64,000 nt of DNA from Thuidium tamariscinum (Eukaryota; Streptophyta; Bryopsida; Hypnales; Thuidiaceae). Under the pieces are notes generated by a model. That model had not been told where the DNA came from. It did no database searches and worked only from the letters and a program-made list of their open reading frames with translations. Each line of letters opens with the position of its first letter. Positions within the stretch are counted from its first letter, which is position 1. Where the stretch lies: NCBI GenBank assembly GCA_947034885.2, contig OX344758.2, forward strand, positions 5,272,501 to 5,336,500, read 5' to 3'. The position numbers and the translations under genes were made by a program. This document shows, one piece after another, positions 1 through 64,000 of this stretch.

Positions 1-1486
1 TTGCCGAATGCGCCAGTAGTAGTAGAAGAGTGTGAAACACACAACCATGGTGAGTCCAAAGGCGATGGGCGTTCCTATCATCGTTTCCTCTTTAATCTTC
101 TTCACGATTCAAATTACCAACTAGTTAAGATAGTCCTCTCGAAGGCTCTAAATACTGGAAATATATGTCAGCCACTCCCATTCATTTTTCTTGGCATTTT
201 GAATTAAACATGTGTTATAGAATCGACTAGAATCAATTAGCACAGACAGCTCTTGATTGTGTTTACAAAACACTAGGGTCATCATGCACGCGCCATAGCG
301 AAGATCGCTCTGCTGACTACTTTCGAAGACGCCATCCCTCAAGAATGTCACACAAATGCAGCATTACTTCTACTTCCTCATTTGGGTAGTCTCTCTTCGA
401 TTTCAGCTTCGAAATCTGCACTGGGGAGACCATCCACCCATTCCATCCCCGAAACAACAAACCAAGTTTTAAAGCCCCCCCTGTCTCAAACAAGAATCAC
501 AATCTTGACACACCATTCTTTCACGACCGCTGACAGTACACCATCTCTCAATCTCTTCCTCAGCAGAATCTTTGCTCACCATTCAACTAAAAACATTGAA
601 ACTAAAACCTCCGCGGACCTAAACCCAATGTACATTTCGCGATATCTCTTCCGCAACATACACCCGCCCTACTCTTGCTGAGCCTTGTGTTCCCAGAAAC
701 ACCATGGATTATCTGAACCTCGAAGCAACTCTGAGCCCACCAAAGATTCAATTCTGGGCGTCACCAAGAAACTCTAACGTCTCTACAGACCTGCCTAAAC
801 CTCGAAGACAAGATGGTGACGCACGCAGCAATTACAAAATTCGGAGTTCTGGGCGAGCAAGCTTCCTCTTTTATCTCAACAAATTTGCTAAGTTCAGTTG
901 AAGCAGGAAATGAAGTTTAGTTCTAGCGGCACACCGACAGCAAGCTGGGTTTCATGGAGCCGCCAAGCAAGAATGGCCAAGCTTACTGCTGCTACAGGAA
1001 GAGCCGCCAAAGCAGGTCTTCTCTCCTGGGGACTCGGGAAGTCACTCCTACAGTGAGGGAAGGAAGAGTGGAAGACTGAAGACCCCCTCCTCCTCCCCCA
1101 GGCACTTCGGGTTTCATACCCAGTTCAAGACTTGAAGCTCGTCCCCTGTCTGTACATCTGTTGTACCGGTATTTATTTACATAAGTCGTTTTGTGCTTAA
1201 TTTCTTTTCTTCAAAGCAAATGAAAGTTAACTTACCTACCCCGCCCGTAAGTGTATGAGATAGGAAAGGACTCACCTGCAGTATTGATTTAACTTAATCT
1301 GGGTGCTGTATGTTCAGCGGAACTACTGTCAGAATGATGCAGACTTTTGTATTACTTACCCAGTTTTCACTGCTACGATATCCTTCCATTCACTGTGTCA
1401 GGGAGTGTCTATGTATTTTTTGTATTTTTTTTTCGGAGTGTCTGTATTTTCCGGGGTTTTCGGTTTTTGCTCTGTTGGTTTCACAG
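1..1486. other. No confident gene; gene-like composition
   Basis: This stretch is less AT-rich than the DNA to its right and holds several short open frames (for example 382-681, 704-901 and 910-1056 on the plus strand), none with a recognisable domain. It could be the upstream exons or leader of a plus-strand gene whose last exon is the candidate at 1487-1650, but I could not join exons convincingly. Confidence 0.3.
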
Positions 1487-1650
1487 GGGCAGAGCCTGAT
1501 TTACCTGAACACTTCGATTATATGAGTGCCCAAGACTTGCAGAGACTTGTATTCACACTGCAAGGTGGAGCACCTCATTTCTGTCCTCCCAATGCACTTG
1601 TTTGTCTTGTTGGGGAGGGTGTACAATTAGTGTCACATGAAAAGAAATGA
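1487..1650 (+). CDS. Candidate terminal exon of an unrecognised gene
   Basis: A long pyrimidine tract ending in TTTCACAG gives a good splice acceptor at 1481-1486. The open frame that follows encodes about 54 residues, beginning near GAEPDLPEHFDYM and ending LVSHEKK before a TGA stop. Codon use looks protein-like (Cys, Pro and acidic residues rather than the Lys/Phe/Asn bias of the surrounding AT-rich noise). I recognise no domain, and upstream exons are not identified. A chance open frame remains possible. Confidence 0.3.
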
Positions 1651-1867
1651 ATTTTGTGAAATTTTGTACATTATGGTAATATTTCAATCTACAGTATTGC
1701 TATTTGAAGCATTTAAGGAGTACGATGACTGTGGCCAAATAATGTCACATGCACTAGGCTCCCATTGTGAGGCGGAGCCTTGTGGTTCTACAATCTTCTT
1801 TGTTTAAAGTAGCCACAAAACAATCTATACCTTCATATAGGCTGGTGGTTTGGTTAGGTTTGGTTTG

Positions 1868-2500
1868 TTTGTTACATTGAGATCTCCCAAACCATGCGAC
1901 CTCAAGTCACGTTCTTAGTACAGTCGGAAAGTACTCGGCAAGGAGGGGGGATATGGGTTTTGTTTTGTAGCGTTCTAATTCACAGTGAAAAAGTTATAGA
2001 TTTTTGAGCTCTTTTTTATTTTAAAAAATTAGAAAATCACTTTGATTTTGATTTTGGTTGCATGCTTGATACCGTCAGAAAGACCTTGGCAAGGAGGGGT
2101 GCATGGACTTGGTTTTGTGACATTTGGACCTATAATGTGAAAGCTATTGAATTTCAAAGTCTTTGTGCATTGAAAAATTAGAAAATTACTTTTAATTTGA
2201 TGTTGACTATGGCAATGGCACAAGGCACACTAGAGCCTATACCTTAAGTTAGGTTGTTTGTTTTGTTTTGTTTGTTTTGTTTTGTTTGTTTCTTACATTG
2301 AGATCTTTGATGCTGTGCGTCCCCGGGTCATGTTCATAGTACCATCAAAAAGCCCTCAATGTAGAGGGGTGCATAGGCTTTGTTTCTTAACTTTCTATTC
2401 TACAATGGAAAAATTATTAAATTTCAAAATTTTGATCAACTAGAAAATTATAGAAGTACTTTGATTTTGATTTTGACTGTGGCAACTGCACAATGCATAC
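1868..2500. repeat. Tandem/dispersed repeat patch, about three units
   Basis: Three diverged units share, in order: TTTGTTTGTT, ACATTGAGATCT, a GTCGGAAAG-like segment, CTTGGCAAGGAGGGG, GGGCTTTGTTTTGT, ACAGTGAAAAAGTTAT, AATTTCAAA and AAAATTAGAAAATTAC, then TTTGATTTTGATTTTG. The first and third units keep the GTTTGTTACATTGAGATC start; the middle one begins near the GTCAGAAAG segment. Related single copies occur at 30150-30350 and, inverted, at 51845-51990. This is a dispersed repeat, probably of transposon origin, class unknown. Confidence 0.6.
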
Positions 2501-2588
2501 TTGTAGTCTTCAATGCCCTTAACAATTAATCAATCAAATGTTCAAGAACTTGAGAAGTAGAAATTGTCCAATTAAATGGGTTGTAGCG

Positions 2589-2900
2589 TAAGGTAGGAGG
2601 CTCAAACTCCAACCATGTGTTTAAAGCAAACATAACTCAAACTCTCAAAGGTACATTTTTCTTTCTTCAATGTACCAAATTTGCACATTTTAGGAGGTGG
2701 TTGCTTTTGATGAAAACAAATTACCTCTTTTATCAACTTCAAAATGTTATAACTAATTCTACAAAGCTCCAAAAAAATATGAAACAACTTGGGTTAGATG
2801 TCTTTGGAGGAATTTTTTTTGAAAACTACTTCAAGATATTTTGTCTCCCCAAAATTCAGTTCCAACCCTTACATGGTCAGTTTATGGACCTCCTACCTTA
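2589..2900. mobile_element. Foldback/miniature inverted-repeat element
   Basis: The left end TAAGGTAGGAGGCTC and right end GACCTCCTACCTTA are inverted repeats. Imperfect complementarity continues inward (AAACTCCAACCATGT against ACATGGTCAGTTT). About 312 bp, AT-rich, no coding potential. No clear target duplication was seen, so the superfamily is not assigned. Confidence 0.45.
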
Positions 2901-2937
2901 ACATAAGAGATTTGGTACTCCCAGAGCCCTGTCCTTT

Positions 2938-3233
2938 GCATTAGAAGGGATTCGAGGCCAACACGAGACTGTGAGTTCCCAAACGCAGTGAATGCAAAAT
3001 CTGCCGCAGAAATGCAGAACTGGCCTCTATTGACGTGGTCAAGAATGTGCCATGTCACCGACTTTTTTTTGAAATTTTTTTTGGACTTCTTTTTGCATTT
3101 TAGGACGAACTTCTTTTTCTTTTTCTTTTTTTGAAAAAAAAAATTAATTGTTGACCTGACAGTATCGGGAACAATTTTGGGAACAGGGCTTTTGTAGTCT
3201 CCTGTTGGCCTCGAATCCCCTCTAACTTAATGC
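2938..3233. mobile_element. Foldback element with ~30-bp imperfect inverted ends
   Basis: GGGATTCGAGGCCAACACGA near 2949 is repeated in inverted orientation near 3203-3222 (TGTTGGCCTCGAATCCCC). GCATTA-type outer ends lie on both sides, and TTCCC/GGGAA segments lie further in. The middle holds T-rich and AG-rich tracts. Structure fits a small non-autonomous DNA element; no target duplication could be fixed. Confidence 0.4.
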
Positions 3234-4227
3234 AAGTGGCCAGTGGGTGGAAATTAAAAACTTCCAAGTTCTCAAGCTGTCTATGGACAGTACCGTATGT
3301 TAGTGTACGCCTTCGCAGGTCAGGTATACCGGCACGTATAGGAGGACTACCTGGCACTCAGGTAAGTGAGGGCAGAGCGCCAGACTTGCCAGTCTACTTT
3401 GAAATTGCACAGCAGCAAGGACTCTGAGAAGTGGACCTTTTGGTCAGGAACAGCAGCACTAATACTGTGAGGAATTTAATTTGGAATCATGATGGCGTCC
3501 CAGACGGAGACTGTAGTGGTCTAAATATTTAATTGACCCTGGCTGGGGATGCTTGCTTGGAATTGATCCTCTATCTGTGGCATTACTTCACTTTAAACAA
3601 GAAGTACGAAGAAGGTATTGCAACATTACTGGAAGTCATTATCCACAAATTAAGAGAATTGGACTCCCAAGAATCCAGCAAGGACGGACCAGCCCGAGTT
3701 AACCCTGGAAGACCACAGACTTTCAACCAAGTTGTGATTTGTGAACTAATCGACGACTCCTCGAAGCTTCAATACCAATTTTCAATTTTCATGATAATTT
3801 CTTTTTAGGGGAATGAAACGGAATCCAAAGAGAGAGGACAAAACCGCCAACCAGAGGCGGCCTGGCGGTTTCATGATCATTTCTACGAACCATTTGATCG
3901 ATCACTTATCACCTATTTGGAAATCCTTTTCTTATCAGAAAGTGTCCCCTATGTCTTCATATACAAGTCATAAATTGTATTGTAATTCTGTGAAAGATTT
4001 CATTTATCATAAATTTTTGAAGGACAAGGGAAGAAAATATATACCAAGTACCAAATACACTTGTGAAACCTAAAAAAACACCACAGTTGGTGCTTTGTTT
4101 TCTTCATTTATCACAGTTGGTGTCCACGACTCGTTGAAAGGAAAAAAAAAAAAAAAAAAAGACACACAGGCGATTCCATTATATAAAAACACACGCTCAA
4201 ATGCTTATGGGACAACTTCAGATGTAG
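3234..4227. other. Intergenic; small ORFs and an A-tract
   Basis: Small plus-strand open frames (for example 3533-3808, with a segment starting TLAGDACLELILYLW) are not matched to any family I know. An uninterrupted run of about 19 A at 4142-4160 could be the tail of an old retroposed sequence, but no target duplication was identified. No firm gene. Confidence 0.3.
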
Positions 4228-5030
4228 GTACTCTATAACTCTAGTACGTACCTTTCAGTTGTTTTGGGATTGGTGTGTGATCATCTCTGCAATAAAATGC
4301 TCTCTTCATAAGCCCCCCAAAATTGAAAAGCATTAAATTCATTTTAAAATTGAAATAAATGTATTTTTAAAAGAAATAAAAGGAAGGGCCAGCCAGCGCG
4401 CGTCACTTTATAAAAGTTCCTTGCGTGCTGTCGGTTGTACACTACAAGTTGGGATTGCAGAGCTGTTGTTCCAGGTCTTTGAGTCCCTCCTCCAGAGTCC
4501 AGATCGACGGACAGTTCTCAGGTGAGTTCCATCACATCAACTGAACTTCAGCACAGCTTCAGCACTGCTTGTCTTGTAACTTCACCGAAACCTACAAGTT
4601 TACAAATTGGTAAGAAGAAGTAAGTAATAAATGTACTCGAAGTTACACGTCCAATATCACAACAATAGCGTGTCGTTTGGGTACTGTACACGTAGTAAGT
4701 CACGGCGAGATCTGACAGATCGACCACTGCTCTAGCTGCCTGCTCGTCTGTTCCAATTCCTGTAAGTTAACTTAACGTCGTTTGCTTACACTTTTGGCTA
4801 CTCAGTTACGGCAACTGTGAATCAATCAAAACATGGCCATATCAAATATGTACAGTACATTGATTGACGGAACAGTACGTAGTGATCGAGAGGGAGGCCT
4901 CATACCTTACACTGCAGCTGATCAAGAGGGACAGTGAAACTGTGATCGAGCAGACCTGGAGCTGAGCTACAGGATGTATACCAGCTAGCTAGCTCAGCCA
5001 GTTCGATCAGAAACTAGCTGCGTTAAGTAC
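4228..5030 (+). promoter_or_regulatory. GTAC-rich promoter-like region with TATA box
   Basis: Eleven GTAC tetramers occur in about 800 bp (4228, 4244, 4248, 4437, 4633, 4681, 4686, 4850, 4855, 4875, 5027), roughly three to four times chance. A good TATA box (TTTATAAAAG, 4407-4416) is followed about 105 bp later by a consensus splice donor (CTCAG|GTGAGT, exon end 4521). GTAC is the core bound by the copper regulator SPL7/CRR1. The sequence therefore looks like the start of a spliced transcript that may be copper-responsive. No conserved protein or known microRNA was found downstream, and a transposon copy begins at about 5455. Confidence 0.35.
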
Positions 5031-5454
5031 TCACTATTAAAAGCGACTTTATTTTCTATGTGGCAATCTGAATGCAAATGGAAGCAAGTGTCAGTGCAAG
5101 AATCGAAGTGCAGTTCCCTAAGCAATATTATATCTGGTCCCACTTGCTCTCAGTGGCAATTGAATTGAAATTAAAGTCCTCGGGCCGTAAAACTCGCGGC
5201 ACGAATTAAGTTACAACTTGCTTCACTATTCCTCGATTGAGAGGTCGAGAATGGCCGGGGCACCCATGATGTGTAAGGAAGGCGATCGGCTGCAGTCAGT
5301 CTTTTCTTCGTGACCAGGACTCCAGGAGATCAATGCTACAAAAACATCACTGGAAGAGAGAACAGTCAGTGGGATTTTTCTCAGTTATCAACATCGGAGA
5401 TGCAACTGACGGTTGGTTTCATTCAGTGTAAGTTAATACAATTGCATAGGTTAT

Positions 5455-6037
5455 GTCCTACAGGATTCACTGCCGTGAGGCCATTTTTCTGTCAAAACCA
5501 CTCAAAACTGCCATTTTTGCTGCAGTCATCCATGGAAACTAAACTAAACTAAAATTGTAGAATCTTACAATAGGATCTTGTACTTAACTTGTTTCAGATC
5601 ATGCAGTAAAAATTTCATAGAGTTTGAAAGTATAGATTGAAAGATATGAACAATCAAAGTTATTTTTTCAAGAAAATGCTAAAACTACATTAAAAAACAA
5701 CATTGTTTATAACTTTCTCATTACTAGTCCAAATAGAATGAATCAAAGATTCAAATGTAGACAAAAATGTATGATTTTATTAAAAAAATAAAATAATTTT
5801 GAATTTTTTTTTTGGTAAATTTTTTTTTGTTGCCAACTAACTTCAATTTTGGACTTTTTGTATTATAATTTTTACTCCTAGGCATCAATTGAAATACAAA
5901 TTACATTCCGATGAAGCTAATCAATTTTTCTATCTTATGAGAAAGTTTCAAGAAGTTTCAACATAAAATTGAGATCATAAGAACCTGCCCAAAATTCATT
6001 TTGTCACTCAAGGGGACAACAACCTTTCTTACGGATT
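5455..6037 (-). mobile_element. Deleted inverted copy of the ~0.9-kb TTAA-flanked family
   Basis: Read on the minus strand, its 5' side (CAAGGGGACA near 6010-6020) and its 3' side (GCAAAAATGGCAGTTTTGAG near 5500-5520, then AAATGGCC) match the element at 44628-45548 (AATTGTCCCCTTG and GGTGGTTTTGAGTG). It is shorter than the ~0.9-kb copies, so it has internal deletions, and its ends have decayed. It overlaps the 3' part of the small open frame at 5310-5552, which is therefore not a gene. Confidence 0.5.
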
Positions 6038-6180
6038 ATGAAGTGAAGGCCTATTAATATCTACATTCAGGAGGTTAACAAGCAAACATAAAATTGACAC
6101 AAGCAAAGACCACATTATGTGTTTTAGTAGAGAGAAGCACTAAGAGCATCTGCAATTGTTGATTGGAAAAAGGGACAATA

Positions 6181-6993
6181 GGGTGGTTGCAAGAAACACT
6201 TGCCAGTTTTCGTAGGGTTTTACTGGGGACTACATTTTTGCCGCATAGTACTGCTAGTACTACAAGTACTATCAACAAACTGCCAATGCACTGTGCTTTT
6301 GACACGTGTACTAGAGTCAGGAGTTATTGTGGCCATTGAATGACATTATCTCATATATTGTATCATTTAAAAAGTTTGACAAGTGGGCGAATGTGGGATT
6401 AAAGTTAGATGTGAGAACACTATGTCTACGTAGTAGTACTTAGGTGCAAAAGACTGCAGTTTTTTTCAAAAAATATAGTTATCCAATTTTAATTCATAAA
6501 AAATTGAAAGTGATTTATTTATTTATTTTTAATTATGGTCGTTTTTTCAAATCTCCTTATCATCACTTTCATTCAAAAAAATTAGAGTTACAATATTTTT
6601 AGAATTTGTAAATGTGCGCGCCATTGAGCTATATTATGTAGCATATACATCATACAAAAATAACTAAAAATTGGATTCCAAACCATATTCATAAGTTTAT
6701 TAGGTGGAGGAACACACCACCAAAATATCAACTCAAAAGCATTCATTTTGATTACTATGAACGTAGTGAATCCTTGTTCACCTAATGTGTGACAAGTGGA
6801 CAAAATTAATTTTTAAATACAAAAAGGGTTTTCCAAAATTTAAAAAAAAATATGGAACCCTTAAGCATGAAGTTAGTTATCTCCAATAAAAATTTCAAGG
6901 TGAAAAGTTTTTGGATTCAAAAGTTAGAGTGCAAAAGAAGAAAGTGGTTTCAATTGTGACATGAAATAGGATAGGTGTTTCTTGCAATGACCC
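6181..6993. mobile_element. Non-autonomous element with GGGTGATTGCAAGAAAC ends
   Basis: Left end GGGTGGTTGCAAGAAACAC and right end GTGTTTCTTGCAATGACCC are inverted repeats. ACAAT lies just outside on both sides, an apparent 5-bp target duplication. The interior is AT-rich and noncoding. The same ends occur at 31751-32467, inside the CACTA-type element near 13191-13896, and at 63592 (cut by the window end). Confidence 0.55.
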
Positions 6994-7430
6994 AACAATG
7001 GTATGAAAGTGTTTAGGATGGACTTGTTAGCTATATTGTACATATATACATACAATATATTAAATAGTATATTTTGGAGTAGTTAATAGAGGGTTGTGAA
7101 TCTTAGCAAAAAAAAATTTAGTGACTCGAAAATAGACTTAACAAAAGCAACCCAGTTTTTACCACTTCAACAATTGAGTATACTTGGAGTGCAAATATCT
7201 TAAGGGGAATAATTTCCAACATATAGAAATACATTTAAAAAAGATTTCATATTTTTTCAAATTTTTATTTTCCAAAAAAAAATTATCATAAATTTTCTAA
7301 GTCAAGATTTTTTCACCCCATAATAGTCATATTGGTTACTTTATTTCCAACCAAAAGTTGGTTGTAAAATTGAGAGTCCTCTATTACTATGATAAAAAAA
7401 AATTGCACCAATCAAGAATACTTGACACAT

Positions 7431-8618
7431 GGGGGACACTTTCACTACATTTGGGGGACCTACCTGAGGCGGAGGGGTATTTGGGGGGGGGGGGGGGGCT
7501 ATTTACCTCCTAGACAACATTAAGAAGGACCCTATCATTACCTAATGCAAAAAAACATCCTATATAATCATCCATATCATTACTTATAATATATAGGTCA
7601 ATGCAATTTTTTTAGCCTATATTTTTTGTAAGTAAAAAAACTAAATAAAAAACTAATGAGAAAGTAAAAATGACTAGAAAAAAGTTCATAAAAAAAGATT
7701 CAATTTCTAAACACCAATTGGCATAAATGACCTAAACACGAGGGTTGCTAGTATGTGAGTATAGAAGTGTGAGCTTATGAGCCTTAAAGATCACGTACCT
7801 ATAGTATAGGTGCTTATACTATAGAAACCTTTTATGATAAGAGTATATTAATACTATAAGTACCTATATTATAGGTATTTTTACTATAAACACTTTCAAA
7901 GGTGGTAGTATATTTACTTATATACATATTAGAAGCTCACATACTCGCATGTTCAGGCTCACACGCTAGCATCGTTGAATCAAATACAAAACATTAGAAT
8001 TGAAAGCCGTACTCAACAATTAGAAGCCGTGTGAAGAATGCGTTCAAAAACATAGAGCCAAAGTTAATGAAAGTACTAAAAATGTGCAAAGTATTGAAAA
8101 TGTGCCTCAATGTCAAAATGCAAACAAGAACAAATGCTTGCCATCAAATGAAAAAACTATAGCAACAACACCCTACTGCATTTTTGATACACACTTGCGC
8201 ATTTGAAAAAAAAAATCTACCATTTGCCACCCAACAGCTATTCTAAAAGTGTAAGTCTATAAAATTGCACCTTCATTCACTAATTTGGAGCTTCATCTTA
8301 TAACTCTCATGTACGAGTACTATACTATAAGTCTAACATAGTACTATATTGTAATTTTGATGTAGTATAGACTAACCCTACTAAATACAATTCCTTGGAT
8401 CTAATTCTTTTGCCCATAAATTACATGTACCTAAAAATTAATGGACCATATTTTTTGGCTACCTACATTACTTATAATGGACTTGCCACTTTTCATGTCC
8501 CCTAGTTTATATGTAATTCTTTTATAAATATTTATAAATATTACCCAAAATGAATTAAATCCACCCTGTATTCCGTCACACTTGGGTTGCTAAAATGCAG
8601 GAAGTGTCCCCCCGTGGT
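7431..8618. mobile_element. Diverged relative of the 298-bp hAT-type element, split by an insertion
   Basis: The left part (GGGGGACACTTT, TTTGGGGGACC, GAGGCGGAGGGGTATTT, a 16-base G run at 7483-7498, GACAACATTAA) aligns with the left half of the 298-bp element at 9704. The right part (TTTTCATGTCCCCTA, ATTCCGTCACAC, GGAAGTGTCCCCC) aligns with its right half. They are separated by about 0.88 kb of unrelated DNA bracketed by CATTACTTATAAT on both sides (near 7578 and 8466), suggesting a nested insertion. The insert contains the smaller foldback at 7748-7969. Confidence 0.55.
7748..7969. mobile_element. Small foldback element (CTAGTATGTGAG ends)
   Basis: The left end reads CTAGTATGTGAGTATAGAAG followed by TGTGAGCTTATGAGCC; the right end has inverted forms of these, somewhat rearranged (GCTCACATACT, GGCTCACACGCTAG). 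The interior consists of repeated CTATAGTATAGGT-like steps. A better preserved copy lies at 53240-53461. Confidence 0.5.
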
Positions 8619-8768
8619 GCTTGATTACCATGTGCCAACTTACCAAGTGGGAGTCCTATTTCCAATTACAATCTATCATAATTGATTAAAAAAAAATAGA
8701 TCATTCTACCATGCCAAAATAAGGGAGGTGATCAAGGATGGTTGCCTTCTATACATTAGACTCTCTTA

Positions 8769-8771
<3 letters not shown>

Positions 8772-8842
<71 letters not shown>
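8772..8842. repeat. (TA)n microsatellite, about 70 bp
   Basis: Uninterrupted alternating T and A. A simple sequence repeat of no known function. Confidence 0.95.
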
Positions 8843-8846
<4 letters not shown>

Positions 8847-9337
8847 AGAGATAAGGATGCATTTTATTAATATATACTTTTTCCTTTACTTAAATTATCT
8901 CTTCTCTCAAATTTGACTTGGAATCTAACTACTACGTACTATCCTTAGACTCTTGTTGTTGAATGGTCAAGTAAGAATGTCTTTGATTTACTAGTTGGAA
9001 CTTGGAAGGGATGAAATAAAAACTATACTTCACTTCTTAATGCAAACTTAACAAATTCATTTTTTTATGTACCTTTAGTCCCAATTCCAAAGTATGAACA
9101 ACCTTTGGAATTTGTACAAAATACATATGGAATTATAAACAACATATAACTTATATTGAAGTATCAACAAACTTCTTCTTTTTGAAAAGTAAAAGTGACC
9201 ATTAAAAAGAAAAGAAAAAAACAAAAGCCCCCCTTCAAAAAAAATCAATCAAGAAGTTGCCACTAGAACTCTTATTTTGCCTTCTATAGGTGCAAAAAAC
9301 ATAAATATCTAAGAAAACCAAGATGCATCATCATTAA

Positions 9338-9695
9338 CCTCTAAAAGACCATTGTCCCTTTGAAAGACAAAATCAATTTCGGGCAAGTTCCTATGACTTC
9401 AATTTCTAGTGAGACTTTCTGAAAATTTCTCATAAGATAAAAAAAATTGATTAGTTTTGTTGAAATATAGATTTTATTTCAAATAGCATTGGAAAAAAAA
9501 TTATACTCTCTTTATCCCAATATAATATTTTTTTTACACAAATTTTTTTGGCTTAAGCTAAAAATAATGATTTTTTAAATCAATTTTGTATCATAAGTAA
9601 TTTTCAATACTCTCCTTTAGGCCTAAATTTTTTTGCTTCAAATTAGTTTTCAAATTATAATTGTAGAGCATGAAAGAATGAAATTTTATAGCCAT
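9338..9695 (+). mobile_element. Left part of a ~0.9-kb TTAA-flanked element
   Basis: Begins immediately after TTAA (9334-9337) with CCTCTAAAAGACCATTGTCC and continues with segments matching the copies at 44628 and 36919 (GACTTCAATTTCTAGTGAGA, TTTCTCATAAGAT, TTTATTTCAAAT). The right half is missing; a hAT-type element begins at 9704. Confidence 0.5.
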
Positions 9696-9703
9696 TTTCA
9701 AAG

Positions 9704-10001
9704 CTAGGGGAGGACACTTCTTGTGTATTTGGGGGACCCATGTGCGGCGGTGGGGTATTTTTAGGGGGGCTATCAACTACTTGTAATCATTACTTGGCAA
9801 CATTAAAAGAGCCCCTATTTTACCATAAAGTGGAAAAATCAGCCATATTATCATCCCTATTTTATTTTTAAAACACTTTGCCTTTTTAATGTCCCCTATT
9901 TTATATATAAATTTCTTATAAATTTTACCTAAGATTATTTAAATGTACCCTATCTTCCGCCGTACATAGGTTATTAAAAAATGGGAAGTGTCCTCCCCAG
10001 G
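9704..10001 (+). mobile_element. 298-bp hAT-type miniature element, copy 1
   Basis: Termini CTAGGGGAGGACACTTC and GAAGTGTCCTCCCCAGG are inverted repeats. The flanking 8-bp target duplication TTTCAAAG is exact (9696-9703 and 10002-10009). An 8-bp duplication with C(T/A)GGG-type ends is the hAT superfamily signature. No coding capacity; it would need a hAT transposase in trans. Three further copies of identical length lie at 11313, 12404 and 17716 (inverted). Confidence 0.9.
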
Positions 10002-11312
10002 TTTCAAAGAGCACTACTAACCACTCATTTCTTGAATTCTTGTGTTGTCTTTCAATTTTTGTGCAATATCCTTTTGACTTCCTATAGTGGCTAAGTAACA
10101 ACTCACCTTCTGTGTCAACCTATCCCAAATATGGAATGAACCTAAGTAAATTGCTCATTATTCGAGAAATTGACCTTTACACATTCTAAAGGGACTTCAA
10201 GCACTAATTTCTACTACCTATTCCTCATATATTTATTATAAATAGAATTTGTCCATGTAATAATTTATAATTCCATTCACTTGCTTCATTCAATTGATTC
10301 CTTGACTCCACCATAGCATCCAAAAATGAATATACAAAAAAAATGTCTTTAAATACGGTGCTTGTTATTTTTGAAAATACTATAAAATTATTCATCTTGG
10401 TTTGATCAAATAGAAAGAATCCCACTTTGTTTTGAAGAGTTCCAGGGTAATCAATTTTGTCAACTATACCCAATTGCAAACAAAAGTCAAGTTCTATGTA
10501 GAATTTAATCATGTTGTATGAGCACTATGGTGTTAATTCTACATTCTATTCTTTTATTTAATTTGAATTTGCAATCACTATGATCAATGACTACAATGAA
10601 TTCCAATCAAATCAATTCTTGGCTTCTTGCTATATCATGTCAGCCCTCAAGTTGGTGTTTAGAATCATGGGTTTATTTTTTACAAATTTTTGATAGTTTT
10701 TAGGTTAATTTTATGAAAAAAGACATAAAAAGAGTGTTGTTGAGAGTTTTGATAGAAGTCCGTGCCAACATAGTAAAAAATATTTTTGAAATCACAGATA
10801 CATAAAATAAGGTAGATAGCTCTAAAAGTGACGCTTTAAGGCTATTAGGCCTTTTTGATGGGTTTCAGATGCCCGAAATATTTTTCACTTTTTTTCACTT
10901 GAAGAAAACTGCTTTGGAATCTAATCCAAGTGGTTTCATAATTTTTGGAGCATTTATGAATTACTTATGAATTTTCAAAGAACTCTGCAGTAGGTACCTA
11001 CTTTACAAAAACTATACACATGTGGTTTGAAAAAAGATATGACATTATCCAAATCAAGCATTGTGGCATGCATAAAGTAATAGAAAAGGTTCCTAAATGT
11101 GACCCTTTCTAAAACTTAAATGAAAGCTTAACTCAATTAATATTTTCAGATTTTTTAACATACTTAAGAAGGTAGTTGGGCCATCTTTTCTTATTTTGAA
11201 AAAATTTAATGAACAATTATTCACTTAGTTAAAAATGGACCCATTGTAGCTTTTAAGCAACCATTAAAGAACTATGAATCAAAACTTATTAAGTTGTGAC
11301 ACAATCATTAGT
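10002..11312. other. AT-rich intergenic DNA
   Basis: No supported gene. Open frames here (for example 10225-10512 on the minus strand) have the Phe/Lys/Asn/Ile-rich composition expected from random AT-rich sequence. Confidence 0.6.
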
Positions 11313-11610
11313 CCCGGGGAGGACACTTCTTGTATATTTGGAGGACCCATGTGCGGCAGTGGGGTATTTTTAGGGGGGCTATCAACTACTTGTAATCATT
11401 ACTTGGCAACATTAAAAGAGCCCCTATTTTACCATAAAGCGGAAAAATCAGCCATATTATCATCCCTATTTTATTTTTAAAACACTTTGCCTTTTTAATG
11501 TCCCCTATTTTATATGTAAATTTCTTATAAATTTTACCTAAGATTATTTAAATGTACCCTATATTCCGCCGCAGGTAGGTTATTAAAAAACGGGAAGTGT
11601 CCTCCCCTAG
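11313..11610 (+). mobile_element. 298-bp hAT-type miniature element, copy 2
   Basis: Starts CCCGGGGAGGACACTTC and ends GAAGTGTCCTCCCCTAG. Exact 8-bp target duplication TCATTAGT at 11305-11312 and 11611-11618. The small open frame at 11274-11480 is a chance frame running into this element; the same peptide appears in the inverted copy at 17716. Confidence 0.9.
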
Positions 11611-12403
11611 TCATTAGTCCATTCACTCATCAATACATATCTATTTTAGAGCCTCCTAGAGGACAATTTGGGAGGAGGGTCTGTTTTAGAGCCACCCACT
11701 ATACCATGTTTTCTCAATTCTAAGTCCTAATTGTAAATCTGAGAGATTAATTAGCCATTTTGAAAGGTGTGAGGATGTGAGAGTTAGTGAGTTCTAGAGT
11801 CTTGTCCATGCAAAATAGAATCTACAAAAGTGTATGTGACAATCTAGTTAAACATTAAAGTTTATTTTAGGTTTAGAGAGTTAAAAAGGTCAAAATCCAA
11901 TTTATAAAGGATTTGAGTGTAGTTGTCAAAGTATCACAAGTAATTTTGAGATTTAGACCAAAAAGCCAACAAAGATGAAAGAAAAGGTGATTGGAGTATA
12001 TAAAGAAGTCATTTTAGGATACAAGCATGCCAAAAGATTGACACATGAGCCAATTAATCAAGATTCCTTGGTATTAAAAATAATTTTTCCTTGGATAGAA
12101 ATTATTTCAAAATTACTATATTTAGATAAATATAAGTGAGTATGAAATTTACACTTGAATTATAGGAGTGTCCTAGAGATTACCCAAAAAAATTCAGATT
12201 TTTTGGAATTCCACGTTGACTTCGTGGAAAGTCAATTGCTTATAAACATATTTGTAAATTCTTAGAAATTATATATATTGCGATAAAATATTACTAAAAA
12301 TAAACATAGTGTTTTGTGTATCAATAAAGAGCCTTGTCAATTTTGAAGACATTCTAACATTCCATTGAACAAAGATTTTTTAGAAAATGCTTTAGGGTAG
12401 TTT
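11611..12403. other. AT-rich intergenic DNA
   Basis: Nothing recognisable apart from the target duplications of the neighbouring miniature elements. Confidence 0.6.
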
Positions 12404-12701
12404 CTAGGGGAGGACACTTCTTGTGTATTTGGGGGACCCACGTGCGGCAGTGGGGTATTTTTAGGGGGGCTATCAATTACTTGTAATCATTTCTTGGCAA
12501 CATTAAAAGAGCCCCTATTTTACCATAAAGTGGAAAAATCAGCCATATTATCATCCCTACTTTATTTTTTAAACACTTTGCCTTTTTAATGTCCCCTATT
12601 TTATATATAAATTTCTTATAAATTTTACTTAAGATTATTTAAATGTACCCTATCTTCTGCCGCATGTAGGTTATTAAAAAACGGGAAGTGTCTTCCCCGG
12701 G
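12404..12701 (+). mobile_element. 298-bp hAT-type miniature element, copy 3
   Basis: Starts CTAGGGGAGGACACTTC and ends GAAGTGTCTTCCCCGGG. Exact 8-bp target duplication GGTAGTTT at 12396-12403 and 12702-12709. Same length and interior as the other copies, with a few substitutions. Confidence 0.9.
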
Positions 12702-13152
12702 GGTAGTTTAGTAAAAATCTTAGGATTGAAAGTAGAATGCTTTCATTGACAACTCACCTAGGGTGGGCCTGGGGCGAGTATATAAGGCCCTCCCTTGAAG
12801 TTGTTGGTACCTTCATTTTCCATATCGACACTTTACTTCATTTCTTTTATTTTGTACTACCAGCCAAGTTGAAGCACCATTTGGACTAAGATTTTGGTCA
12901 AATTTCATATTATTTTCTCATTTGTATACTTTGAAAGCCCTTCAAATTGATTCCCCCAAACTCTAATTTCGTTTGAAGTTTTTTGAAATACTAATGAATT
13001 GTCCTCTTTTTAAACCAAACTTGGTGCTAATAGACTTAAGGCGGTGAAGCTTAACTTTGCATAAAGCTTATCAAGCCAACCATTGTCCAAAATTTATTAT
13101 ATTATGAAGTTTGGACTTTTAATTGTTGATGCCCTATTAAACAATGTTGTGT

Positions 13153-14066
13153 CACTACAAGAGAATGGGGTGTTTTAAGTATAGTCCTGAGTGATTGCAA
13201 GAAACAATTGTCCTTTTTTTTGTCCCCTTGACCTTTAGGAGGTAGTTTTTTGCTCATAACTTTTTTAGATTTTGTTCATTTGACTTGAAACTTGAAATGT
13301 AGGTGCCTACAAAAGTTTTATATTTTGTGTAATTTTTTCAATTTTAGTTTATTATTTTTAAACTGCCCTGATTGAGTGTCTACTTTGGCCATTTTGGAGG
13401 GTTTTAGTCCTATTTTTGACCCAAAAATGCAAATTTTGAGCTGAAAATTGGCATGCAAGAACCTCACCTAGAGTTACAGAAGACCACAAAGAGATTTTTT
13501 GAAAATACTATATTGTTCAACCTCCACATGTTGTCAAAGTGGCTGACTTTGCGCAAGTGTAGAGAATAGAATTAATTTTTTCCAAAGATGAAATTTGTTG
13601 GAAAAGAAAGACCTTTACTTGGAGAAAGAATTGATTTTTCATTTTTTTTTTTACTATTTTTACCAAATTAGTGAAAAAAGAGCTATTTTCATTGTATTTT
13701 CCATTGTCTATAACATTTAGAGAAAAAATTTCTTAGGTTTGAATTTCAAGAGACATGATATTCTTGTTACTCTTCAAATTATCCATATTTTTTCAATTTA
13801 AGAAAAAATTATTTCAAAGGGTCACAAGACTCACATGATTCATTGATTTTGAGCCATTTTGAGCCAAAACCGGTAAGTGTTTCTTGCAACAACCCTCCTA
13901 GTAGTATAATTTTTTAAGTCATCACCTATAAGCTAGTTTCTTAGTAAAATTTTATTGAAAATATTGTTTTTTTAGTAAAATTTTACTAAAAACCTTATTT
14001 AAAGGTCATGACTTAAGATATTGTACTACTAGGACTATACTTAAAATACCCCTTTTTCTTGTAGTG
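13153..14066. mobile_element. CACTA-type non-autonomous element with a nested insertion
   Basis: Ends CACTACAAGAGAATGGGG and CCCCTTTTTCTTGTAGTG, with longer imperfect inverted homology (TTTAAGTATAGTCCT against AGGACTATACTTAAA). Flanked by a 3-bp duplication TGT (13150-13152 and 14067-14069), as expected for CACTA/CMC elements. Total 914 bp, much of it a second element (about 13191-13896) with GTGATTGCAAGAAAC-type ends, inserted near TCCT. The 175-bp copy at 62458 shows what the element looks like without the insert. Confidence 0.75.
13191..13896. mobile_element. GATTGCAAGAAAC element nested in the CACTA-type element
   Basis: Left end GTGATTGCAAGAAACA, right end GTGTTTCTTGCAACAACCC. Interior AT-rich, noncoding, with segments such as TTTGTCCCCTTGACC and CTCATAACTTTTTTAG. 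TCCT-like sequence flanks it on both sides. Same family as 6181-6993 and 31751-32467. Confidence 0.5.
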
Positions 14067-17000
14067 TGTACTGTGTACCTCTTTTAGCAATTAAACCTTG
14101 AATACTTTGAATTCTAGTTTGATTAAGCTTAATTTTCAATTAAACACTATCATGTGTACCTCCTTTAGAACTTAATTGCTCAAAATATTTTTAATTTCAT
14201 ACATAGGACACTGTGTAAGTCTAGGGTCGCCCCGCACGGGGAAAACTTTGACTTTACAAAGTTTGAATTTTATCCTTGGATACAGTTTATGCTTGGGATT
14301 GTTCTTGCACGGCAAAGCTTTAACTCTCTTTAAAAAAATTTAAAGTTTAAGCCAAGGGTTGCCCTATACAATGAAGCTTTGACCATCTTTTAAATTTTCA
14401 TTAAAAAGAAACTAAAAGCTATGGATTAAATGTTTTGATCTTTGAATTTGCCACATATCTTTAGAACTTAGGCTATTTTTATGAGAAAATCGGGTAGAAA
14501 ATTTAACTCTACACTTCTATCAAATCATTTATCTTATAGGTATAATTTGGGTAGGTGAAGATTTGACATACTTTAAATGCTTTAAGCCCATGGTATTTAG
14601 TCTTCCTCACATTTGTTTCTCTCCAAATTAGTGACCTTTCTTGCATATCTTTATTGGTTTGCTTAGATTAGATAGAATTTTTTTTAGAAAAAAATGGCTT
14701 TGAAGAAAAACCTTAAAAAATCTAAAAACATTCAAATTTAAGAATTTGATGTGAATCTTAGAGTCTTAGGAAAATTCCCCAAATCCAAAAATTGATTAGT
14801 TTTAGTTAAGTTAGTTTTGTATTGATTTAATTTCAAATTAAGGACTAGTTTTGTTAATCTAAATTTTCAAAAATCATCTATTGGGTAACTAGTTGTCAAA
14901 CTCTTGAATTGACACGAACTAGCTAGAAGGTCAAGGAAACAAAAACACTCAAAAACAAAAGAACATCAAGAGAACATTCAAGAACAAGAAAGGAAACAAC
15001 TAAATGGGTTCAACACTTCAACCTACTAGGTGGTGACATGTATACTAACTCACCAGGCATACCGGCGAGGGATCCAACCAATTTTGACAACCCACATGGC
15101 AACCGCGGGAACAACATTGGGGAACGAGCAAAGGGAACGAATAGGGTCCAACATACCAACCGGCAAGCACTACATGGTAGCATTAGAAGAAGAGAGATTC
15201 AATGAAATAGAATAGTACAAGACAAACAGAGCAATATTGGACAAATAGAGCAACAGTAAGAAGACAGAACAAGAATGAGATAGACAGAGTCAAAGCAACA
15301 AAGCAACAATAACGTGACAAAACAACAATGAGATAGACAGAGTCAAATCGTAGTGGATAGAAGAAGCCAATTTGAAGCCAAATCAAGTCAATTTATTATA
15401 GACAAAACTAATTGCTTTAGCCATCTAGACCATACATACTTCAATTTTTGAATAGGAGATTAGAAACTTTATACAAAGTTATGAGTTTTAAGTAGAGAAC
15501 ATAATCTCTCAATGTAATCAAAGTCTAAATTCTCAAATCTCCTACATCAATTATGTCAAATTCCAACAACCACATAAACAAGAAAGTTTGAAGTTAATAG
15601 TTTTGAGAATTTAGAGTGTTTGAAGGAAGAGATCTTAGATAAGCCCATACACAATTCGATTTGATATTTTATCCTTTCTACTATTCACTCAATTGTTTGT
15701 TAGTTATTAATTAGATTCCTAAGGGAATTAAGGGCTTTGGATTTTTGATTGGATTTTGTTTTATTAGGCCTAATAATCCAAATGGATAAAACAAAATTCC
15801 AACCAAATCTCTATAGAAAAATAGGAAAAATTAATAAACAACTTAGGAATAAGATTTTTAAAGATTAGATTTGATTTAGGAAATTTAATAGTTTTCAGTA
15901 TTAAAAATAATTCCAAAAAATATATAAAATGTTCAAAATACTTCAAATTTCAATAAATTCCTAACCAAATAAGCAAAAACCAATAGTCAAAGGAAATTAT
16001 AAGTGGATGAAATTTAGACAATAATTTGGATGAAAAGTTAACATTTTCATCCAACATAATGAAGAAGGGAACTTAAGAAGTAGGATTTAGAAATTTTAGA
16101 TCAAAATGAAAACCTAATAGTGTATTTGAACCAAAAGAAATTGATGGATGAAGTTTAATTTGCTAATCTTTTAAAACAAATTTCATTCATTAATACCTTT
16201 TCCATTAAAAATCTAGTATTTTAGAGTTATGACTTTTTGAAAAGGTAATTTTTTAATTTTCATGATAAAAATCTAAAGATCTAAAAATAATAATTTAGAT
16301 TAGAGTCCATCATTAGATTAGAATAAAAAATCAATTAATCAATAATTTTTTTGGAATTATCTAAAGGATATTCTACTTAGAAATCTCTTAGGAAATCTAA
16401 TTAGGATTCTAGAATCATTTTTCATTTGAAAAATAATTTATTTTTGAATGAAATAATAGTGGATGAAGTTTGGAACCCATTTGGATGAAAAATTTCAAGA
16501 ATAACCAAAAATAGACGATAAATTAGGATTAGAAGTTAGAAGTAAGTAAAAGGTCAAAGATAAAATTTGGAACAAAATTGCCCTGATTTGCCATTTTTAA
16601 TCAATAAATGAAGTTTAAGAGGCTTGTTAGGGGTTAATTTTCATCCTTTAATAACTTTTGAAGGGAATTTTCAAATTCTATCTATTTTATTCTTTTAGAA
16701 TCTTCAAAACAAGATCTAGAGATTAAATTAGGAAAATTTGATTAAAACTCATAAAACCTTAAAATTTGATTAGTTAACCAAAAAACCATAAACGAACTAA
16801 CTTTTAACAATCTTTAGTGATTTTTAAGACTTTTGTAGGAAAAAATTTATATCATTCAAGTGTCTATTGCTTGGAAGGTGCTTATTTTGATCACCCAAAT
16901 ATTTCTTATTTACAATTACCATCAAAATTCATATGTAAGATTCTAGCTCAAGCATGGAATTAGAATCACCCACATTATGTCAATATTTCAATCCTAAAAT

Positions 17001-17715
17001 CTATTAATTGTCTTTATCTTGTTGTCTTACAATTCAATCTAAAATTTCAATTCAAACTTCATTCAATGTATATAGTGCTTTAAAAAAGTGTAAATGTGAA
17101 AGTGTTGTACCCTTTAATGACACTTAAGTTTCTCAAGTTCACCTTTAAGTGCTCCCCAAGCACTTCACTTCTTAGTAAGACCAAGGGTCACTACATATGC
17201 TACGTACATATAAAGTTAGGTTCCAACTAGTCATGAGGTTCCTTATTCTTTTGTAACTCTCAACACTTCCTTTCCAACACTCAACTCCCACAAGACACTA
17301 GGTATATCATTTGATGATACGGATCAAAACTTCCATTGATATCCAAACACTTGGTAAAGGCACTACTCCCCACCACTGCTAATGCCTTTGAATGAGACCA
17401 ATTTCCTTCTAAGTTAGCCAATCTATTACAATTCAAGACTCACATCAAAACTCACTCACTAACATACATACCAATCATGACACATACATTGCCTAGTATA
17501 GAGGGACACCATGCAACCAATATCAAAGAGTGTCCAAGTACTCCATGGTAATATATAAGTGGTGGTGAGGCCCCCCAACACCAACCTCACTACCAATGGT
17601 CACTCTGGCTCACTATGGCTCCATTTGGGAGTGAAGAGGGAGACCACCCCTCTTCATAGTACTCTTTGTAGGATTCTATAGACTCCCCCCCATCCCCCCC
17701 ATCCTAGAGGTCTCA
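14067..17715. other. Long AT-rich intergenic stretch
   Basis: No gene could be supported. There is a short patch of repeated AGACAGAGTCAAA / ACAAATAGAGCAACA units around 15215-15345, and two similar GC-richer steps near 14220-14350 (CGCCCCGCACGGGG; TTGCACGGCAAAGC). Otherwise low-complexity A/T sequence. Confidence 0.6.
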
Positions 17716-18013
17716 CTAGGGGAGGACACTTCCCGTTTTTTAATAACCTATGTGCGGCGGAACATAGGGTACATTTAAATAATCCTAGGTAAAATTTATA
17801 AGAAATTTACATATAAAATAGGGGACATTAAAAAGGCAAAGTGTTTTAAAAATAAAATAGGGATGATAATATGGCTGATTTTTCCACTTTATGGTAAAAT
17901 AGGGGCTCTTTAAATGTTGCCAAATAATGATTACAAGTAATTGATAGCCCCCCTAAAAATACCCCACCGCTGCACGTGGGTCCCCCAAATATACAAGAAG
18001 TGTCCTCCCCGGG
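17716..18013 (-). mobile_element. 298-bp hAT-type miniature element, copy 4 (inverted)
   Basis: Same element as 9704 in reverse orientation: begins CTAGGGGAGGACACTTCCCG and ends GAAGTGTCCTCCCCGGG. Exact 8-bp target duplication AGGTCTCA (17708-17715 and 18014-18021). Confidence 0.9.
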
Positions 18014-19996
18014 AGGTCTCATAGAACATTTAAGATACACCCATCTTGAAAGACCACTAATTTCCATGTAATTTTTCCAAAATTGGATCCTAAAGACCTC
18101 CCAAACTTTCCATTAGAATAACTTTCTTTTCTAGATTTCAAATCCAAAGTGCAAATCCATTTTTTTAGTCTATACTTTTTGTAGATCATTGTGGAATACT
18201 TATTTTTCCCAGTCCAACAATTATTGAAGAAATTATGACCTTCCCAAAGGTTTGAGTCCCTCAGGAGAATTAGATCCCTAAAACAAGATCATTTTTGGAT
18301 GCCCATAACTTCTAGTTCAAAGCTAATTTCTTGACAAGACTTATCATTTTAGAAAGCTTGTCTCCTTATCTTTCCAATCATATGTAGCATGCCCTATTTG
18401 TCTCAAAAAGACACTGTCAAACTTTGTCTCCTACGTCCCACACCTCAAGGTTCGGCCAGGACATTGCCAACTTTGAGCTATAACATTTGACTCCCAACTT
18501 GGATCTTAACATTCCTCAAACCCGTGGATGCATCTTCTCACAAGTTTTCCAAACATATGTATTACACCATTCAAATCATCCCCATTAAAACATTACAATG
18601 CCTTGATTGTTCAGGACTCCTACTTCTATGTACCCACCTTATCTCTTATAAGTGAAGATCACTGCCATTGTCCCCCTTATTCACCAAGGTGGAGCAAGTA
18701 TGCCTCTTCATGAGGATTGTAACAAAAAATCTCCAAAAAAAAAGCCTCTTTGATTGCACTACTAGAGAACTATTGAAAACCAAGACAAACCCAACACAAT
18801 TATGTTGGAACCAACATAAAATGAGTTTTCATAATGAAACGCATTTTTAGGAACCACATCAACAGGTTTGGTGTTAATTTTGTGTTGGTTCAATGTAAAT
18901 CAACAATCTTCTACTATTTTGGATAATTTTTTTGGAAAATCCTTACGAAAATGAAAAATCTTTTGAAATTTTATAGAATCTTTTGGAATCTTTGGAATCT
19001 TTGGAAAATCATTTAGTATCTTTTAGGAATCTTTTAGAATCTATTAAAAATGTTTTAGTATTTTAGGAATCTATAAGAATCTTTTGGAATTTTAAAGAGC
19101 CATTTGTAAATCTATTTGAAAATCTTTTAGAATCTTCTACAATCTCTTGAAATCAATTCTTACAAGGCTCAGGGGGGGGGGTGTAGTGCCTTAAAAAAAT
19201 AAGGATATAGGTGCGACCAACCACTATTTTAAAGGGGGGTATTATTATTATTATTTTTTTGACATGCTATTATTATGTAATTTTCTAATTTGGAATAATA
19301 GAAAAGGGGCTTGTATTAATTTTAATTCCAACTTTCTATGAATAAACTATATGGTATTTTAGATTAAAAACAATATTCTACTATATTATTCAGCCTACAT
19401 GAAATCACAAAAACACATATATGAAAGTGAATGTAGTTCATGATGCTTTCAAGTTATAGTAGAAATTGGCAAAAGAAAGATTTTTTTGTAAATGGAGTTA
19501 CAATGATATTACTAATTTGAAAATTTACAAATGCATATCCAATTGTAGAAAATGTGAAGTCATTACAATTTGGAAGCTCATTGTCATACAATATGGCATT
19601 AGGAAACACAACAAACATCAAACAATTTCAAAGCCAAAATATGGAGTAAAAAATATAATGTCATTGTATTTAAGAACACAAAGGGTGCACCCAAAATGTG
19701 CATACATTAAAAAAACTGAAAGTTTGCACCTTCACCCTAACATTTTGTACCATAACCGCCATTCAAAATTGCCTTCAAATGTAAGCTTGCATTGCAGCAA
19801 ACACAGACAATTGTATCACACACTTGCAGCACATACAACTGCAAACGCACACACTTGCAAACATACACAATTGCAGCACACACAATTGCAAACACACACA
19901 ATTGAAATTCTAAGGGAAAATGAGAAATGAACAACTCATGAAGAACACATGAAGAACACATGCAAAAGGAAATCAAAAGAAATTCATACCTAATCA
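18014..19996. other. Intergenic with two low-complexity patches
   Basis: 18945-19165 is an imperfect tandem of GAATCTTTT / GGAATCTTT steps. 19780-19910 is rich in CACA and TTGCA steps (ACACACTTGCAAACATACAC type). The plus-strand open frame at 19466-19930 runs through the CA-rich patch and has no recognisable domain; I do not call it a gene. Confidence 0.5.
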
Positions 19997-20452
19997 GATA
20001 GGACGATGGGATGGCGTAACCCAAACACGGCTGGAAGGCTGTACTTTGCCTCCATGGGGAATTTCAACCTCCTTCCGAGCCCAACCATCTTGCAAAATGG
20101 TACACAATGCCTGCAGCTCAATAATGGACAAGTCTGCCAAAGATTTGGACCACAGTCCCTCACTGATGTCCTGCTCAAATTCCCATGTGCGAGAAAGCAA
20201 AAATAAAGCACTCTCATACATTGAAAACAAGAATGACATGTCTCGGGCACGAACTTGTGAAGTCCAACGAGAGATGGGTCTTCTCTTCACCTGCTGGAAT
20301 TCGGCCACTGCAATACGGAGTGCAACAAACTTTGGAAGTCCCTGCAATGCATCTCGCCACTCAGTGCAAGTCACTGCTAGACGAGGTAGCTCCGGTCGCC
20401 CACCATCCTCTTCCACCAAATACAACCGAATTTTAAAATTTAGCGCCATCAT
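19997..20452 (-). CDS. Hypothetical protein, possible first exon of a gene
   Basis: A minus-strand frame of up to 152 codons starts MMALNFKIRLYLVEEDGGRP and ends at a TGA just before a TTAG|GTATGA site. It stands out from its AT-rich surroundings: higher GC, balanced amino-acid use, several Trp, a central stretch (RWTSQVRARDMSFLFSMYES) and a leucine-rich segment (LADLSIIELQALCTILQDGW). I recognise no family. Upstream on the minus strand lie three AAACCCTA-type teloboxes, typical of plant housekeeping promoters. It may be a complete small protein, or a first exon spliced at an internal donor (for example GGCAAA|GTACAG); continuation downstream was not found. Gene loss downstream by transposon insertion is another possibility. 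Confidence 0.45.
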
Positions 20453-20459
20453 CCGCGCC

Positions 20460-20640
20460 CGTGAACCCTAAACCCTTGACTCAAAGATTCGAGGGTAATA
20501 GCATGTAGAAGAAAGCGCACGGAAAGGCAATTCCAGAACCCTAAACACCTATATGAAAACAAAACTATCTTCTTGCACACACACAACCGTCAAGTTTGGC
20601 GAGGCAACTCCGACTTCCCTAAACCCAAACCCTAAACCAG
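20460..20640 (-). promoter_or_regulatory. Telobox-containing promoter region
   Basis: Contains AACCCTAAACCC near 20464, AACCCTAAACA near 20538, and CCCTAAACCCAAACCCTAAA at 20618-20637. AAACCCTA is the telobox bound by Myb-like and other factors in promoters of plant translation and cell-cycle genes. The location just upstream of the 20452 start supports that frame being a real gene. Confidence 0.5.
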
Positions 20641-20699
20641 ATTTGGTGATGGAGTTCAGCCGGCTGTAGGAAGTCCAGTAACGGTAAACCCAACGCACA

Positions 20700-22880
20700 G
20701 TATAGTACTTTGTAAGTAGAGAGATAGTAAATCTCTTTGCCAGTTGTGTACACTATACAATATCAAGTTCTAAGAGTACAGTAGTTAAGTCACACTAAGG
20801 ATCCTAAAGAAGTAATTGAACTATAAGTATATTTGCTATAGTATAAATTATGTTCCTAGTAATAGGAATTTTTAATTTTTTAATTCTTAAGAATATGCCA
20901 CTCACAAAGTATTAGAGAAAGTAGCTTTTTCAGACCTTTGGTCAATAAAATTAATATATAGGGGGCTATATTAGGACTAATGCAATTTCTAATGGGGCCT
21001 ATTAATCCGTACCCTATATTACTTTAAACACTTCCATTGTCATTTTCTATATCCTATATTACTCTAAGCCCTTTTATAATTTTTTGGCCCTATGATTTTA
21101 AAATACCCTATCATTTGTTCGCACCTATATTGCTACTCCGTGCGCTCATTGCCCCCCCGAGTTACAAAGTATGAATTAAGAGTTTGAATTTTAATCAAAT
21201 TTTTAACAATTATAATCATTCAATTTTGAATTTAATTTGAATTCCAATAAAGTTTAATAACTACAATTCAAATTTAAAATTTGTAAAAGTTTTAATCAAA
21301 TTCAACTCTAAAAGTCTAAATCCAATTATGATTCAAATAATATAATAAAACTTCAAAATATAAGGCAAATCTTATTTAATATCCTAGATAGAATTGAATT
21401 TGATTAGATTTGAAACTTATAATTAGATTGAATTTCTAACTTATATTTTAAAGTGTAATACAACAAGTAATGGATTTTAAAGAATTCTTAATTGTTTTAC
21501 TTTCTATAAAATTTCATTTTGATGAGCAATTTTGAACTATTATTTCAATTCTAATTCTAATTTTATTTGCATTATTGGTTTAAAAGAAATTCAAATTCTA
21601 GATTATTAACAATTCAATTCCAAGCTTTGATCAAATTATTTAAACTCTAAATTTTTTGAATGCTACCTGGTGATTTCAATTTTCAAATTACTTTGATTTC
21701 CATCTGTTGAATTTTTTTGAACTATAGGCTTTGAATTTTCAAAAAATTGTGCTGAAGAATCGAGTTCAAAGTTTAGGTAAAAAATTCCAAAAGAAAACAC
21801 TTCGTTTTCAATCTTCCAAAAATATTAAACTAAACTATTAATTTTGTTTTAAAGAGGGGGGAGGCATTGGAAAATTAGGAATTCAAATATGAACTATTAA
21901 AATGTCTAATTTTGAACTATTCAAACTCCAAAATTTATACTATTTAAAAATCTGAACCATTTAATTCTAGATTTTGGCCAAACAACCCCTAGAAAAATGC
22001 TTGTCAGATTTTCAAAACATGTTATATAAAACTAAAAATTTACCACTAAAACTAGACTTTAATATAAATTGTTTCCAATAAGTTTTATGAAAAATAGACT
22101 TATAATGAAGGAGATATGGACCTTTAAAGTCTGCCAACTTTACAAAAGTGAAGGAAATAAATGTGCTTGAATGTTGGGCCTACAACTTGTGAACTCCTAT
22201 TTACATCATTGCCATATTTGTGCAATAGTCTAATTGGAGTTGCTCTAAGGCCATCTTCAATGAGTTTGCAATGGTGTCCCAATAGAAGGTGGAAACAAAA
22301 TGTAGCATGCGCAAAACAAAAAAAGTTGGTCCAATGCAACCTTGGAGCATCTTGACAACTTCAAACACTTGCCATGTTTCCCATAAAGGCAATTACTTTG
22401 AAGAAATGTTGAGAGCTTCTAAGAGAGCTTTCTACCTTCAACTGAAGATTGCTTACATGAGAAAAAATTTGAAGCTAGAAGAGGGCCCTTTCAGCTATAG
22501 CGAAATGTGCAATTAAAAGAAAAATAAGCCTCAAAAGCACTCAAAGAATTTGTAAGGTGAGCAGTCAATTCATGTGCCCCGTCAGATTTTGGATTAAAAA
22601 AATATTATAAAAAAACAAAAAAATAAAAAAACAATTTTTTTGAATTTTTTTTGAATTCCCTGTAAGTGCACATTTCATTGTAGCTAAAAGGGCCCTCTAT
22701 TGGCCTCAAATTTTCTCTTAAGCTAGGATCACTTTGCTATTACTTGAGCCACTTTTCAACAAGTGCAAGTATTTTGCAACTTACTTGTACTACTTTCAAA
22801 GCACTACTTTATAAATGAAATATTTATTTTTCTATCCAAAGTTTACTTTGATAGTGTCCACTTGATTTTGCATATACTAA
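20700..22880. other. AT-rich intergenic DNA
   Basis: Strongly AT-biased, with runs of AATTTGAATT-type sequence (21180-21980). A patch at 20960-21160 with GGGGGCTATATTAGG, GGGGCCTATTAA and CCCCCCCGAG looks like a decayed inverted-end element. No supported gene. Confidence 0.55.
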
Positions 22881-23825
22881 CCCCTAAAGCCCTAAACAAC
22901 GTTTTTTGAGATTATAAATTTTTTGGGCAACTCACTACGGATGGAGTTTTTATTTTTTTTCTTTGAAATTTTGATACAATGTGTGCCCAAGGAGTAGCTT
23001 TAAGGCCCAACAATTTTCATAACTTTTGACTTCACGGTTAAAAAGTTATGGCAGGATATGTTGTTTTCTTTACTTGGCGGGTAGCCCGGGCAACCAAAAA
23101 AACTTCTTCAAAAAAACTTTTTCTCAAAAAGTTAAATTTCAAATTGGTTCTTTAGGTTTATACAGACATGGGAAGCTTTGAATCAATCCATTCCAATCAA
23201 TGAGTCAAAAGTTATAAAGATTTTGAGTTTGGGGTAGTTTGCGGCCAGTTACAGAATCTCTATAGTACAAAAAAAGTTTGAAATTCTTCATTTAATTCAA
23301 TTTTTCATATTTCTGGAAAAATATAAAAACAGAAGGTGTAGATTGATTATTACATCATTTTAATCATTGGGATTGAAAATTTTCAATTCTATGAATAAAA
23401 TGTTCACAATTTAGTATTTTGGTTCATTTTTTACTTCTTTCTACTTACTTGTTTTTTCCTATATGTTGTACAATTCCAAATGGTTTGAAGTTTTTTGAGA
23501 ATGTAGCCAATTTGCATTGAAGTATGAATTCAAAGAGTAACCACCATTTGGAATTTTTTTTCACACAAATGTGACTTTGTGAAGTGCAGCTGCTCGGATT
23601 TTCGCAGGGATAAAAAAACAATTTTTGTCAATTCAAATGTTTATATCTTGCAATCTACATGGTGGAAATTTCTGAAATTTTTTCCACATGTTTACAAACC
23701 ACCTTACTATAAGATCCTATGGTTACATGAGTCAAAAATGTGTTTTAAGAAAAAAATTGCACTTATATTAGAAATGACAATTTTGGAGCATTTTTGGTGA
23801 AAACATAGTCAAAAACCTTTAGGGG
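22881..23825 (+). mobile_element. ~0.9-kb TTAA-flanked non-autonomous element, copy A
   Basis: Left end CCCCTAAAGCCCTAAAC follows CTAA (TTAA with one change); right end ACCTTTAGGGG is followed by TTAA at 23826-23829. Interior AT-rich, noncoding, sharing blocks with the copies at 36919 and 44628 (CATATTTCTGG-like, GTACAATTCCAAATGG, CTTGCAATCTAC, AAGATCCTATGGTTA). TTAA flanks with CCC-type ends suggest a piggyBac-mobilised miniature element. Confidence 0.6.
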
Positions 23826-23829
23826 TTAA

Positions 23830-25489
23830 GGCTACAACACTAGCATCTAATCCACATTAGTAAATGATTTTATATAGAATTTTCTATTTAATATATTCCA
23901 TCCTCTATTTTTTTTTCTTCCATTGAAGGTGCTATGAATGCATTGAGAGCCCCAACTGAACTCTATCTTGTACATTAAGTGACAAACATAATTTATTGCC
24001 TCATAAATCTCCCTTTTCAATATATTCCATTTCATGTTTTATTCCTCTATTGTAAATATTATGATGCTCCAATAGACCCAATTCAATGTCACACCCTTAG
24101 TGACAAGCATTTATCATAAGTTAAAGGTTAACTCAAATGCTCAACCTCAAATTTTTCATGTAGCTTGATAAATAAATAAAAATTGAAACACTTATTTTTA
24201 ATCCAAAGTTTATTTTAATGTAAAAATTTGAAACACTTATTTTCTAAACCTAAGTTTATTTTAATATTTCTTGATTTTGTATACATTGACTCCACAATAC
24301 TACCATAGATCTAATCCGCATTGGTAACTTGGGTTGGCATGTAGCCCAAGCTTTCCAATATGTTCCAACCTTGGTATAAAACCTAGTTTTTAACATACTC
24401 CAACCTTCAATTGGTGTGTTCCTCCGTTGAGGATGCCATGATGCCTCTCTCTCTCTTGCACCCTGAGGTACAAGCATTTATTGCAAGGGCAAGGTTGACT
24501 CAATGCTCAACCTCCAATTTTCAAGTTGCCTGCTCAATGTAAGAATTTGCCTCTATTTTGTGGTTGGTTAAATTAATGAGAGCCTCTCTAATCTCATTGA
24601 GGGCAGTAATTAAGCATATTTTTCATTTACAGTCTGGCAATGATAGTGAATTTTACAAACTCTCCTGTTGCCAAGGACAACTGCATGAGATGTGCGAACA
24701 AGGGACCCTGCTAGAACTTCTACGTGATAAGAAACTGCAAGATCAATTCGGAGTGAAAAATTTTCAATAGTTTCATTGCTAAGCAAGAATCTTGACAACT
24801 TTGAATGACGAAGTTTCTCCTGAATCATATGGAAGCAAAATTCACTTCACTTTCACCTCTCCCCATGTGTTTCATTGAGGCTATGTTCCGAGTTTAAAGA
24901 AGATTGTGCAATTTCAAGCTTCTGATGTATTTTAAGCCGTTATGATGGTTTTAGGATTTCAGTCTGTTGCTAACAGACATAAAACAATATCTGAGCATGC
25001 AAATTTACGTGCTGTTTGTGTGAATGCTAAACAAAATGAGTATTTAGTAGGATAAAGCTCCTTGACTTCTGGTGTTATTTGTGCAAAAAAAAGTGCCGCA
25101 AGGGATGTCTTCTCATGATCGACCTACTTAATTTCCATGCCCCATGGTTATTGGACGCAAATGCTTGAAACATTAGTTATGTGGAAAATCTTGTTGTGAT
25201 ATGAGGTGTGTAGAAGATATTGAACACTGAGTAAACATAGTGTACAGTGTATCCTCAATATTCTCAGCACATTCCATAGCATAATCTCTCACCCATTCTA
25301 AGTTTTGTGATCACAAAGATTCAACTCATATGCAATTCAAAACGTGTGACAGGTGCATATGATTGCAACTTCTGGTGATTTGAGGTCAGTTCTATGCCGT
25401 TGAACTTCAAATATTCGTATTAATTCAGGCTCGGAAAACAGTATTCCTATTCATTATAATGGTGTGGATCTAGGTTTTTGAAAAATGAA
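23830..25489. other. Intergenic; one weak ORF
   Basis: The plus-strand frame ending at 24770 contains a stretch (HEMCEQGTLLELLRDKKLQD) that looks more protein-like than its surroundings and could be an isolated exon or relic, but no partner exons or domain were found. Confidence 0.35.
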
Positions 25490-26203
25490 AGCTTAGCTGA
25501 ATGATCGAATGCCAAGGCCAACAGTATGGAACAGCAGACTGAAAACATGAAATCTATTAATGCCCACGTCAAGAATGAAGCTGAGCAATCACATCCCCTC
25601 TGCGATTATCATCCTGGAGACTAGAATTTAGCCCAGGAGCTGCTCTCTAATTGCGCTTCCCATCGTTGCACGTGGACATTAATATCATTCATGTGTTCTT
25701 TCTTCCATGAATCATCTCCGGTGTCGATGCAAGTATGGCAGTTTCAAAATTTTCCATAATCGATGACTGCTGCAGCATTCCCTGAATCTGAAGGCACGCA
25801 CTGCGTTGGTGAGGATGGCGAACGTCAGTTCTACAACTACATGTCACAACTCCAATCAAGTATCAGCTGTAGACACCCAACATCTTGTACAATGTCTATG
25901 CCAGGTCCAGCTTAACTTAGTATCACCTGAAACCTGACAGCAGAAAATTAAGTTGAGTAACGTAATCAGTAATGTAGGAAATTCTCCAAGCAATCGAAGT
26001 TAGGCAACGTGAGCGAGATAAGCGGCACTACTGAATGATCGTCAAGAAGCACAATCGATCGATAACCGCAAGTCATTGACCATGCCGTACTGAATTCCAT
26101 TACATGGAACTTGTGCAAAATTATTCAAGTACTGCCCTCCTGCCTGGTAGAACGCGCACAAATTCTAAGGTAGGGGCTGTTTAAGGTTGAAGCAGAGGAG
26201 AAG

Positions 26204-26333
26204 GATGGCGAGAGCGATGGTGGAAATTCAGGGCAGAGGCAGTGGATTTGGACAGCACACTTAGGGTTTCCTTAAGCATACCATCGTTATCCATTGCCCC
26301 ACGCTGGCTCCCCTTCCGACTTCGTCATTTCTC
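26204..26333 (-). ncRNA. MIR408: MIR408-like precursor hairpin, diverged copy
   Basis: On the minus strand the 5' arm (GGAAGGGGAGCCAGCG, then TGGGGCAATGGAT) pairs with the 3' arm carrying a miR408-like segment at 26227-26247. Relative to canonical miR408 this segment differs at positions 3 (G to C), 14 (U to G) and 20-21 (GC to AA). The position-3 change is matched by the opposite change in the other arm (pair 26245/26291 is C-G where MIR408 has G-C), so pairing is kept; the changes at positions 20-21 weaken the base of the duplex. The loop contains CTTAAGGAAACCCTAAG as in the partner. It may be a functional variant with altered targets or a decaying paralog. Expression is not shown by the sequence. 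Confidence 0.6.
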
Positions 26334-26883
26334 TCGCTCCGTATGTACCAAAGAGAAACGGAGTTAACTTAATAGCGTACCCTGAACGAAGGATCACAAA
26401 ACCCTAATACAATGTGGCGCTAACCGGAAACATATCTACAGAGTCCACAGGTCAGGCAGTACAACAGATCTACCAGATGAACATCACAACGGAATCAGTA
26501 AACAAATCTCTGAAAGCGTAGTCGATCGACAAAACAAGAATTGAAGCTATCGGCAATTAAAGAAAACACAGATCAGTTGACAATGGGCAATTCAGTTGTG
26601 AGAACGAAACCAGTTAAAAACCCTACGAAGTAAATAAGAATTATTCTAAAACAAGAATTGAATCGGCACAGATACTCGCAAGAGATTGTCGTTGGATACA
26701 TGCATGACGACATTAGATTGAGTAACTAAACTAGGTATGGATAAGGAATTACAGATTCAGATGCTAAGAATGAGCATCCTCCAAATCTTGTGAAGTGCTA
26801 CAAGACACACCTCCATGCTTCCAAAACCTGCTTTCCAGCGGACTTAAGTAAGAGAGTCCATGAACAAGCAAAATGGTCACAAA

Positions 26884-26971
26884 GTACTTAAAAAATGGGT
26901 CGTACTGCAACCAGTACTGCAAGGTAGTACGAGTGCCAGTTCAAGCCCCAAAATTAAAGCCGCAATGGTAC
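26884..26971 (-). promoter_or_regulatory. GTAC cluster upstream of the MIR408-like hairpin
   Basis: Five GTAC tetramers in 88 bp (26884, 26902, 26914, 26927, 26968). At least three align with GTAC tetramers at equivalent places in the right arm (28273, 28263 and 28220) despite sequence decay around them. GTAC is the core of copper-response elements bound by SPL7/CRR1, and MIR408 promoters are known SPL7 targets in Arabidopsis. Confidence 0.6.
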
Positions 26972-27065
26972 TACAAGCTCGTATCGTCGATCCTTGGAAT
27001 ACAATCATCACTGCAATTTGCGAACTCGACAATCATCTTCGTCAAGTGCAATACATCAGTTACCC

Positions 27066-27764
27066 CCTATCTTTATCCATTTTTTAATCTTTCTTTCAAT
27101 TTTAGACTCTTTCCAAATTTTCAGTGATACAAACTACATGTGGTCAGCTTCATTTTGCTAGTTTAGCTTAAATACAAAAAAAAAGGAGTCTGAATGGTAT
27201 GAATCCAACTCAATAACATGCAGATACCATTGTAAGTAAGCTTTATTAAAAGCATTTGAATGTAAAAAGATAATATTTCATGTAGTGCAGCTGAATTTGC
27301 TAGCTGTTCCATCGCCATGGTCACCCATTGAGAAGAAGAGCCACAACGGGATGCATCCGACCACAAGCAAGTTGCTGTAAGTTAATTCCATGGAGTAATC
27401 AAGGAGAGAGATCAATGCTCACGCAAAACATTTATCCAGTACATAATCAGTGGCCGCATAAAAGGATCGACCAGTGAATTAATTGGTTCCGTAGCCAGAG
27501 CCGTGGCCGAAGAGATTGTGTTTCAAGAAAAAAAATTAGTTTGGTAGTTTAGTGTGACCTTGTTTCTTTCTTCTTCTTTTCGCCGGGTATTGTCCCTGGT
27601 CTGCTGGAATAGTATTGCTTAGTTCACTTTGAAACGCAATCCTCAGTTTCCAAAACAATTTAAAGAATATCGTAGAGATTTTGTTACCATTTCCTCAAAT
27701 CTCAGTGTTTCCGTTGTGCCAAAGGTATCTAATTGAGTAATTGCTGAAACAGCAGCTATGACGA
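27066..27764. other. Unique spacer between the MIR408 arms
   Basis: No homology to the arms was visible here and no gene. Contains ordinary AT-rich sequence and short open frames only. Confidence 0.45.
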
Positions 27765-27872
27765 GTTTGACTAGAATTTCAAAAAAAGAAAGAAAGATTT
27801 GGGCTATATGCCAAGTTTGACTAGAATTTCAAAAAAAGAAAGAAAGATTTGGGCTATATGCCAAGTTTGACT
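27765..27872. repeat. Tandem repeat, 50-bp unit, two copies plus a start of a third
   Basis: Units beginning GTTTGACTAGAATTTC start at 27765 and 27815 and appear identical; a partial third (GTTTGACT) starts at 27865. The unit includes AAAGAAAGAAAGATTTGGG. It sits near the centre of the inverted duplication. Confidence 0.85.
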
Positions 27873-27929
27873 GAAATCGAGAACGAAGGCCGTTCGATGG
27901 AATATCCTTTCCGTTGACAGAATCTGGTA

Positions 27930-28276
27930 GTACACTCACCGAGAATACGATTCGCCAGTCGGTAGTACACTTTTTGAAAGAGATCGTGGCCAGTTGGGTG
28001 TTTCTCCCGCCTACCTCGAGATTCTTGCGCGCTGCGACGATCTTGTACTACGAGCCTGTACTACCCCTCTACTACCAACTTTCTGCTAGTACACCGCAGT
28101 CGTGTGGCGTGATCCACCGAATGAGGAAGTAACCTGATGATTGCTGTACTGCACGAGGTCCCAGGCTCGCTAGTTTCTCGTGATGGTTTTGAAACGAGGT
28201 TCTACGAAACAAGCTTGCAGTACTCATGGCGGCTGTAATTTTAGGTCTGAACTTTGGCAGTAGTACAACATTGTAC
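27930..28276 (+). promoter_or_regulatory. GTAC cluster upstream of MIR408
   Basis: Nine GTAC tetramers in 347 bp (27930, 27965, 28045, 28058, 28089, 28146, 28220, 28263, 28273), many as AGTAC/GTACT with TAGTACA context; about one or two would be expected by chance. More occur nearer the hairpin (28463, 28624, 28655, 28684). Copper-response elements recognised by SPL7-type SBP-domain proteins have this core, so strong induction of MIR408 under copper shortage is expected. Confidence 0.65.
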
Positions 28277-29515
28277 TGGTTGCAATGCAATTGTTCTATG
28301 AGCTTGTGATCCTGTGGAGCTCTCTACTTAATTCCTCAGGAAAAGCAGGTTTCGGAAGCATTCAGAGGTGACTCATGGCGCTTCATTCTGTAGAGGGCTC
28401 TCTAATAGTCCATGGTGATAATACAGTGACGATTCGGCTGCTCATTCTTGGCACTTGGAGATGTACGTGTTGTGTTGTTTCTTAATGTTGTATCTCCGTG
28501 TTTCCCACCACACTGGAATTGTTAATTCTGCTTAGTTTCCTGTTGAAATGGAGATCTGTCGCAAAGCCTGACCCGTGATCTCTGCATGTTTTCTTCGGGT
28601 TAGCACTGAATTGAGCAGACGACGTACGTGTTTAGGGTTTCGTGTGCCTTCGTGGTACGTTTCTCCTGTTATCTTGGCCGGGTGTACAAGGTAAGGACAG
28701 TGTAAAGCGTGCGAGAAGAATGGCGGAGTCGGAAGGGGAGCCAGCGCGGGGCACTGCATGACGATGGCATGCTTAAGGGAACCCTAAGTGTGCTGTCCAC
28801 ATGCACTGCCTCTTCCCTGGCTTTCCTCCTTCTCTCTCGCCATTCGCCGAGCTCAGGCTCTGCTTCAACTTAAATTAAGCAGCTCGGCCTTGGGAGATGG
28901 GTGCGTTCTGAAACTACAGGTGGTCATGCAGTACTGAATAATTTGCACCTGTAGGTACGAACTTATGTAATGCTACACAGAAAGGTTTGATCGATGGTTG
29001 AGCTTCAGAAGTGCTCAAGACCAACTCAAGGCCTTCACCTATGGTTGCTTACCTCTATCCGAGAAAGAGTCGCATTACATTTTGTTATTGTAACTTGAGC
29101 TCTTGATCGAGCACCAGATTTTGCAGATTGTTACAGTGCTATGCTGCCAGGTCTCGGGTAATATATATCAGACACGGTGTGGGTTCGGCATTGTCACGTT
29201 GGTGATGAAATGTTTCAAGATAATACAAATGAATGCATTGCTATGTAGTTGCTCTGCTGATATTCCCTCACGAAATGCAGTGTTTCAGCAGGATAACGAT
29301 TCATTCAAGCTGAGGTTTGGAAACTCGGGTGTGGAGATTTGCGAAAGATGATGTTCGTGGAAGAGTGAACATATGAATGATATTAACGTCCACGTTCGAT
29401 GATGTGAATCTCAGTTTGCAGCTCCTGGTAGGTGAGCTATACTTCTGACGTGGGCGTTAATAGATTTCATGTGTTCAATCCGCCATTCTATCCCGTTCTC
29501 TTTGGCCGGGTTTTT
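28080..29515 (+). repeat. Right arm of MIR408 inverted duplication
   Basis: Mirror image of the left arm (see 25490-27065). Shared blocks run from the GTAC-rich promoter part (28210-28285), through TTTCGGAAGCATTC (28350), the MIR408 hairpin and CTCTGCTTCAACTTAA (28859), to GACGTGGGCGTTAATAGAT (29447). The order and spacing of blocks are the same in both arms, so whole transcription units were duplicated, not just hairpins. Confidence 0.8.
28718..28846 (+). ncRNA. MIR408: MIR408 microRNA precursor
   Basis: Positions 28801-28821 equal the canonical 21-nt plant miR408 (core TGCACTGCCTCTTCCCTGG) at every base. They lie in the 3' arm of a hairpin whose 5' arm (GGAAGGGGAGCCAGCG, then CGGGGCACTGCATG, 28731-28760) pairs with it; about 15 of 21 miRNA bases are paired, with an internal loop around positions 13-18, and pairing extends below the duplex (GAATGGCG to CGCCATTC). 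miR408 guides cleavage of mRNAs for copper proteins such as plantacyanin and laccases, sparing copper for plastocyanin. The promoter side is rich in GTAC copper-response cores. The mature segment begins right after the CTTAAGGGAACCCTAAG loop region and TGTGCTGTCCAC. Confidence 0.93.
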
Positions 29516-31035
29516 TTCAGTTTGGGCTGTCAGTTCCTGGAGGAGACCTGAGCAGGCAGAGGTGATCAATCCAGAAGCTTTCCAGCAGCGCAGTATGATA
29601 ACCTGGTTGGCATCTTTCGAAGGCTGTGAAAGAGGATGAATTGAAGGTGTGGGGTTGAACTGGTTCAGTGAAAAATCGTGCAGATTTCTAGTTGTTTTTA
29701 TCAGTTGCTTCTGTAGATGCTGTATGCGTCATTATGAAGAGCATTTGTTCGTAGGGTTTGTGATTTATGAGCGTCCTTTAATCTACGAAATAACCCAATT
29801 TTGGGTTATATATGTTGGCAACATGTTTATCTGAAAAGATTACATTGTTATTGCTGTCTTCCTGTGTAGGGTTTACGTTGAAGGAGCTAGCTGTTGGGGT
29901 TTAGCAGTAAAGTAGAGGATACTATTTGTGTCATTTAAGCATTTTTTTTCATTAATATGCACGTGTGATTTGGGGGAGATCAGTATTTGGTAGTGCTGGG
30001 GAGAGGTCTTTGATTACAAGAGGCAAATGGGTTGCATCAAATTACTATCAATATGTGTAAATTTCCTATTTGATTTCAAAGTAGGATGGGAGGTTGCAGA
30101 CACCAAAAGTGACAATGCACAACCCCATTCCATACAATTAAAATATGCTATTGTTTTGTTTTGTATTGTTTTATGTTGAGATCTTGTGTTCCAAGCATTC
30201 TCTCAGTCGGAAAGTTCTTGGCAAGGAGGGATGTATGGGCTTTGTTTCGTGGCATTCCGATTTACAGTGGGAAAGTTATTGAATTTCAAAGAATTAATCA
30301 ACTAAAAAATTAGAAAATTATTTTGATTTTGATTTTGGTTGTGGCACCACTTGGTAACTAAGTTAGTCCAATCAATATATTAGACCAATGTGTTAATAGA
30401 TGAAATGCTATTGATAACAATAAAGGAGAAAGATGAGGTCTCTATTGGATTTTGTATTTTTTTACCTTTTGTTACCTTCTTTCACATTAATGAATCAAAG
30501 TAATTGTAGATTAAAACAATTTAGTTGGAAAATTTGGAAAACAATGTGTAGAAATGTAATCACTTTTATTTTTGGAAGAGAAACCCAAAATGAAAACCCT
30601 TAAAATGTACACCTTCTAAAAATAAAAGATTAGGTTGGTATTAAGTACATCAATTATTAGCACTCCAAAAAAGTTGAACTTATTTATATTGTATCCAAAA
30701 ATTTATTTGTAGAAAATTCAATATCCTCTTTGAATTGTCTACAAGTATGAACAAAAATTAGGATAGTTTAGTAATGGGAACCATATTTGAATAACTATTT
30801 AGATGCTTTATTTGTGATTACTTTAACCAAAAATACTAGGTTTAAGATTTTCATGCAAAAGAATTAGTTGAAGCTTTATTAGTTTTAGGCTTTGGCCAAG
30901 ACAATACTAAAACCCAAACAATTGGATGGAGACAGTATTCAAGTTAGGTTCAAATATGAAATAGGAAGCTATTCAAAGGAAGTGGGAGCTCGTATTTAGA
31001 ACATTATATTTAGAACATTGAATTAAGATATTGAA
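29516..31035. other. Intergenic; includes one dispersed repeat copy
   Basis: 30150-30350 is a single copy of the repeat seen at 1868-2500 (TGTTGAGATCTTG, GTCGGAAAGTTCTTGGCAAG, GGGCTTTGTTTCGTGGCATT, TTTGATTTTGATTTTGG). The rest is AT-rich with no supported gene. Confidence 0.55.
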
Positions 31036-31296
31036 GTCATATTCATACAATTGAGTGTTAGGAAAATAACTCTTATTCAAAACAAATCTAAATCTAATTC
31101 TTTAAACCCTTGCTAGTACCAATTTATATACAAAGTGTAGTTATGTACCAATTTATCTATATTTTGTCATATTCATACAATTTAGTGTTAGGAAAATAAA
31201 TCTTATTCAAAAAAATCTAAATCTAATTCTTTAAACCCTTGCTAGTACCAATTCATATACCAAGTGTAGTTATGTACCAATTTATCTATATTTTGT
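31036..31296. repeat. Tandem duplication, 130-bp unit, two copies
   Basis: GTCATATTCATACAATT...CTATATTTT at 31036-31165 is repeated at 31166-31295 with a handful of differences (for example TTGAGTG versus TTTAGTG). The close similarity indicates a recent local duplication. Confidence 0.85.
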
Positions 31297-31750
31297 AGAA
31301 TGTAATTTGTACTCCAAAAAATTTATGAGTAAGCAAATCGATTATTTCCGGCTTCCAAATGTTAACTACTTGAGTTTGCTTTGTCAAGTGCCATTAGTTA
31401 TAGAGTATATAATTGGGGATGTGAAGAATCCATAAATTTAGACAAACTAAACAAGTAACCACATAATCATAGTAGGATTTGCAAATTCATGAAAATTTGA
31501 ATATGACTAACTACAAAATAGTTCCATAGAACCTTGAAGTGATTGTAGAAGATGTCATTAAAACAAAGTGAAAGTGAAATTTACTTCAACCAAGAAAAAA
31601 ACATTAGCAAAATATTTTAGACTAATCATAGGGTGACCGGTTATTGTATATATTTGTAGAGATTCAATTCTTTTTTCAAGTAAGTGCTTAAGAAGGTTCT
31701 AGCTGTAGTCTAGAGCATCATGCCTATCTTCATTCATCTAGCGCATACAT

Positions 31751-32467
31751 GGGTGATTGCAAGAAACTCCTATTGATTTTGTTGCATTTTCATGGTATTT
31801 TTGGGAATACTTTAAAATTAGGAAGATAAAAAATTTTAATCTAAAAAATTTGACTAATATATACAACTTAAAGAGAAAGGTAACCACCAAAAGAAATGCA
31901 TAGAAAAATTCTTTAAGTAGGAAAACTAAAAAAGTACCAAATCTCAAGAAAATACATACTTGAATGTTTTAATTGGGAAAAAATAAAAATAAAATAAAAA
32001 TAATAAAATAAAAATTTCCATTTGCAAAAACTTTATAGAGATGGAGATTCACCAAAAAACTCACCAGAATCATTTTTTATATATTTCAAAATGCAAACAA
32101 AAAGAGGTTCACTTTATGGACTTCTACACCACATAAAAATAACTATTTTAAAATTTCCTTTAGCTATTAGCTACAAGTTCACTTAAAAACCATCTCCTCC
32201 AAATTTCAGCTCAAAACTTGTTTTGGGGGGTGCTAAATAGTACTAAAATCCTCCAAATTAGCAAGTGTGACATTGAATTGGGTTTTATTTTTGGATAGTT
32301 AATTATTATTATTATTTTATTTTAAAAAATAAGGTGTATAATAGTCATGAATACCTTTCCTATAAATCTTGAGTCATTTAGAGCCTGAATACAAAAGTTA
32401 TAGTCAAAAGAGAGATTGGCACACATCATGTGATACAAAATAGTACAGGTGTTTCTTGCAATCACCC
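31751..32467. mobile_element. Non-autonomous element with GGGTGATTGCAAGAAAC ends
   Basis: Left GGGTGATTGCAAGAAACTCC, right GGTGTTTCTTGCAATCACCC. CATAC is found just outside both ends (one or two bases away), consistent with a 5-bp target duplication as for the copy at 6181. Interior AT-rich; the minus-strand open frame at 31738-31947 is inside it and is not a gene. Confidence 0.6.
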
Positions 32468-34842
32468 ACATACGGCCTAGGACCTCATTAACTATGCACT
32501 AGTTGTTTTAGAATTAGTACCACCAAGTATAGCTTAATGATGAATTATGAGAGTAAAAGAGTAAATTTAAACCATGCAATTCTTACATCTCACCTTGTAT
32601 ATAATTCACTAACTAAATCAGACAAATCACATGTACTATCACACATGATTGTCTTAAGTTACTTTAGAAAGATCCCACTCAAACCCCCTTACATGTAGCC
32701 TTTGTCAATGTAAAACTTTGTGATTAGAGCCAATAAGTAGCTACATTACAAGAAGTTTGATTATTTTTTGAAAATTTAAAGCATGGAGTTTCTATTAATG
32801 TATGCATGGGAGTAATCATATTGCATATCACAAGCAATAAATATGAAATTTCTTGGATTATATAATAATGCAAAATTTATTGTCATTAGATAAAATCTAC
32901 CTTTTCACAATTACAAAGCCACCTACTACCATTGATAAATAATAGGGGCATCATATTCGAAGGACTTCTAACTTTCACCTAACTCTCCCAACTAGCTCAA
33001 TATTTATATGCATCAAGTGTAGAAAAAACAATGTCACAAAGGTCTTAAACTCTTACGAAGTTTCTATACACAACCAAATCTACAATTACAAGTTTTTTAA
33101 GTCAATGACACCTAATTACACTGATAAGAAAACACTTTCATTGGCTCATCAAGGTGAATGACATAATTGCATCCAAATATTTGGAACACGGTGATCACTA
33201 TAAATTGCTTTATTGTGCTTTGTGATTGGTTAATATAGTGTAGTCTTAGAGAATGTAATATTAAAGAATGGAAAAGAATATCTTTTAATAGTAGTGACTT
33301 CCCTAATTGTACCCTACTAGTAGGCTTGAGACATCAACGCCAAATATTTCTTTAAAGTCCAAAAGACCAAAATTTGATTTATGCTATTTAGGCAACCAAT
33401 CAAAATTGAAAAAGGTATACACATTTGGATTGGTGTAGATACTTCATTTAATTGTTTTAAAGAAGATAAGAAACTATTTGTTCATAAAATGCATAGAATA
33501 TTCGGCTAGGCTTGCTATAAATGGCCAATACATGTCCCTATTGAAGGATATTAGGTTTTTTCTTCAAATTAATTATAATTTCCAAATATTATGCAAAAAA
33601 GGGGATAATTTCTAAAAAAATTAGGCTAGATTTATAATAAGTATTATTGACAAAGGTGCTAGTGAGATACAATTTAATATTAGTGTGTTGAATGAGTGTA
33701 AAGTGAGTCTTCAACATGTAGAGAAGTAAAAATTTGGATAGGTTTATATGCAAGTCCCCATTCGTTCCTTACAAGTTTGACAACAAAAGGCTTTGTACCT
33801 TGTTCTTTGGCTCTCACGAAGATAATGAGAGCCATCATCTAACATCTAAATATTAGCCTCTTTGCCTTTGCCTTAGTGGTTTGTAGTTTCATTTGGCTCC
33901 TAAGAATTCTTTCTCTAGGACGTTGTCCTTAGTTCTTTGCCAATTTTAAAAATTAAGAAAAAAAACCTTTGCTATAACTTAGGGGCGTTTTCCATTTGGC
34001 ACTTGGGTGTCCAGGAGCTGGAGGGGAGGTCCAGGAGTTGGAGGGGAGCCGATAAAACTACATGTACTTGTCTTCAAGGCCACACTCCTTGCTCTCAGTC
34101 CGACACACTTGCCACGGTGGTAGCACAACTACCGGTTGGTTTTTTTCTTCAAATAGAACTTTCACGCCACGGTTCAGGCCTTCTAGATCTGCAAAGCTGA
34201 CTTTCAAGGACTGGAAGAATGAGAGGGAACCCGACTCTGGAACCGGGAGCTAAGAGGAAAGCGCCCGGAACGTCCAAGCCCTGTACTTCCAGGTCCTTAA
34301 TGGAAACCGGCTCTTATTAGTCGGCATGCCTGGGATGCTCCCAAGCCCTCTCTCTCATCAGCGTACACTTCGAACCGACGCTTGATAGTTTCAAAAAGTG
34401 GGATCTTCCAGTATGTCCGCTTGTTGAAATCCCAGCTAAAAAAATCCCATAAGAAACCCACTCTCGAAGAGGAGTCAGCCCAGCTGTTACCTCTTCAAGT
34501 GCCACGTCTGAATCAGCACAGGTCTACATTTTCCACGTCTGAATAGTCCGAGGTTTAGGGCCACAAACCGCTACACACGTGGAAAGCTAGTTCCATGAGT
34601 CGGAGTCTTGTGTCGAAAGTATCCGATGCCGTGTGGGCCGGCGTCGTGCGCCAGCTGACACGTCGCCATCTTTTGATGTGTCCCGCAAGGCTGGTGGGGG
34701 CAAGAAGGGGCAATTGCTGCTTCCAGTCCTGGAGTGCCATGGTGGCGATCCTTCCGTCATATGCACCCCAAAGGCGGCTACCTAAGTTACTCCCTTCGGC
34801 TAGCTCAAGTCGACGGAGCGCGCCAGCCATTCCTCACTCCTC
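32468..34842. other. Intergenic; GC rises toward the C2 gene
   Basis: 32468-33900 is AT-rich with nothing recognisable. From about 33980 the sequence becomes GC-richer and serves as upstream region of the C2-domain gene. Open frames on both strands there overlap each other and lack recognisable domains. Confidence 0.5.
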
Positions 34843-34849
34843 TATAAAT
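34843..34849 (+). promoter_or_regulatory. TATA box of the C2-domain gene
   Basis: TATAAAT in the context CCTCTATAAATCATCC, about 240 bp before the ATG at 35091, leaving a leader of roughly 210 nt. The distance and context suit a plant core promoter. Confidence 0.5.
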
Positions 34850-35090
34850 CATCCTTCCTTCACTGCTTGGAAGAAATTTTCTCTCGTTGATCGAATTATT
34901 GGAAGCTCATCCCTTGGAATTCTTTCTTGGGTTGCAGTCGCGTTGCCTGCAAGGAATTTCCCCGTGTTGAACAAGTTAGTGCTCTTGGACAATATCTGTT
35001 GTTGGAGCTCTTGACTGCATCTGCTGTAGTTTTTGGGTTTTGGGTGTTGGGTGTTGGCGTCGCTTTGGTGGACTGGGATTTTCGGAAGCG

Positions 35091-36132
35091 ATGGCTGCGT
35101 ATCGTGAGATTGAATTGAACGTGTTCTCGGCATCGGATTTGCGAGACGTGAGGGTCTTCGGCGGCAAGATGAGTCCATACGTGGTGGCGTGGATTCACCA
35201 TGACATGAAAGCTTACAGTCCCGTGGACGAGAAAGGGAGCACCAACCCTAGTTGGAATGCTAAGCTGATGGTGTATGGCAACGAGGCCGCACTCGTGCAT
35301 CCCGACGAAGCTGTTATCTACTTCGAGCTGCACGACGCCGCGTCGACGTCCAACCGACTCATCGGATCCCTCGCCTTGCCGCTAGCCGACTTGCACGGCA
35401 ACATTGCCGCCATCAAGGAACCTAGCGAGCCCGTGGTCCTCAACCTCCCGGTATGTCTCGTGCCTGTCACTCTCTTTCTCTATCAATCAACTCTGTGCGA
35501 GAATTCACGGTTTTTAGACTCTTCTTCACAGTCTCTCATTTGCAAAGGGTGTGGAATAGGGCTATGTTTTGGGTATTCATGTTGTTAATGGGTGGCATTG
35601 TTTTTTCTAGTTTTTTTTGCTTGTGGCTGGACTGGCACCATGACGATTGTCATGGTAGATATCCAAACTGACAACAATGTACAGTTCTGGTTGAATAATT
35701 TTGTGGTTATTCCATTAAAAACGGCTACTACGACGAATGTTTTGAATATCATGCCACGAAATCCACTTCCACTTTTTTCATTTTCATCCGTCGTAGTGCC
35801 ATGTGATGACTTTGGTGAGCTATGGAGTAGAAGTAAGTCGTGAGGGCAGGTGACTGTTTGAAAATCACATCAATGTGCTCATACTACTGGTACGATTGCT
35901 TGAGCAGGTGAAAAGACCTTCGGGACGTGTACAAGGAGTGCTCAACTTCACACTAAAGATGGGAGGTGTGACCTCTGAGCCGGTGCTCTCGGAAGCACAC
36001 CACGACGAAGAAGAAAATGCAGCAGCAGGTGACCTGGCCGACGACGAGTTGTCTTGTGCTCCTGCAGGTTGTTGTGTCCCAATCCCTCATTTCCACCGAG
36101 AAAATGCGGGCACGAATGTGTTCGCACACTGA
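35091..36132 (+). CDS. Small C2-domain protein (SRC2-like), two exons
   Basis: Exons 35091-35450 and 35908-36132 (donor CTCCCG|GTATGT, acceptor TTGAGCAG|GTG, phase 0) encode 194 residues. Residues 4-125 form a C2 fold: beta strand YREIELNVFSASDLRDV, then KMSPYVVAWI, the STNPSWN motif at 50-56, and VIYFELHDAASTSNRLIGS. This resembles plant SRC2/BAP-type C2 proteins, which bind membrane phospholipids in stress and defence signalling. The position usually Asp before PYV is Ser28, and loop acids are few, so calcium-independent binding is likely. The tail is acidic and then carries SCAPAGCCVP, whose cysteines could be acylated or cross-linked. Start choice: ATG at 35091 begins the conserved domain; a non-ATG extension upstream is not supported. 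Confidence 0.8.
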
Positions 36133-36918
36133 TGGAGAGCAGCGCAAGCTTCTTACTACCATGATTTCGTGATACGTGTGAATAGTAGAGCAAGAAACCA
36201 TCGGAAATTCAGTCTGTACAGATATCATTATTCTTCCCCACAAGAGCTAGAGTGAGTGGGTGCTAGGTCTCCATTGAGCCAGCTGACCAGTTTGTAGGAG
36301 TAGTTGGAGCAGAAGATTCGGCTTTTACGTAATTTTGTGACAGTCCACACGGAGGATTCACAGGGGAGAGAAAGAGCAAAAGGGATTATTTACAAATGTG
36401 CTGTGTGATATGAGGAGAATCCATATCACACGTCCAAATGGTTTCTCACTTCTTCTCTTGATTGCCATCGGAAATGTTGTTAGTCTATTTGCCGCAAATG
36501 TCTTCTGGAGTGAAACGGACTCACTCGTTTTAATAAACGGGGATTTGACCAAAAACTTCCTTCTGGCCATGATTTGGTAGCTTCCGCTGGTTCCTGACAC
36601 TACACGCACTACATCTCGATTGTCTTGCTTGGAAGTTGGGCATGCTTAACCCTTAAACGCCAAGGTGGACATTTTGCATCTGATGAATGATAGAGAACTC
36701 TCCCCTGTATGACATAAAGTGCAGCTTCTCAGTAGAAGGGGTGGAAAGGGGAGATGTTCTAGAGTTCTTTGACCTGCAATGAGTATATTTGGCTTATTCA
36801 AAGTAGATGATGTCATATGATATCAACATACATCACTTCTATGGCCACTAATCCCTTATTTGAGGGTGAAAAACTAACGACACATTGTATCATGAATGTG
36901 CAAGAGAAAACAAATTAA
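36133..36918. other. 3' flank of the C2 gene
   Basis: Probably the 3' UTR followed by intergenic DNA. A TTAACCCTTAAACGCC motif at 36646 resembles the TTAA/CCCTTAAGCGG end of the piggyBac element at 55057 and may be a solitary remnant end. Confidence 0.4.
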
Positions 36919-37812
36919 ACCCTAATGGACCATTTGTTCTTTTAGGGGAGAACTTGGATTTTAAGCAAGTACGTGTAGTCTCAATTTTGGTGATGGTTTT
37001 TTGGAACTTTTTTTGAAGATGAAAAAATTGATTATTTTTGTGGGAATGTAATTTTTATTTCAATTGATGCTGAGGAACAAAAAATATAGCCAGAAACAAA
37101 AGTTTTGTTCAAAATTGAGGTGATCAAGCCAAAAAAAATTTCCTTAAAGATTATATTTTTGCTTGTATGGAAATTTTTGATTCGTTTTATTTGAATATTT
37201 ATGTGAAAGTAATGGATAATCTTATTTTCTGGATAATTTAAGCATCATTTTGAAAAAATAACTTGTAGGATTCATTTCTAAATGCATTTTGTACAATTTA
37301 AAAATAAATAAATTCCATGTAGTTTAATTTTCTTGCTAGAACAATCTCACCATTGGAATTAGTATATTTCAATTCCATCTTAGAAATTTTAACAATTTAG
37401 ATTTTCCTCCTTTCTAGTAACTACTTCTACTTAACAATTTTTTAAATAATGAAAATTATAGGGTTTATTCTAGAATTTTTTTCCTAGAATCTCCAACCAA
37501 TTTTCTACTACAAAGATTTAGAGCCCAAAACTTTGTAGTGGAAAACATTTAAATTAAGAAGGTTCAAAGTCAAATAATTTAGTCTTGCTATGTGAAAAAA
37601 AAAACTTGTTTTTTTCACTTTAAATGTAGTTATCTTGCAATCTATGAAATAAAAAAATTTGAAATTTTTTCCACATATTTTCATACTAGTTAGGTGTAGG
37701 ATCCTACGGTTAAATGTGCAAAAAAATAATTTTCAAATTTTTTTACTTTTTGCAATAAAAATGGTAGTTTTGAGTGTGTTTTTTGGTGAAGAAGGCCTTG
37801 GTTCTTTAGGGG
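36919..37812 (+). mobile_element. ~0.9-kb TTAA-flanked non-autonomous element, copy B
   Basis: TTAA at 36915-36918, left end ACCCTAATGGACCATTTG, right end TTCTTTAGGGG followed by TTAA at 37813-37816. Shares internal blocks in the same order with 44628-45548: CTCAATTTTGGTGATGG, TTTATTTCAATTGATGCT, TTAATTTTCTTGCTAGAACA, CACCATTGGAATTAGT, GGATCCTACGGTTAAATG. Noncoding. Confidence 0.6.
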
Positions 37813-38800
37813 TTAAGGTGAATTTTTTACACCAGGGTAGTCACACTTTCATGGAGAAGCAAATTTTTTTGAAGAATGAGAAGTTGGTGAGAGAAATGAG
37901 GAGCTAATGGATAGCTATTGTGCATGAAGAAGGAGACACCTCTTTTAGTGTTGACTATATGAAGAATCAAATCTCAAGGATTAAATTACTTCAAGATGGA
38001 TGGTGGTAATCATGCACAATACAAGGTCCTAATTGTAGTGGTTCAAGGGATCTTACTACCTAAGTAATTGATTGAAGGAATGACTAATTAAGTGAAATAT
38101 AGAAGCGCATGATTATAAAATCTTCAAGAAATTTTTCACAAGTGTTGTTTCTTCATCTCCAGAGGACAACAAATGGCACTCTAATTTTTCAAGGAATGGC
38201 TTACTTGCCTATTCCAAACAACCAACTAGGAAAAGCTACGAGCACATTCTTGGAGAATTAGAACAGACTTGAAGAAGGCATGATGACCCCTATTGATCAA
38301 ATATTGTATTTGTGCAAAAAAATATATGTTGGAATGTATGAACATTATTCAATGAACTACAGGACGGCTAGGGAGCCAACACTTTGAAAATTTGTAGAAA
38401 TTACATATTGTATCCGAAAAATCTATTTTTTTTTAATATTCATGATTTTCACTCGCTAATAACTAGAAAAATATCATTTTTAGAAAACGTTGCCTCCAAC
38501 TATGCTGAATTCCTTATTTGGACGGTTTTGGGTGTTTCCACTGTACTCCTACCTTGGTTGAACACAGGGAGCGTAAAGATAATGAAGCACTACAAGAGCA
38601 ATAAAACTGATCATCAGAATTCATGCCAAGATCTTGTGCCTTGAAGGAGAATTTCATTTTCCCAGTTGTAAGAAGAAATTAATGGGAGACAGCTTCAACA
38701 GAGCGCCCACTTATACAACAACCTAACCCAAAATTGAAGAATTCAGTTGAAAACTGTTTTCGTTGATGTATATCCAATGTTATCATTCAGCACCAATGGA
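37813..38800. other. Intergenic and 3' flank of the sigma gene
   Basis: No supported gene. The last ~100 bp before 38800 is likely the 3' UTR of the minus-strand sigma factor gene; the C2 and sigma genes converge on this interval. Confidence 0.5.
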
Positions 38801-41800
38801 TCAGATGCCTTTCACATCTAGATACTCCCGTAAAATGCTATTCCGATCGGGCTGCCTGAGCTTGCGCATGGCTTGAGCCTCAATTTGTCTTATCCTTTCT
38901 CGACTTAATTTGAAAGTAAGGCCTATTTCCTCTAAAGTCCTGGATAGTCCATCGTCAAATCCAAACCGCATTCGAAGAACGTCCCTCTCTCGCGGACTGA
39001 GAGTGCGTAACACTCGCTCTACATCCTGTTTCAGCAATTGCTTCACAATGCCATCCTCAGGTGACTCGACGCCTTTGTCAGCAACCAACTCCTGCGAAGA
39101 CGAGGACTTTGAATCAGAAAACGGAATCAAACCAGAAGCTTACACGAATCAGGACAAGGCAAAAGAATTCCAACATGACAGTGAACCTCATCAAAGTGTA
39201 ATACTTGACAGTGATCATAAACCCTAGATTCGTGGTTTTGAATGACCAAATCGACTGATCATAATATGAAAAATGTAGTTCAGATGAGGCCAAATTTTGC
39301 ATCACCAGAATCAGGTGAAGAACATTGCAAGTGTTGGTCGGAAAATAAGTAGAATTGGACACAAGAAGCCTCCATATCAATGCTAACAGAACATGAGGCC
39401 CAATTCGGTCCTTAATAGGGCTTAAGTTTGAAACCATACCCCAACCATGGTGGTTCCCTCTTCGAAAATGGTCCGCTCCATCGAAGTTGGGGCCCTAGCT
39501 GCTTTCACTATCGTTTGCAACTTTTCCACACTCAGACCAACCAGCTCAGCCACTTCTTCATCAAGGGGTTTCCGCCCATGCTCCATAACCAATGCCTTTT
39601 TAGCTTTGTTGATACGTGAGATGACTTCATATACATAAATCTGAAAAAAACAAACCAGGAGATTACATATAAGATTTCATAGCCATATGTCAGCAGCAAA
39701 TCAAAGTGTTCGATATATATGGATGAACATGCTCTTGACATAGAACCACAACAAAACTTTGATTTTCATCTGACTGAGGCGATCTTTTGAATTGAAACTT
39801 CCACGAGTAAAAACAAAAATACTTCCACACTGAGATATCGTAACTTTAACATTGTTCTACTAAATGAGTTCAATACTAGGGGCATATGACAAGTCAAAGA
39901 GAAACTCACTGGTAAACGAATAGTCCTGGATTGATCCGCAATGGATCGTGTGATGGCCTGCCTAATCCACCAATATGCATAAGTACTAAACTTAAAACCC
40001 TTGTCAGGATCGAATTTCTCAGCTCCCCTTATCAACCCCAGGCTTCCTTCCTGATCCAAAGAAGCAAAGCATATAAACGCCAATTCAAGATAAACATCCA
40101 ATCATGTCAAGGAATTCATTAGCAGGTTTCGATTGATGTATTAGAATAAAACATGTTTCAAACAATGCATGCGTTAACATTATACTGGAAAGTCAACCAA
40201 AAGTAGAAGAATTCAGGGTTGAGAAGAACATATGTGTATATATGGAGATATTTGGTATCAGACCTGAATTAAGTCTTGAAAAGTCATGCCTCGACCCTGG
40301 TAGTCTTTGGCTATGGAGACAACCAACCGCAAATTTGATTTCACCATCTTCGCCTTCGACAATCGGCCCTCTTCAACTCGCAATTCAAAAGCATTCTGCT
40401 CCATTCCCACCGCTCGACACCACTCACTTATGGTGGGTTCCCTTCCTACCTCTCGCTTAAGATCAGCTTTCACTTTCTCCAATTTCAGAAGATCCTGCTT
40501 GACAGAAGGAGGTCAGTCTAAGATCATCCCATTTACGAGTTCAAGTTGCCTCAGCACAATACATACATAATGCCTCAACCTCTTCAAGCATCTCATCATG
40601 TAGCTTAACCCCAAAAGGAACAAGAGGCCCAAATTCGGCCTTTTTCGTACTTCAGCCATTTGCGGGGGGGCATATCGGCATTACCTATTGTTCAATCCTC
40701 TTAATTTACGACCAACACATGCACTGTTCTTCACTGGTCATGTACAAACACTGAAATCTCGATAAGTTAATATCGCCAAACTTTTTAGGATATGCAATAC
40801 TCTAGAAAAATAATTTCCAAAAAATGGAAAGAGAATCCTCACCTGAATCTTTCGAGATAAAGCAACTTCTTCAAGTGCTGTTAGCAGCTTGGTTTTCCCG
40901 ATGTCACGCAGATAAGCACGGACAGGGTCCGAAGGAACCTGCGAAATCTGGAGCTTCTTCGGCTTCGGCGCAGCAGGTGCAGCAGCAAGGGCAGTGGCTA
41001 CTTTCTCCGCCTTTACCAAGGCTCGCTCCCGCCTCCTCACCCTTTCTCCTTTGCGCTTCGATTTGACTGTAGTGTCGACACGAGGCAGTCCGTCGGCTGC
41101 AATCCCCGCGTTCATGAAATCTACAAGCCTGACGTGTTTTAATCAGCTTCACACTTTTCTATGTATTTCTTTAGTGTAATGACTAAACCCCCATCTTCAT
41201 CATGTTACATTCTATACCCAAATTGAGCACTTGAACATGGCAGACCGTCTCAAGCATAATCTATACCAGATATGCCCTTGACCGCACACCCCAGATTCCA
41301 AACGATTTGGCAAAGTTCAAAATTGTCAACTAATTTGAAACCATTTAGTAACGAACATTCAATACTTTTTTGAAAGCAATGGCTTCCCCTACACCGCACA
41401 TGCACCACCCGTCCACTGCACATAGTTGTTCTCACGGGCCTTGTTCTCACTTGCTTCGAGAGTAAAAGTTGATCACATAAAAAGCTAATTGCAATTCTAC
41501 ATTCGATGATTGTGTGTGTGGAATTCACAAGAAGGGAAAAACATTACTGCAAAAAATTCTAGCAACCAAATGGCATGCCTACCCTAGTTCGGTTTAGCCG
41601 ATGATGGACAAGGCTCATTAAAACGAAAGACCATTCAGCATTCCTCACAAGCCAAGCCTTGGATATTGCTTCGTTCAAAACTAGTACCTGCATCCTCCTC
41701 CACTTCAGTAATAGAAGTGGTGCCCTCAGCCTCCCTTACGAGAGAGGATACACATCCCAGGAGCAATTCAAGATGCTCAACAAAACCCTGCTCGGCTTCC

Positions 41801-42796
41801 AGCAACGCAGACTCTGCATCATAACCGGCCCGGAAGGAATGCTCCATATCGCTCAACCTGGCCCTCTCCAGGCGCAGTAAGTCGATTTCCGAAGGAAACT
41901 CCACGTTCTCCTTCACAATTGCTTCCTCCGCATTCGAAGCGCTTTCCTTGCTGCCCAGCCAGCTCTTCGAAACCAAAATTGCACCGACATTCAGAGATTG
42001 TTTGTGCACCGACCTCGTGGTAGGGCAAGGTGACAACCGCAGTTTCATCCTGCACAGAAAGAATCCAATCTTCATAAGCCCTTCCGCCAAACCAGAACCA
42101 TCAAGCAGAAAATGAAATCTTCACTCCCACAACCACATCGATAAAACTAGAAAATCTTGCACAATGAGTACACAGGAATCCAGTCTCCATTAGCCCTTCC
42201 ATTAAAGCAGAACCATCAAGAAGAGAACGAGATCTCTACTATCACAGACATTGAAAACGCTAGAAATTCTTGCACAATGAGTACAAATGGCTTTCAGAAT
42301 GTAGACCTGAACATCAGAACTCACGTGGATTTTAGACATCTGAAACATTGAGCCCTGGTAGCATTTGCATTCGTATCTAAGTAATGCACTCATGGGTGCG
42401 TTGGAATCCTGTTTCATTTATTCACAAGAATTTTAAAGCTCTGGCTATTCAAATTACACCAACTACGCTACAAGCGTCGCATTTAGTTGTGGTTAGCTTA
42501 GAACAAGCAATTCTCGAGTGGTAAAACCCTTATCCAAAACCCTACCACATAACCCCTTTCCAACAACTGGAAACACAAAACCTCTCCGAAAGCTCTCCAA
42601 AACCTTGAATTCCACACAAGAGACGTGCCGAAACGCACCGCAGAGACGCCATTCGCCGTCCGCTACCCTTCGTCTCCCGCATTACACACTCCACGCCGCC
42701 ATTACTGCAAGTAGCATTCCCATCCTGTGCTAGAGGTACGACACCTGCTGGGCCCCCCAAGGGTAGCAGACCGCAGGCGGACGACACGGCCACCAT
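38801..42796 (-). CDS. SIG: Plastid-type RNA polymerase sigma-70 factor, seven exons
   Basis: Exons (minus): 42546-42796, 41688-42049, 40843-41120, 40264-40494, 39910-40050, 39440-39640, 38801-39091; all junctions GT-AG and in phase, giving 584 residues. Residues 1-84 are rich in Ser, Ala, Cys and Arg, fitting a chloroplast transit peptide (first exon is the least certain). Residues ~268-297 are region 1.2 ([20 protein letters not shown]). Region 2 spans ~346-421 with [36 protein letters not shown] and [20 protein letters not shown] (core binding, -10 recognition and melting). Region 3 is ~422-488. Region 4 is ~509-570 with [18 protein letters not shown] and [19 protein letters not shown] (-35 helix-turn-helix). 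It should direct the plastid-encoded polymerase to psbA/rbcL-type promoters. Closest in feel to the SIG1-like land-plant group; exact subgroup not assigned. An atypical step is the short linker [13 protein letters not shown] before region 4. Confidence 0.93.
39262..39415. repeat. Decayed copy of the CBL-intron miniature element, in sigma intron 6
   Basis: Within the intron 39092-39439. Matches 50150-50340: TGATCATA, GCATCACCAGAATCA, GAAGAACATTGCAA, AATTGGACACAAG, AAGCCTCCATAT, GAGGCCCAATTCGG. The terminal CTCCCTCC repeats are not preserved here. Confidence 0.6.
42061..42290. repeat. Tandem duplication in sigma intron 1, 115-bp unit
   Basis: GAATCCAATCTTCATAAGCC at 42061 recurs as GAATCCAGTCTCCATTAGCC at 42176; the two units share CAGAACCATCAAG and CTTGCACAATGAGTACA at the same offsets. 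About 15-20% diverged. Lies just upstream (in transcript sense) of the exon-2 acceptor. Confidence 0.75.
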
Positions 42797-44260
42797 CGCC
42801 AAGTTCTAACTTAGACTAGTCTCCCACTCTATATACTCATCGGACAAAAACCAAAGCTACCGATTTCGGCGGTGAAAGAGGAATTCGTAAAGAAGGGCGA
42901 CGTGTGGAAGGGGGATCCTTGACGAAACTGAAGCTATTGGCGAGCGAGCGAGCGAAGAACAGGAAGGTAGCGGTGGAGCAACGAGCCAACGAGGTGAAGA
43001 GGAGGAGCAGGGGTAGTGTGAATGAGGTCCTTATTAGACGAGTCTGGCGGGCATAGATTTCAGGATCCACTCTTCTCGGTACATGGGAAGTAAAATTCGT
43101 AGATTCGCAAGGGGGCATGGATTTGCGACGCAAGAGATACAGGATGGCTATCAAAATCTTTGAAATGAAGAAGGGGAGTACATTTGGAAAACTGAGAAAT
43201 CTACCAAATAAGATTCAGGGCTAATACTCTAAATAGGGGACTCATACTAGTTAATCCACATTCCACACTAAATAAATATCTATCTTTGTTGTACATCAAT
43301 AGTTATTGAAGTATGTGAGCCTACATTACGTTTTAAACATCAAAGATTTTCTAAAATAAGTCCCTTTAATTTTTTGGTCCCCTTCATTCCCCTATTCAAT
43401 GTAGTAAGTCTAGGTGGTAAGGTTCTATATCATACATGTATAATAGATACTAATTCCAATTGAGTATAGTATTTTTAATTATAGATGTATCTTTATTACA
43501 TTTTATTAGTAATCAAAAGAAGATTTCAATTTACTTTAGCATATATTATTTGCAAGCACATTATATGAAAAAGTTATTAGTTTTTAAAGTATTGTCCCTA
43601 GGGAACTAAACATCAAAACAAGATTCGAGAGATTTTCATGTTTTGATTGTATATATGGTGTGTAATCAATATCTAGGTTTTTGTATATACCTAAGTGGTT
43701 GTCAAAGCTTAATTTGAAGCATGAAAATTTTGTCAATAAAAGAGACATATTAAGTATGAAAATTTGATAAGGAATTTTGACACTTCTTGATTGTGTAAGG
43801 TGAAAAACTAGGAAGAAATAAGGGAGCCGCTTTAAAAAACCATCCTCAAAATTTAGTCCCTTCTACAACATTTTGAAAGAATCTAAGAAATTCACCATTC
43901 ATTTTATGTGGATTGCTTGGCCTTAAAAGTAAGTTGATGTTTTAAAAATCCAAAGGTTCAATTTCTATTCATCCATCTAACTCTTATGCCTCCTAATGCA
44001 AAGAATGACTAATTATCCTTTTATTTTTAATGTTTGTAAACTCTAGTGATGATTTTAAATTGGAACTTATCTAGTCATTTGGTTATATTTATTTCTACAT
44101 TAACAAATGTAGGTTGCACTTGGTGTAAATGGTCACACAGATACAATTTGACTATGGAATCATAAGGCTAAAGAACTAAAACAATTAAATGAAGACATGA
44201 CATAGCCCAATGCATTCATGATGCTACACTATCCCCTAAAAAGATGGCTACCTCTACCAT
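42797..44260. other. Sigma gene 5' leader/promoter, then AT-rich DNA
   Basis: The minus strand between 42797 and about 43150 is pyrimidine-rich, as expected for a plant 5' leader and proximal promoter. The open frame 42837-43154 there has low-complexity Leu/Ser/Pro composition and is not called. Beyond 43200 the DNA is AT-rich without features. Confidence 0.45.
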
Positions 44261-44261
44261 A

Positions 44262-44520
44262 AATTTCCTCATCTTCTAAAAATTGAGAGCCATTGATTTT
44301 TGTTAAAAAAATCTACCCCTCCCCCTTCCTCCTCCAATGCTATTATTCTTACAAACCAACTTGGGATATGGATATGGAATATTGTATAATATGGATACAA
44401 TGCGAACATAGATTTATATGGAATATTGTTTAATACAAATATGGATACAATACGGATTTGAATATGGATATGGACTTTGGCATATATCCCATATAAAATG
44501 CCAAACCCCATTCCACTTGA
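44262..44520. repeat. GGATATGG-type imperfect repeat patch
   Basis: Repeated steps of GGATATGGATATGG, ATGGATACAATAC and TATGGAATATTGT, preceded by a C-rich tract and AATTGAGAGCCATTGATTTT. The same combination (ATATCCATA steps, poly-C/G tract, GGCTATTGATTTTTCTT) recurs inverted at 62120-62340 and 62730-63010, indicating a dispersed repeat family. Confidence 0.6.
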
Positions 44521-44627
44521 AATTTACAAATAGGGTGGGATGGGTGGATGGATGATTTCAAATTAATTTAATTTAAACTATTTTCTTAGCTCACCAAGGG
44601 GGTTGGGAGGTGGGGTTGGTTTCTTAA

Positions 44628-45548
44628 CCCCTAAAAGCCAATTGTCCCCTTGGGGGACAATTTGGAGTTCAGGCACATTCCGATGACCTCAATTTTTAGT
44701 GAAACTTTTTGAAACTTTCTTATAAGATAGGAAAACTAATTAGCTTCATGAATATTTTTTTATTTCAATTGGTGCTTGGGAGTAAAAGTTATATGACAAA
44801 AAGCCCAAATTTTAACTCGGCGGGCAGAAAAATAAATTCACAAAAACTTGAAGTTAAAATTTTTAATTTTTTAATCTTATAGATTATATTTTTGTCTATG
44901 TGTGAAGCTTTGATTCATTCCATTTTGGATTAGTTATATGAAAGTTATGAACAATCTTGTTTTTTGGGCAGTTTGAGCATCTTCGTGAAAAAATAACTTA
45001 TAGGATTCATTTTTGAATGCAATTTTCACATTTTTTTGGTAAAAAATTGCTTGACAATTTTAAATTTTCTTTCTAGAACAATCTGACCATTGGAATTATT
45101 GTGTTTCAATTCCATCTTAAAGCTATCAAGATTTAATTTTTCTTTTAATCTTGGACCTACCTCTATTTAATAATTAAAAAAAAAATGAAAATCAAGCATT
45201 TTAAAAAAAAAATTTATTTTGTAGACTTTCAATTCAATTCTTAGGCACAAAATTTTTTTAATTCAAAATCCATAGTGCAAAGAAATTCAACAAATGGCAA
45301 TCAAAGTCATCTAAAATTATAGGAGAATGTTTAAAAAAACTATATTTCTCAACTTTGAATGGTCATATCTTCCAATCTATACAGTTAAACTTCCTGAAGT
45401 TTTTATCACATGATCTCAGACAAACAAAGTACAAGATCCTATGGTTAGATTCTATAAAAATATTTTTTTTGTTCTTTTGGATGAATGCAACAAAAATGGT
45501 GGTTTTGAGTGTTTTTTCATAGAAAAATGGCCTTGGGGCCTTCAGGGG
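44628..45548 (+). mobile_element. ~0.9-kb TTAA-flanked non-autonomous element, copy C
   Basis: Left end CCCCTAAAAGCCAATTGTCC directly after TTAA (44624-44627); right end GGCCTTCAGGGGG followed by GTAAT (TTAA lost). Internal blocks agree with 36919-37812 and, inverted, with 5455-6037. AT-rich, noncoding. Confidence 0.6.
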
Positions 45549-46966
45549 GTAATCAAATTTAAAAAAAAATTTAGTCACAATTTTGAGTACCCACCCAAAA
45601 GAGAACAATTGAGCCATGAAATGAAGTGGGAGAATAACAACCACAAGTATTGCTTTATATAATTTGCATGTCTTTTCACCACACTACTTGCAATTGTATT
45701 GCAGTATATTTAATAAAAATATAATAAATGGATTTAATATATCTAAATGGAAAGTTTTGAATCATTCAATTTTGATTAATGAGTCAAAAGTTATGAGGAG
45801 TTTTAGTTTGTGGTAGTTTGTGGGTAGTTATAGTATCTCTAGTCTACAAAAAAGGTTTGAAATCCTTTATTTAATTTGACTTTTAATATTTTTGAAAAAA
45901 AATAAAAACATTAGGTATAGGTTATTTGTTTCAGCATTACAACCATTGGAATTGGCATTTTTCAATTGCATAAATAAATTGTTAATAATTTAATATTTTG
46001 GATCATACTCTATTTTTTTCTACTTATTATTTTTTTCTTATATACTGTACAATTCCAAATGATTTGAAAATTTTCAAGTACATAGATAATTTGCTTTGAA
46101 GAACAAATCCAAAGAGTGATCACCATTTTGGACATTTTTTCATACAAATAAAACCATCTCAAATGCAATTGCCCAATTTGTTGAAGGCTTAAAAAAAGAA
46201 TATTTTTCAATTCAAATGCTCATATCTTGCAATCTACAAAGTGTGAATTTGTAAAAAAAATTCTACATCTTCTCAAACCAATTTACTATAAGATCCCATC
46301 TGACAATTCCCTATATGCAAAGAACATTTTCAAAACTAAACAAGTAAAATGAAACATGAAAAATATGTGGTAGAAAGAAATGCACACACGACAATGTGGC
46401 ACAGATGGAGTGCTAATTTGACCTTCATCCTTGGAGTCAGTTCTCTTAAGAATAACAAAGGAATTGCAACTAAAAATATAATGACCAAAATCTCTTCGAT
46501 TCCTCTAATGTTGACGTGGAAGGGCAAAACTACCTATCATACACTTGGTTTATCATACACTTGAAAAATAAATTTTCAAACTTAAACTCAATGAATGCTG
46601 CTCACCAAGATTCGGTTGCTCTATTACCATTCTATAGCTAAATCTTGTTACACCCCTTCCCAAAGTGCTCTAATACCTGTGATTGGCTCTACCATATTGT
46701 ACAGTCCAGTACAACTCTAACTTTGCCCCAACAAAACACTTCAAATATAACAAACTAATGGTACACTTCCCATTCAACCAGAGTATTATCAACAGATCCT
46801 CTTTCAAGCTGTCCTGAAGACTTTTGAGTGACGAGGTGCTTCCCCTAGAAACTACAAAAATTAAACAACTCCTCTCTAAGTAATCCAACCTGTCCAAACT
46901 CGACGTTGGGTTCTCAACCAGAAAGATCAGAGCACTCTCAAGACTCCCTGTTGAAACTGTCTACCA
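45549..46966. other. Fragment of the TTAA family, then CBL 3' flank
   Basis: 45740-46310 shares blocks with 23190-23760 (GAGTCAAAAGTTATGA, TTGTGGTAGTTTG, GTACAATTCCAAATGATTTG, CATATCTTGCAATCTAC), so it is a truncated copy of the family. 46330-46966 has no recognised feature and probably includes the CBL 3' UTR. Confidence 0.5.
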
Positions 46967-49900
46967 TCACGCGTTGGGCGGCAGACGAACATCAGCATCT
47001 TCCACTTCGGAATGGAAAACAAAGCTTGGAAAAGTGGTGGTGATGTCCCTGCAAACAGAGTCCCATTTTTTTTTTCACATAAAAGAAGTGAGTGTCAACC
47101 TCGTTTTCGTTTAGTCGGTGCATGTCCAAAGTCCAAGATAAATTTCGCAAAGGACGACACATTCATGAGATGTAGCCTCAAAAATGTGAATGTAAACACA
47201 CATTCAAAGTGTGTTTGCCACCTCTACAAGAAAAAGGACTGACTACATTGAGGATATGGTGTTTACTTACATTAGATATGGCAAAGTCATGTTTTTCATT
47301 AGAGAAGGATGTCGCAGCACAAGGCTTTTCCACTCCTCCTGATCGATTCTCCCTTCGAGCTTAGGTTGCGCCTCTGCAAAAGTCTGCCAACAAATACACA
47401 GGTACCGCAGTAATGTTGTGTTTCAGTAAGCGATTCACGCTTTTCACGTAACACTCTATCTGAGCAACTGAGAGAGCGAAACTTCCACTGCAGAGATTGT
47501 CAGATCATGGTGGAAATGAAATGAAAAAAACCATTATTGCAATCGCGATAGAGACTTCGCACATGGGGCTAGAAACATTCTAAACAATCGAGAATGCAAC
47601 TGGGCAAAGATAGGACTTCATAAGCCGCTCAAGACTATGTGTCCAAAATGGAACCTAAATTGATTTTCATTCCAGGCGTCGGTGCTGACGAATCTGTTCG
47701 GCACACATCTGTTGCAAAAATGACCATTTCCTGCATGCACTGACAAATGAATTTATTACCTTGTCTAGGATGGTCTCGATCACATCGTCAGATAATTTCA
47801 TGTCCGACTCCGACAGCAGTGCTACCACCATTTCCCTCACCTGCCATCCAAAGCCCCTTCATTAAGCTAGTCAAATGTTTGAACTAAATCGAAACATCCT
47901 CGTACTCTTTTTCAACATGCTGTTCCACCATATTCAAATATATTCCCAGTCGAGCATCTATCAAATTGATGCACTGTGCTGTACATGAGATGGGTTACCT
48001 CATCACGTTCAATGTAGCCTGTCTTCCGCAAATCGTAGAGTTGAAATGCAACTGCGTCATTATACAAGGAGTACCCAGAGACTTGTTAGACCCTTGCACT
48101 CTCACAGTGCTCAAGAGAATCGGCGTACACTGGGAGCATTGGGAATGTCTTCAAGATCTTGCACCGGGTGCTACACAAAACGGGTGAAGTATTCTCTAAC
48201 TGTTGAAAAAGAAAATTTTGTCTATTCGTCTGAGATGACACTAGCGTGGGCACTTGGTGCTTCATGAGTTTGGTGTAAGGTTCTGGATCAGTTCATGAAG
48301 GGGTAGGAAATCAAAATCAAAATCAATATCTTATGTCTTCTTCCCAAGGCATAGTTTATTTTGCATTGAAAGCTCTAAATCTACATTCCCCTCCTACCGT
48401 TCATAGGAGTTAAAAGAGCATTTCAACAGTGAAAGTAATGATATGGTCGTGAATATCATCAAATTGGAGGATTTCAGAGCACAAAAAATGAGACATTCAA
48501 GTGCTCAAAACTCGGAAACTAGGACGTTCACATGCTCCTGTACATGGGTTTAGACGTGGTCAACTAAAAGCTTGAGCTCTCAATTCTAGTCCGGGTATAG
48601 ATGTGAGGTTCAGCTGAAAACTCTGCTGAAAACCCTGCTGAAAACTCTGAAAACTACTTCTTTAAAGCACTTCAAAAACTAGGAACTTCGAAAACTAGGA
48701 CTTTCCTCAACATGGACTTTAAGGGAGCCGGAAAAATCTTGAGCTCTCAAATTTAGGACCAGTATAGACATGAGATTCGGATTCAATCCAGTTTTCAATC
48801 GGGCAACTCTAGAGCCTTCAGTCGGGTCCCTTAGGACTGCTACGGTTCCTTAAAACGCAGTCTACACTACACCGCCAGTTTTGTGAAATTTCCACCATTT
48901 TAACAGATGAGTTCTAAAGCTCAATATAGAGACGTACAAGCAATTTTGTCTTCTATGGGCGCTGCAGGATGGAAGACGCTGAGAGAGCGCACGAATTCTC
49001 CAAATTCAATTACCCCATTCTGCTTCACATCGAACAAATCAAAAATCTGGAAATCCAGATTTTCATCCACATAAAGGAAATGAGAGGAGTGCCGAAGAAT
49101 TCTTGTGACAGATTTGTAACAAAACTAGTGTGATGGGCTCTTCCAAAGCAGCTTACGCAAGCCTTGAGAAAAAAGAATTAAAATGCAATCAACAAGTGTG
49201 ACAATAGTAATGACGTTCCTTCAGCTACAACAAAGACACCGAAACACAAGAAAAATAAGGGCTCAGTGATTACTTACCCTATCAGCGAAAAGATTCTCCC
49301 TCTTGCTATTTTTGAAAAGCGCGAGCTGGAATTCCTCCTGTTCAAGTGATGAAGGTCAATTAAGGAAAGAAGATCTCGAATTTTCACTAAATTAGCAAAT
49401 TTCACTTAAAATGATAAAGTTTAACTGCACAACTCTCAAATCTAAAGATGACCTAAGTTAGAAGGGAAAACCCACTCACAGATCTCACTTTGAGTTGTCC
49501 GAGACATGCAAATTTAAGGGAGTCAGTTAAACCCTAACCAGACACAGCCATCTGTCTACACTTAGTACAAGTACCAAAGAAGGTAATAGATTACAGTAGT
49601 ACTAGGGAGTTGTGTGCTCCCAAGTACGACAATTGTTAGCGGTTGGGGATGAAGATTCTGCATCGTACCCGGGGAGTCCAGATTAACGACGATTTCAGAG
49701 GTGTAATTTCAAAGTGGTGATTACAAAAATACCCAAAACGAACCCTAGATTCTCGCATTCAAAAGACTTACACACTTTAAGGAAGAGTTATTAGGGTTAC
49801 CTAAGAGGCTTACGAGCCCAGTCAAAATGAGGTCATTACAAGTGATTTCAAAACTATCAGAGGTAGACAAACACCGGAGGCCACTTAATTTCTGCTCAGA

Positions 49901-50923
49901 ACTCAGTTGCGTCCGCACTTCCAAGAATTCCAAATAACTAGCCTCCATGATCCATGCTTTTTTTAAATAACATATCTTCGTTACTCGGGCTTGAATGCAT
50001 TTTGTGAACAACCGGATAAACTCCCTTTTCAATCAGAGTAGCTCCATACGAGGACTACAATGAAGCTACTTGGAACTCAATTACTAATTTACTACCTCCA
50101 TCCAGAAATAAGTGTCCGCAGCGTTGTTGAAAATATTTGGTACCAATTTCATTGATCATATAGTGGAAAGCTTAAATTCAGAAGGATCCAAATCTAGCAT
50201 CACCTGAATCAACGAAGAACATTACAAATGTTGATTACACCCTAAATAAAATTGGACGCAAGAAAGCCTCCATATGACCTACTCAAAGCAACCTTGAAAA
50301 ACATTAGGTCCAATTAGGACACTTCTTTATATCTAAACGGAGGGAGTAAGACCTGGTCAGCAAAAGATGATGGAGCAAGTGGGTAGTCCAAGGGACAGAA
50401 GGAGCTCAGAAAAGCACCTTGTGAATGAGACCGTCGTTGATGACGGAGTTGCTTATTTTCTTGAACAGCTCGTACAAAGCCTCCACTTCACTCACACTGA
50501 CTGGACCACATCACAAGTGGAAACACAGTCAGGAACCCTCTTTAAGCACTGATTTTCAGTATTTTCTCGGTGTTTCTAAAGCCTCTAAGTAATGCCCGAA
50601 GAGAACGGGCTACACTGTGAATGAAATTGTCAGAGTACACTGATTTATCCCATTGTTAGTGACCTGCAAAACTTAGGGTCACTCCAAAAGAATTGGAGAA
50701 AATCATCAGTACACTACAGTAATATTCAGCCTGCGATACTTTAAAATGGTGTGACTTGGGTAAATTATTTAGGGTCACACACTAAGTGGAGAACCCAGTG
50801 TAGCTAGAAACTGGCACAAAGGAAAACCTGCAGCAGCGACTCACAAGAAGTATCCCTAGCCAGAACTTGAGGATCCTCGTAACCCGGCGGCACTCGAGCA
50901 TGTTTAGAGTGGAAACAGCCCAT
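46967..50923 (-). CDS. CBL: Calcineurin B-like calcium sensor (CBL), eight exons
   Basis: Exons (minus): 50845-50923, 50418-50500, 49278-49337, 48938-49046, 47999-48051, 47760-47840, 47271-47383, 46967-47048; every junction is GT-AG and in phase, giving 219 residues (family usual ~213). It begins MGCFHSK, the N-myristoylation plus Cys3 palmitoylation signal of CBL1/CBL9-type proteins, so it should sit on the plasma membrane. Four EF-hands: EF1 around [19 protein letters not shown] (long loop typical of CBLs), EF2 loop 80-91 ([14 protein letters not shown]), EF3 loop 117-128 ([13 protein letters not shown]), EF4 loop 161-172. EF4 has Gln161 and Glu165 in place of the usual acids at positions 1 and 5, so calcium binding there is doubtful. 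The C-terminus has [17 protein letters not shown]; Ser201 in FPSF is the site phosphorylated by CIPKs. Calcium-bound CBL binds CIPK NAF motifs and directs them to channels and transporters. Confidence 0.96.
50092..50346. mobile_element. Stowaway-like miniature element in CBL intron 2
   Basis: Between exons 2 and 3 of the CBL gene. Ends CTACCTCCATCCAGAAATAA and, inverted, CTCCCTCCGTTTAGATATAA are the hallmark Stowaway (Tc1/mariner) termini; TA is duplicated on both sides (50090-50091 and 50347-50348). 255 bp, noncoding. A decayed relative is in sigma intron 6. Confidence 0.8.
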
Positions 50924-51700
50924 CCCTGCAATTCACGCATACATCAATCGATCGATCTCCCGGACGCCCTAATGCACTCACTCCAGTGATTGCTACCCTC
51001 TGCAACTGCAACCGCAACCCAAATTATTCAGAATTCAAACAATTTACTGTAACGCTGATCTAACCAGCTTCAATACCATCACAAGTCGCACGCCCAGTCG
51101 TGACTACTCCCATCCCACAACCTTTCGCTCAAAACGCTGATAACTAATGTCGGAATTGTGTTCCATCCTAAACACAGCAAAGTCACCATCCCCACACTGC
51201 ACAAGTCGGTCGCAATACCCCAAAGCAGGGACTAGCTAGTGACTGCTTCATCAGACGAACAGTAGCCACCCCACAGTCACGTACCCGAGTGACGCTCTCC
51301 TCTAGATTTCGGCAAAAGGACAGACTAGTTCCCGGTGTTAGAGAATCTCGCTAACTCGAAAGAGAGCGTCGCACTCGAAAGCCATCGGTGGCTGCGGAAG
51401 GCCGGGTCGAGAAGAGGAGCAGCGCAACGAGAATTGCATTCCCAATTCCCAAGTCTACAGATTCCTGTGCGTAACGAAAGCGGTGAGCGAGGATGGGGGG
51501 TTGCCCATGCGTGCGAGGCGTGGCATGGAATTACAGCGATGGATGAAGTGACAGTACTCGTACGTGGAAGCGCATTCTACTGTTCTCCGTTGTTGTTGAG
51601 GCCGTCGGTGCCCGCGGCTGGCTGGCTGGCTGGCCATGGCCCGCCTTGCGCGCTCGCTTCACGCAGCAACCCTGGCTGACACGGCCGTTTTCAGTTTCAC
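50924..51700 (-). promoter_or_regulatory. CBL 5' leader and promoter region
   Basis: GC-richer than the surroundings. Likely holds the leader (possibly with a noncoding first exon) and the promoter of the minus-strand CBL gene. The plus-strand open frame 51335-51679 ends in low-complexity Leu/Pro/Ser/Ala sequence and is antisense to this leader; not called. Confidence 0.4.
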
Positions 51701-51844
51701 AGTGAAGATTGGATGATTTTCATCCCGTATTGTGTTGATGGCTATAGTATGTCACGTCATCAACACAAAATCTAAGCCATTTCAAATGATACTAGGGTGG
51801 CCCGTGCCGTAGCCACGGTCTAATTTTTTTAATGTATAGAAACT

Positions 51845-51990
51845 TCAAAATTCAATAACTTTCATGCCGTAGGTTGGAACACCATGAATCAAAGCCCGTG
51901 CACCCCTCCTCGCCAAGGGCTTTCCAATAGTACTAAACATGCACCCGGGGGACTCACGGTCTGGAAGATCTCAACGTAACAAACAAACAA
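51845..51990 (-). repeat. Dispersed repeat copy (family of 1868-2500), inverted
   Basis: On the minus strand: TTTGTTTGTTACGTTGAGATC, a short GTGAGTC segment, AAAGCCCTTGGCGAGGAGGG, GTGCACGGGCTTTG, GGCATGAAAGTTATTGAATTT. It is bordered at about 51790 by GGTGGCCCGTGCCGTAGCC, a GC-rich possible hairpin end. Confidence 0.55.
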
Positions 51991-54900
51991 ACAAACAACG
52001 TATCTTCATAGGGGGATGCAAGGGAGGCGCTAGCTCTAAAGTTAATATTTGGAAGTAAATCATGGTGTTCATTGAATTTATCCATGAGTTTGATAGCCAT
52101 TTTGAAGATGATAATAGACTATTTTTGAATATTTTTTGTTTAATTCAAAGTGAGTTGAGGTCACATTGATTTCCATGCATTGGCCAGGTCAACTAACTTG
52201 ACTGGCACATAAAATAGTTGTAGGATTTTAATATGGAAGTTTAACTACTTAAAATGTAAAATTTCGTAAGCATCAAGTTTTAATTCTATAAGAACTTCAT
52301 TGAATTTGATCATTGACTATTGTCTTGCAATAGAAAGTTACTCTTATTTTGCAAAATGTTATACTTTATATTGAAAATCATAGTCTAATTCCAAATTGGG
52401 ATCATGGAATACCATAGGCAAACGGATTGATATAAACATTTATAAATATATCATACATGATCCAATTTGAACAAAAAATATACTTGTTGGACTTTGCTAA
52501 AGAATTGACAAGATCACATTATGAAGGATTAGCACCTTGAAATTACTTTGACAATTTAGGCAATCCTACTTTTGCACTTATTTCCCTTTCTATATATAAT
52601 ATGTGAATGGAATTTTTTGGATACATAACATTGTTAATCAATGCAAGTGAGGAGGCCCTCTTGCAATTTCAAAAGGTGGAATGGACCACCAATAATGAGG
52701 AAACATTTCTCAAATCATTGTCATTGTCACATTGGAGAACAATGAATCAATGCTAGATTCATGCAATTAAATGTAATTGGACATGCATGTATCCTAGGAA
52801 GGTATTCTTGGTGTGATCCATAACATTGTTTATCATTCTAATGCAAGGGTCCTTCTTACATCCTTGAAAAGGGAAGCCTTGCCAAGGAATGTTTTTTAGT
52901 ATGGCTCCTCTACCAACCCCAATTTAGCAAAACATAATACCTTTCGAGCATGGAAAAGACAATTGTTTGGTTATAAAATGTTATATATGAGTTTGCATAA
53001 CTTTTTTTCAATTGGACCTTTTACCAACTTCATTGGCATGTAGAAGTCTACACTTAGTTGTAACTTAACAAGACCCTTTCCTTTTCAACATTGCAAGAGC
53101 CAATTGTGAACAACCCACCAATTGATGCATTTTCTTCCTTATTGCACTACCAAAGGCTAGCAATTCAAAAGTCTCATGTGGTAAGGTAAATTTGCCTATA
53201 ACAAGCTATGTGCTAGTTAATTAATTACAAGTACAATTGCTAGTATGTGAGCATAGAAAGTGTGAGCCTATGAGCCTAGAATTCTATACACCTATAGTAT
53301 AAATGTCTATATTATAGATACCTCAATGGTTATAGTGTATTTATGTTCTAAACACCTATATTATAAATGTTTATGTTATAAACACCTTTAATGATTGTAG
53401 GATACTTACTTATACTTAGGCTCAAGGCTCATAAGCTCACACTTCTATGCTCACATACTAGTGTCATTGCATTACAAGCAAAATATTCTCATGGAGCACA
53501 TTTCAGATTAATTTTGGATATGTACACTATAAGTTCAATATTGCCTATGCCAATGGGTTGGATGGCATTTGGTCTGTTATAGGCAAACTTACCTTAAGTG
53601 ATTACCATAGTGCTCTTCTTTGCTCGTTGTCCAACAATTTGCCTTCTACACCATTGAACTTGTCTGAGTTTGTTTGTAGTGAATTTCATTAAAATGGTAG
53701 TATTCCATTTGCCATTTTTTAAGCCGAACATTTTTAATTGTAAAAGTAACATCTAGGATGGGAGTTATAAATTTCAAACATGTGTATTTTAGTTGCATAG
53801 GTTGAACCATCTAAAACTTTTGTAGACTTTAGACATCTAGGACTAATCTAGATATCAAACATGTATGCTTAGTGTAAATTTCAGGCCATGTGGTCAAAAC
53901 CTTGTATGTGCCAAAGTTGGGAAATGGCTTGCCGTTTTATAGGAATGGAATTATATTGCCACTTTTCAATGAAATTCAAAAGTTTCAAAATTCAACCAGT
54001 CGATCAATCATCCCACCTACACACCGTACTGACCAGCATGCATGACTTCAATTTTTTGCTTCTTCAGATCCAAGCAATAAGATGATCGATCTCCCTGGCC
54101 AACTTTTGTCACCCAACGCTCATTGCTCTTGGTTGCCCCCTTTATAAAATTTCTTTGCAATTGAGCTCACTTTCATCAATTTGTGTCGTTAAAAGCAGGA
54201 CAAGCTTATTATTTTGCCTCACACCTTGTCATCAGGGTGCAAAATATGTGATGGGAGGCGTCAAGGTGAAGTTGTTGATTTTGGCATTGGGTTGCAATTT
54301 CTGCCATCAAATTGTGGATTTCAAAATAATCCTCTCTTGCATTCAATGCTTGAAGCAGGTACAGTAGTTGCTTACACATTCCGTTGTGATGCACATAGCT
54401 ACAGGTCTTGCCCTACCTGGTTCAACCTACAGCCACTTGGGTGGCAAAATGCACAAACAACTGCCCACTTTCTAGTACGAAAGAGAAAACAAAATTGAAG
54501 CAGCAAAATTGAAGTCGCACATCATAGTTGGCTAGCTCTTCTGATCTGTAGGTAGCCTTTGAAATACTCATTACTTCACAATGACAAGCATGCAATTTGC
54601 AAAAACTTTTGAACCTTCTCAAACTCATGATGGGTTTAGAAACTCTGGTCCATTTCTATAACTGGCTTTGACTATGTGTACTGGACTGCTTGAATGTGTT
54701 TCATCTTTGAGTAGGATAGTTTGTTTGTAATTAGACAATATTTCTCCACAATGGCAACAATTATGTAAGATTTCATCTGGGGACAGAGATGGTTATGTCT
54801 TGAAATCCACTTGTCACCTCCTGGTGGCTCAAAGGTTACTTTGTCCATAGTTTTGCTACACTAGTGGAATAGGTAGGCAATACTATGAGTTCCTCAATTG

Positions 54901-55056
54901 GCAAGGCTAATGTGTGAAGCTTAATATGTTAATTATATGTGGGATTTGAGTTTGCCACTGTAACTTTAATGCAAGAAATGAATCAAAGTGGAGGATGAGG
55001 CAGACCTAACATTGGTGCAAACCCCATTGCCTTTCATCCTCACTTTCATTCTTTAA
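51991..55056. other. Intergenic; one foldback and weak ORFs
   Basis: Mostly AT-rich. The foldback at 53240-53461 is listed separately. The plus-strand frame 54214-54498 (segment CKICDGRRQGEVVDFGIGLQ) is somewhat more protein-like than its surroundings but has no recognised domain or partner exons. Confidence 0.4.
53240..53461. mobile_element. Small foldback element (CTAGTATGTGAG ends), better copy
   Basis: Left CTAGTATGTGAGCATAGAAA and GTGTGAGCCTATGAGCC; right GGCTCATAAGCTCACACTTC and TATGCTCACATACTAG, near-perfect inverted repeats of about 37 bp. The interior has three or four CACCTATA(G/T)TATAAATGT steps. Family partner at 7748-7969. Confidence 0.75.
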
Positions 55057-56435
55057 CCCTTAAGCGGGTTCTCGTCCACTTTTTGGACTATGAATAGAGT
55101 AGAAGTGCAATATATCAGGCACCATGATTGTTTTTCATCCATCCATTTTTGTGGAGCTCAGTGATGCACTGCAGTACTTGAAATTGAATTACAAAATAGC
55201 AGAAACATTGTCAATATTTTTCCAAAAAATATAGAACCAACAGGTGTGTTGATAGGTTAGATATTTAGAGTGCCCGTCTACATATTGAAGGGCAGTTTGA
55301 TAAATTTTTAGAGCCTTCCCAAGTGCTGGGGCAGGACTTCACTGTACAACTTGCCAACGTCACATTCAACAGTGTTTTTACGTTATTTTATTACAAGTGT
55401 GTCAGAGCAAGTACAAAGCGGTCAAATTTTCTAATATTATCGTTATGAAGCACTGCGCAGCTATTCGTACATAAAAACACTTGTCACCTTCCTATTTGCA
55501 GATGACATTGAAGGAATGATGCTCACATTTTCTGCCACCTTCTGATTCAATGCATTTACTTCATCACTACCTCTCATCTCTGCTGAATGCACAAAGAAAA
55601 GACTACTGAACTTGCATTGAGTACATCTACTAGCCTCTAATACCTGTACTTCGTTCTAGAATTTATGATTCTCGTGTGGTTATTGAATTTCTACTATGAA
55701 GAATTTACCTTGTCACTCACTTCTGCATGCCTCCTACGCAGTAGTCCTACTGACTGCCACTCTCTTTGGAGAGGCAACAAAAAAAATTTACTACTAAGCT
55801 TGCATATCACTCCTCCATTGCACATAAAAGATCAAGTCACACACAATACTGATACACTTCAATCAACACATGCTTGTCTTCTTCTCGTATATGCACACGA
55901 ATTTCTACTGTCCTGTTCCATCTTTAGTTTTCTGGCTCCCCCTTCAACTCTCATGATTAGGCACTGTAGTACACCGTAGTTTCCTAGAGTTGTTGATTTC
56001 TGATAGTCCATTTCTTTAGTACCCTAATTCTAACGTCCGATTTCTTGTCTTTGATGCTTTATTTGTTCATGTGTTCCAGACTGAGCGGTTTAGGATAGTG
56101 TCTCGATCAGTCATATCAGTTAGTATTTTGCGTCTCCACAACTGTGGCTCTCCTGGATTTCTTGTCAATATTGAGCTGATCACGTTTTCGTCAGATGTTA
56201 GCTACGGAATTTACAGTCACATCCTCCATACAAGAGTAGCACATGCACATGCAATCTCTTTGCACATCCTCTGTTTATATTCTGTCTATTTTGGCGAACT
56301 CCTAGCACTCACACAAATTTTCATCAATCCAGACGTTTGAGTGCAACGAGATCCATAGTTCTTCTAAGTAGCACCGACTCTTACTTCGTTTCTGATCTGC
56401 CATTTTGAATGTCGACATGCTCGACATGTCACAAC

Positions 56436-56768
56436 CACTATAACAAAACATGGTCTGAAAAAACCGTAGTCATTTTTGACTACGGTTCTTTTTGCCACGT
56501 TTTTGTGCATGCGCGCGTAGTGGATTTTTGCGATTTTTTGCAATTTCCCACTGCGATTTTAGGAATTTTGGGGCGTGTAATATACCATTGGAAAGGTATT
56601 TTGAGTACCTTTCTAATGGTATATTACACGCCCCAAAATTCCTAAAATCGCAATGGGAAATTGCAAAAAATCGCAAAAATCCACTACGCGCGCATGCACA
56701 AAAACGTGGCAAAAAGAACCGTAGTCAAAAATGACTATGGTTTTTTCAGACCATGTTTTGTTATAGTG
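56436..56768. mobile_element. 333-bp near-perfect palindromic miniature element inside piggyBac
   Basis: Ends CACTATAACAAAACATGG and CCATGTTTTGTTATAGTG, with the two ~165-bp halves almost completely complementary; the centre is near AAAGGTATTTTGAGTACCTTT. Flanked by CAAC on both sides (56432-56435 and 56769-56772). Because it is a palindrome, both strands give the same spurious 80-residue open frame. RNA from it would be a long double-stranded hairpin, a natural Dicer substrate. Confidence 0.85.
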
Positions 56769-56796
56769 CAACACAACAACATGATTTCCTTGCGCC

Positions 56797-57156
56797 ATGG
56801 CTAGCTTGCCCCAGGACACTGACCAAGGACGCATTTGGATTCCTCACATTAGAGAAACACTACATGTCTGGTGCACATTAGTAGGAGCTAGCCAATTACA
56901 AAGTCGCCAAATACTGTCTCTTTTAGATAGGCGACACTTACTACACAAGACTGTCCGCAAGGGCATAAAGAAGAAAGACACGCCACGAGGGCTTCGTTTT
57001 TTATTTCGTCACCACTACGCACGAATCTTAGGGTGGAGAGATAGACTACCTGAAGGTCATCCCGAGGGCTTCAGTCCAGAGGTCAACCACGCTTTGAGAG
57101 TTTTATTGTGGCCAGACGCTGGTGCTTCGCCTTGCGCTTGCCGTATTTGTGCTTAG
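56797..57156 (+). CDS. 119-residue ORF upstream of the piggyBac transposase
   Basis: Starts ATG 56797, just after the palindrome, and ends TAG 57154-57156, overlapping the transposase frame (+1 relative) by 35 bp. Basic, with a His/Arg-rich middle (RKGIKKKDTPRGLRFLFRHH) and Cys near the end (CACRICA). No recognised domain. It could be a separate element protein, or an N-terminal exon of the transposase joined by splicing or once in frame. Composition is clearly protein-like. Confidence 0.45.
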   Translation: MASLPQDTDQGRIWIPHIRETLHVWCTLVGASQLQSRQILSLLDRRHLLHKTVRKGIKKKDTPRGLRFLFRHHYARILGWRDRLPEGHPEGFSPEVNHALRVLLWPDAGASPCACRICA

Positions 57157-60003
57157 ACCCCCTGGTTCACCATCGACACAGTCTCTGCGCAATTCTCTTC
57201 GAAGTAGCTTCTACTTTACATTGAGTACAGTCATAGAAAGCAAATCTGCTCACTTCGGCGGTGTGACTACACGCTCTGCTGCCGCCGCCAATGTCTCTCG
57301 TCCTTCACAGCACGTTGCACAAGAAAACGAAGACCATGCGTCACGGCATTTTCACAACGTCATTGAAGACATCAGTACTTCTCACTATCGAGGTATACCT
57401 AGAAGTCGTGAAAGGAAGGATGTCAGTGTCGATGACTTAGCTAGAAGCATGCCTGTTGTTGATAACATGACCACACCTGATGATCGTAACGAATTGTGTC
57501 CACCGGTTCAGCTTCCGCACGTCGGTGCCACCTACATCTTGCCTTGGAGGGGACAGCGGTGGCTACTGCAAATCGGTGCGCCTGAACATGCCAACAATAC
57601 ATCGACATCGCCTACGCTTGTCCGCTTCTTGTCATCTTCCGTCGCTACCAACGTCGGCACTGTCACTTCGGAACATGAACGGACCTGGACACTTGGATTA
57701 GTCATTCACTCCTACTTCCGCAGCGGAAGTAGGAGCCTCATGCATGTTGTCATGCTTGACAGTGGTGAAGAACTTCATATCGGTAGTGGTAACGTTGAAC
57801 GTCTTGCTATCATTCAGAATTGCGATGACATAACAGATCCACATGAAGCCGACATAGCTTCTTCTATGCATGTGTCCGGAGGACATGCGTCATCTCTTGC
57901 CGGGGAAGACATTTCAGCGACGTCCATCGAAACTCCCGAGTCACCATTGCGACATGACTTCACTCTTCAAAATGACATAGTCCACGATGATCTAGATGAG
58001 TCGTGGATGTCATGGTATGACTTTGCAGATGACAGTCTTCCACATGACACGCTCCATCCGAGAATTGTTGCACCTCCGACCGATGACGCCAATCTGCCGC
58101 GCACACGACGCACTAATCAAATTAGAGGAAGGGCGACATCAGTCCAACCACCTACCTGTGAAAACATCCTTACACCCTCTGATGCAGCAGATCAACGTCC
58201 AGAGCGACTGGATGGAGGAAGTGTACCTACTGCCGAGCATGTCGACCACGAAGTAGGAGGCTCCCAGCGACCATCACGAAAGCGAACGCGAGGTCTAAGT
58301 ACTGAAGCACCTCATCACTCGGAACGTGGACAAAGAACTCCACCAACTTGTACCGGCAGCTCCATGCACGACAACACTATTCCAACATCGGCGACGACTG
58401 CCACCGTCACTGATCCGCCTCGACGATGCAGCACTGGTGTGAGGCAGTCCGCAGCTGCAGCTCGGGCAACATTTCTCAAGGAGTTCGGTGTAGCGAAGTG
58501 GAGCACGAATACATCTACATTTGCTAAGCAACCTTCACCGTTTACGGGACCTACTCTAGGACCAAGCTTCCCAATCAATCGCATGCCCAACAAGTCGATG
58601 CTATTCAGTCGATTCTGGAGCGAGTTGACGTTAAACCGCATTTGTGCTGATACTAATCGGTATGCAAGCGAAGTTCTGACTGGGAGGACTATGATGATTG
58701 GAGGCAGAAAGTGGTGGCCCCTTCACAAGGAGGAGTTGAAAGCTTTCTTAGCAGTGAACCTTCTGATGGGCATCAAGCGTCTTTCGAATCATCACAGCTA
58801 CTGGAACAAGCGAAATGAGTTCCTGTACTGTCCAAGTATATCGTCCATCATGTCTTGCCGCCGTTATGAAGATGTCACGCGTTGTCTTCATATTGCAAAT
58901 GACAGTGTGCTAGTGCAGGCAGGTGACGATGTTGAGTTCAACAGGCTCAGGAAGATGCGTTGGTTGGTCACAGAAATGAAGTTGCGCTTCAAGAGCAATT
59001 GGCAGTTGCATCAAGAAGTAACTGTAGATGAGACTATGGTGGCCTACAAAGGTAAGTACTGCCCTGTTAGGCAGTACAGCCTACTAAATGGGGCATCAAA
59101 GTCTGGTGTCTTGCAGATGCGCGCCAGAAGTACGTGTTTGATTTTCAAATCTACACAGGATCCCAATTCAGAGAGTCGTTGAGCGGTGCTCTGATGGGAG
59201 ACGCCAAAACTGGTCATGACGTCGTGCTCCAACTAATGGAGGGTCTGCATGGCAGGTCACATGTAATGACAACGGACAATTTCTTTACGTCAATTAAGTT
59301 ACTGTTGGAGCTGCGTTTTCGGGGCACGTACGGAGTGGGAACGGTACGCAACAACCGTCTGGGTTTGCCTCCGTGCTTTCAAGACATGAAGCGTCTGTCG
59401 AAGGACCCTCAAGGCACCTTGTATTGGCGAATGCATGCGACAGCTACCATTGCGTGTATAGTGTTCGTCGATCGTCGAGCTGTGAAGATGTTGTCAACAT
59501 TTTACTCGCCTGTGCCTGCAGCTAGGGAGTCCTGGCCGACAGTTCCAAGACGCATTGACGGAGTTGTCCAGGACTTGGAAACTTCTCCGATCCATAAAGG
59601 GTATTCGGACTTTATGCGTGGTGTCGACGTTGCAAACCATCTACGAGGCAGTTACACATGTCAAAGTCGAAGCCACAAGTGGTGGCACAAGATTTTCTTT
59701 TATCTTGTGGACACGTCAATTGTCAACTGCTACATTTTGCACAAGGTGGCTTCACAGCAGCTTGCGAAGGCAGCTTTGTCACATATGCAATTTCAGTTTC
59801 ATTTGGCGGATGAGTTCAGTCGACCGTGGCGGCAAGAACGTGGTGCAATTTCTCAATTCCGGTTGGCATCAACCGGAGTCCATGGGTTGGTCCGTGCCGA
59901 TCGTCGGCGCCAGTGTCGCTACTGTCGAGGCGTCATTCAGACAAGTATGATGTGTCCTCAATGTGGGGGTATATTTCTTCATGCTGGTGACTGTTTCCAG
60001 TGA
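57122..60003 (+). pseudogene. piggyBac transposase (DDE_Tnp_1_7 type), frame broken
   Basis: Two frames together encode a piggyBac transposase: 57122-59182 and, in another frame, 59134-60003. Residues ~130-225 of the first look like a Tudor/chromo-type barrel (GATYILPWRGQRW; LGLVIHSYF; HVVMLDSGEELHIGSGNVER). The transposase domain starts near residue 475 (FPINRMPNKSMLFSRFWSEL). The first catalytic Asp is D636 (TVDETMVAYKG, codon 59027). The second is in MTTDNFFTS and the third in MRGVDVANHLRGSY of the second frame; WWHKIFFYLVDTS carries the fourth conserved Asp. The C-terminus is a Cys-rich finger (C-x2-C, C-x2-C, H, C). Near 59078 conserved sequence passes from one frame to the other (PTKWGIKVW continues in the second), so a small deletion has broken it. 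A consensus donor (AAAG|GTAAGT, 59051) and acceptor (CTTGCAG, 59118) could splice the break out in frame. Confidence 0.88.
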
Positions 60004-61446
60004 AGTCATTACACTCTGCGAAGGTGAAAACGGTACTAGCAAGAAGCACAGAGGTACATTCTCTGAGGGCAGATTCATTATTTTGGGTGTATAAATTTTT
60101 TGAGTAGTCCATTCATTTAGAATGGACTTGTTGTGGCAATTGTTCAGGAAGCACAGAACGGCAGTCACAGACGGAGTAGTTCTCAGCATGTTATAGTATG
60201 CATGTACGACTAAGCTAGTGTAAAGGGTGATGGCAGTTGTGTAATCAATCTGATGGTGATAGATATATTCGGCAATTTTCGTAGAATCAGTAGTGTGCAG
60301 CGGTGATGGCGGTATGTTTATTGCCCACACTGTATTTGTGCATCAGTGAAGAGCGTTGGGGTCGCAGGAACCGATATGTGGACAATGTCGACCTCAGATC
60401 GTGCCTTCTCTATTACGGTTTTCAACGTCGACATAGGACACTGTGAAGTATGTGTTTGAAATCACTGCAGCGCAATGATGCTTCGTTTTGTATTACAGAT
60501 AGGGTGCTCGATATTACCGGAGGTGGTAACTATCCACATAGGTCTAATAAGTCCTAATGCAAGTCAGTTGTAGGAGAGTTGGCGGATTCCGCATGTGTGC
60601 ATAGCGCCTTCTTTGTACAGGTCCTTATTGAGGAAAAATAAATAAAGTTTTTATTATGTACAATTGGTTGTGTCGTTGGACATACCGATCCTGTTGTTTC
60701 GATCCTCCGTTCAGGAGATGCGGACGGTGTCGACGGTAGAGCACGTTGCATGGCGATCCACATTCTAGGTTGTTTACGTGTGCATGTTGTTTGGATAATC
60801 ACATTCCAAAGACGATTAAAAACTGAGTATAATATAATCCGTGGCAGGCCCACTGCCATTGTCAGTGCATAGATCGCATGTGTGTTTCACAGAACCTACG
60901 TCAGTAGAAGTGTCGTTTAGCGAAGGGGCAGTCGTGAAACACTGAGGCGGTCAGGTGGTCAGATGAGATTGACGAAAGTCACATGCTTACGGTCAGCTAA
61001 GTTGGTTCACTCGACCATTGCCCGGCACTCTGAGTTTCGGTCCTCACAGGAAGTGGTTCTGATTGCAAGGTCGTCAGTTCTCAATCCATGGTGTGCCTCA
61101 CGGTTATAAGAGCACCATCTGAAAGAGAATTTGCTCAGCTAAACGACCTTCATTTTTCATAATTTTTGTGGACTTGGCATGCGGACTGAATTTGCAGCGA
61201 TGTGTACCGAGATGTTGCTGCCCGAGGAAGTCAACACCCACGAATTCTAGGTCAAAGCTCATAATCTGCGAATCTACAAAGCCATTCATGCGATTACTTG
61301 GTCTTGAACGATGCTCTATTATGTGCCATGGAAATCATACGATCAACATTCCCCACGTCTTCTGAAGCCTCGGAAGAAAGGAGAGCGAATTTTTCCCTGT
61401 TTCACGCACTCTTTTTGTCTTCCGCATGGACTGAGCCGCTTAAGGG
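60004..61446. other. Noncoding 3' part of the piggyBac element
   Basis: AATAAATAAAG at about 60643 may serve as a polyadenylation signal. Open frames here (for example 59869-60330 and 60554-60859 on the minus strand) have no recognised domain and overlap the transposase or UTR; not called. Confidence 0.45.
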
Positions 61447-61450
61447 TTAA

Positions 61451-62457
61451 AATAGCAATAAAGCATTAGCTAGGTGAGTGAAAATAGTCACAAAGGATAA
61501 AACTTGGATCTGACTACTAACAATAGATCATTATCAATGAGAAGCAACACATGTCTACAACTCTAGAATGAAAAACAACGGTGTTTGCTCTAATCTTATA
61601 AGTGACAAGTGAAGTTGTTAGAAAAAATTTCAAACCATTACAAACCAAAATTGGTGTTTTATTAACACTCTTTCCATAAAATTTTGAAGAAAATCTTATT
61701 TACTAACACATGTGTCAAACTTGTCATACATTAGAAGAATGTCAAAGAGAGAGAGTTTAAGGAAATGTTAGAAAGAGTGTCCAAAACTATTATAAAAAAT
61801 TGGCAAAACAAAAAATCCTTTGATCAAATTTTGCTTGAACCATTGTTTGCAAATCATAAGATTTCAACCCGACACTTAGTGATTGGTGGTGGGAATTGTG
61901 AGTATCAAGCCTTTGAGTGAAATTGAAGCTTTTTGTAATAGAAGTATTGTAGGCAGTTATTGCCTTTTTGGGGTGCATTGTTGTATCACTATGTCATAAT
62001 GCACCTCAAAAAAAATTTACTTTAAATAAATAAATAAATTACCGCCCTCTTTCCCCCCAGGTTTCAAATAAATAATTAATTAATTCCCTCTCTTCCCTCC
62101 CCTCCCCCCTACTTATAATTTTGAGAACCCATATTATAGAACAATTCAATACAAAATATATATCCCATATCCCGTACCCATACAATATCTTGTATTTGGT
62201 ATCCATACAATATGTCGAGCTTAGACCTAGTATCCATATCCACTCCCGTATCCGTCTTCGTCTCCAATATTCATGCCATATCTATATTTGTTTCTATTAT
62301 ACATACCATATTTAATATTTATATCCATATTTGATATTGTATTCTAGATTCATATTTGGAAAGCTTTGATTAAATTTCACAAAGATCAACAACTTGTGAT
62401 TTTTTTTAAAGAAGGGGGGAACTAATGCAAATCAAAAGGTGACAATGTTTTTTGAAT
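61451..62457. other. AT-rich intergenic DNA with a CATATCC repeat patch
   Basis: 62120-62340 contains ATATCCCATATCCCGTACCC, ATCCATACAATAT and TATCCATATCC steps, inverted kin of the patch at 44262-44520. No gene. Confidence 0.55.
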
Positions 62458-62632
62458 CACTACAAGAGAATGAGGTCTTTTAAGTAATGTCTTTTAATGC
62501 GTCTTTTAAGTAAAATTTTACTAAAAAGACTGTCTTTTTAGTAAAATTTTACTTAAAAGACGCATTAAAAGACATTACTTAAAAGACATGATGTTTAGGA
62601 CACTACTTAAAAGACCCCATTCTCTTGTAGTG
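62458..62632. mobile_element. 175-bp CACTA-type miniature element
   Basis: Ends CACTACAAGAGAATGAGGTC and GACCCCATTCTCTTGTAGTG with 3-bp duplication AAT on both sides (62455-62457 and 62633-62635). The interior is built of AAAAGACGCATTAAAAGACA and TAGTAAAATTTTACT palindromes, so the whole element folds on itself. Same family as 13153-14066. Confidence 0.85.
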
Positions 62633-62729
62633 AATGCATTGTAACTCAAAATTTTGTGTAGACAAATACTACCTCTTCATGGTGCATAGTATAAAACCAT
62701 ACACCATGAAGAAAAAAAAATTCAAATTT

Positions 62730-63010
62730 CAAATCCCCCCCCCCCTCTACCTCTATCTCCACCCCCACTCCCTCTTATAATTTTGAGAGGGTGGGGTCAA
62801 TGCAATCAGTATGGAACAAATCCCATATGTTGTATGTCATATTTCATCTACATAGAATATGCCATATCCCATATGTTGAATTTATATTTGAACTATTGTA
62901 TGTATATTTTGTATTCATATTACCATATTGTATTTGTATATGTACACATATTCCATATCCATCTGAAGGCTATTGATTTTTCTTGAAGGGGGGGGGGGAG
63001 GGGGTTGAAA
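62730..63010. repeat. C/G-tract and CATATCC repeat patch
   Basis: A C run (about 62737-62746) and CTCTACCTC steps at the left, CATATCCCATATGTTG steps in the middle, and a 12-base G run near 62987 at the right. The right end GGCTATTGATTTTTCTTGAAG matches, inverted or direct, the patch at 44262. The two overlapping open frames 62783-62986 are products of this low-complexity sequence. Confidence 0.55.
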
Positions 63011-63591
63011 TGCATTAGACGGCTCCTAATTTTCTAAAGGGGGAAGGGGGGCCAAGGAAACCCACTAGGCAGTGACAGGTAGTTCAAGGTAGATAGTAAC
63101 TCCAATCAAATGAAGATTCAATATTAATAGCATTGCTTGCATTATTGATCTCTCTTTTTTAAGATGTAGGGCCTCTCAAAACATTGCTTATTAAATATTC
63201 ATTGAAAGTGAAGACAAAGCCAAATGAAGTCTAAGTAGTTTTGTAATGATCAAACCTTTATATAATTAGTTTTGAATTTTCATAAAATCACTTTAGAAAA
63301 TAGAAATTTTATTTATTATTCACGTGAGAACCGAAAACAAATTACAAGTTGCATATAGGAGCACTCAAATTTTGAAATCAAGACCTTTATTAACTTTGTT
63401 TGGAAATTCGAAACCTATATACATTTAAAAATTAGTCCACTTGGGCTTTGGATAAGGAACTAGTACCTACATTCTCTGTGGCATACTTTCATCAAGCATC
63501 TCACTTTATGGAAGTGATAGAATGGAAAGTCTCAAATGCATGCTTGTATAATTCTAAATGAACCCTTGGAGGTGTTGAATGATGATTGAGT

Positions 63592-64000
63592 TGTGATTGC
63601 AAGAAACACTAGTCCTATTCTTCATCACAATGAGAGTGATTTCTTGTCATTTGCTATAAATTTTGAAGCACATATTTAATGAACATGAAATTTCTATAGA
63701 ACATGTATAACTTGATGGTAATCAAGTACCTCTCTTTAAAAATTAAAATAAACATCATTTTATATTTGAAAATCATTTTTTTTAGTTTTTCACATAGTAA
63801 GGTCTGAGTGGATTTACTACATTTCACTACGAGGAAATGTAGTCGAAGATGACAAGTTTATTACAGAGAATTGTCTGAAATGACAACAGTCATGTTTTTA
63901 AATCCTTATCTTGTCAATTTATGAAAACTTGTCAAATTGTTGTCAAATTTTTTATTGATATTTGATAGCCACACCCATTTTCAAAACAATAATTGTCTAT
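63592..64000. mobile_element. Left end of a GATTGCAAGAAAC element, cut by the window
   Basis: GTGATTGCAAGAAACACTAG matches the ends at 6181, 13191 and 31751. The right end is not in the window. Confidence 0.4.

Follow-up and report, generated by a model that had tools for sequence, protein, structure and literature searches.

A divergent MIR408 pair in two inverted arms

The window analysed here (64,000 nt of the moss Thuidium tamariscinum, contig OX344758.2, positions 5,272,501-5,336,500) contains an inverted duplication with a left arm (25511-27011, reverse strand) and a right arm (28180-29506, forward strand), each of about 1.3-1.5 kb and each carrying one MIR408-type hairpin. A sequence-only reading of this DNA had reported that the arms match block by block, and this was confirmed by blastn comparison of the left part, reverse-complemented, with the right part. 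The homology extends beyond the ~130-bp hairpins as collinear blocks in inverted order: 26180-26337/28711-28874 (82%, E 1.5e-42), 26791-26994/28197-28385 (70%, E 2e-15), 25633-25717/29346-29428 (78%, E 2.5e-14), 25511-25571/29446-29506 (80%, E 4.5e-11) and 26419-26471/28552-28604 (74%, E 5e-4), plus an extra block, 26906-27011/28180-28284 (75%), recovered by blastn with softer scoring. The arms are separated by a central spacer without clear arm homology (27012-28179), close to the interval 27066-28079 proposed previously, of which positions 27170-27650 show a 75% match to a second MIR408 locus of this genome (C1, see below). In three segments compared outside the hairpins, the two arms are 54-67% identical.

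The right MIR408 hairpin (28711-28843, forward strand) bears on its 3′ arm the sequence ATGCACTGCCTCTTCCCTGGC (28801-28821), identical in 21 of 21 letters to miR408-3p as a published table gives it for ath-miR408 (PMC4368373). It folds at -70 kcal/mol (z -5.7), with none of 200 dinucleotide shuffles as good. The Rfam MIR408 model (RF00690) scores it at 23.1 bits, and the C1-right and C1-left hairpins and that of a third locus, C5, at 25.2, 22.9 and 29.5 bits (mature-sequence strand throughout); all are below the gathering score of 64, which is a database cut-off and not a biological definition. The left hairpin (26205-26337, reverse strand) is 86% identical to the right one over 133 nt and also folds well (z -4.8; 0/200 dinucleotide shuffles as good), and a G-to-C change in its mature strand is matched by a C-to-G change in the star strand. 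Its mature-equivalent (26227-26247, reverse strand), ATCCACTGCCTCTGCCCTGAA, departs from the conserved miR408 sequence at four of 21 letters; the counterpart on C1 keeps TGCACTGCCTCCTCCCTGGC. The variant string was not found in the literature searched, and the Rfam MIR408 model did not report the left hairpin at E values up to 5. Judged by its letters, the left hairpin is MIR408 by descent only, and its miR408 has drifted, a point whose meaning the sequence-only reading did not bring out.

A second conserved hairpin downstream of MIR408

A second conserved hairpin, overlooked in the sequence-only reading, lies 0.5-1.8 kb downstream of MIR408 in each arm and on C5, the spacing being about 0.5 kb in the unit and 1.8 kb on C5. 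In the right arm it spans 29355-29490 (forward strand), with the 5p strand at 29374-29394 (TGAATGATATTAACGTCCACG; the predicted 5p microRNA is given here as UGAAUGAUAUUAACGUCCACG) and the 3p strand at 29451-29471, and folds with z -5.3 over 29340-29515. The left-arm copy (25534-25711, reverse strand; 5p 25671-25691, 3p 25546-25566) has a more modest fold (z -1.9; 3/100 shuffles as good) and carries one C-to-T change in 5p together with a matching G-to-A in 3p, that is, a compensatory change of a C:G to a T:A pair. Over the five copies in the genome the fold z values are -5.3, -1.9, -3.0, -3.0 and -4.9. The 5p strand is identical (22/22) in the right arms of the window and C1 and in C5, and conservation covers the arms and lower stem, leaving the loop free. 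The element thus combines a conserved stem-loop and conserved arms with an almost complete 21-nt duplex, as in a MIRNA gene, the window's left copy being the weaker one. Blastn matches to it were confined to regions downstream of MIR408. Searches of Rfam 15 returned nothing convincing at E values up to 5 or 10, and 16-18-letter stretches of its 5p and 3p strands were not found in the main text of the literature searched. A weak Rfam match to SNORD110 (E 0.82) overlaps the C1-left copy.

Duplication history of the locus

The window's locus (C10) was compared with the other two MIR408 contigs of the same genome, C1 and C5, so the comparison is within a single species. C1 shows the identical divergent arrangement, collinear with the window pair, spacer included, and holds a syntenic counterpart of the left MIR408 hairpin. 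C5 has a single MIR408; a search there for a left partner matched only the MIR408 unit itself and weak pieces at chance level. Among 174 informative 2:2 sites in the four arms of C10 and C1, 153 group by arm (the two right arms together and the two left arms together), 13 by locus and eight are crossed. The old inverted duplication of the whole MIR408 gene, as claimed previously, is supported, and the divergent pair is older than a later whole-locus duplication. Within the MIR408 hairpin all six informative sites group by locus and none by arm (Fisher 6e-8), which amounts to about five events, since one base pair accounts for two of these sites; this pattern, overlooked in the sequence-only reading, suggests gene conversion between the MIR408 hairpins of each locus.

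As a synteny marker, we used the exons of a sigma-70-type factor (38801-41142, reverse strand; Pfam Sigma70_r4, r2 and r1_2 in three frames), with paralogues at C1:8405773 (88%) and C5:3490973 (74%). In the three loci the sigma-factor gene lies downstream of MIR408 in equal relative orientation, which fits the expectation for old block duplications. The two-hairpin unit, as on C5, would then be the oldest state; the divergent pair would have arisen from it by inverted duplication, unless the left arm was lost on C5, and would have been copied whole to C10 and C1, with later exchange of MIR408 hairpin sequence between the arms within each locus.

GTAC elements upstream of both hairpins

MIR408 is a copper microRNA regulated by SPL7 through GTAC, the core of the SPL7 site. 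The interval between the two MIR408 hairpins holds 19 GTAC copies, where the density elsewhere in the window would predict 5.3, an enrichment of about 3.6-fold (binomial 6e-6, for an interval picked after seeing the sites). Nine of them form the right cluster (27930-28276), which no other 400-bp stretch of the window surpasses in GTAC density, with a GTAC-rich stretch at 28146-28276 and further copies at 27930-28092; the left cluster (26884-26971) contains five copies in 88 bp. Conservation between arms is modest: upstream of the hairpin, two GTACs (28220 and 28263) align across all four arms, against a background of 17 invariant four-letter words out of 123, and one more four-arm column lies downstream of the hairpin, at 28931. 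The sequence-only reading proposed one central regulatory region shared by both units; some GTAC sites are shared by position, so sharing is possible, but a single shared central promoter is not required because each arm has its own GTAC-rich stretch. From the GTAC enrichment, induction of MIR408 by SPL7 under copper deficiency is predicted.

Predicted target sites

Of 17 non-hairpin miR408 sites, two are canonical sites at phytocyanin genes, each with three mismatches. One precedes a phytocyanin-like match by about 60 nt (L025); the other coincides with the start codon of an ORF for a phytocyanin (L027), whose Pfam Cu_bind_like match (E 0.002) falls narrowly short of the cut-off. Phytocyanin/plantacyanin genes are predicted targets of the right MIR408. 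The left variant has five mismatches at L025 and four at L027; its 16 genomic near-matches, itself included, equal the 16 of a reversed control, giving no sign of a target set, and none of its 15 non-self sites lies by a copper gene with the queries used.

The 5p strand of the second hairpin matches 15 genomic places with ≤3 mismatches, four of which are the hairpins, against two for the reversed control. Copper-protein genes adjoin five of the 13 non-hairpin 5p sites examined and none of 23 comparison sites (eight for 3p and 15 for the left miR408 variant), the latter queried only with gene families already met at the 5p hits. The five genes encode a Cu/Zn-SOD, an ascorbate oxidase, another multicopper oxidase, a phytocyanin and a galactose/glyoxal-oxidase-like protein. 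The candidate SOD site (two mismatches) is about 560 nt past the last recognised SOD exon; the multicopper-oxidase site precedes the likely start codon by about 740 nt; and the phytocyanin assignment (L067) is weak, with no Pfam match and a PDB stellacyanin match at E 0.005. A recognised copper gene was absent at seven of the 11 non-hairpin sites with ≤3 mismatches, and also at L090. A looser 5p search gave 38 places and its control 17, but 21 of the 38 are one repeat word, and once this word is set aside no excess remains. These 5p sites are candidate targets by genomic complementarity and may lie in mature mRNAs, and the second hairpin looks like another copper-saving microRNA. The 3p strand was considered as a guide and rejected: it matches 12 places against two in the control, eight of them non-hairpin and several being repeat copies, with no copper gene by the queries used.

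A probable two-microRNA copper-deficiency unit in mirror image

The anatomy of the locus, its conservation, the order in which it was duplicated, the GTAC enrichment and the target complementarity are all read directly from the DNA. They lead us to consider it likely that a single copper-deficiency regulatory unit, with two linked microRNAs, has been duplicated here in mirror image. Each unit would comprise a GTAC-rich promoter followed by the MIR408 hairpin and, some 0.5 kb beyond it, the second hairpin, probably on the MIR408 primary transcript; the 1.8 kb between the hairpins on C5 weakens the case for co-transcription there. The transcription, co-transcription, copper response and cleavage that we infer would proceed as follows: when copper is short, an SBP factor of the SPL7/CRR1 type would bind the GTAC elements and both arms would be transcribed outwards; miR408 would lower plantacyanin-type mRNAs, the second microRNA would lower those of the five copper-protein genes listed above, and copper would be freed.

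The earlier suggestion that the arms give rise to long double-stranded RNA, or to siRNAs, has in its favour the 1.3-1.5 kb inverted repeat itself. We reject it as the main reading and hold it to be very improbable, because the units point apart, so that outward transcription would leave no single transcript with both arms, and because the arms are so weakly similar outside the hairpins. The second inverted repeat could instead be some DNA element, or a 3′-end structure of the MIR408 transcript; its restriction, by blastn, to regions downstream of MIR408 would agree with this, and its microRNA status here is a prediction from sequence. Nevertheless, its MIRNA-like conservation, the identity of 5p across old duplicates and the complementary sites beside five copper-protein genes make this alternative improbable too. 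There is a real chance, which we place somewhat below even, that the left arm in the window is a relic in decay, with a miR408 strand that no longer fits plantacyanin, and that the working loci are C1, C5 and the right arm of the window. The four changed letters, the control-level number of near-matches and the mismatches at L025 and L027 point that way, whereas the good fold, the compensatory change between mature and star strands, and the retention of the left GTAC cluster and second hairpin argue against decay.

The identity of the second microRNA bears on how much of the preferred copper-deficiency unit is new. Physcomitrium patens is reported to lack miR398, with PpCSD1 targeted by miR1073 instead (PMC9502370), so moss copper saving from Cu/Zn-SOD and copper oxidases is only partly known. 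We think it slightly more probable than not that the second hairpin is the orthologue of Physcomitrium miR1073, in which case only the linkage to MIR408, the additional targets and the inverted duplication would be new; the linkage may already show in Physcomitrium data. The Cu/Zn-SOD gene with its nearby 2-mismatch 5p site agrees with this orthology, as does the presence in the genome of a word like miR534, a moss microRNA family. On the other side, Rfam 15 gave no convincing match and the 5p and 3p strings were not found in the literature main text searched. The likeness to miR1073 is one of reported target, the predicted action on Cu/Zn-SOD; in the parts of the literature searched, we found neither linkage of miR1073 to MIR408 nor additional copper-oxidase targets. 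Orthology to miR1073 would rename part of the two-microRNA unit, and does not exclude it. A stronger claim, which we make only tentatively and regard as rather doubtful, is that of a new moss copper microRNA family, coupled physically and transcriptionally to MIR408 and acting jointly with it on a broad set of copper proteins, in a unit that would have persisted as a head-to-head, self-homogenising duplicate from before the block duplication of C1 and C10.

Relation to known microRNA genes

The locus shares with MIR408 (RF00690) the identical 21-nt mature sequence of the right arm, on the 3′ side, the phytocyanin target sites and a GTAC-rich upstream region. It differs in that MIR408 is present in two divergent copies, which arose by an old inverted duplication and are each followed by a second hairpin. 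Like miR398 of seed plants, the second microRNA would be a copper microRNA acting on Cu/Zn-SOD, although the letters of miR398 are unrelated. The bryophyte polycistronic gene MIR390-MIR11676 of Marchantia (PMC9291395) likewise places two distinct microRNA hairpins close together on one strand; the present locus differs in that both predicted microRNAs would serve one nutrient response and that the unit is duplicated head to head. If MIR408 is coupled with a second copper microRNA, this would give an economical account of moss copper saving, with concrete sites, and the inverted pair lends itself naturally to testing whether microRNA hairpins undergo gene conversion with one another.

Origin and age of the divergent MIR408 pair

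Comparison of the two arms within the window (contig C10, 5272501–5336500) revealed collinear blocks across 25511–27011 and 28180–29506, with E-values as low as 1.5e-42, and the inverted arms proposed by the sequence-only reading are thus real. In the right hairpin miR408-3p has its canonical sequence; in the left one 4 of 21 letters are changed. Both fold far better than shuffled sequences. The Rfam MIR408 model scored the right hairpin at 23 bits, versus a gathering score of 64, and did not report the left one, so that it is the mature sequence, the hairpin and the targets that support membership in the MIR408 family. The central spacer includes a tandem repeat (27757–27875; unit of ~50 bp, 96% identity).

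A search of the genome (363 Mb in 19 contigs) with the right hairpin as query identified six MIR408-type places: one in each arm of the window, a divergent pair in contig C1 (locus L007), a single copy in contig C5 (locus L009) and an extra copy of the right hairpin on the minus strand of C10 (locus L008, 5206703–5206869; 98% over 167 nt), 94 kb away. The mature word of this extra copy has two changes in 20 nt and its upstream part is GTAC-rich; no match was found there to the second hairpin, a further microRNA-like structure that is conserved downstream of each MIR408 of the pair.

Window positions 24762–29588, spacer included, are collinear with the C1 locus, and we aligned the left and right arms of both loci. 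This gave 174 sites split 2:2, of which 153 grouped by arm (right with right, left with left), 13 by locus and 8 were crossed; likewise, in three segments outside the hairpins, orthologous arms were 70–86% identical versus 54–72% between the two arms of one locus. Judging from this alignment, the inverted duplication is older than the copying of the locus, because the sites group by arm and the orthologous arms are more identical, which bears out the old age previously attributed to it. Sequence searches of the genome detected no left partner at C5; therefore, either the inversion occurred after the C5 split or the partner was lost at C5.

Two paralogues of the sigma-factor gene of the window (38801–41142, minus strand) were identified, one ~12 kb away from the C1 pair and the other 24–26 kb away from the C5 MIR408 copy, with 88% and 74% protein identity, respectively, over the searched exon. 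Both lie downstream of a right-type MIR408, on the strand opposite to it. A fourth match (46%), at 40.07 Mb of C1, has no MIR408 anywhere near. Read from this single sigma-factor exon, the arrangement fits ancient duplications of blocks or of the whole genome, C5 being the older split. An exon for a C2-domain protein (34980–35588, plus strand) lies between the MIR408 pair and the sigma-factor gene.

Putative exchange between the inverted arms

Within the MIR408 hairpin (28711–28843), all six informative sites of the four-arm alignment grouped by locus and none by arm, whereas outside it 7 did so and 153 followed the arms (Fisher 6e-8); the flanking sites 28710 and 28846, just beyond the hairpin, grouped by arm. 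Two of the six sites pair with each other in the predicted fold, forming one base pair, so that they represent about five independent changes. The simplest reading of this pattern is gene conversion between the inverted arms, limited to the MIR408 hairpin. On visual inspection of the alignment with C5 as outgroup, C1 carries the derived state at four of the six sites and C10 at the other two, and both loci therefore seem to have exchanged. No such pattern was seen in the second hairpin, where 16 sites grouped by arm and none by locus.

The upper stem and loop of the two hairpins of the window (26205–26337 and 28711–28843) are more similar than the mature region, which is unusual among plant microRNA genes and may be due to gene conversion.

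GTAC motifs in the putative promoters

Passages of two papers describe GTAC as the core bound by SPL7 under copper deficiency (PMC8745667, PMC8430956). At the density seen elsewhere in the window, positions 26870–28690 should contain 5.3 GTACs; they contain 19. No other 400 bp of the window are as GTAC-dense as the cluster that begins at 27930 (chance of such clustering 0.007 under uniform placement). Groups of GTACs also precede the C1, C5 and extra C10 copies. Two upstream GTACs are column-matched in all four arms and one further in three of them, while downstream of the hairpin the GTAC column at 28931 is common to all four. This sharing is suggestive of conservation among arms, although not strongly so, because 17 of the 123 four-letter words of the promoter stretch are invariant.

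A second hairpin downstream of MIR408

Two ~40 bp blocks, inverted repeats of each other, occur ~0.5 kb downstream of MIR408 in all four arms; at C5, the corresponding hairpin is 1.8 kb downstream. The right-arm stem comprises 34 base pairs, and the fold z-scores were -5.3 (window right), -1.9 (window left), -3.0 (each of the C1 copies) and -4.9 (C5). The five copies keep their arms and lower stem but vary in the loop, as expected of plant MIRNA genes, and the left copies have in common a compensatory change of a C:G to a T:A pair. The 5p strand is likely the guide, because C10-right, C1-right and C5 have the same 22 letters there (ATGAATGATATTAACGTCCACG), while at C5 the 3p word has 3 differences in 21 positions. 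Using blastn, we found the second hairpin in the genome only adjoining MIR408 (both C10 arms, C1-right and C5), the C1-left copy being identified from the comparison of the window with C1. Rfam returned no convincing family, and none of the open-licence papers searched prints the second-hairpin strings in its main text.

Candidate targets of the 5p strand

Allowing up to three mismatches, the 5p word matched 15 genome places, four hairpins and 11 others (three from one repeat family), versus two for the reversed control. We examined the contexts of these 11 sites in loci of ~3 kb, and four adjoin copper-protein genes. Site L064, which pairs at positions 1–19, precedes the likely start of a multicopper oxidase (Pfam Cu-oxidase, Cu-oxidase_3) by ~740 nt. 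The other three are downstream: L068 ~97 nt from the stop codon of an ascorbate oxidase (PDB 1aoz, E 8e-72), L063 ~560 nt from the final exon recognised for a Cu/Zn superoxide dismutase (Sod_Cu, E 1.4e-10), and L067 ~400 nt from the stop codon of a phytocyanin, which had no match in Pfam and hit cucumber stellacyanin best in PDB (E 0.005). No copper-protein gene was recognised within the loci of the remaining seven sites.

A looser search with the first 18 letters of 5p retrieved 38 places, versus 17 in the control, but 21 of them are a single repeat word and there is no excess once it is removed. This word, TGAAAGATATTAACGTTC, with 21 copies over many contigs of the assembly and two letters away from the first 18 of 5p, might be a decoy or a chance match. 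From its eight further single places we examined two, picked by pairing: L089 lies ~300 nt past the stop of a galactose-oxidase-like gene (GO-like_E_set), and L090 showed no copper gene.

Copper-protein genes were thus beside 5 of the 13 examined 5p sites but beside none of 23 comparison sites (eight of the 3p strand and 15 of the left miR408 variant) screened with identical queries (Fisher 0.003). This contrast has limited weight, as only those gene families already found at the hits were looked for at the comparison sites. Collapsing repeats and scoring L064 as a miss, since its main exons were found only after extending the locus, the figures were 4/11 versus 0/15 (p ~0.02). As a positive control, canonical miR408 has 17 non-hairpin sites, two of them at phytocyanin-type genes: L027 is located at the initiation codon of a phytocyanin ORF that scores just below the Pfam cut-off, and L025 lies ~60 nt before a phytocyanin-like match.

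Proposed function and relation to known systems

Most likely, each arm would be a copper-deficiency unit producing miR408 and the second microRNA from the same or neighbouring transcripts; we infer transcription, shared transcripts, copper response and cleavage alike. The left miR408 of the window (26227–26247, minus strand) could be a relic, to which we give somewhat less than an even chance: its mature sequence has drifted and a genome near-match search revealed no target set for the variant, although its hairpin keeps its pairing.

miR408 and its copper biology are already known, and the original paper on moss miR1073 is reportedly that of Higashi et al. in 2013. Two MIR408 precursors are listed for P. 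patens in a section of PMC8745667, and miR1073 is reported to act on Cu/Zn-SOD in extracts of PMC9502370 and PMC10048073. Bryophyte polycistronic MIRNA genes are also known, with 25% of P. patens microRNAs stated to be polycistronic in an excerpt of PMC9291395. In the portions of the open-licence literature consulted, we found neither a coupling of MIR408 to another copper microRNA nor a head-to-head MIR408 duplication described.

Other observations

One genome word has a single mismatch to miR534, a moss family (~0.1 expected), and the source is therefore probably a moss. The window also contains PiggyBac-like transposase frames at 57098–60003 on the plus strand (Pfam DDE_Tnp_1_7 for 59071–60003), four copies of a ~292-bp repeat, 94–97% identical and one of them inverted (9707–9998, 11316–11607, 12407–12698 and 17719–18010), and a tandem duplication of ~131 bp at 31036–31296 (96% identical).
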